Shown here: in pieces, positions 1-32,976 of the stretch
Layout: each line of letters opens with the position of its first letter
How positions within the stretch are numbered: position 1 is the first letter of the stretch
Made by a program: the position numbers and the translations under genes
NCBI GenBank assembly: GCA_002069965.1
Contig: MWCI01000037.1
Coordinates: 1-32,976 of the forward strand
Reading direction: 5' to 3'
Length of the DNA: 32,976 nucleotides
Source of the DNA: Spirochaetes bacterium ADurb.Bin218
GTDB lineage: Bacteria > Spirochaetota > UBA4802 > UBA5550
Notes under the pieces: model-generated
The model's input: the letters and a program-made list of their open reading frames with translations, nothing else
Database searches by the model: none
What the model was told of the DNA's origin: nothing

Positions 1-127
1 GTCGGCTTAAAAAAAAGTATTTCCCTGAATCGGATAGCTTTTTCACAAATGGAGTCTTATCTGCATAGTAATAATCATCAGTCCTTATCTCTACAAAACT
101 TTGTATACCTATAGGCAGTTTTTTCAT
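1..127 (-). CDS. AAA-ATPase-like / PD-(D/E)XK family protein, N-terminal fragment
   Basis: This is the first 42 codons of a gene that runs off the left edge of the window. The start is the ATG whose complement lies at 125-127. The opening MKKLPIGIQSF, then DDYYYADKTPFVKKL and GKYFFLSR, is the characteristic N-terminus of the large AAA-ATPase-like family (PF09820), which normally carries a Walker A motif just after this point and a PD-(D/E)XK nuclease-like domain (DUF1703) at the C-terminus. Neither later domain is visible here. Members are often multi-copy and their function is not settled. The Shine-Dalgarno match upstream (AGGTAA) is modest. The family call is fairly secure from the signature; whether the full gene is intact cannot be judged. 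Confidence 0.8.
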   Translation of the reverse strand, partial: MKKLPIGIQSFVEIRTDDYYYADKTPFVKKLSDSGKYFFLSR

Positions 128-296
128 GTTATTTTACCTGCTTTGATAATGCTTTAAGGGCTATAATTGCTCTGCAATAAATATTGGGTAGTCAACTGCA
201 TTTGTCCACAAATTTTTGTGATGATTTGACAAGAGATCCTTTCCCTTGTGGCTTAAGAATGACTGGAAAAAATGAGCCCCGGTAGCTGGAGCGTAG

Positions 297-491
297 TCAG
301 GACGATGACAAGAGAAAATGGGATTGCTTCGCAACTTGCTCTACTTTGGGATCGGATTGTGCAGTAAGTTCTATTTTTAAGGGAATTCGTTCTGAGAATT
401 CTTCTCTTTTGCCATGATTCCATTGAGAAACAGGCCTAAAATAACCTACAACCCGTGAATAGACTTCCACAGGAACAACAATTTTTTTCAT
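297..491 (-). CDS. NrdD C-terminus-like small protein (stand-alone glycyl-radical tail)
   Basis: A 64-residue protein whose first half, residues 8-32 (VEVYSRVVGYFRPVS then WNHGKREEF), matches the very C-terminus of class III anaerobic ribonucleoside-triphosphate reductase, NrdD. In NrdD the glycyl radical sits in a motif of the form RVxGY, so Gly16 here is in the equivalent place. The zinc-binding cysteines that precede this segment in full NrdD are absent; the protein has no Cys at all. The second half is unlike NrdD. A strong Shine-Dalgarno (AGGGAGG, 5 bases before the ATG) and an upstream TTGACA support expression. It could be a spare glycyl-radical subunit, by analogy with GrcA for pyruvate formate-lyase, or a remnant of a broken nrdD. 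No upstream nrdD sequence is seen, which favours a genuine small gene. Confidence 0.7.
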   Translation of the reverse strand: MKKIVVPVEVYSRVVGYFRPVSQWNHGKREEFSERIPLKIELTAQSDPKVEQVAKQSHFLLSSS

Positions 492-530
492 ATAACCTCC
501 CTGTTATATTAAATAGCATTTTACTTTAAT

Positions 531-558
531 CATTTATACTAACATATGTTTGTGTCAA
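531..558 (-). promoter_or_regulatory. Candidate sigma-70-type promoter of the NrdD-like gene
   Basis: On the minus strand a perfect TTGACA -35 lies at 558-553, followed after 16 bases by TAAATG (536-531); an overlapping TATAAA at 538-533 has a 14-base spacer. The spacer contains a perfect 10-base palindrome, AACATATGTT (541-550), which could be an operator half. It does not match the NrdR box well. Confidence 0.4.
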
Positions 559-687
559 GAATTTTATTAATGGCTAAAAAAATTATCTCACAATTTTTTT
601 TGATTTTTTGTGGTTGACCCTGCGAGCTATTGTGGTCTTTTTAAAGAAGCTTTGGAGTTGTTGTATAGAATAAAAAGGAAAGATTTC

Positions 688-1917
688 TTGAGTAAGCGTA
701 AAATATATTCCCTTATACTTCTATTTTTTCTCTATCTCTCACAGGGTTTGCCCTTTGGATTTCAGGCTACAGCTTTGCCAGTCTTTTTAAGGCAAAGGGG
801 GGTATCCCTTTCACTTATAGGATATAGCACTGCTCTTGCTCTTCCCTGGATGCTGAAGTTTTTATGGGCTCCCTTGATTGATTCTTTTTATATTGACTTC
901 ATTGGAAAGAGAAAAAGCTGGATTTTGCCACTGCAATGTCTGCTTCTTATTTCCATGATTTGCGCCTTTTTTTCTGTAAGATGGGGTTTGCTGCCACTGG
1001 TTGTTAATCTCCTTGCGATGAATTTTTTTGCAGCCACGCAGGATATTGCTGTTGATGGCCTGGCAGTTGACATTTTGTCAGAGTCAGAGCTTGGATCAGG
1101 TAATATAGCCCAGGTGGTTGGCTATAAATCTGGCATGATTATAAGTGGGGGAGTTCTTGTTGCTCTGACCTATTATTTTTCATGGAGTCATCTGTTCATA
1201 TTTATGTCTCTGATAGCCCTTTTGCCCCTTGTTATGATAATATTCTTTAGGGAAAAGCCTTCAGGTGATTTAAAGCATTTTCAATTACGACTTGAGTTAA
1301 AAGATATATTTTTGATATTTTGGGATTCTTTAAAAACCCCATATTTTAAATGGCTCCTTCTTTTTATTGCCACATACAAATCTGGAGAGATAATAATTGA
1401 TGTCATGTTTAAGCCCTTTCTTGTAGACAGAGGTTTATCTCCTTCAGATATAGGGCTTTGGGTTGGCACATACGGCATGATTGCCTCTGTTGCAGGATCT
1501 TTTTTTGGGGGATGTCTTTCAAGCTCCATTGGTGTTTATAGAGGGTTGCTTGTATCTGCAATTAACAGGCTCTTTCCTTTGCTGTTTATATCATTTCTTT
1601 CTTATATGTCAGTCACTGCTAAAGGCTATGTAATAGCTTCAACTTTATTGGAACATTTTTTTGGTGGAGCTTTGACAACTTCACTTTTTGCCTTTATGAT
1701 GGCAAATTGCGATAAGAGAATAAGTGCGACACATTATACAGCTCTGGCAAGTGTTGAGGTTTTTGGCAAGAGCCCTGGTGCAATATTTTCTGGAGTGATT
1801 GCAGAAAAATTGGGATACTTTGCAGCATTTTCTCTTGGAACAGCAATCTCAGCAGCAGTAATTTTTATTTTGCCTATATATCGCTATAGTAAAGAAAAAT
1901 ACCCTGGAGAAGGATAA
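688..1917 (+). CDS. MFS transporter, AmpG-like permease
   Basis: A polytopic inner-membrane protein of about 409 residues with the hydrophobic pattern of a 12-helix major facilitator. The opening GLPFGFQATALPVFLR, the LPWMLKFLWAPLID stretch and the ATQDIAVDGLAVDIL motif are typical of the AmpG / acetyl-CoA transporter branch, whose best-known member imports anhydromuropeptides released from the cell wall. The substrate here is inferred. The frame is open back to a GTG at 610, but that start has no ribosome site and adds 26 untypical residues. A TTG at 688 has AGGAAAG five bases upstream and gives the usual N-terminus, so it is preferred. The gene stands alone, with about 200 bases to the next gene. 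Confidence 0.8.
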   Translation: MSKRKIYSLILLFFLYLSQGLPFGFQATALPVFLRQRGVSLSLIGYSTALALPWMLKFLWAPLIDSFYIDFIGKRKSWILPLQCLLLISMICAFFSVRWGLLPLVVNLLAMNFFAATQDIAVDGLAVDILSESELGSGNIAQVVGYKSGMIISGGVLVALTYYFSWSHLFIFMSLIALLPLVMIIFFREKPSGDLKHFQLRLELKDIFLIFWDSLKTPYFKWLLLFIATYKSGEIIIDVMFKPFLVDRGLSPSDIGLWVGTYGMIASVAGSFFGGCLSSSIGVYRGLLVSAINRLFPLLFISFLSYMSVTAKGYVIASTLLEHFFGGALTTSLFAFMMANCDKRISATHYTALASVEVFGKSPGAIFSGVIAEKLGYFAAFSLGTAISAAVIFILPIYRYSKEKYPGEG

Positions 1918-2125
1918 AGTCTATTTTGAAAATTTCTATGTTGACGAAAGCACTCACTTAGATAAGTAATAGCTGAGGCGAAATAAAACGCTTTTTCTAC
2001 TTGATTTATTATAAAATAGCCTTTCTCTTAGTAATCGCAACATGTAGCTTTAAGGGCAGAGTCAAATTTTAGATTCAGGTAGAGTCTTGATTTGGCAGAG
2101 CAGAGGATTTTAACAAAGAGATATT

Positions 2126-2527
2126 ATGAAACAAGAGGCCTGTGTGGAACAAAAAGAGAGAATTTTGCTTATACGTAAAGGCAACGAGCTTTATAATTCT
2201 GGCAGATACGATGAGGCAATAAAATTGTATCTGAAGGCTAACTATCATGATGGGATCATGCGAGTGGCGGATTATTATTACTATGATCTAAAACAGCCTC
2301 TGGTGGCTTTAAAATTCTACAGGCTGATAAATAGAAAGGATAGGATAGAGGAAATAAATCAAAGAATAGTTTTTGCTTTTAACAAAATGCTCTCCGGGAA
2401 CACTAAGAAAGAAGAAGATTCAGAGAAAGATTTGCAACAGGAGATTGAGGTTAAGATTCATCCAAAACTCAAAATATTGGCAGAGGAGATTATAAGGGAT
2501 AATGAATCAAATGAAGAAAAGAAGTAG
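2126..2527 (+). CDS. Small TPR-like protein upstream of M16 peptidases
   Basis: A 133-residue soluble protein with no signal sequence. Residues 15-40 (RLIRKGNELYNSGRYDEAI-like) form one recognisable tetratricopeptide-type helical hairpin, and the following Tyr-rich stretch (YYYYDLKQPLVALKFY) looks like a second, degenerate one. The C-terminal third is charged and probably flexible. TPR hairpins usually bind peptides or partner proteins. The stop codon lies 26 bases inside the next gene, so translation is likely coupled to the M16 peptidase, although that protein is exported and this one is not. I do not recognise a named family. The start has AAAGAG about seven bases upstream. Confidence 0.65.
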   Translation: MKQEACVEQKERILLIRKGNELYNSGRYDEAIKLYLKANYHDGIMRVADYYYYDLKQPLVALKFYRLINRKDRIEEINQRIVFAFNKMLSGNTKKEEDSEKDLQQEIEVKIHPKLKILAEEIIRDNESNEEKK

Positions 2528-4034
2528 AAAAGCGCTGATTATATTTCTTTTGTTTTTGGTTGCTTTAAATTTTAAAAATGTTCTCTATGCTTTGGAAAGC
2601 TCATCCTTTGATACAGAAAGGTATTTTAGCAATAAGGTTATTGAGAAAAAACTCAAAAATGGTATTACCCTTTTGATGATGAACAGGGGCTATTCTCCAG
2701 TTATTTCTCTTCACATTGCCTTTAAAGTTGGTTCAGTTGATGAAAGTTATAACACTGAAGGTGTAGCTCACATACTGGAGCACATGCTGTTTAAGGGAAC
2801 AGATAAAATAGGCACAAAGGATTATTCACAAGAAAAAGCTCTTCTTGATAAGATTGAGGCTATTGGAGATACTATTGATAAACTGAAATTAAAAAATCCT
2901 ACAAATTCAAAGATTAAGGAACTTGAAGAGGAGCTAAAGATACTTGAAGAAAAGCATGCAATGCTTGTGGAGAGCTCTCCTTATGATAAATTATACAGTG
3001 CAATGGGAGGTGTGGGTTTTAATGCCTCAACCTCCTCTGATATGACTGGCTACTATATTAGCCTCCCAGCAGATAAGATTGAAGAGTGGGCAAATATTGA
3101 ATCTCAGAGGCTAAAAAATCCAGTTTTCAGGGAGTATTATAAAGAGAGAAATAATGTTCTTGAAGAGAGGTTGATGAGATATGGGAGAGGCAGCAGTGGG
3201 ATTTTGTGGGAGACCTTTATGGCACTGGCCTATAGCGCTCATCCCTATAGGCATCCTGTTATAGGATGGGAATCTTCTATTAGATATATGTCTCTTTCTG
3301 ATCTCCGTAACTTTTACTATAGTCATTATGTGCCCTCAAGGATGACTATTACAATAGTTGGACGATTTGATAGTGAAAAGACCTTTGAGGTAATAAAAAA
3401 ATATTTTGAAGATATTCCACCTCGGCCAGAACCAGATGAGGTTAAGATTGTCGAGCCTGAGCAATTAGGACAAAAACGAGGGGAGGTCTTTTTTGATGCA
3501 AAACCAATGATATTTATTGGATGGAAAAAGCCATCAGCCCCAAAGAAAGAGGACTATGCCTTTGATATAATATCCACAATACTTTCTGAAGGGAAGTCAT
3601 CCAGGCTTTACAGGTCTCTGGTTTTAGAAAAAAAGCTTGTTACATCTATTGATGTTTGGAATGGAGCTCCTGGTATTAGATATGATAATATTTTTATGAT
3701 AATGGCAACACCAGCGCAGGGGGTTGATTCTGAAATAGTTGAAAAGGCTATAATGGAAGAGATTGAAAATTTCAAAAAGACAGTTTCAGCGGAAGAGATT
3801 GAAAGAGCCAGGAATCAACTGGAATCTTCTTTGATCTTTATGCTCGATAGCAATGATGGAGTGGCTCATCAACTGAGCTATTATCAGACTATACTTGGTG
3901 ATTGGAGATATTTGCCTTTATATCTAAAGAGGATTAGCTCAGTTGATAAAGAAGAAATTAAATCTGTGATGGAAAAGTTTATAATTGATAAAAACAAAGT
4001 TGTTGTTTATTTAAGAGATTCAAGAGGGAAGTAA
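2502..4034 (+). CDS. Exported M16-family zinc peptidase (catalytic partner)
   Basis: A 510-residue protein with an N-terminal signal or anchor (residues 10-30, hydrophobic). It carries the inverted zinc motif HILEH (His90, Glu93, His94); the third ligand is most likely in the Glu-Glu pair at 221-222 (VLEERLMR). It therefore looks like an active M16 peptidase of the processing-peptidase type, acting outside the cytoplasmic membrane. An insert of about 50 residues (113-155), highly charged and predicted coiled-coil, separates the HxxEH motif from the third ligand; this belongs to a longer M16 subfamily. It lacks the RxxRGLxY substrate-binding signature, which is found in the next gene, so the two products probably form a heterodimer. 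The start overlaps the previous gene; an in-frame ATG at 2511 is an alternative. Confidence 0.9.
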   Translation: MNQMKKRSRKALIIFLLFLVALNFKNVLYALESSSFDTERYFSNKVIEKKLKNGITLLMMNRGYSPVISLHIAFKVGSVDESYNTEGVAHILEHMLFKGTDKIGTKDYSQEKALLDKIEAIGDTIDKLKLKNPTNSKIKELEEELKILEEKHAMLVESSPYDKLYSAMGGVGFNASTSSDMTGYYISLPADKIEEWANIESQRLKNPVFREYYKERNNVLEERLMRYGRGSSGILWETFMALAYSAHPYRHPVIGWESSIRYMSLSDLRNFYYSHYVPSRMTITIVGRFDSEKTFEVIKKYFEDIPPRPEPDEVKIVEPEQLGQKRGEVFFDAKPMIFIGWKKPSAPKKEDYAFDIISTILSEGKSSRLYRSLVLEKKLVTSIDVWNGAPGIRYDNIFMIMATPAQGVDSEIVEKAIMEEIENFKKTVSAEEIERARNQLESSLIFMLDSNDGVAHQLSYYQTILGDWRYLPLYLKRISSVDKEEIKSVMEKFIIDKNKVVVYLRDSRGK

Positions 4035-5416
4035 TGAAAAATTTTTTGATAAAAGTATCTGTCTTTGTATTAGTCTTTTCAACTGCCATTGTCTATGGCG
4101 CTGCAAAATATTCTCTAAGGGATCTCCCGGTGGTTAAAAGATCCACTCTTACAAATGGAGTAAGAATTCTCTCCGTTGAGGATGATTTGCCGCGGAGTGA
4201 AATTACCTGCTCCATTGGATTTGGAAAAATTTATGAAGATAGCAATAACGCTGGCATATCAGAGGTACTTGCCAGGGCTATAACAATAGCTGGAACAAAA
4301 AATTATCCAGGCAATGAACTCAATTCAGTCTTAGAAAATCTTGGTGGAGCAATATCTGTCACAGCAGGTTGGGAAAATATAACAATTACAGTAAGAGTTT
4401 TAAGCAAGCATTCAGACCTTGCCTTTCATATTATTGCAGATATTTTAAAAAACCTTAAGCTTGATGATGAATCTGTGCAATACAGCAAAGATCTTGTCTT
4501 TCAGAAATTCATGAGAGAAATGGATGATCCTGCAAATCTTGGATTTACAAAAGCAAGAGAAATAATCTTTGATGGTAAAGGATATGGTGCTTTAATAACT
4601 AAAAGCTCCATTGATTCAATGAATTCTGAAGTTTTAAAAAAGCTATGGGATGATATAACAACTTCAGAGAATATTATTCTGGCTATATCTTCACCTATTG
4701 AGGAATCTCATCTAAAGGAAATGATTAATAAAAATTTTGGAGATATAAAAGCAGGCAGCGGAAAGCAATATTATGTAGATAATGAAAAGCTCAAAAAAAA
4801 TTTAGCCGCCAGGAGTGGTAAAATATATTTTATTCCAAAGGAATCACAGCAGGCAACTATTGTTCTTGGGACAATAGCACCAGATGTAAATTATAAAGGC
4901 AACTATTCCCTGGCACTTTTAAACTATATACTTGGAGGAGGCTCCTTCAGCTCACGCCTTATGACAGAGATCAGGGTAAAGCGAGGTCTTGCCTATTCAG
5001 TTTTTTCTATTATTAGAAATAGATCTAAAACAGGAGTATTTTTATCTTTTGTGCAGACTCGCAATGATGAGGCAGCAATATCTCTTCAACTTATGCGGGA
5101 AAATATCTTAAAATTAAAAGATGAGCCTGTAAGTGATGAGGAGCTTTTGTGGGCTAAGGAATCAATAACAAATAGCTATATTTTTAATTTTGCCACAGTT
5201 TCTGATGTGCTGTCAAATTATATTGAACTGGAAATAAATAACTGGCCCGGTGATTATTTTTATAAATATCTTGATAAGATAGATGAGGTGAATAAAAAAG
5301 ATATTCTACAGGAGGCCAAATTGCTTTTTGGCAGTGGACTTATAATTGTTGTTGTTGGAGATAGGACTCTTGAGCAAAGACTCAGAAAGGAAGGGGAGGT
5401 TGTTGTTTTAAATTAA
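4034..5416 (+). CDS. Exported M16-family protein, non-catalytic partner
   Basis: A 460-residue M16 homologue with a clear signal peptide (residues 1-22). The position of HxxEH is occupied by Glu-Val-Leu-Ala-Arg (77-81), so zinc cannot bind in the usual way. It retains the C-domain signature RVKRGLAYS (314-322) and the GGGSFSSRLMTEIR motif that help bind substrate in trans. In two-gene M16B systems one subunit supplies zinc and the other the Arg/Tyr pair, which fits this pair. The ATG shares one base with the stop of the upstream peptidase (TAATG), indicating translational coupling. A terminator follows about 75 bases after the stop. Confidence 0.88.
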   Translation: MKNFLIKVSVFVLVFSTAIVYGAAKYSLRDLPVVKRSTLTNGVRILSVEDDLPRSEITCSIGFGKIYEDSNNAGISEVLARAITIAGTKNYPGNELNSVLENLGGAISVTAGWENITITVRVLSKHSDLAFHIIADILKNLKLDDESVQYSKDLVFQKFMREMDDPANLGFTKAREIIFDGKGYGALITKSSIDSMNSEVLKKLWDDITTSENIILAISSPIEESHLKEMINKNFGDIKAGSGKQYYVDNEKLKKNLAARSGKIYFIPKESQQATIVLGTIAPDVNYKGNYSLALLNYILGGGSFSSRLMTEIRVKRGLAYSVFSIIRNRSKTGVFLSFVQTRNDEAAISLQLMRENILKLKDEPVSDEELLWAKESITNSYIFNFATVSDVLSNYIELEINNWPGDYFYKYLDKIDEVNKKDILQEAKLLFGSGLIIVVVGDRTLEQRLRKEGEVVVLN

Positions 5417-5489
5417 AATAGCATAAAAATAAAACTGCGTTTATAAAAAAAGACTTTATAGCCGATTATTCTAAAAGTATAATTTAATC

Positions 5490-5511
5490 AAAGACAGGGA
5501 TGTCTTTTTTT
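5490..5511 (+). terminator. Rho-independent terminator after the M16 pair
   Basis: A perfect 7-bp stem, AAAGACA (5490-5496) with TGTCTTT (5501-5507), closes a GGGA tetraloop and runs directly into a T tract ending at 5511. It separates the M16 unit from the small ORF and greA. Confidence 0.75.
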
Positions 5512-5582
5512 GGGGGATCCCCACTTATTATGTTAAAAGAACTTTTCTTTAAACATAAATACTAAAATTCAAGGATGAATTT

Positions 5583-5729
5583 ATGACAAAAAAAGTTGTT
5601 GATTTAATCACCTATAAAATTGAAAAGGCTCTAAGGGAAAATGGTTTTGAATTAAAAAAAGATGGTGAAAAAAAAGTTAAATTATTAATTAAACTCAACA
5701 TAGAGGATCAATTTACGGATAATTTTTGA
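5583..5729 (+). CDS. 48-residue lysine-rich small protein upstream of greA
   Basis: A short ORF starting at an ATG with AAGGA seven bases upstream and ending in TGA 13 bases before greA. The product is compact and charged, with 13 lysines, one Phe near the C-terminus, no cysteine and no membrane segment; MTKKVVDLITYKIEKALREN would form an amphipathic helix. It lies after the M16 terminator and in front of the greA ribosome site, so it is probably co-transcribed with greA. I do not recognise a family. It is called real because of the ribosome site, the spacing and the otherwise gene-free 326-base gap. Confidence 0.55.
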   Translation: MTKKVVDLITYKIEKALRENGFELKKDGEKKVKLLIKLNIEDQFTDNF

Positions 5730-5742
5730 AAAGGAGTTTGAG

Positions 5743-6228
5743 ATGTCAGAACTTGAACAGAAAAAGCAACAAATAAGAGAAGAGCTTGAGAAGCTAAAGT
5801 ATGAGTTTAAAATTGAACTTCCCAAAAGAATATCAGAGGCAAGAGAATATGGAGATTTAAAGGAAAATGCTGAGTATCATGCAGCAAGGGAAAGGCAGTC
5901 CTTTGTCCAGGCTCGTATTGCTCAGCTTACAGAGCAGCTTAATAAGCTCAATGAACTCAATCTCTCTGATATTCCAGAAGATAAAGTTGCCTATGGCTCA
6001 ACAGTAACTGTTGTTGACGTTGATACCGACGATGAGGTCGTTTTTACTTTTGTCTCTTCAAATGAGGTTAATCCTTCAGAAGGAAAGATTTCAGTTTCTT
6101 CACCAATAGGGGCTGCTATGCAAAATAAAGCTGTAGGAGAGCTTGTAGAGGTGAATATACCTGCTGGTAAGAGAAAATATAAAATTATAAAGCTTGTGAC
6201 AATTCATGGAAAGGAGTTTGTTGCTTAG
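5743..6228 (+). CDS. greA: Transcription elongation factor GreA
   Basis: A 161-residue protein with the two GreA domains. The N-terminal coiled coil (about 1-75) carries the signature EAREYGDLKENAEYHAARE. Asp38 and Glu41 at its tip correspond to the acidic pair that enters the RNA polymerase secondary channel and stimulates cleavage of backtracked RNA. The C-terminal FKBP-like domain (about 80-158) includes the YGSTVTV, ISVSSPIGAAM and GELVEVNIPAG stretches. Length is typical. An AAAGGAG-type ribosome site precedes the ATG. It follows a 48-residue ORF and is convergent with a tRNA gene. Confidence 0.95.
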   Translation: MSELEQKKQQIREELEKLKYEFKIELPKRISEAREYGDLKENAEYHAARERQSFVQARIAQLTEQLNKLNELNLSDIPEDKVAYGSTVTVVDVDTDDEVVFTFVSSNEVNPSEGKISVSSPIGAAMQNKAVGELVEVNIPAGKRKYKIIKLVTIHGKEFVA

Positions 6229-6244
6229 ATTGTTTGTTCTGATG

Positions 6245-6317
6245 TGGAGATGAGGGGAATCGAACCCCTGGCCTCTTGAATGCCATTCAAGCGCTCTCCC
6301 ATCTGAGCTACACCCCC
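6245..6317 (-). tRNA. tRNA-Ala (anticodon GGC)
   Basis: Read on the minus strand the 73 bases fold into a full cloverleaf. The acceptor stem GGGGGTG pairs with CATCTCC (two G-U pairs), D stem GCTC/GAGC, anticodon stem CTTGA/TCAAG with loop ATGGCAT (anticodon GGC), a five-base variable loop, T stem AGGGG/CCCCT with loop TTCGATT, and discriminator A. GGC reads the alanine codon GCC. The G3-U70 pair, the alanyl-tRNA synthetase identity element, is present. CCA is not encoded, so it must be added enzymatically. Confidence 0.96.
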
Positions 6318-6329
6318 GATTAAGATAAG

Positions 6330-6358
6330 AATTAATTTTTATATATTGTTTTTGTCAA
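6330..6358 (-). promoter_or_regulatory. Candidate promoter of tRNA-Ala
   Basis: On the minus strand a perfect TTGACA (6358-6353) lies 17 bases before TTAATT (6335-6330), 12 bases upstream of the mature tRNA 5' end. The -35 is convincing and the -10 is weak. Confidence 0.4.
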
Positions 6359-6465
6359 TTAAAAATATTATCTTAATCATAAAAAAGGAGATTTAGGAAT
6401 TATTTTTTTGAGATCTTTGCTAAGGGACTGCTTTTGAGAAAATTTGATTATTTTAGGGAGTTGAA

Positions 6466-7818
6466 ATGATTTTTACCTATATTCTTATATTCTTATTTGT
6501 GATAATTCTTACAATAATCATTTTATATTTTCTTAGTGTTTATGTATTCCCTCGTAAAATAGAAGAGATCCAGAAAATGATTGAGGCGGGTCAGATTAAG
6601 CTGGCCATACGCAAACTCAACGAAATTCTTGAAAAAGATGAAAGAAATCCCTATGCTCATTTTTTACTGGCAGAGGCCTATGCTGCTGATGGTAATACTC
6701 AATATGCCATAGTGGAATATAGGCAGGTTCTCAAGATGGGGCGCTTTGATGATAAAATAAAAGAGGTTTATGTTCGTCAGGTGCTTGCGAAACTTTACAA
6801 AGAAAAGAAGGCTTTTGAGGATGCAAAGAAAGAGTTCTTAATTCTCACTAAAATAGATCCAGCAAATTATGAAAACTTTTTTGAACTTGGAATGATATAT
6901 TATAACATGAATCAGATGGATAAGGCTCTTAATTATCTCAAAAAGAGCGCTTCTTTAAATTCAAAGCACGATCGTTCTTTTTTCTATCTTGGTCAGATTT
7001 ATTACAAAAATGCTGTATATGCAGATGCTAAGCAGTGCTTTCTTAATACTATAAAGATTGATCCCTCTAATTATCAGGCTCATTATTTTCTCGGGCTTGT
7101 ACTCAGGCAGCAGGGGGATTATGAGTGGGCATTGAAGGAGTTTGAGGTTTCCATGAAAAGCGATGACCTTAAGGTTAAAAGCATCCTTGCCAGAGGAACA
7201 TGCTTCATGGAAAGATCTCAGTATCCAAAGGCTATTATGGAATTTGAAAGGGGCATTAAGTTTGCACCAAAGGGCAGCGATCTGGAGCTTAATCTTAGAT
7301 ATTTTCTGGCAGAGTGTCAGGAGAAGATGCGCGATGTCCACGCTGCAATTATCAATTGGGAGAGAATTGCAGAGGTAAATCCAAAGTTTAAAGACGTTCA
7401 GCAGAAACTTGCCACTTATGCTGAATTCAGACAGGATGACAGGATTAAGGATTTTATGATTGCAGGTCTTGCTCAGTTTGAGCACATGTGCAGAAAGATA
7501 GTTGCAACAATGAATTATAATATTACAGATATTGAAATAATAAGTGACACAGAGATAGAGATAATTGCTACAGAAAATGAAGGTAAGTGGAGAAACACTC
7601 GCCAATCCAATAGAATTATACGCATCCTTAGAACTACAGAAGTGTTGCCTGAGTCTTATTTTCGTAAGCTCCATGAAAGCATGCGTCCAAGAAATGCTAC
7701 TCGATTGCTTGTTATAACAACCGGTGAGATTTCTCAGAAGGCTCTTGAGTTTGCAAATACAAGGCCAATAGAAATTAAAGGGAAGGCAGAGCTTGTTGAA
7801 CTCTTGCGAAAGATATGA
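6466..7818 (+). CDS. Membrane-anchored TPR protein with degenerate Mrr/REase-like C-terminal domain
   Basis: A 450-residue protein. Residues 3-27 form one transmembrane helix. Residues 36-330 are a run of TPR hairpins (for example DPSNYQAHYFLGLVLRQQGD and the DPANYENFFELGMIYYNMNQ hairpin). Residues 335-450 (QFEHMCRKIVATMNY to the end) have the order of helices and strands of an Mrr-type restriction endonuclease-like domain, ending in LLVITTGEISQKALEFA. The nuclease motif D-(E/Q)xK is not preserved: the strand that should carry it reads IIRILR. The domain is thus probably a binding module. The product most likely faces the cytoplasm. The ribosome site AGGGAG is good. It opens a seven-gene cluster and is the architectural twin of the gene at 12822. 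The domain call rests on pattern recognition and is moderately sure. Confidence 0.72.
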   Translation: MIFTYILIFLFVIILTIIILYFLSVYVFPRKIEEIQKMIEAGQIKLAIRKLNEILEKDERNPYAHFLLAEAYAADGNTQYAIVEYRQVLKMGRFDDKIKEVYVRQVLAKLYKEKKAFEDAKKEFLILTKIDPANYENFFELGMIYYNMNQMDKALNYLKKSASLNSKHDRSFFYLGQIYYKNAVYADAKQCFLNTIKIDPSNYQAHYFLGLVLRQQGDYEWALKEFEVSMKSDDLKVKSILARGTCFMERSQYPKAIMEFERGIKFAPKGSDLELNLRYFLAECQEKMRDVHAAIINWERIAEVNPKFKDVQQKLATYAEFRQDDRIKDFMIAGLAQFEHMCRKIVATMNYNITDIEIISDTEIEIIATENEGKWRNTRQSNRIIRILRTTEVLPESYFRKLHESMRPRNATRLLVITTGEISQKALEFANTRPIEIKGKAELVELLRKI

Positions 7819-7827
7819 AATTGTTTT

Positions 7828-9639
7828 ATGAATAAATTGATAAAAACACTTCAGGGCATTCCATTTTTTGCTCACCTGTCTTTATCTGAATTGATGGAAC
7901 TTGTTGGTATATCTGGCCTATCTATCTTTAAGAAAGGCCAGTCAGTTTTGTTAAAGAAAAGCTCTTCTCTTTATGTAGTTATAAGTGGCATTTTCGAGGT
8001 GGAGAGCTTTGCAGAGCGAGATGTTTTATATTTGCCATCTGGTGCATTTTTTGGCTCCATCCCCTTTGCGGATATTAAAATAAAAGGTGAAATATCTGCC
8101 ATGACTGATGCAGAGGTTCTTATTTTGCCTGAAGATGCTCTTTTTAGATTTTTATTTTCAAATCATAGACTTTTGAGGGGATATTTAAGGATCCTGTCAG
8201 ATCTTGGATATGAGATAAATGAATCTGCACGTTCTTTTGTTTCTAATAAAACTAAAGTTATAACTATTTATGGACGCTATAGAGGGGTTGGGAAGACTTT
8301 CCTTTCTACTTTGCTTGGCCTTGCTATTTCAGATAAAAAAAAGGATAGCAAAACAATAATGCTTGATCTCTCCTATGTTGGGAAGAGCTTTTTTGATTAT
8401 CTAAATTGTGAACTTAAAATTCCTATCTCTGTGAAAAGTGAGGAATCAGATAAAAGCGATATAGCCAAAAGCAGAATAGTCCCTTACAGTGATAATCTTC
8501 ATCTCCTCAATGTGAGCAACACCTCAAAGATAAAAACAGAGGCACGTATTTTAAAACCGCTACTTATATCTCTTGTTCGTGATTATAATTATATAATTAT
8601 TGATCTTTCAGATGATGATCCAGAACTTAGAGATATGGCATTGTCTTTATCGGATATAATTTTTGTCATTACCTCAGGGAAGAGAGCAGATAGCCTTTAC
8701 AGAATGATTGATAATGTCATAAAAGATTGTCAGAGGGTAGTTTATGTCAGAAATTCTTTTATCCATGGTAGTGACTACTCTGTCTCTGGTGGGCTAATAT
8801 TGCAGGAATGCAACTGTGATATCTCAGATTATATAACAGCTATGGAGAATTTTATTTTCTCGGGCAAATTTGATAGCTTTTTAAATATGATTACAGGAGA
8901 GAGAAGAGCAATCGCAATTGAGCCTCTGCGTCTTGAGTCAATACTATTGAGCTCTTTTATTTGTGAGTTGAGCAAGCTTGATTTAAAAAACACCTATATT
9001 TATTCCTCTTCATGGACTTTTATACTTATAGCACTTTCTCTTCTAATTGATAATTATGAAGACCTGAAAAAAGCAATGATGAAATTTTATTCCCCTGAGC
9101 AGGTAAACAAAAATCTTTCAGTTGTTTTTCCAAAGGATTATGTTTTTTCAAGTGATAAAATTATAAAATATGCAATGGATCTTGCTTCTTCTGCAAGAAT
9201 GGAGTTTTTTTCTCCCGCTGCTTTAGGTTCCATTTGCGTCGATGGTGCTCCTGAGATTAAAAGCACTGGCTATCTTTGGCAGATGATTGCTGCAAGCTTT
9301 ATCTCGTCTCCTGAGTTTCAACCTCTTACAGTTGATGACAGGAACTTAACCTCTGGCTATCCATACTCCTCACTGTCTTATTTTAGCCTTTATAGAACAG
9401 ATATTAATGAGATATATAAAATTTCTGTTAAGAATAAAGCCACTTTGACTATTCCGCAGGATTTTTTTAACAATTTCTATTCCTCTGTTTTAAATATGGA
9501 AAATATTATTGCCAAAGAGGATATATATTTGAGAAATACTCATAATTTAATACTTGATGTTTCGGAAAGTGAATATAAATTTGACAGGATTTTTGAATCA
9601 ACTTTAAAATCTGCTCGTACTATTATATCTAAACTATGA
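7828..9639 (+). CDS. CNB + P-loop + degenerate patatin-like protein (NTE-type layout)
   Basis: A 603-residue protein. Residues 5-125 are a cyclic-nucleotide-binding fold, but the phosphate cassette (FFGSIPF, 75-80) lacks the usual Glu and Arg, so nucleotide binding is doubtful. Residues 143-310 are a MinD/ParA-like domain with GRYRGVGKT (149-157) as Walker A, lacking the signature first Lys, and YIIIDL (255-260) as Walker B. From about 350 the order follows bacterial NTE-type patatin phospholipases: FLNMITGERRAIAI for the RL.R.LTGR lead-in, SSSW (393-396) at the GTSxG nucleophile elbow, and LWQMIAASF then TVDDRNLTSG (501-510) at the second catalytic region. The oxyanion glycines, the elbow glycines and the catalytic Asp are all replaced, so it looks like a pseudo-enzyme. 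No clear ribosome site precedes the ATG; coupling to the upstream gene, 9 bases away, is likely. Confidence 0.7.
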   Translation: MNKLIKTLQGIPFFAHLSLSELMELVGISGLSIFKKGQSVLLKKSSSLYVVISGIFEVESFAERDVLYLPSGAFFGSIPFADIKIKGEISAMTDAEVLILPEDALFRFLFSNHRLLRGYLRILSDLGYEINESARSFVSNKTKVITIYGRYRGVGKTFLSTLLGLAISDKKKDSKTIMLDLSYVGKSFFDYLNCELKIPISVKSEESDKSDIAKSRIVPYSDNLHLLNVSNTSKIKTEARILKPLLISLVRDYNYIIIDLSDDDPELRDMALSLSDIIFVITSGKRADSLYRMIDNVIKDCQRVVYVRNSFIHGSDYSVSGGLILQECNCDISDYITAMENFIFSGKFDSFLNMITGERRAIAIEPLRLESILLSSFICELSKLDLKNTYIYSSSWTFILIALSLLIDNYEDLKKAMMKFYSPEQVNKNLSVVFPKDYVFSSDKIIKYAMDLASSARMEFFSPAALGSICVDGAPEIKSTGYLWQMIAASFISSPEFQPLTVDDRNLTSGYPYSSLSYFSLYRTDINEIYKISVKNKATLTIPQDFFNNFYSSVLNMENIIAKEDIYLRNTHNLILDVSESEYKFDRIFESTLKSARTIISKL

Positions 9640-9658
9640 AAGCTCAAGGGGGTGCATT

Positions 9659-10159
9659 TTGAGATCTAAAAAAACCAATGCTTTGCAGATGGCAGTTTTA
9701 ATCTCTGGCTTTTTGTTCATTATCATAGGCATTGCTTTTTTATTTTTCCCTCTATCAGTTTTACAGTTTTTTGCAGAAAATGTTTCAGAAAACTGGCTGG
9801 ATCTTGTAAGGGATAATGAGCTTGTGGCTCCTTTATTTTTTATGGTTAAAGCTTATTCAGTTTTGCTTATTACCTCAGGATTTTTGATGGTAATGCCTCT
9901 TTTTGATCCACTAAAATATAGGGGGATTGTTTATTTTAATGGGCTCTTTTTCCCTGCCATTTCTTCTTTTATACTCATAAAAAATTCTTTTATAAAGAGC
10001 AGTAATCTACCGCTGGGTGATACTTTGCCGCAAAATGGCAGCGAATATTTTACTCACAAGGTTATGCTTACATGTGGCGCAGTTTTTGCATTTATTGCTT
10101 TGATATGTGCTGCTACTTTAATCCTCACTTCAAAAGAAGCAAGAGAAGGAAAAGAATAA
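9659..10159 (+). CDS. Four-helix membrane protein of unknown function
   Basis: A 166-residue protein with four hydrophobic segments (about 10-35, 57-80, 88-105 and 128-150), a Lys-rich N-terminus and a charged C-terminal tail (KEAREGKE). No catalytic motif is visible and I do not recognise a family. The start is a TTG preceded by the strong site AAGGGGG; no better start exists. It lies 19 bases after the patatin-like gene and 91 bases before the STAS gene, within the unusual cluster, and could be its integral membrane component. Confidence 0.7.
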   Translation: MRSKKTNALQMAVLISGFLFIIIGIAFLFFPLSVLQFFAENVSENWLDLVRDNELVAPLFFMVKAYSVLLITSGFLMVMPLFDPLKYRGIVYFNGLFFPAISSFILIKNSFIKSSNLPLGDTLPQNGSEYFTHKVMLTCGAVFAFIALICAATLILTSKEAREGKE

Positions 10160-10250
10160 AAAAAATAGTTGAAAAGTAATTGGACTTATAGTTATTATTA
10201 ATCTATGTATAATTAAAATAATATTAAATAGTTAAGGGTGGTGGATAACG

Positions 10251-10595
10251 ATGGATCTCAATTTAAAGAAAAGCGGGAATGCAGTGATTATTTATCTTGC
10301 AGGAAGGCTTGATGTTCATCTTTCGGCTGACATTGAAAAAGAAATAAATAAACTAATAAATACAGAGCCGGATAGTCATTTTGTTCTTAATCTCAAAGAT
10401 GTTGAATATATGAGTAGCTCTGGCCTGAGAATTTTTGTTTCAACCATGAGAATACTTAAAGAGAAGAAAAGAAAGCTTGTTCTTTGCAATATGAACAGCG
10501 CTGTTAAGAAGATTTTTGAGGTTGTTGAATTAACAGACATGTTTGATATATTCAACAGTGAGGCTGAGGCTCTTGAATTTTTAAAGAATTTTTAA
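10251..10595 (+). CDS. STAS-domain protein (anti-sigma factor antagonist type)
   Basis: A 114-residue single STAS domain. It shows the expected order: an N-terminal strand (AVIIYLAGRLDV), a helix, the strand FVLNLKDVEYM, then the loop SSSGLRIF. Ser56 aligns with the phosphorylated Ser of SpoIIAA/RsbV proteins, but the Asp that normally precedes it (DSSG) is Ser here. Such proteins switch partner when a serine kinase phosphorylates them and a SpoIIE-type phosphatase reverses this. No kinase gene is seen in the window; a CNB-SpoIIE phosphatase is at 21112. The upstream 91 bases contain a TATAAT (10208-10213) without a good -35. Confidence 0.85.
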   Translation: MDLNLKKSGNAVIIYLAGRLDVHLSADIEKEINKLINTEPDSHFVLNLKDVEYMSSSGLRIFVSTMRILKEKKRKLVLCNMNSAVKKIFEVVELTDMFDIFNSEAEALEFLKNF

Positions 10596-10598
10596 AAT

Positions 10599-12797
10599 GT
10601 GGAAATCTTGAAATTCTTTTCGCCTAAAAAAGAAAGTCAGAGGTGGCCAGAGAGCTTTTTACCTGAAGGGCTGAGGTCTTTGCTTTCTCAGAAAAAATCA
10701 GCAAAGGTTTTAGATGAAATCAATTTAGGATTAAGCAATCGAATACTTTTTGAAAGGTTTTCTTTCTTTAACTGGCCTCTCTGGCTGGAGATTTTCTCAA
10801 AGCGTAAATTATACTCCTACTGCATAAATTCTAATTCTCTACTACTCAATAGTTCCTGCAGGGAATGGCAATGCTTTAACAATTATTTTGATGGATCAGA
10901 TAACAGGGAGCTTGCAATAGATCGCAGTGGTATGCTTTCCTCCTGTGATGAACATGCCTGGTCTATGGAGTTCTGGATCTTTGCAGATGGTAAAACATAC
11001 AGACCTCAACATAACCTTTCAGAAATATCTATTTCCAGAGATCCCCGTAAAGGTTTCATTGAGCTTATATGGAAAAATACGAGGTTTACTCTAAGGGAGA
11101 AAATTTTTGGACTTCATGAAGGTAGAAACCAGGCACTTGTTTCTGTAAATATTGATTCTCACTTAAAGGATGATATTTATCTCATATCAACCATAAGACC
11201 TTATAATAACGAAAAAATTGGCGGAATCAATTCCATTAGATTTGATAGTGATTCCTTGACAGCTTTTATAAATGAAAAGCCAATAATTGCCTGTGAAGAT
11301 AGACCAGATTTTATTATATCTTCTTGTGCTATATCTGGGGTGGATCTTCAATGCAGTGATGAAACCTTTTCTCTGGAGGCAGATTGCTCCTATGGGCTTG
11401 CCACTATAGGATTTAAGTATCTCATTCCAAAATCTAAAGGTTCTTATAATTTTAGAATTTCTCTTATAAAAAATTTTAATCTTGCAGGAGATTCAACTAA
11501 GATCAACTTCGCTCATGCCTTTAAGGATTTTACCCTGCTTTCTGATTTTAAGGTCCGTCATGGAATAAATCTCAATCATAGCGATCTTAACTTTGAGAAT
11601 CTTTTTTTGCAGGGGAAACAGTCTTTTTTATGTATGCATAGAGGTGATTTTGATGTCAGTCAGTTACTTCCCTTCAGGGATCTTTATATAATATCCCATG
11701 GGCTTTGCAGAAGTGGTAATTGTGAGAAAGCTGAAGAGTTTTTTAAGTATTTTTTAAAATCCTTTTCTCCTGAGAAGAAAAAAGTTGACTTTGAAATTTC
11801 TCTTAAATGTTCTTTTGTAATTTTAACTTTTTATGAACTATTTATTCATAAAAGGGACTCTGGTTTTTTGAATGAGTACTATAGCCTTTTAAAGGAATTT
11901 GTCACTTACGTGTATAATATATCAGTTGATATTCACAATCCTCTTGTGGTGGAGGATTTTCTTGATGAGGGCTTTGTCAAAAGGCCTTCAATTTCTTTTA
12001 CTCTTATCACAGCCTCTTCCTTAAGCTCTTTTGCCTATCTTTCCAGGTGTATGGGAATTTTTGGGGATGAGGCAAAATTTAAGAATGAGTTTATGCGCCT
12101 TGCTTCTCTTGTTAATAATGTTTTGATGTCCCATGAATTTCTTGCGGAAGATATATTAAAGGATTTACTCTCTTTGCCTCGGAAATTCTCTGACTCTGTT
12201 AAGGATATTGACTATAATAGATACCTTGAAGTCTTGCTTGAGTCTGACTTTCCTTTGCAAAACAGACTGTATGGTATAGATATGTTTAAAAGTATTGTTC
12301 TGTTAAATCAGCTTCTTATGGGTGGCAAAAATATAGATTCTTTATTTTATAAATTATCTTCTCTCTTGGATGATTTTTTTGTGTTGCCAGAGTTTATTGA
12401 TCCATTGACAAAGCGTGGAAGCTATGGCAGAGGTAACTCTAAAGTTACAAATGCTATGTTTTTTTCATTGTTGAGAAATATGCTTTTTGTTGATCATGAA
12501 GACAGGCTTGTAATTTTTCCTGTTACCCTGAAGGAGTGGTTTAAGACAAAGTCAAAAATTTCACTGGAAAATGCCCCATCCCGTTTTGGCCTTATTTCTT
12601 TTTCTATGGAGATTAATGGATCAGATATTCGCATGAGTTTTAGTGGTGAGCCTAAGTATCTTCCGCCAGACATTGTAATTAATCTGCCATTTAATGCAAC
12701 AGTTGTTTCTGGAGATGATTTTATTTTTAAAAAACAACTTGGCAATAGCTTTTATATAAGCGGGTGGCCATCCATTATCAGGTTTATGATAAAATAA
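10599..12797 (+). CDS. Large glycosidase-like (six-hairpin type) protein, function unknown
   Basis: A 732-residue cytoplasmic protein with no signal peptide. The first 300 residues are beta-rich (SMEFWIFADGKTYRP and FTLREKIFGLHEGRNQALVSVNI), like the N-terminal sandwich of glycogen-debranching and GH15-type enzymes. The middle is helical, including LPFRDLYIISHGL (about 357-369). The C-terminal 95 residues (LVIFPVTLKEWF, NAPSRFGLISFSME, PPDIVINLP) match the closing beta domain of six-hairpin glycosidases. Acidic catalytic residues could not be assigned with confidence, and the family resemblance is overall rather than motif-based. The start is a GTG three bases after the STAS stop, with only a weak ribosome site, so coupled translation is likely. 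Whether it is an active glycan enzyme or a relic fold cannot be decided from sequence. Confidence 0.6.
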   Translation: MEILKFFSPKKESQRWPESFLPEGLRSLLSQKKSAKVLDEINLGLSNRILFERFSFFNWPLWLEIFSKRKLYSYCINSNSLLLNSSCREWQCFNNYFDGSDNRELAIDRSGMLSSCDEHAWSMEFWIFADGKTYRPQHNLSEISISRDPRKGFIELIWKNTRFTLREKIFGLHEGRNQALVSVNIDSHLKDDIYLISTIRPYNNEKIGGINSIRFDSDSLTAFINEKPIIACEDRPDFIISSCAISGVDLQCSDETFSLEADCSYGLATIGFKYLIPKSKGSYNFRISLIKNFNLAGDSTKINFAHAFKDFTLLSDFKVRHGINLNHSDLNFENLFLQGKQSFLCMHRGDFDVSQLLPFRDLYIISHGLCRSGNCEKAEEFFKYFLKSFSPEKKKVDFEISLKCSFVILTFYELFIHKRDSGFLNEYYSLLKEFVTYVYNISVDIHNPLVVEDFLDEGFVKRPSISFTLITASSLSSFAYLSRCMGIFGDEAKFKNEFMRLASLVNNVLMSHEFLAEDILKDLLSLPRKFSDSVKDIDYNRYLEVLLESDFPLQNRLYGIDMFKSIVLLNQLLMGGKNIDSLFYKLSSLLDDFFVLPEFIDPLTKRGSYGRGNSKVTNAMFFSLLRNMLFVDHEDRLVIFPVTLKEWFKTKSKISLENAPSRFGLISFSMEINGSDIRMSFSGEPKYLPPDIVINLPFNATVVSGDDFIFKKQLGNSFYISGWPSIIRFMIK

Positions 12798-12821
12798 AAC
12801 TATGGTATCAATGGTAATTCT

Positions 12822-14378
12822 ATGCTTTTCAATATTTTAATTGTAGCTGCATTTCTTCTTGGCATAGTAGCTTATTATCTTTATTTCATTGCGCCTAAGT
12901 TAAATCCATTTAACAGGGCTGAGTCTTTTTTAAATGAAGATAAAATAGAAGAGGCTATAACAGAGTACATAAAAATTCTTGATAAAGCTCCTTACGATAT
13001 TTCTGTTCATAAAAAATTGGCTGATCTGTACTTAAAGCAAGGCAAAGAGGATCTGGCCATGAAGCATTTAGAAAGGCTTGTGGATATTAACAGATTTACA
13101 CCAGACATAGTCAAAAGCGATATATATAGAACTCTTGGAAGAATGTATTTAAAAAAGGGTCTGGTGGAAAGGGCCTTTGAGAAGTATTATGAAATTTTAA
13201 AGGAGTTTCCAGCAGATTCAGAGTCTCTGTATCATGTTGGCTTTATTTCTCTTGGACAGGAGCTTTTTGAGACTGCCTACAAATATCTGGAAAAACTTGC
13301 AAAGCAGGAGCCAGCAAATTTTGAAATTCTTTTTGGTGCGGGAATTGCAGCTTTGCAGAGCCAGAGAATTTCTGAGGCTGCTAATTTTTTCAAAGATGCT
13401 TTTGGAGTTAGAGCTGATTCTGATATAGCTGCATTGGCTGCTGCTTTTGCATTTTACAGAAAACGCGATTACAACACGGCTCTGCACTATACCGCTCATT
13501 TAATAGAAAACAGCAGTGATGATGCTGCAAGGTTCATTGCCAACAGACTTGCTGGCTTTATATATGCAGAATCAAATAAGCCAAATTTAGCACTCAAGCA
13601 TTTTGAAGATGTGAAAAATTTTTGTATTGAACATGGATGGGATGTGGAACTTATTACAGCATTATATGATGCTGGATTCGCAGCTTTGATACATGGTAAA
13701 ACAGAACTTGCTTATGATTATTGGAATCAGCTCTATCAGATGGACAGAAATTTTAAAGACACTCAGGAACTTATAACACGTCTCAGAAAGGAGATGGATT
13801 CCTATGGGTCAAAGTATGAAGAGGTAAAACCTGTCATAAATGAAAAACAGAATTGGATTGCTTCCGCTTTTCCTGATGATTTTATATGGAATCTCTGTGG
13901 TCTCAAAAGCGATACCTCCTATAATATTGCTGGAATTATCTCCTCAGGAAAATCTTCAGTAAGAAGAGACAAAAGAGAAACTGATTCATTAAGAGAACAA
14001 GAGGATGTTGATTTTGAATTTTTATATAAGGTAGATTCAGAGACATTCAGAAGCATGTCTTATCGGGCATGTGAAAAAATGGGATTTATAATTGATGATA
14101 TTTTACAGACATACAGAGAGTCAGATGGAGTTGATTTTCTGGCAACCAATAAAGAAACAAAACAGAAAACGCTTATATGGGTTCGAAGATGGAAAGGGAC
14201 TAATGTGGGAGAAATCCCATTGAGAAATTTTGCTCAGGCTATAAATGATGCAAAGGCAAAACAGGGTTATTTTTTTACTACTTCTCCTTTGACTCCAGCA
14301 GCGGAGGGTATTTTGAAGAATCTTGAAAAGGTTCGTGTTGTTTATCCAGATGAGTTTTTGAGATTGCTGCAGAATTAA
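12822..14378 (+). CDS. Membrane-anchored TPR protein with Mrr-like C-terminal domain (second copy)
   Basis: A 518-residue protein laid out like the product at 6466: one transmembrane helix (residues 3-24), TPR hairpins from about 30 to 325, a flexible charged linker (330-395), then an Mrr-type endonuclease-like domain (400-518). The nuclease fold is easier to see here: SDGVDFLATN provides the Asp (438), and the next strand, TLIWVRRWKG (450-459), holds the place of the QxK motif but reads Trp-Val-Arg, so the catalytic Lys is lost. FRNF-type and GYFFTTSPLTPAAEGI segments follow as in Mrr. A DNA- or protein-binding role is more likely than cleavage. It sits 24 bases after the glycosidase-like gene and 18 before the ParB-like gene. 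Confidence 0.75.
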   Translation: MLFNILIVAAFLLGIVAYYLYFIAPKLNPFNRAESFLNEDKIEEAITEYIKILDKAPYDISVHKKLADLYLKQGKEDLAMKHLERLVDINRFTPDIVKSDIYRTLGRMYLKKGLVERAFEKYYEILKEFPADSESLYHVGFISLGQELFETAYKYLEKLAKQEPANFEILFGAGIAALQSQRISEAANFFKDAFGVRADSDIAALAAAFAFYRKRDYNTALHYTAHLIENSSDDAARFIANRLAGFIYAESNKPNLALKHFEDVKNFCIEHGWDVELITALYDAGFAALIHGKTELAYDYWNQLYQMDRNFKDTQELITRLRKEMDSYGSKYEEVKPVINEKQNWIASAFPDDFIWNLCGLKSDTSYNIAGIISSGKSSVRRDKRETDSLREQEDVDFEFLYKVDSETFRSMSYRACEKMGFIIDDILQTYRESDGVDFLATNKETKQKTLIWVRRWKGTNVGEIPLRNFAQAINDAKAKQGYFFTTSPLTPAAEGILKNLEKVRVVYPDEFLRLLQN

Positions 14379-14396
14379 GTTTTTGGAAATCTTTAT

Positions 14397-15317
14397 ATGG
14401 ACAGAGATGATTTGAGGTCAAAAATATATCTTAAGGATATAATAGAAAATTTTGATTTTAAGATAAGCAAGCCCCTTATCGGGCAGGAACTTGCCACTTC
14501 CTTAAGAAATAATGGTCTACTGGAGTTCCCATACTTGCTAAGGAAACAAGAGGGATACATTGCTTTTACATGCCACAATAGAATTATGGCGCTTAAGGAA
14601 ATAGGCTTTGATAGCATTGATGCTTATTTATTATCTGAGCCATCCTTTGATATTTTTAACAGAAATCTTGTGTTAAAGATATTTCGAAGTGAAGTTGGAC
14701 CAATAGGTAAGGTTAAGGTGATTTCTATTCTGCGCAAAATTTTTAATTTTTCAGATGACAAAGTGCTCTCTTACAATAAGAGTGTTCTTAAAATGCCCCA
14801 TGAATTAGTTCTTGATTTTAATTTTCAGGAAAGGCTTTTATCCCTTCCCTCAGAATTGATAGCCTATCTTGATCTTAAAGATGTCCCTTTTAAGACTATA
14901 AGGGATTTGATCCTTTTGAATGACAATATATTATTTCACATTGATAGATGGCTGAGCACAATCCCCGTTAGATTAAATATATTTAAAAGCATTGTAGAAT
15001 ATCTTTTTGATATACAGCGTGGAGGTTCTATTTCTGAAGAGATCTTTTATTCTCAATGCTTTACTGATGACAGAAGTCTTTTTAGTTTTATTTTTTCTTT
15101 AAGATATCCGGATTATTCAAGAAGACGAAACAGAGCTGAGGCAATTGTAAAAGAAATATCAGGGGATGGACTCTCAATTGAGGTTCCTGAGTTTTTTGAG
15201 AGAGATTTTATCACAGTAAAGTTTTTACTTAAAAAATCTGATTCTCCAGAGAAGCTTAAAAATATTCTGGAAAAAATAAAGACAGATGATATCTCTGAGA
15301 TTTTTTCTTGCTTTTGA
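14397..15317 (+). CDS. ParB-like domain protein
   Basis: A 306-residue protein. Residues 15-80 resemble the ParB/Srx N-terminal fold: ISKPLIGQELATSLRNNGLLEFPYLLRK, then YIAFTCHNRIMALKEIGFDSIDAYLL, where CHNR (59-62) sits in the position of the ParB box GxRR that binds CTP. The exact arginine pair is not conserved. The remaining 220 residues are mostly helical, with a possible HTH around 105-160, and carry no motif I recognise. It is not the chromosomal ParB type, since box conservation is low and no Soj-type ParA is adjacent; the nearest P-loop protein is the gene at 7828. It ends the cluster and faces a minus-strand gene across a 2-base gap. The start has no strong ribosome site. Confidence 0.6.
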   Translation: MDRDDLRSKIYLKDIIENFDFKISKPLIGQELATSLRNNGLLEFPYLLRKQEGYIAFTCHNRIMALKEIGFDSIDAYLLSEPSFDIFNRNLVLKIFRSEVGPIGKVKVISILRKIFNFSDDKVLSYNKSVLKMPHELVLDFNFQERLLSLPSELIAYLDLKDVPFKTIRDLILLNDNILFHIDRWLSTIPVRLNIFKSIVEYLFDIQRGGSISEEIFYSQCFTDDRSLFSFIFSLRYPDYSRRRNRAEAIVKEISGDGLSIEVPEFFERDFITVKFLLKKSDSPEKLKNILEKIKTDDISEIFSCF

Positions 15318-15319
15318 AA

Positions 15320-15652
15320 TCAATGAACAATATTTGCTCCGTCATCTGGAAAAGAAATATTATATTCTCGGAGAGCAATGATTACACTATTGAAGATAAA
15401 TCCAGTTACTATGAATTGACTGAATTTTTCATTTTCTTTATATATATTAAAAAGCTGGTATGTTATAAAAATACAATTATCCATTATTTCTTGCAAAAAG
15501 AGTTCCCTTTCGGATTTTGTCTCTCCTGCAAGAGAACTCTTGTTTTTTGCAGAAATTCTTGATTCCTGTATTACGGCATCCAGTAGATTTTGAAAGAATC
15601 TGTCAAAATCATCAGTGTATTCTACTGTGGTGCCGTTTATGAGCTTAATCAT
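15320..15652 (-). CDS. Unknown 110-residue protein coupled to the S1 gene
   Basis: The ATG overlaps the stop codon of the upstream S1-domain gene (ATGA, four bases shared), so the two are almost certainly co-translated. The product is soluble, helical and mildly acidic, with a few aromatic residues (ELFLQEIMDNCIFITYQLF). I do not recognise a family. The competing plus-strand ORF over 15308-15562 has no such coupling. Its stop is two bases from the stop of the convergent ParB-like gene, leaving no room for a terminator between them. Confidence 0.65.
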   Translation of the reverse strand: MIKLINGTTVEYTDDFDRFFQNLLDAVIQESRISAKNKSSLAGETKSERELFLQEIMDNCIFITYQLFNIYKENEKFSQFIVTGFIFNSVIIALREYNISFPDDGANIVH

Positions 15653-17070
15653 TTTTCCCTTACTTGGTTTTTTATATTATCAAATTTATCTTTAAACAAG
15701 TTGCCTAAGGTCGCTCCAGAGGAAGAGTTGTTGCTGTTTATAAAATTTTTATAAACGGACTCTTCTTCTTTTTTGAGAGCACCTGTTTCTGATAATATAA
15801 GCTTTTTATTTTCTTTGTCAATTTCTTTTACAAGGACTTTTATTTCTTTACCTGTTGCATAATTTTTTGCAATATCATTTTGAGATTTTAGTTCCCCTTT
15901 TGGGATAAATCCAAGCATTCCATTTTGAAGTCTAACAGAGACTCCCGTGCTCTTAGTATTTTCTATAATCCCTGTCTGAGTTGAATCTATAAGAGCATCA
16001 ATAGGCATTGCCCATGGATCTGCTTCATCTGTTATGAGCTCCAGAGAAATTTTTTTCTTTTCTTTATCTATTGATAAGAGTCGAACATTTACTAAATCAC
16101 CTTTTTTTAGTATTTCCTCAGGCCTTCTTATTTTTTTAGTTAGACTCATTTTTGATATATGGATAAATCCCTCCACACCTTCTGTAAGTTCAGCAAAGGC
16201 TCCTTGAGGTATAATATTAACTATTTTTGCGTTGAAAATATCCCCCTCGGAAAAATTTATTTTCATCCAGGGCTCTTCTTCCACCTGTTTTATACTTAAG
16301 GTTATTTTTTTATTATCCCAATCCGCTGTAAGAATTTTACAGCGAACATTTTGCCCTACGGAAAATTTTTCGACAGAGACGTCTCTTCCCCATGATAGTT
16401 CTGATTTTGGAACAAGACCTTCCATGCCTCCGAGATCAACAAATAGACCAAAATTTTGAATCGATGCAACCTTACAGTTGACTATATCACCCACAGCTAT
16501 TGACTTGCGGAGATTTTTTTCTTTTTCTTTTTGTTCTTCCTCAAGGAGTATTCTCCTTGAGAGCAGAATATTCTTGCCATTTTCTTTAAATTCTATTATG
16601 CGAAATGAAAAGCTTTTTCCTATGTATTGGCTCTTGTCATCACTTGATTTAAGATCAATTTGAGAATAAGGGCAAAAGCATCGAATTCCAGATATATTTA
16701 CAGAAAACCCTCCTTTTACTTCTTCTGCAACAGTCCCTTCCACTTCAATTGAGTTTTGATATGCAAGGTGAAGCAGATCCAGATTGATTTCCCCTGCGCC
16801 AAGCTTTGTGGTTACCTTTACTTCCCCACCTCTTACAGATACAATATAGGCTGTGATTATATCACCCTTTTGATAGATGAAATTGCCTTTTTCATCCATT
16901 AGCTCTGCTGTATCTATTATAGCTTCAGTTTTTCCAGAAAGACCTATAAATGAAGATTCTTTCCCAATGAATACAACTTTACCTTCAATTTTGTCTCCTG
17001 GTGCGTAATCATCTCTTGTTTTAAGAGATTCTTCAAACATTTTTGCAAAATCGTTATTTAATTCAGCCAT
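15649..17070 (-). CDS. rpsA: S1 RNA-binding domain protein (ribosomal protein S1 type)
   Basis: A 473-residue protein with five S1 (OB-fold) repeats, at about 24-90, 106-174, 193-261, 275-345 and 361-428. The third and fourth are the most canonical (GDIVNCKVASIQNFGLFVDL and the GFIHISKMS region). Ribosomal S1 binds mRNA leaders to the small subunit; the E. coli protein has six repeats and 557 residues, so this one is shorter. The first two repeats are divergent, as in S1 proteins where they contact the ribosome. The C-terminal tail (LGNLFKDKFDNIK) is a small amphipathic segment. The ribosome site AGGGAC precedes the ATG at 9 bases. A second S1-family gene elsewhere in the genome cannot be excluded, so the symbol is likely rather than certain. 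Confidence 0.85.
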   Translation of the reverse strand: MAELNNDFAKMFEESLKTRDDYAPGDKIEGKVVFIGKESSFIGLSGKTEAIIDTAELMDEKGNFIYQKGDIITAYIVSVRGGEVKVTTKLGAGEINLDLLHLAYQNSIEVEGTVAEEVKGGFSVNISGIRCFCPYSQIDLKSSDDKSQYIGKSFSFRIIEFKENGKNILLSRRILLEEEQKEKEKNLRKSIAVGDIVNCKVASIQNFGLFVDLGGMEGLVPKSELSWGRDVSVEKFSVGQNVRCKILTADWDNKKITLSIKQVEEEPWMKINFSEGDIFNAKIVNIIPQGAFAELTEGVEGFIHISKMSLTKKIRRPEEILKKGDLVNVRLLSIDKEKKKISLELITDEADPWAMPIDALIDSTQTGIIENTKSTGVSVRLQNGMLGFIPKGELKSQNDIAKNYATGKEIKVLVKEIDKENKKLILSETGALKKEEESVYKNFINSNNSSSGATLGNLFKDKFDNIKNQVREK

Positions 17071-17172
17071 TTAAGTAGTCCCTGATAATTGAATTAATTT
17101 TAAATCAGTTCATTACTAAGAAAGGGAACTGCTTTGTAAAGTTTTTTATTTTGGGATAGATAAAAAGATTTT

Positions 17173-17592
17173 TTAAAGTTTAAGCTGCATCGAAATCACT
17201 TCATGTTCCTTAAAGCCCAGGTTTTTATAAAAATTAATGACCCCCAGATTTGTTTTTCTTACCTGGATGTTTATCTTTGGACAATTTAGTTCACGCAGGA
17301 TCTCTATGGCTTTATGAACCATTGCAGTGCCATAACCACTTTTTTGAAAAGATGGATGAACACCCAGATAATTAATCCATCCTCTATGACCATCATAACC
17401 AACCATCATTGAGGCGATTATTTTGCTGCTGATCTCTCCAATAAAAAATAAATTTGGCTGAAATGACATTTTGAGATCTATATCTGTGTCTGGATCGTTC
17501 CCTGGAAATAGAAGATTACATTTTTCCCATAAAATTTTAACATGAACTCTGTCCTCTTCTTTATAAGGACGTATTTTGAAATTTTTTTCCAC
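17173..17592 (-). CDS. ypeA: GNAT acetyltransferase, YpeA-like
   Basis: A 139-residue single GNAT domain. The LWEKCNLLFPGNDPDTDID opening, YDGHRGWINYLGVHPSF and the acetyl-CoA loop QKSGYG match E. coli YpeA, an acetyltransferase of unknown in vivo substrate. The C-terminal NFYKNLGFKEHEV is the usual substrate-side segment. It starts at a GTG with AGGGGG nine bases upstream. It lies about 100 bases upstream of the S1-domain gene on the same strand and diverges from the signalling unit at 17839. Confidence 0.88.
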   Translation of the reverse strand: MEKNFKIRPYKEEDRVHVKILWEKCNLLFPGNDPDTDIDLKMSFQPNLFFIGEISSKIIASMMVGYDGHRGWINYLGVHPSFQKSGYGTAMVHKAIEILRELNCPKINIQVRKTNLGVINFYKNLGFKEHEVISMQLKL

Positions 17593-17656
17593 AACTACTT
17601 CCCCCTGAGTGAAATTTATAGATTTAAATTTTACTTTAAGAATTATATCATTTTTC

Positions 17657-17685
17657 TTGCCGATCCATTGTTATTTTATTATAAT
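17657..17685 (+). promoter_or_regulatory. Promoter upstream of the histidine-kinase unit
   Basis: TTGCCG (17657-17662) and a perfect TATAAT (17680-17685) are separated by exactly 17 bases. The site lies in the divergent gap after the acetyltransferase gene and would give a leader of about 145 bases before the kinase. The rest of this gap is AT-rich with no other feature seen. Confidence 0.6.
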
Positions 17686-17838
17686 CTAATATACAGTAGA
17701 ATAAAGTAAAAAGAAGCTGACATGTATAAAATTTTACAGTAATTTAATAATTAAAAATTCAAGGAGAGCCTTTAAGTTACAAGCTCCCATTGATTAGATT
17801 TACTAAGCATTAGATATAGATATGCGAAGTGCAAAAGG

Positions 17839-19986
17839 GTGAGTGAAATTTTTGTGAAAGTTATTAAAGAAGATTCTGTGAAAAAAAATAGAGGCAATAG
17901 CATCTTTTTGCTCTACTCAGAGACAAAGCAATATCTCCTGTTTGTTTATCTTTTTTTTACAGTTTCATTCCTCATGGTCTGCATAATATTTTTGTGGCTC
18001 AATCAGCGTTATCTCTTTGATTCACTTAATTCATGGATGTATTTTTTTGACAAAAGAATATCAGTTCACAAAATAAGAGCAGAAGATTTAAAAAAAGGAG
18101 AACTTTCTTTAAGTTATGCTAATCAGGAATTTTACCTTAGCAGACATATTTCAGAAATAGAAAAGCTCAGGGATGGTGAATTTTATAAAATTCAGTTAAC
18201 AAGTCAGATTGATTCTTCACGTTATTTTATATTTTCAGAGGGAAGATCTGATGATTTTAATTTTATCATTCTTGGACCTTTGGGATATTTAACAGAGATT
18301 ACACAAAATCGCTGGGTTATAAAAATTGTTTATAAGGGTAGGATCCTTTATTCTTCCCAATCTGGTGGAGATTTAGATAAAGTCATTCCACCATTGTTTA
18401 GTTTCAATAAATTATCATGCGGAATAAGCAATTTTGCCTCCTTCAGGGATTATCCTGAAATTCGTTTATATATAACACATGATATTACCTATGAGTTTTA
18501 TACCTTTATTTTTACATTGATGATTATCTCGATTTTATTTATAAGCATACTCAAAAGAAATGAAAGATTACGGAAACAACTCACCACTCTCACAAAAGAA
18601 GAAAAGAGTTTAAATGAGGTAATGTCTTACATGGCCAAATGGGGTCTTGAGAATGGGGAGATATATGCTAAATTGTCAGACTTAAAAAATAATTTTTTGG
18701 TATATGATGATATACTCCAAAAAATATCTCTTTCTTTTTATGAGACCTCAGTGATAAAAAAAACACTTAGCATGCATATTAAAAATACCTGCTCCATGAT
18801 AGATGAAATAATTCAAAAGGGTAAAACTATTCAGGAAAGCGAGGAACGCTATAGGAAAATGATTAATTCTATGCCTGATGCTGTTCTTGAGATAGATTCT
18901 GGTGGAAATATATTGTTTTGCAGTGGTCAGGTGTTGAATTCTCTTGGTTACAATCCCGATGCTCTTATTGGTAAAAATATCTTTGATCTTGTAGATTCAG
19001 ATCTTAGAGAAGATATTCGCACTAAGTTTAGTGATTCTGTGAGACAGAGTTATTATTTCAGAAACTTAGTCTTCCCTGTCAAATCAAGCAAAGGCACCGA
19101 TGTTATTATGGAGCTAAATGGCTATACTTTTTTTGGAGAAAATTCTCTTCCATCAGGTTTTAGAATGGTAAGCAGAGATATAACAGAAAGGTTGAGATTG
19201 CAAAATGAAAAAAGAAAAATGGAAAAGCAATTGATGCAGGCTCAAAAAATGGAGGCCTTAGGAACTTTAGCTGGAGGGATTGCCCATGATTTTAATAATG
19301 TCCTTGCAGCAATTATTGGAAGCCTTGAAATGCTATCTTTTAATATTAAAAATGGAAATTTAGGCAGTGATAAGGAACTGGACAAATATATAGAGCTGGC
19401 ATATGATTCTGCAAAGAAGGCCTCAGAGGTTATAAAGCAATTACTCAAAATTTCAGGGAAAAATCACCTGTCAACTGAAAGAGTGAATTTGAATATGACC
19501 ATTAACTCAGTGACAAATTTATGCAAAAATAGTTTTCCAAAGTCAATAAATATTAGCTATAATTCTGCTATAGAAAATGCAATTGTTTGTTGCGATCCAC
19601 TTCAGCTTGAGCAGGCTATTCTAAATATATGTATAAATGCCATGCATGCAATGACTATAATGAGAAATGATGATGAAAAAAGAGGAGGGGTTATTGATAT
19701 AACTCTTTCGCAAATGTTTGATGAGAACAATATAAAAAATATCACTCCTTATAATGTGTCTGGCAAATATTATAAAATAGATATAAGAGATACTGGTGTT
19801 GGTATAGATAAGGATAAGCTGGAGCATATATTTGAACCATTTTACACAACAAAAGGAGAGGGAACAGGTCTTGGGCTTTTTATGGTTTATAATACCATAA
19901 AAGAGATGGGAGGCTTTATAACAGTGGATTCAGTCCCTGGTGAGGGAACATGTTTTTCATTATATATCCCTGTCCTGACTGAGTAG
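17839..19986 (+). CDS. PAS-domain membrane sensor histidine kinase
   Basis: A 715-residue kinase. Two transmembrane helices (about 33-55 and 221-239) enclose an extracytoplasmic sensor of about 160 residues that matches no family I can name. A coiled linker (240-333) leads to a PAS domain (334-452; MINSMPDAVLEID). The dimerisation/phosphoacceptor domain has MEALGTLAGGIAHDFNNVLA with His483. The ATPase domain has the N-box (NICINAMHAM), DTGVGI and GEGTGLGL. All catalytic motifs are intact. There is no receiver domain and no response regulator gene in the window, so its partner lies elsewhere. The GTG start has a weak site; a second GTG at 17854 fits AGGGTGAG less exactly. Together with the next two genes it forms a signalling unit. 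Confidence 0.93.
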   Translation: MSEIFVKVIKEDSVKKNRGNSIFLLYSETKQYLLFVYLFFTVSFLMVCIIFLWLNQRYLFDSLNSWMYFFDKRISVHKIRAEDLKKGELSLSYANQEFYLSRHISEIEKLRDGEFYKIQLTSQIDSSRYFIFSEGRSDDFNFIILGPLGYLTEITQNRWVIKIVYKGRILYSSQSGGDLDKVIPPLFSFNKLSCGISNFASFRDYPEIRLYITHDITYEFYTFIFTLMIISILFISILKRNERLRKQLTTLTKEEKSLNEVMSYMAKWGLENGEIYAKLSDLKNNFLVYDDILQKISLSFYETSVIKKTLSMHIKNTCSMIDEIIQKGKTIQESEERYRKMINSMPDAVLEIDSGGNILFCSGQVLNSLGYNPDALIGKNIFDLVDSDLREDIRTKFSDSVRQSYYFRNLVFPVKSSKGTDVIMELNGYTFFGENSLPSGFRMVSRDITERLRLQNEKRKMEKQLMQAQKMEALGTLAGGIAHDFNNVLAAIIGSLEMLSFNIKNGNLGSDKELDKYIELAYDSAKKASEVIKQLLKISGKNHLSTERVNLNMTINSVTNLCKNSFPKSINISYNSAIENAIVCCDPLQLEQAILNICINAMHAMTIMRNDDEKRGGVIDITLSQMFDENNIKNITPYNVSGKYYKIDIRDTGVGIDKDKLEHIFEPFYTTKGEGTGLGLFMVYNTIKEMGGFITVDSVPGEGTCFSLYIPVLTE

Positions 19987-20015
19987 GTTTATATTGGAGA
20001 TCGCAAAGGAGGTTT

Positions 20016-21050
20016 GTGTTGTTTAGTGAAGATAAGTCTTTGCTTACATGGGTTGTCAGTATAACAGAAAGCAGGGATATTGAAATACTGGAACGCATAA
20101 TGTTAAAAACAGCTTATGAATTGATTCCCTGTGAGGGAGTTTATTTTTTTAGGACGGATCCAGTGGATATGTCAATTCAAAGTTCTTCAGCTTATGATGG
20201 AGAGGGCTATGTTTATTCCTGTGATAATGAAGTTTTTGAATATATTGAAGATCTGCGGGAATCCATGATGCTTTCCTATAGCGATTATTCGATAACCTCT
20301 GTGGATAATTCTCTTCACCCGATTATTATTTCCCCTGTGAATATTATGAGCAGCAGCGTAGGTTTTATCACTCTTGATTTTCCGGAGACTTCATCGGAGA
20401 GTTTGTGTGTCCTTGAAGGTATTGTGAGAATGTATCAAAACTATATCTCCGCTCTTCTTGATAGAGATAGAGATGAACTCACAGGGCTTTTCAGTCGAAA
20501 GCTTTTTGAAGAGAAGGTTAACACTTTTATAAGGATAAATAAAAGGCTAAAGGATAAGCCCTTAAAGGGTAATGAGCGAAGAACTTATGCAGAGAATGAC
20601 CTATATTGGCTTGGAATTATTGACATAGATAATTTCAAGAGTGCAGATGATAATTTTGGCCACATTGCAGCAGAAAAGCTAATTGTCATTATGGGTAAGA
20701 TTATTCAGGATTTTTTTAGAGCAAGCGATATGAAGTTTCGTTTTGATGAGGATGACTTTGCAGTGGTAATAAAGACTTCTGATGCACAGAGAGCCTTGCT
20801 GGTATTTGAAAGGTTGCGCAAAACAGTAGAAAATTACAACTTTCCATTTGTTGAGAGGATGACTGTTAGTATAGGTATTTCTATGATTAACATGGAGGAA
20901 TCCTCATCTTTTTTTATAATGAGGGCATTGAGAGCTCTGCACTATGCCAAAAGTCACGGAAAAAATAAAGTTTTTATATACGAAGATCTTGTAGATAGAG
21001 GAGAGCTTCCTCGGGAAGCCATCATCAAAAAAGATCAAATTAAAGAATAA
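20016..21050 (+). CDS. GAF-like/GGDEF protein with degenerate catalytic motif and intact I-site
   Basis: A 344-residue soluble protein. Residues 1-148 look like a GAF-type sensor fold; 149-325 are a GGDEF domain beginning DELTGLFSRKLFEE. The metal-ligand strand is kept (IIDIDNFK, Asp203), but the signature loop reads DEDDF (244-248) instead of GGDEF, and the substrate-side GD pair is Ala-Glu (219-220). The inhibitory-site motif RxxD is present as RASD (235-238), exactly five residues before the signature loop. An insert of about 20 charged residues (178-197) interrupts the domain. The sequence favours a c-di-GMP receptor rather than a synthase. The AAAGGAGG site is three bases from this GTG and six from a TTG at 20019, which may be the true start. 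Confidence 0.88.
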   Translation: MLFSEDKSLLTWVVSITESRDIEILERIMLKTAYELIPCEGVYFFRTDPVDMSIQSSSAYDGEGYVYSCDNEVFEYIEDLRESMMLSYSDYSITSVDNSLHPIIISPVNIMSSSVGFITLDFPETSSESLCVLEGIVRMYQNYISALLDRDRDELTGLFSRKLFEEKVNTFIRINKRLKDKPLKGNERRTYAENDLYWLGIIDIDNFKSADDNFGHIAAEKLIVIMGKIIQDFFRASDMKFRFDEDDFAVVIKTSDAQRALLVFERLRKTVENYNFPFVERMTVSIGISMINMEESSSFFIMRALRALHYAKSHGKNKVFIYEDLVDRGELPREAIIKKDQIKE

Positions 21051-21111
21051 TTCTTGAAAAAGAAAGCATAAGCTTGCAAAATGCTCTATATTTATACAAT
21101 GGAGTATTTTG

Positions 21112-22338
21112 ATGAGTAAAGAGGATTATGTCGAAATTATAAATGCCCTTCGGACCATACCAAGCCTTAAAAATTTAACCCTTGAAGAATTAAAAGTTAT
21201 AGCTCCTTTTTTTGTAGAAAAGAAATTTCATACAGGTGATTTCATCATTGTTGAAGGCACAAGTGGCAATGCTATGTATATCATAAAAAATGGGACTGTG
21301 ATAGTTACAAAGTCTGATAAAAAAGGGGAGCAAATTACCTTAGGAGTGTTGCGTGATGGCGATTTTTTTGGAGAATTTTCACTTTTTGATAATCTTCCTC
21401 GTTCAGCTAATGTAGCAGCAATAGATGACACAACAATCTTTGTACTCACTCGTGAAGACTTTGATAATATATGTAAAGACAATATAACAATAGCCAATAA
21501 AATATACTTTAATACCCTTCTTGAGGTATTTTCTCGCTTCAGAAAGAATATTTCAAATTTTACTTTTTCACAGTATCATCTTAGAGAAAAAAGTGAAATG
21601 CTAAATAAAATAAACAGAGATCTCTCAAGTGCTCAGGAAATCCAGCAATACTTTATAAATGTAGGAAAAATTTCCAGAGAATTGATGGGGATCAAGCACT
21701 CTTATGTATATCAGCCCTCTGAGGCTGTAGGTGGTGATTTCATTGACATAATAGAAAAGGGATCTAAAATTTACATGATAATAGCAGACGTTGAGGGACA
21801 TGGGATCACAGCAGCTCTTGTAACAGGGGTGTTAAAAAGCGCCTTTGTTATGCTTGTTCCTCTCTATGGAGATGATCCATGCCTTTTTTTAAGCAGGCTC
21901 AACAATCATCTATATAATGTTATACATTCCATTCATGCTACCTGTTACTATACAGTGATAGACACAGATAAAAAAGAAATAACCTTTGCCAAGGCAGGTC
22001 ATCATCACCCTCTTTTTTGGAATAGCAATAAAAACGCTTTTGAGGATATTAACTCTAAAGGTCCAGGTCTTGGCATAGTTTTAGATCCTGTATATTCAAT
22101 TTGCACATTGCCATATAGTTCAGGGGACAAATTGCTCTTTTTTACAGATGGAATAATTGAGCAAAGGAACAGAGATGGCCAGATGTATTCCCTTGAAAGA
22201 TTACAGAAGGTTTTTTTAACTTCTTTGCAAAACAAAGAGTCAAATACTTTGAATGTTATTTTAAAGGATCTTTATAAATTTTCTAATCATTCAGATTACG
22301 AAGATGATATTACCTTGATGTTGTATGAATTTTTGTAA
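21112..22338 (+). CDS. CNB-domain SpoIIE/PP2C-type serine phosphatase
   Basis: A 408-residue protein. Residues 15-135 are a cyclic-nucleotide-binding domain with an intact phosphate cassette (FGEFSLFDNLPRSA, Glu88 and Arg97), so it probably binds cAMP or a relative. A helical linker (150-190) leads to a SpoIIE/PP2C domain with the metal motifs VGGDF (Asp209), ADVEGHG (Asp226), FTDG and EDDITLM. Such enzymes dephosphorylate STAS-domain antagonists; the STAS protein at 10251 is a candidate but the link is inferred. GGAG lies seven bases before the ATG at 21112; an in-frame TTG directly before it is too close to that site. Confidence 0.92.
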   Translation: MSKEDYVEIINALRTIPSLKNLTLEELKVIAPFFVEKKFHTGDFIIVEGTSGNAMYIIKNGTVIVTKSDKKGEQITLGVLRDGDFFGEFSLFDNLPRSANVAAIDDTTIFVLTREDFDNICKDNITIANKIYFNTLLEVFSRFRKNISNFTFSQYHLREKSEMLNKINRDLSSAQEIQQYFINVGKISRELMGIKHSYVYQPSEAVGGDFIDIIEKGSKIYMIIADVEGHGITAALVTGVLKSAFVMLVPLYGDDPCLFLSRLNNHLYNVIHSIHATCYYTVIDTDKKEITFAKAGHHHPLFWNSNKNAFEDINSKGPGLGIVLDPVYSICTLPYSSGDKLLFFTDGIIEQRNRDGQMYSLERLQKVFLTSLQNKESNTLNVILKDLYKFSNHSDYEDDITLMLYEFL

Positions 22339-22376
22339 CAGAATGGATTTTTTATTTTTTTATTCTTTATTTATTA

Positions 22377-22405
22377 TTGACACTTAGAGGTGCATAATAT
22401 AAATT
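22377..22405 (+). promoter_or_regulatory. Candidate promoter of the VOC gene
   Basis: A perfect TTGACA (22377-22382) is followed after 17 bases by TAAATT (22400-22405); TATAAA at 22398 overlaps with a 15-base spacer. It lies in the 113-base gap before the VOC gene. Confidence 0.5.
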
Positions 22406-22451
22406 CATTTATTATACAATTTTTTTATTATGAACAGATAATGAGGTTAAG

Positions 22452-22823
22452 ATGATTGTTATTGAGAGCATAAATCATGTGGGTATTACTGTTTCTGACC
22501 TTGAAAAATCTATTCAATTCTATAAGGATCTTTTTGATTTTGAAGTAATTGAAAATATCAGTAATTCCGGACAGGCTTTTCTTAAAATGGGAGACATTCT
22601 CCTTTCGTTGGTTGAGGTGAAAGGTTACACAAACAGCAAGGATTCCAAAAACTGTATATCCTTTTATGTCGATGAAGAAGATTTTGATGATGCAATTGAT
22701 GAGATAGAGGAGATGGGTTTAACAATTGTTTCAGGTCCAGAAAATATTCGCAAGGGGCAGAGAGTCGTTTTTGCAGATCCAGATGGTAATCTAATTGAAC
22801 TTGCCTATCCAAAAATTGACTGA
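22452..22823 (+). CDS. VOC / glyoxalase-superfamily protein
   Basis: A 123-residue single vicinal-oxygen-chelate domain built from two beta-alpha-beta-beta-beta repeats. NHVGITVSDLEKSIQFYKDL and FADPDGNLIELAYP are the classical ends. His9, Glu55 and Glu116 match metal ligands, but the residue at the third ligand (usually His of HIAF) is Cys68 in NCISFYV. A change in metal or substrate relative to glyoxalase I is therefore likely and the reaction cannot be named. GAGG precedes the ATG. It is monocistronic between a promoter and a strong terminator. Confidence 0.85.
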   Translation: MIVIESINHVGITVSDLEKSIQFYKDLFDFEVIENISNSGQAFLKMGDILLSLVEVKGYTNSKDSKNCISFYVDEEDFDDAIDEIEEMGLTIVSGPENIRKGQRVVFADPDGNLIELAYPKID

Positions 22824-22849
22824 GCTTTATTTTGAATTTTGAGGAAAAG

Positions 22850-22875
22850 AAGAGGTGCAGGAGGCACCTCTTTTT
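22850..22875 (+). terminator. Rho-independent terminator after the VOC gene
   Basis: A perfect 9-bp stem, AAGAGGTGC (22850-22858) with GCACCTCTT (22864-22872), has a five-base loop and a T run to 22875. Confidence 0.9.
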
Positions 22876-22938
22876 GTTTAAAAATCTCAATAAATTTAGT
22901 GAATTGCCGAAATTATTCAAAAAAGTTTGGAGGGATTT

Positions 22939-23565
22939 ATGGATATAAGAACAATTTTTAGCAAGCTTAAGGTTATACCAGTTACGGTTTTTGACGATGT
23001 AGACTCTGCTCTCAGGGTTACGGAATTGCTTGTTAAGCACAAAGTGGGAGTTATAGAAGTAACTTTGCGCACAGAGAAGGCCTTTGACTGTATAAAGTCT
23101 ATAGGGAGGGAATTCAAAGATATAGTAGTGGGAGCAGGAAGCGTCCTTGACACTGTTAGCCTGCAGAGAGCAGTGGACTGTGGTGCGGTTTTTGCAGTTG
23201 CTCCATCTTTGGATGAAAAGATAGTTGAATATTCCAATCAAATAAAAATTCCCTTTATCCCTGGAGTAGCTACCCCTGGTGAATTACACAGAGCAATAAA
23301 GCTTTCTCAGATAATAAAGATATTCCCTGCAAAAAATCTTGGTGGAGTTGATTATATAAATGCAATTACTGCTCCTTTCCGTATGATGGACTTTGCGGTA
23401 GTTCCAACAGGAGGTATTGATAATAAAAATTATAAGGAATATTTAAGTTGTGACAGAGTTATTGCCTGTGGCTTATCTTATCCTGTTAATGAAAAGCTTA
23501 TAAAAGAAAAAGACTTTGACTCAATAGAAAAACGCATAGTTGAAATTTATGGAGAGAATAATTGA
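22939..23565 (+). CDS. eda: KDPG aldolase (2-dehydro-3-deoxyphosphogluconate aldolase)
   Basis: A TIM-barrel class I aldolase of 208 residues that splits KDPG into pyruvate and glyceraldehyde-3-phosphate in the Entner-Doudoroff and uronate pathways; some relatives act on other keto-deoxy acids. Visible residues: IEVTLRT (Glu40, the general base, and Arg44), GVATPGE, and the Schiff-base Lys127 in IKIFPAK; VVPTGGID is the phosphate-binding strand. A TTG 12 bases upstream (22927) is also open, but GGAGG lies five bases before the ATG at 22939, so that start is used. It overlaps the methyltransferase gene by four bases. Confidence 0.93.
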   Translation: MDIRTIFSKLKVIPVTVFDDVDSALRVTELLVKHKVGVIEVTLRTEKAFDCIKSIGREFKDIVVGAGSVLDTVSLQRAVDCGAVFAVAPSLDEKIVEYSNQIKIPFIPGVATPGELHRAIKLSQIIKIFPAKNLGGVDYINAITAPFRMMDFAVVPTGGIDNKNYKEYLSCDRVIACGLSYPVNEKLIKEKDFDSIEKRIVEIYGENN

Positions 23566-24530
23566 ATCAAAGAGATCTAATATATCTTATAGAAAAGGCA
23601 CTACTGCGCAGAGCAGAGCTTTTTGATGATGGAGATAGCAATTGTTTTAGAATATTCAATGGCCTGGCCGATGGTCTGGATGGTCTTGCCATTGATTACT
23701 ATGATGGCCATATACTTATTCAGTATTTTACTCAAGTTGCCATGTCCAGTTTAATGGAAATTGTCAAATCCCTTGATGTTGTTTTTGCAAAAAATAAGCT
23801 CACAATGAAATCCATTCTGGCTAAAAACAGGAATGTAAAAACAGATGATGCTGGTAATTCTTTCTGGAGGAGCACTATAATTGATGGTACTTACAATGAA
23901 GAGGATGGCCTTGTTGTTAAGCAGAATGGATGTCTTGCAAAGGTGGATTTAGTCAATGGACAGAATACTGGAATATTTCTTGATATGCGGGAGGTCAGGA
24001 AATCTCTTGGTCAATTTTATAGTGAAAAGAAAATAGAGTCAATGGCTAATTTATTTTGCTATACAGCTTTGTTTTCTGTTCATGCAATTAAAAGTGGCAT
24101 AAAGAGATCAATAAATGTAGATCTGTCAAAGTCTGTGTTAAGAAGAGCTAAGGATAATTATTTGCTAAATGGAATTGATGTAGATGATAGGGATTTTATT
24201 TTTGGTGATGCTCTTAAATGGGTGAAGATTTTTGCAAAAAAAAATACAGTTTTTGACTTTTTAATTTTTGATCCTCCGACCTTTGCAAGAGGTAAAAAAT
24301 CCCAGTTTTCGGTGAGATCCGATTATAAAAAATCTCTTGAAACTATAGGAGACATAATTCCAGAAGGCTATATACTTACCTCTGTGAATTCCCACTTTGT
24401 TACTAAAAGAGAATACATGTCCTATCATCCAGAGAAATGGGAATTGTTAATGTTTACCAATGAATCTTCCGATTTTATAAATACTAAAGCTCCCTATTTA
24501 AAAGTAGGTTTGTGGAAGGTGCGCTTATAA
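23562..24530 (+). CDS. Class I SAM-dependent methyltransferase, RlmI/RlmK-like
   Basis: A 322-residue protein with an N-terminal segment like RlmI (LLRRAELFDDGDSNCFRIFNG, then DGLDGLAIDYY) and a Rossmann methyltransferase domain. QNTGIFLDMR (135-144), the SAM motif I region NLFCYTALFSVHA (163-175) and DPPTF (237-241), typical of base-modifying enzymes, are intact. RlmI and RlmK methylate 23S rRNA cytosine and guanosine; the exact target here is unknown. The N-terminal PUA domain of RlmI is not present. The start is TTG overlapping the eda stop (ATTGA) with GGAGAG five bases upstream, so translation is coupled. A pairing with eda has no evident metabolic logic. Confidence 0.87.
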   Translation: MNQRDLIYLIEKALLRRAELFDDGDSNCFRIFNGLADGLDGLAIDYYDGHILIQYFTQVAMSSLMEIVKSLDVVFAKNKLTMKSILAKNRNVKTDDAGNSFWRSTIIDGTYNEEDGLVVKQNGCLAKVDLVNGQNTGIFLDMREVRKSLGQFYSEKKIESMANLFCYTALFSVHAIKSGIKRSINVDLSKSVLRRAKDNYLLNGIDVDDRDFIFGDALKWVKIFAKKNTVFDFLIFDPPTFARGKKSQFSVRSDYKKSLETIGDIIPEGYILTSVNSHFVTKREYMSYHPEKWELLMFTNESSDFINTKAPYLKVGLWKVRL

Positions 24531-24556
24531 GCTAAAGTTTATATTAGGGGATTAAA

Positions 24557-25285
24557 ATGTTCTATCTTGCATTGTTGCTAGTTTTGGTGGGATTGCTAAT
24601 TTTTTTAGTGGCACTTTTTTCTGAAAAGTCTAATATTGATACCTCCAATGAATACGCTAAAGCGGAGTTATTTTCCAATAAGTATAAAAAGTCCCCTGAA
24701 TTTAAAGAAGAGGATATAATTTTCCCTGAAATATCAGATGATTTTACAGAAACTCAGTTGAGAGATAATGAAGAGGATGTTTTTGTGAGCTTATCATCCG
24801 ACTTACCTTCAGAGATGTCTTATGAGGAGGACTTAAACTTTGATGATAAAACCAGGGCTACGACAATTCAGGAAGAGGAGCTTATACCTGATAGTGGACC
24901 ACTGAGGCATGAATTTATTGAGTCAGAGGCTTTTGCTGATGAGAGAGATGATAGAATTTATGCAGTTTTATATGATGATAAAACAGGAAGTATAGATTAT
25001 AAAAAATTAAAAAATATTGTTGCACCTTCAGAGGCTCTTTATAAAAATATGAAACGCCTTGGAAAAGGAGAATTGCGTCTTGATGAGGATGGCTTGAGCT
25101 TCCACATGGATAGCAGACTTTACAGGTTTGACTTTTATAAGATAGCAGATCTTTTTGTTGGTGATGACTATTTAGCTTTACCGCTTAAAGAAAGCAATTC
25201 AGTGAAGCTTTTCCTCATAGAAGGGAACAATACTTTTGCAACGCAGGTTTTGGAGAACTTTAGGGAGTATTTAAAGGTTGAGTAA
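24557..25285 (+). CDS. Acidic single-pass membrane protein of unknown function
   Basis: A 242-residue protein with one N-terminal transmembrane helix (about 2-21), a very acidic, probably disordered linker (40-120) and a folded C-terminal domain (about 130-242; DDRIYAVLYDDKTGSIDY to the end). The ribosome site AGGGGAT is good. I recognise no family. It shares one base (TAATG) with the downstream TPR gene and precedes the mreB operon, so a link to envelope growth is possible but inferred. Confidence 0.75.
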   Translation: MFYLALLLVLVGLLIFLVALFSEKSNIDTSNEYAKAELFSNKYKKSPEFKEEDIIFPEISDDFTETQLRDNEEDVFVSLSSDLPSEMSYEEDLNFDDKTRATTIQEEELIPDSGPLRHEFIESEAFADERDDRIYAVLYDDKTGSIDYKKLKNIVAPSEALYKNMKRLGKGELRLDEDGLSFHMDSRLYRFDFYKIADLFVGDDYLALPLKESNSVKLFLIEGNNTFATQVLENFREYLKVE

Positions 25286-26283
25286 TGTATTATAGATATA
25301 AAGCGAAAAAAAAAGACAGGCGGTTTCTTAAATTTTTATTTTATAGTGCTTTAATAGCAGTTGTGCTGTGGACTTTATACCAAAAGCGCAATTACCTTAT
25401 GTTTTGGAAGATTTCCCATAATAGGATTGTTCAACAAATATCCTCAGCATCTTCACTTTCAGATCCACAGGAAAGAGTAGCAAAGCTCAAGAAACTTGAA
25501 AAAGATCTTTTTATGTATAAAGAAGAGCACCTTTATGATCCAGAGTCATATACGCTATTTGGTAGAGTTTCCTTTGATTTAGGCGTATCAGGCCTTGGAA
25601 GTTTTACTGATATGTATGTTAAAGAGTTAGATACTGCTTTGAGTTCAGAACAAAGGGGATATCTGTTAAATGCGATTAAGAATATTTCAAAGGCAATTGC
25701 TCTTCTTGATGGCCGAGAGATTGAGCAGGAAAATATTTTTTACCTTGCAAAGGCCTATTTGCTGACTGGCTATTATGATGATAATGAAATATTTGCATTT
25801 TTAAGTGAAAAAATAAGAGATTTATCAAATATCTCCAGTGATAATGCTCGCTTTTGGGGAATATTAGCTTTGAGATGTGGTGAAACAGAAAAAGGTCTTG
25901 AATTATTGCAGCAAAAAGGCAATATAGACTCAGATGTCAAAGGAAAGATTCTTTATTCCAGAGCTCTTGCAGATGGTAAGAGATATACAGAGGCTATTGT
26001 ATCCTTCAAGAAAATTCTTGAAAATCTTGAAGATGTTGAGCTTAAAAAAATTGTTTATATAAATCTTGGGAAAATATACAGTGCTCAGGGGCTGTTTGCA
26101 GAATCATCCGAGAGCTTTGCTATGGCTCTTAGCCTTGGAGATGATAAATATACAAAATTGCTCTATGGAAAATCCTTGCTTTCCCAGGGAGATAGGGTTA
26201 AAGCTAAGGAGATTTTTACGGAGTTATCAAATATAGACGCTTCCGATATGGAAGTTAAAAATATTTTAAATTCTTTGAAGTAA
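25285..26283 (+). CDS. Membrane-anchored TPR protein
   Basis: A 332-residue protein. A Lys-Arg-rich N-terminus precedes a transmembrane helix (about 17-34). Two helical regions follow. At the C-terminus there are three clearer TPR hairpins (GKILYSRALADGKRYTEAI, INLGKIYSAQGLFAESSESF, LLYGKSLLSQGDRVKAKEIF). TPRs bind partner proteins; the topology suggests that they lie outside the cytoplasmic membrane, but orientation is not certain. It is translationally coupled to the acidic membrane protein before it and separated from mreB by 157 bases. Confidence 0.85.
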   Translation: MYYRYKAKKKDRRFLKFLFYSALIAVVLWTLYQKRNYLMFWKISHNRIVQQISSASSLSDPQERVAKLKKLEKDLFMYKEEHLYDPESYTLFGRVSFDLGVSGLGSFTDMYVKELDTALSSEQRGYLLNAIKNISKAIALLDGREIEQENIFYLAKAYLLTGYYDDNEIFAFLSEKIRDLSNISSDNARFWGILALRCGETEKGLELLQQKGNIDSDVKGKILYSRALADGKRYTEAIVSFKKILENLEDVELKKIVYINLGKIYSAQGLFAESSESFAMALSLGDDKYTKLLYGKSLLSQGDRVKAKEIFTELSNIDASDMEVKNILNSLK

Positions 26284-26440
26284 TTATTTTGTTTTGAATG
26301 TTAAAGGCTTGACAAAATTTCTAATATGGAAAAATTTCTATCAAAATTATGTCATATTTGGCTTTTGCCTCTGACTCCTGCAGCTGATGAATATTAGCTT
26401 TTGGATTAACTTTGAGACTAAATCAGGGAGACTATAAATT

Positions 26441-27463
26441 ATGTTCGACTCTTTATATAGCATGTTTTCAAACGATATGGGCATTGACCTTGGAACTGCA
26501 AATACTCTTGTTCACGTCAAGGGGCAAGGGATTGTTTTAAGTGAGCCTTCTGTTGTTGCAGTCCAGACAAGCACTGGAAAAGTTTTAGCTGTTGGTCATG
26601 AGGCAAAGAGAATGCTTGGCAGAACTCCGGGCGATATAGTGGCAATACGTCCAATGAAGGATGGGGTTATTGCAGATTTCGAAACTGTCGAAAAAATGAT
26701 TAGATATTTTATAACAAAGGTTCATAAGCGTAAAACACTTGTTAGACCTCGTGTTGTAATTGGGGTTCCATCTGGAATTACAGAGGTGGAAAAGCGTGCT
26801 GTCCGTGAATCTGCAGAGCAGGCTGGAGCTCGTGAGATTTTTCTTATAGAAGAGGCTCTGGCTGCAGCCATTGGTGCTAATATTCCCATTCATGAACCAG
26901 CTGGTCACATGATAGTTGATATCGGTGGAGGAACAACAGAGATAGCTGTAATATCCCTTGGTGGCATGGTAATTGCGGATTCGCTGAGGATTGCTGGTGA
27001 TGAGTTTGATGAGGCAATTATAAAATATATGAAAACTCAGTATAACCTTGTTATAGGTGAAAGAATGGCTGAGGAGGTTAAATTTAGGCTGGGTAATGTT
27101 TTCCCTGAGAAAAAGGTTGAGACAATGGAGCTTAAAGGAAGGGATGCCATTTCTGGATTGCCACGAACTCTTGAAATCGACTCAGTTGAAATAAGAAAGT
27201 CTCTTAAAGAACCAGTTGAGCAGATCCTTGAGGGGGTAAAACATGCTCTTGAAAAAACACCTCCAGAGCTTGCAGCAGATATAGTTGAAAGAGGTATTGT
27301 AATGACAGGAGGAGGCTCTCTCTTGAAGGGGCTTGATAAGTATATAAGCAAGGAAACTGGAGTGCCAGTTATTCTTGCAGAAAACTCATTGACATGTGTT
27401 GTTCTGGGTGCAGGAAAATTTCTTGAAGAATTGAAAAATTTATATAGAACAAATTTGAAGTGA
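26441..27463 (+). CDS. mreB: Rod shape-determining protein MreB
   Basis: A 340-residue actin-fold ATPase that forms membrane-bound filaments directing lateral wall synthesis. [12 protein letters not shown] (phosphate 1), [39 protein letters not shown] (phosphate 2) and [14 protein letters not shown] (adenosine) are all intact, and the length is typical. The ATG has AGGGAG about ten bases upstream. It opens the five-gene operon mreB-mreC-mreD-mrdA-rodA. The 157-base leader has a TTGACA at 26309 but no convincing -10 at the right spacing. Confidence 0.98.
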
Positions 27464-27467
27464 TACT

Positions 27468-28331
27468 GTGGAATTTATAACAAGACACAAACCAATAGTT
27501 ACATTTGTTTTTTGTTCACTTTTTTGTATAATATCGCTCTCCATTCAGGGGGGCGGTTTTACTTTATCCTTTGAGGGGATAATATCTGGTGTGGTTTCTC
27601 CATTTCAAAAATTGTATAATGGAATTCATTCAGGTACAAGTAAACTATGGGCTGGTTTCTCTGAGCTTGATAGAGTGAGGGAAGAGCTAAAATTTACACA
27701 GCAAAAGCTCCAGAGCTTTGAAGCAATGGATGAAAACATAAACCAGATCAAACTCGAAAATGAGAGACTTCGCAATCTCCTTGAGATGAAAGAAAAGCTG
27801 AGATATAACTCACTGCCAGCCTTTGTAATAGCCAAAGATCCTGATAATTGGTATAGAACAGTTGTTATTAACAGAGGAAGCAATGATGGAGTCGATGTTG
27901 ATATGCCAGTTGTTGGCTATCATAATGGGGAGAAAGGAGTTGTTGGTAAAATTGCTGAGATCAGAGGCTCTGTTTCTAAAATTGAGCCTGTTATATCTCC
28001 TGAGATAAAAATTGGGGTTAAGGTTGGAGAGGGTGGATATGCGGGGTTACTTAGCGGCTATGCTCATAATTCAAATCTATGTAAAATAGATTATGTCTCT
28101 CGTGCTGCTCAGATAAAATTTGGTGATGTTGTTGTCACATCAGGGCTTGCTGGTGATTTTCCTGCAGGACTGGTCGTTGGCACAGTTGTTCAGACAGAGA
28201 TGCATGAGCTAAATCCATATCAGCGTGTAATTGTTAAGCCTATTATAGACTTTGATGTTCTGGAGGATGTTTTTGTTATAAAGAAGTCTCCTGACAGGGG
28301 ATTATTTGATACTTTTGAGGAAGTAAAATGA
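27468..28331 (+). CDS. mreC: Rod shape-determining protein MreC
   Basis: A 287-residue bitopic protein: an N-terminal transmembrane helix (about 10-27), a coiled coil (66-112) and a periplasmic double beta-barrel with the family motifs VVINRGSNDGVDVDMPVV and VGKIAE. It links PBP2/RodA to the cytoskeleton. The start is a GTG four bases after mreB with no strong Shine-Dalgarno, so coupling is likely. Its stop overlaps the mreD start (ATGA). Confidence 0.95.
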   Translation: MEFITRHKPIVTFVFCSLFCIISLSIQGGGFTLSFEGIISGVVSPFQKLYNGIHSGTSKLWAGFSELDRVREELKFTQQKLQSFEAMDENINQIKLENERLRNLLEMKEKLRYNSLPAFVIAKDPDNWYRTVVINRGSNDGVDVDMPVVGYHNGEKGVVGKIAEIRGSVSKIEPVISPEIKIGVKVGEGGYAGLLSGYAHNSNLCKIDYVSRAAQIKFGDVVVTSGLAGDFPAGLVVGTVVQTEMHELNPYQRVIVKPIIDFDVLEDVFVIKKSPDRGLFDTFEEVK

Positions 28332-28831
28332 TTGTCACTTATATAATTACAATAGCAGTTGTCTTTCTCTCTTTTTTAATTCAAGGTCACCAGTCCTTTG
28401 ATGCCCTGCGTATTGCTGGAGTTAAGCCAGATCTTCTTTTTATTATTACAGTTTATATGGGGTATAGTTTTGGATCCTTTGCAGGAGAGGTAACTGGTTT
28501 TGGCAGTGGTCTACTTCATGATTCACTATCAAATTCTCCCCTTGGACTTTTGACTTTTCCGAAGCTTATAATTGGATTTGTCGTTGGCATGTTTGGGCGC
28601 TCAGTTCTTAAAAGCACAACCCCTACAATTATACTGCTTGTATTTGTGGCAAGCATAATAAAAGGAATTATAACTCTTATCCTTGCCTTTATTTTCAGTG
28701 AAGCCTATATTTCTTCTATCATACATGTAATAATCCCAGAGGCATTTTACAATGCCATACTTTCTCCTATGTTATTTTTTATTTACGATAAAATCTATAG
28801 AAGTGAGTTGGAGAGGGAGGGCTATTTATAA
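28328..28831 (+). CDS. mreD: Rod shape-determining protein MreD
   Basis: A 167-residue polytopic membrane protein with five to six helices, the usual MreD size. KPDLLFIITVYMGYSFG and TGFGSGLLHDSLS resemble the conserved first-half and GLLxD-type MreD segments. It shares four bases with mreC and directly abuts mrdA. MreD sequences are weakly conserved; position in the operon carries much of the call. Confidence 0.9.
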   Translation: MIVTYIITIAVVFLSFLIQGHQSFDALRIAGVKPDLLFIITVYMGYSFGSFAGEVTGFGSGLLHDSLSNSPLGLLTFPKLIIGFVVGMFGRSVLKSTTPTIILLVFVASIIKGIITLILAFIFSEAYISSIIHVIIPEAFYNAILSPMLFFIYDKIYRSELEREGYL

Positions 28832-30685
28832 ATGACTACATCCCTTAAAACCAGAATGCTTGAGGCATTCAGGCGCAGGATGTTTTTTTTCCTTGTATGT
28901 GTAGCAACTGCCTTTGCTATTTTAGTTCTGCAAATAATTAATTTACAATTAATTCATGGTAGGGAATATAAAATCAAAGCAGCTATAAATATGGAAAATA
29001 ACATTCCCATACCTGCAGCCCGTGGTGAAATTTACGATCGTGATTTTAAAAAGGGTATATCTGGTACAGTTCTTGTTTCTAATAGACCTTCATTTAACCT
29101 CACTCTTGTTCCTAAGAATTTTGAGTCAGAGGCTCAGATGAGGGATGTTCTTGCACGGCTTGCTCCTATTGCTGAGTTTGATCTCGAGACTACTATTGCA
29201 GAGATAAAAAAGAGTAATCCCTGGGAACGCTTTGTCTTGAAGGAAGATGTTGCCTTTGATGTGGTAGTAAAGATTGCCTCACATAAAAAGTTTTTCCCAA
29301 ATATAAGATGGGAAGATGCCCCTGTGAGAATATATAACTATAGCGATATCTTTGCCCATGTAATTGGCTATATAGGCAGTATGACTAAGGAAGAATATAA
29401 CTCACTGAAGGAACAGGGATATAAATACTATCAGGTAGTAGGCAAAACTGGTATAGAAAAGAACTATGACAAGATCTTGAGAGGTGAGGATGGCTATATA
29501 AGGCGTGTTGTTGATGTTAACAACAGAACTGAGGGAGAGGAAATAGGCAAGTATCCCATTGCCGGCAATAATTTAGTTTTAACTATTGATTATGAGGTTC
29601 AGGCTGCGGCCTATGATGCTCTGGCGGGAAGTACCGGTTCTGTTATTGCAATTAAGCCTGCAACTGGTGAAATTATAGCTATGGTTAGCAGACCTGGTTT
29701 TGATCCAAATCAGATCATATCAAAAGAAAACTCAGGTATCATAAGAGAGCTTTTAAACAGTCCAGAAAAGCCTTTTTTAAACAGGAGTATTCAATCAAGG
29801 TATCCGCCGGCATCTACTTTCAAGTTAGTTACAGCAATAGCAGCTCTTGAAACAGAAAAAAGTTATCCAGATAAGACTTTTTATTGTCCGGGGAAATATA
29901 CTTTAAAAGGCTATGTTGATCGTGATTTTTATTGCTTTAGAGCTCATGGCACTTTGGATCTTTACAGAGCTATAGCTGAATCATGCAGTGTATATTTTTA
30001 TAATCTCGGTATGATTGTTGGCCCCACGATGATTATGAAATATGCGAGCTATATGGGGCTTGATGAACCAACAAAGATAGATCTCCCTGGAGAACTTACA
30101 GGCTTTGTCCCATCGCAAAGATGGAAGCTTAAGACCTTTGGGCAACCGTGGTTTGATGGAGATACTGTCAACCTTTCTATAGGTCAGGGCTTTACTGTAG
30201 TGACTCCAATTGGTCTTGCGAATATGATGTGTGGAATTGTTAATAATGGTATAGTTTACAAGCCTTATCTTGTAAAGGAGATCTATAGCCCTGACAATAA
30301 AACAGTTTTAGGGAAAACTGAGAAAGAGAAATTAAGGGAAATACCACTTTCTCCTGTTACTTTGAATACGCTCAAGCAGGGGATGAGATATAGCGTTCAA
30401 AACGGAACATCGGCACTTCTTGGTCGACTGAAAGTCCCTGCTGCAGGAAAAACTGGAACAGCTCAGACAAAGTCAAATCGAAAAGAGAATGTATCACAGC
30501 ATGCATGGTTCCTTGGATACGCTCCTTTTGGCGGAGATGTGGATTCAGCGGTAGTTGTTTGTGTTTTAATAGAGTATGGGCAGTGGGGCTCATCTGCTGC
30601 AGTGCCTGTTGCAGAGAGGGTTTTTTCAAAATTAGTTGAGCTTGGATATTTTGCTACAGGTGATACAACAACTCAGATAAAATGA
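28832..30685 (+). CDS. mrdA: Penicillin-binding protein 2 (class B transpeptidase)
   Basis: A 617-residue class B PBP. A transmembrane helix (about 18-40) precedes the dimerisation domain (PAARGEIYDRD at 61-71, an R-G-x-I-x-D motif) and the transpeptidase domain. The catalytic Ser328 is in ASTFK (Lys331), and KTG is at 540-542. The second motif, SxN in most class B enzymes, reads Ser-Cys-Ser (384-386). It cross-links lateral wall peptidoglycan in partnership with RodA, the next gene. The ATG follows directly on the mreD stop. Confidence 0.97.
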   Translation: MTTSLKTRMLEAFRRRMFFFLVCVATAFAILVLQIINLQLIHGREYKIKAAINMENNIPIPAARGEIYDRDFKKGISGTVLVSNRPSFNLTLVPKNFESEAQMRDVLARLAPIAEFDLETTIAEIKKSNPWERFVLKEDVAFDVVVKIASHKKFFPNIRWEDAPVRIYNYSDIFAHVIGYIGSMTKEEYNSLKEQGYKYYQVVGKTGIEKNYDKILRGEDGYIRRVVDVNNRTEGEEIGKYPIAGNNLVLTIDYEVQAAAYDALAGSTGSVIAIKPATGEIIAMVSRPGFDPNQIISKENSGIIRELLNSPEKPFLNRSIQSRYPPASTFKLVTAIAALETEKSYPDKTFYCPGKYTLKGYVDRDFYCFRAHGTLDLYRAIAESCSVYFYNLGMIVGPTMIMKYASYMGLDEPTKIDLPGELTGFVPSQRWKLKTFGQPWFDGDTVNLSIGQGFTVVTPIGLANMMCGIVNNGIVYKPYLVKEIYSPDNKTVLGKTEKEKLREIPLSPVTLNTLKQGMRYSVQNGTSALLGRLKVPAAGKTGTAQTKSNRKENVSQHAWFLGYAPFGGDVDSAVVVCVLIEYGQWGSSAAVPVAERVFSKLVELGYFATGDTTTQIK

Positions 30686-30700
30686 GGTTATATTATAGTT

Positions 30701-32014
30701 ATGTTGAATGATATTTTTTCAAGATGGGATAGACCACTTGTAATTGCAACCTTCCTTGCTGTAGTTTTGGGCATTTTAATGATATACAGCGCAGGATTTG
30801 ATCCTGTGGAGCAGATTAACAAGGGCTTTTATAAGAAACAGATTGTCTGGTTTATAATAGGCATTGTTTTCATGGTTGTGATGTCTGTTATAAATTATAG
30901 ACATCTTGGAGACTATGCCCTCCAAATATATGGAATAATTTTGTTTATTGTGTTGCTCACAACTATATTTGCACGGCCAATAAGGGGAACATCTGCCTGG
31001 ATCAATTTTGGTTTTTTTTCAATACAACCCTCTGAATTCATGAAACTGTCTGTTGTCATACTTCTGGCAAAATATCTTGAACTGCGTGAGAGAGATATAA
31101 GGAATTTTAGAGAGCTAATAATTCCGGCTCTTATTGTCATGGTTCCTGTTCTCATAATACTCAAACAACCGGATTTTGGGACAGCTGCGATATTCATTCC
31201 TGTGATGTTTACCATGCTTTTTGTTGGTGGAGCTGATATTTCACACCTTGTGGCGACTATTTTAATAGCATTTATTGCCCTTTTTTTCCCAATGCTTTAT
31301 ACTTACTGGGAATGGGCAGGGTACAAAGGGAGTAGTATAATTCTACAGATGTTCACCCATTTGGATGTGCTCTTTACAATTTCTGCAATTCTCCTTTTTA
31401 TTGCCATATCGACTTTTGTAGCTCATTTTTTCTGGAATCAAAAAGTGCTCAGAAAAATTTACATTCCTGCAACTGTTATTTCCCTTGGGCTTATGCTTTC
31501 TGTTGTTATACATAAGTGGTTCAAGGAATATCAGAAGAAGAGAATTCTGGTTTTTTTAAATCCAGAGCTTGACCCTCACGGATCTGGCTATAATATAATT
31601 CAGGCAAAAATTGCAATAGGATCTGGTGGTTTTTTTGGTAAAGGATTTCTTAAGGGCACGCAAACACAGCTGGGATTTTTACCAGAAAAGACCTCTGATT
31701 TTATTTTCCCTGTAATATCTGAAGAACTGGGTTTTCTTGGCGCTATGGTCGCTATTGCGCTCCTTGGTATAATTTTATACAGAGGCATTCAGATTGCTCT
31801 TTCTACAAGGGATAAATTTGCAGCTTTACTTGCTACTGGGATAACAGCAATTTTATTTTTTCATATACTAATTAATATTGGTATGACTATAGGAATTATG
31901 CCAGTTACAGGATTGCCTTTGTGCTTTTTTTCCTATGGAGGCTCTAACCTCTTCATGAGCATGATTGGTATTGGTATTTTAAATAACATCAGCATGAATC
32001 GTTCTTATTATTAG
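30701..32014 (+). CDS. rodA: RodA, SEDS peptidoglycan polymerase
   Basis: A polytopic 437-residue SEDS glycosyltransferase. The conserved motifs RGTSAWINFG and QPSEFMK (95-115), NPELDPHGSGY with the essential Asp291, IGSGGFFGKG and LPEKTSDFIFPVISEE are all present. E. coli RodA has 370 residues; the extra length lies mainly between about 200 and 265 (FTHLDVLFTISAILLF onward), apparently adding two helices. It pairs with PBP2 to polymerise lateral-wall glycan. It is the last gene of the operon and is followed by a strong terminator. Confidence 0.97.
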   Translation: MLNDIFSRWDRPLVIATFLAVVLGILMIYSAGFDPVEQINKGFYKKQIVWFIIGIVFMVVMSVINYRHLGDYALQIYGIILFIVLLTTIFARPIRGTSAWINFGFFSIQPSEFMKLSVVILLAKYLELRERDIRNFRELIIPALIVMVPVLIILKQPDFGTAAIFIPVMFTMLFVGGADISHLVATILIAFIALFFPMLYTYWEWAGYKGSSIILQMFTHLDVLFTISAILLFIAISTFVAHFFWNQKVLRKIYIPATVISLGLMLSVVIHKWFKEYQKKRILVFLNPELDPHGSGYNIIQAKIAIGSGGFFGKGFLKGTQTQLGFLPEKTSDFIFPVISEELGFLGAMVAIALLGIILYRGIQIALSTRDKFAALLATGITAILFFHILINIGMTIGIMPVTGLPLCFFSYGGSNLFMSMIGIGILNNISMNRSYY

Positions 32015-32025
32015 CTTTTAACTAT

Positions 32026-32059
32026 AAGAGCTCTACCCCATGAGGTGGGCTCTTTTTTT
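32026..32059 (+). terminator. Rho-independent terminator of the rod operon
   Basis: AAGAGC (32026-32031) pairs with GCTCTT (32049-32054), and after a one-base bulge the stem continues inside (c33-g48 to c37-g44) around a six-base loop, with a run of Ts to 32059. It begins 12 bases after the rodA stop. Confidence 0.9.
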
Positions 32060-32154
32060 AAAATTACCCCCTTTGCCTTTCATTTTTTATTCAGTATTTT
32101 CTCCTGACTTTCGATAATAGCATAAAGCAGCCTTTTTTATTTAGAGAGGGATAG

Positions 32155-32976
32155 ATGATTTCTAATTCTGCATTATTACTTGTTGAGGTGAATTCGCTTT
32201 CACGCAGTCCAAAAGATGGTAGGTCTTCTGTTGAAAATACAGGTGCGGATTTCTATTCATTTGTGTTAGATTCCATTAGTCAAAGGATTAATGCAGCAGA
32301 GAAGAACAATTTTAGAGAAAGGCAAGCATCTGACTTTAGTAATTTTAGTGATGGGGAAATAAGAGACCATAAACTCAACTCTTCAATAGATGAAACAGAC
32401 TCCAGCAAAAGCTATTTAATCAATAACCGGGCTGCTGAATATAGAGAATCTGAGAAAGAAATAGCATCTGATGAAAAGATGCAAGCAGAAACTAAAGATG
32501 ATGAAAAAGTTGCTTCACATCCAAAAAAAATTGATAAGATGAAAGCAAGTGACGAAAAAAGTATAAAAAACACGGGTGATGCAGATAAAGTAAAAGATAA
32601 AAAGGTAGAAGCAAAGTTTTTAAATGATAAAGAATCACTAGAACATTCAAAAATCGAAAACTTTACTTTGGCCCTAATTTCATCAGAGACCTTTATAGAA
32701 AAACTTTCTTCTAAGATAAAAGATAAAATTAAAGACAAAGATCATAATTTTAAGGATGAGCTTCATAACTTTCTGAAAGAAAAAGCCGCAATATCAATGA
32801 GAGAAATATTTAACTCCATAGACAATAGCCATAATCGGAAGCTTGATCTAAATGAACTCAATGGTGGGAAGCTTTTTGAAATGGCAGAGAAATCAAATAT
32901 TTTTAAGGAACTATTAAAGAGATTTGAAAAAGAAATTATAAAATTCACTCAAAAAGAAAGTAACACCCTTACAACT
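32155..32976 (+). CDS. Charged protein with one EF-hand-like loop, 3' end truncated
   Basis: An ATG at 32155 with GAGAGGG about six bases upstream opens a frame with no stop to the window end (274 codons). The product is rich in Lys, Glu, Asp and Ser, especially at 60-180, with no signal peptide and no membrane segment, and looks disordered except for the last 80 residues. Residues 223-234 (DNSHNRKLDLNE) fit the EF-hand calcium-loop pattern at positions 1, 3, 5, 8, 9 and 12, flanked by EIF and LFEM helices; only the position-6 Gly is Arg. A long low-complexity N-terminus is also usual in flagellar hook-length protein FliK, which is one possibility, but no FliK core is within view. The reading frame is on the plus strand; minus-strand ORFs here are shadows. 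Confidence 0.7.
   Translation, partial: MISNSALLLVEVNSLSRSPKDGRSSVENTGADFYSFVLDSISQRINAAEKNNFRERQASDFSNFSDGEIRDHKLNSSIDETDSSKSYLINNRAAEYRESEKEIASDEKMQAETKDDEKVASHPKKIDKMKASDEKSIKNTGDADKVKDKKVEAKFLNDKESLEHSKIENFTLALISSETFIEKLSSKIKDKIKDKDHNFKDELHNFLKEKAAISMREIFNSIDNSHNRKLDLNELNGGKLFEMAEKSNIFKELLKRFEKEIIKFTQKESNTLTT

Follow-up and report, generated by a model that had tools for sequence, protein, structure and literature searches.

We examined a window of 32,976 nt (contig MWCI01000037.1) from a spirochaete with a 3.03-Mb genome; its named relatives, e.g., UBA5763, HGW-Spirochaetae-5, and RBG_13_51_14, are Spirochaetes/Spirochaetia assembled from metagenomes. Coordinates written with two dots (start..end) refer to the + strand. 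The gene of interest (7828..9639) encodes a 603-aa protein, here termed pseudo-NTE, in which a CNB-like domain, a MinD/ParA-like P-loop domain and a patatin-homologous domain follow one another, as judged from the ORF, its orthologues and a full-length family profile. The coordinates, length, and domain order given for this gene in a previous sequence-only reading of the DNA agree with our ORF, Pfam, profile-alignment, and structure-match results. The gene is preceded by one for a TPR protein (6466..7818) with a single predicted N-terminal membrane helix (by eye) and a C-terminal Mrr_cat-like domain, and is followed by genes for a hydrophobic 166-aa protein (9659..10159), which comes next in nearly all loci of the class, and for a syntenic protein with a STAS domain according to Pfam (10251..10595). 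Across the class, the order gre, TPR/nuclease-like gene, pseudo-NTE, 166-aa membrane protein, STAS protein, 732-aa protein, TPR/nuclease-like gene, and ParB_N-like gene is conserved, with some losses.

The TPR gene stands immediately upstream of pseudo-NTE in class loci with enough flanking sequence, with one exception. In this genome (G010), pseudo-NTE (L023) directly follows gre with no TPR gene between them, and only distant TPR proteins occur elsewhere. The genome is small and 72% complete; thus, either the TPR partner can be dispensed with or its gene has been lost in a small, incomplete genome. The TPR gene itself is found in 148 of the 198 genomes of the phylum. Pseudo-NTE was not found behind it in genomes where other genes occupy that place (metallophosphoesterase-like in Treponema-size genomes and GAF-SpoIIE-like in family f34). 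The C-terminal domain of the TPR protein matches Mrr_cat in Pfam, and its QxK motif is absent, by eye, from every sequence of an alignment that covered, of the two TPR proteins in the window, the one at 6466-7818. Both of these proteins (6466-7818 and 12822-14378) end in Mrr_cat-like domains with QxK apparently lost, and Pfam also names "NACHT-associated inactive restriction endonuclease" for such ends. The homologue in genome G096 may be T. pallidum TP0471. Nothing on the function of TP0471, and nothing on the spirochaete TPR/nuclease-like gene, was found in the literature searched; likewise, the spirochaete flagellar-collar TPR proteins were set aside as an explanation for this neighbor, as that literature established no link between them and these genes. 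Further along the window, the 732-aa protein (10599-12797) is conserved in the class at 28-40% identity with many invariant Trp, Gly, and Asp residues; it has no Pfam match beyond chance, and one of its relatives matches glycoside hydrolase family 95 at E=0.04. A 306-aa protein (14397-15317) has relatives of which two of eight match the ParB N-terminal domain (best E=8e-5), with the window copy itself unmatched. Upstream, the second of two adjoining M16 peptidase-like genes (4034-5416) lacks, by eye, the HxxEH motif that is present in the first (2502-4034).

When the pseudo-NTE protein was scanned alone, Pfam returned cNMP_binding (E=9e-6) and AAA_31 (E=2e-4), each slightly under its curated cut-off, and no match to Patatin. 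The CNB-like domain (residues 1-130; 7828..8217) is also recovered by Foldseek (1u12, E=5e-7), and 38 of the 41 full-length orthologues match cNMP_binding. Its phosphate-binding cassette (residues 72-91; 8041..8100) is degenerate. The position of the cassette Glu, after FG, is occupied by S77 and retains Glu in 7/41 orthologues, and by column counts the Arg is absent from the cassette, although Gly87 is kept in 39/41. The window protein therefore has neither the Glu nor the Arg taken to mark a ligand-competent cNMP-binding domain. For comparison, the intact CNB of the window gene at 21109-22338 reads FFGEFSLFDNLPRSANVAA.

The middle of the protein forms a MinD/ParA-like P-loop domain (residues 141-330; 8248..8817), as indicated by AAA_31 and by the match of the predicted model to MinD 3r9j (VIA Z 19.8, 210 residues aligned, rmsd 3.3). 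Walker A reads RYRGVGKT (residues 150-157; 8275..8298), with Y151 in place of the signature Lys, which is present in 4 of 41 orthologues and absent in 37. The nucleotide pocket is better preserved: Gly155 and S/T157 are found in 41/41 orthologues, as are the A' Asp (Asp180; 8365..8367) and the Walker B Asp (Asp259; 8602..8604), while Asn309 is found in 39/41 and Lys156 in 34/41. With GKT and both Asp residues (A' and Walker B) in place, nucleotide binding by the window protein is plausible despite the missing signature Lys, whose absence makes a dimer-hydrolysis cycle of the MinD/ParA type unlikely. Moreover, nucleotide binding cannot be essential throughout the family, as the Walker Lys is absent in 7/41 orthologues.

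Judged by four profile tests, the C-terminal part (residues 357-545; 8896..9462) is homologous to patatin. Scanned singly, 19 of the 41 full-length orthologues match Pfam Patatin (PF01734) at E<=0.1, with a best E of 1.5e-8, and at least three (L012, L014, and L030) score above the curated cut-off. Searched against the same genome, the family HMM finds an intact single-domain patatin through HMM positions 349-602 (E=7e-14). A C-terminal profile has one significant relative in the PDB, the patatin PlpD (5fqu, E=3.5e-7), which it matches in two co-linear stretches, one covering the oxyanion and nucleophile part and the other the Asp part. Finally, 13 intact NTE-type (CNB-x-patatin) proteins from the phylum (L090-L098, L103, and L105-L107) align with the full-length profile of the family across 502 columns (E=1e-27), which places S395 and S509 on their catalytic Ser and Asp. 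The last two E-values put the patatin/NTE relationship far beyond chance. Structure prediction was less informative for this region. In the AlphaFold model of the full protein (pTM 0.78), the MinD-like core is clear and residues 421-500, within the patatin part, are weak; modeled alone, the C-terminal domain reached a pLDDT of 47, too poor for a structure search. The matches listed for the full model are CNB and MinD entries, with no patatin among them, which we do not take to mean that the fold is absent.

Each element of the patatin catalytic center can be located in these alignments, and each is altered. The former oxyanion loop (residues 364-371, IEPLRLES; 8917..8940) is free of glycine, with EPLRLE (365-370) opposite GGGGAR of the intact relatives; the glycine-rich GGG motif is found in 0/41 orthologues vs. 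13/13 intact relatives. The former nucleophile elbow (residues 392-397, YSSSWT; 9001..9018) carries SSSWT (393-397) opposite GTSMG, so that both glycines are gone and the nucleophile Ser (S395) is retained in the window protein. GxSxG is found at the aligned position in none of the 41 orthologues, and the nucleophile column itself (Ser 22, Gly 13, Ala 4, Cys 1, Phe 1) has undergone at least five changes on the tree. In the former catalytic-Asp segment (residues 508-512, TSGYP; 9349..9363), Asp is replaced by Ser509; this column holds Ser in 36, Ala in 4, Asn in 1, and Asp in none of the 41 orthologues, and the adjacent Gly510 is kept in 32. The window protein is thus very probably devoid of patatin-type hydrolysis, as far as its sequence can tell. 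A DGA string at residues 471-473 was considered as a displaced catalytic Asp and rejected, since it is unconserved and aligns before the STG motif and not with DG[GA]. One orthologue (L045) contains a GMSFG string at residues about 395-399, shifted by two residues from the aligned nucleophile, and has no Asp segment; as far as can be told, the string is due to chance.

Orthologues of pseudo-NTE were found in 44 of the 46 genomes of the spirochaete class. The class scan matched 45/46; however, the match in G038 is another CNB protein and was excluded, and both genomes without an orthologue are at most 69% complete. The reading frame is intact in all 41 full-length orthologues. Pairwise dN/dS was computed within close species groups and is rough where dS exceeds about 1. 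In the two groups with the best sampling, the CNB domain gave 0.04-0.16 and the P-loop domain 0.07-0.13; the patatin domain gave 0.08-0.27, and 0.08-0.12 in a group of five species whose nucleophile residue is Gly. These values argue for a selected pseudo-enzyme and not for decay: the patatin domain is, by this measure, under selection though predicted to be incapable of patatin chemistry.

The claims of the sequence-only reading are borne out in part by these data. It had lined up an NTE-type architecture with a patatin domain at its end, and the full-length profile alignment indeed places CNB, middle region, and patatin in a single chain; an unrelated C-terminal fold, which would have spoken against it, is not indicated by the profiles, which point to patatin and to no other fold. 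The replacement of the elbow glycines, the oxyanion glycines and the catalytic Asp, and the absence of Glu and Arg from the CNB cassette, were all described correctly, with the addition that Ser395 itself persists. It had also named conservation of the altered positions among orthologues as the means of separating a pseudo-enzyme from decay, and here the outcome favors the former: the oxyanion glycines and Asp are absent throughout, none of the 41 orthologues combines GxSxG and DG[AG] at the aligned places, and selection on the dead domain is evident. Its statement that every catalytic center looks lost holds for the patatin domain and the cNMP cassette, and has to be withdrawn for the P-loop, where the signature Lys is missing as claimed and the nucleotide pocket with GK[ST], A' Asp, and Walker B Asp is conserved.

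More distant members of the family occur outside the class. Ten genomes from four other families of the phylum encode a shorter, more divergent outer orthologue directly behind the TPR gene, and a profile of this group matches the pseudo-NTE family over its full length (E=2e-26). None of the ten has a Walker GK[ST] match or patatin motifs at the aligned places. Since the catalytic Asp is lost in these outer members as well, its loss appears to predate the split of several families. In two genomes (G140 and G148), the degenerate outer protein (L054 and L053, respectively) shares the genome with a CNB-x-patatin enzyme whose motifs are intact (L098 and L107), indicating that the two are paralogues.

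Several explanations for such a protein can be weighed. The lost catalytic motifs and the shorter, more divergent outer group are what one would expect of a former phospholipase that is turning into a pseudogene; however, presence and gene order are maintained class-wide, and the intact frames together with the dN/dS values across every domain rule this explanation out. Alternatively, the patatin domain could have kept or gained another chemistry, in which Ser395 and the conserved Ser509 act with a non-canonical partner. Ser395 and the conserved S509-G510 pair may leave room for altered chemistry, given the frequency of Ser in both columns and of Gly510. Against this stand the oxyanion glycines, missing in every orthologue, and the 19 of 41 orthologues that have Gly, Ala, Cys, or Phe at the nucleophile position through several independent changes, with dN/dS still about 0.1; we consider a surviving or novel activity improbable. 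A further possibility is that the P-loop is the working center, i.e., an ATPase switch of the MinD/ParA type that is controlled by the CNB-like domain and uses the dead patatin domain as its output or docking surface. The strong fold match and the invariant pocket residues would suit such a switch, but the signature Lys is missing in most orthologues. Furthermore, ATP hydrolysis cannot be the shared function when the Walker Lys is replaced in seven class members and the ten outer orthologues are without GK[ST]. A switch of this kind is therefore conceivable but unlikely.

The explanation that we favor, with a probability of roughly 0.6 for the whole, is that pseudo-NTE is a pseudo-enzyme under selection that serves as a nucleotide-binding adaptor with its TPR neighbor. 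In this scenario, the family would have descended from NTE-type CNB-x-patatin phospholipases and lost lipid hydrolysis when the oxyanion loop and Asp disappeared in all members and the nucleophile in half; the inactivity of the patatin domain is well supported. The dead domain would then have been retained by purifying selection as a binding surface or structural module. Its P-loop neighbor most likely still holds nucleotide in the majority of orthologues, the window protein included, and, being without the signature Lys, may act as a structural element or a slow switch. In this mechanism, pseudo-NTE would probably be a soluble protein that docks on the membrane-anchored TPR/inactive-nuclease product of the preceding gene and acts there as an adaptor. 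It is gene order that points to this partner, and docking as such is put forward tentatively, at somewhat less than even odds. A scaffold or sensing role, as proposed by the sequence-only reading, is a reasonable inference for the protein. It is also conceivable, if rather speculative, that pseudo-NTE belongs to an ancient spirochaete module put together from repurposed enzyme folds, which would build a phylum-specific intracellular complex, with the membrane TPR/inactive-nuclease protein and pseudo-NTE as its first two members and the small membrane protein, STAS protein, 732-aa protein, second TPR/inactive-nuclease protein, and ParB_N-like protein as frequent followers. If pseudo-NTE is indeed a partner, then a widespread spirochaete TPR/nuclease-like gene gains a candidate for its interactions.

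Catalytic residues that are gone from a fold under selection are also seen in known pseudo-enzymes with scaffold or allosteric roles; a review of these (PMC10211241) gives a snake-venom PLA2 inhibitor as its example of a pseudophospholipase. No inactive patatin, NTE-type, or pseudophospholipase family of this kind, and no family combining patatin, MinD, and CNB, turned up in the open-licence papers searched, which, being limited to such papers, is weak evidence of novelty. PlpD (5fqu), the one solved structure significantly related to the C-terminal domain, resembles it in the two co-linear stretches; unlike pseudo-NTE, it retains the oxyanion glycines, GTSMG, and DGG, and its matched chain is without CNB or P-loop. 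With MinD/ParA proteins (3r9j, 8ray, and 3ea0), pseudo-NTE shares the fold of residues 141-359, GK[ST], the A' Asp, and the Walker B Asp, but it differs from them by the missing signature Lys and by the location of its P-loop domain between CNB-like and patatin-like domains. The closest likeness is to the NTE-type CNB-patatin phospholipases of the same phylum (e.g., L090, L094, and L103), with which it shares the domain order and alignable positions of the oxyanion loop, elbow, and Asp segment. All 13 of these relatives possess GGGG, GxSxG, and DG[GAS], and Walker A is absent from their middle region, which nonetheless aligns with the P-loop domain of the family (E=6e-6 for all 13 and 1e-6 for five of family f34). 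The middle domain of NTE-type proteins in the phylum thus seems to be a degraded MinD/ParA-like one (E about 1e-6), and this could help explain how these enzymes are regulated. Pseudo-NTE would be a clear example of how a bacterial phospholipase of the NTE type became a conserved non-enzyme; the loss appears to predate the divergence of several families, and selection was measured on the inactive domain itself. In contrast to the intact enzymes, with live patatin motifs and no GK[ST], it combines a dead patatin domain with the nucleotide residues of the P-loop, and the two branches seem to have lost opposite centers.
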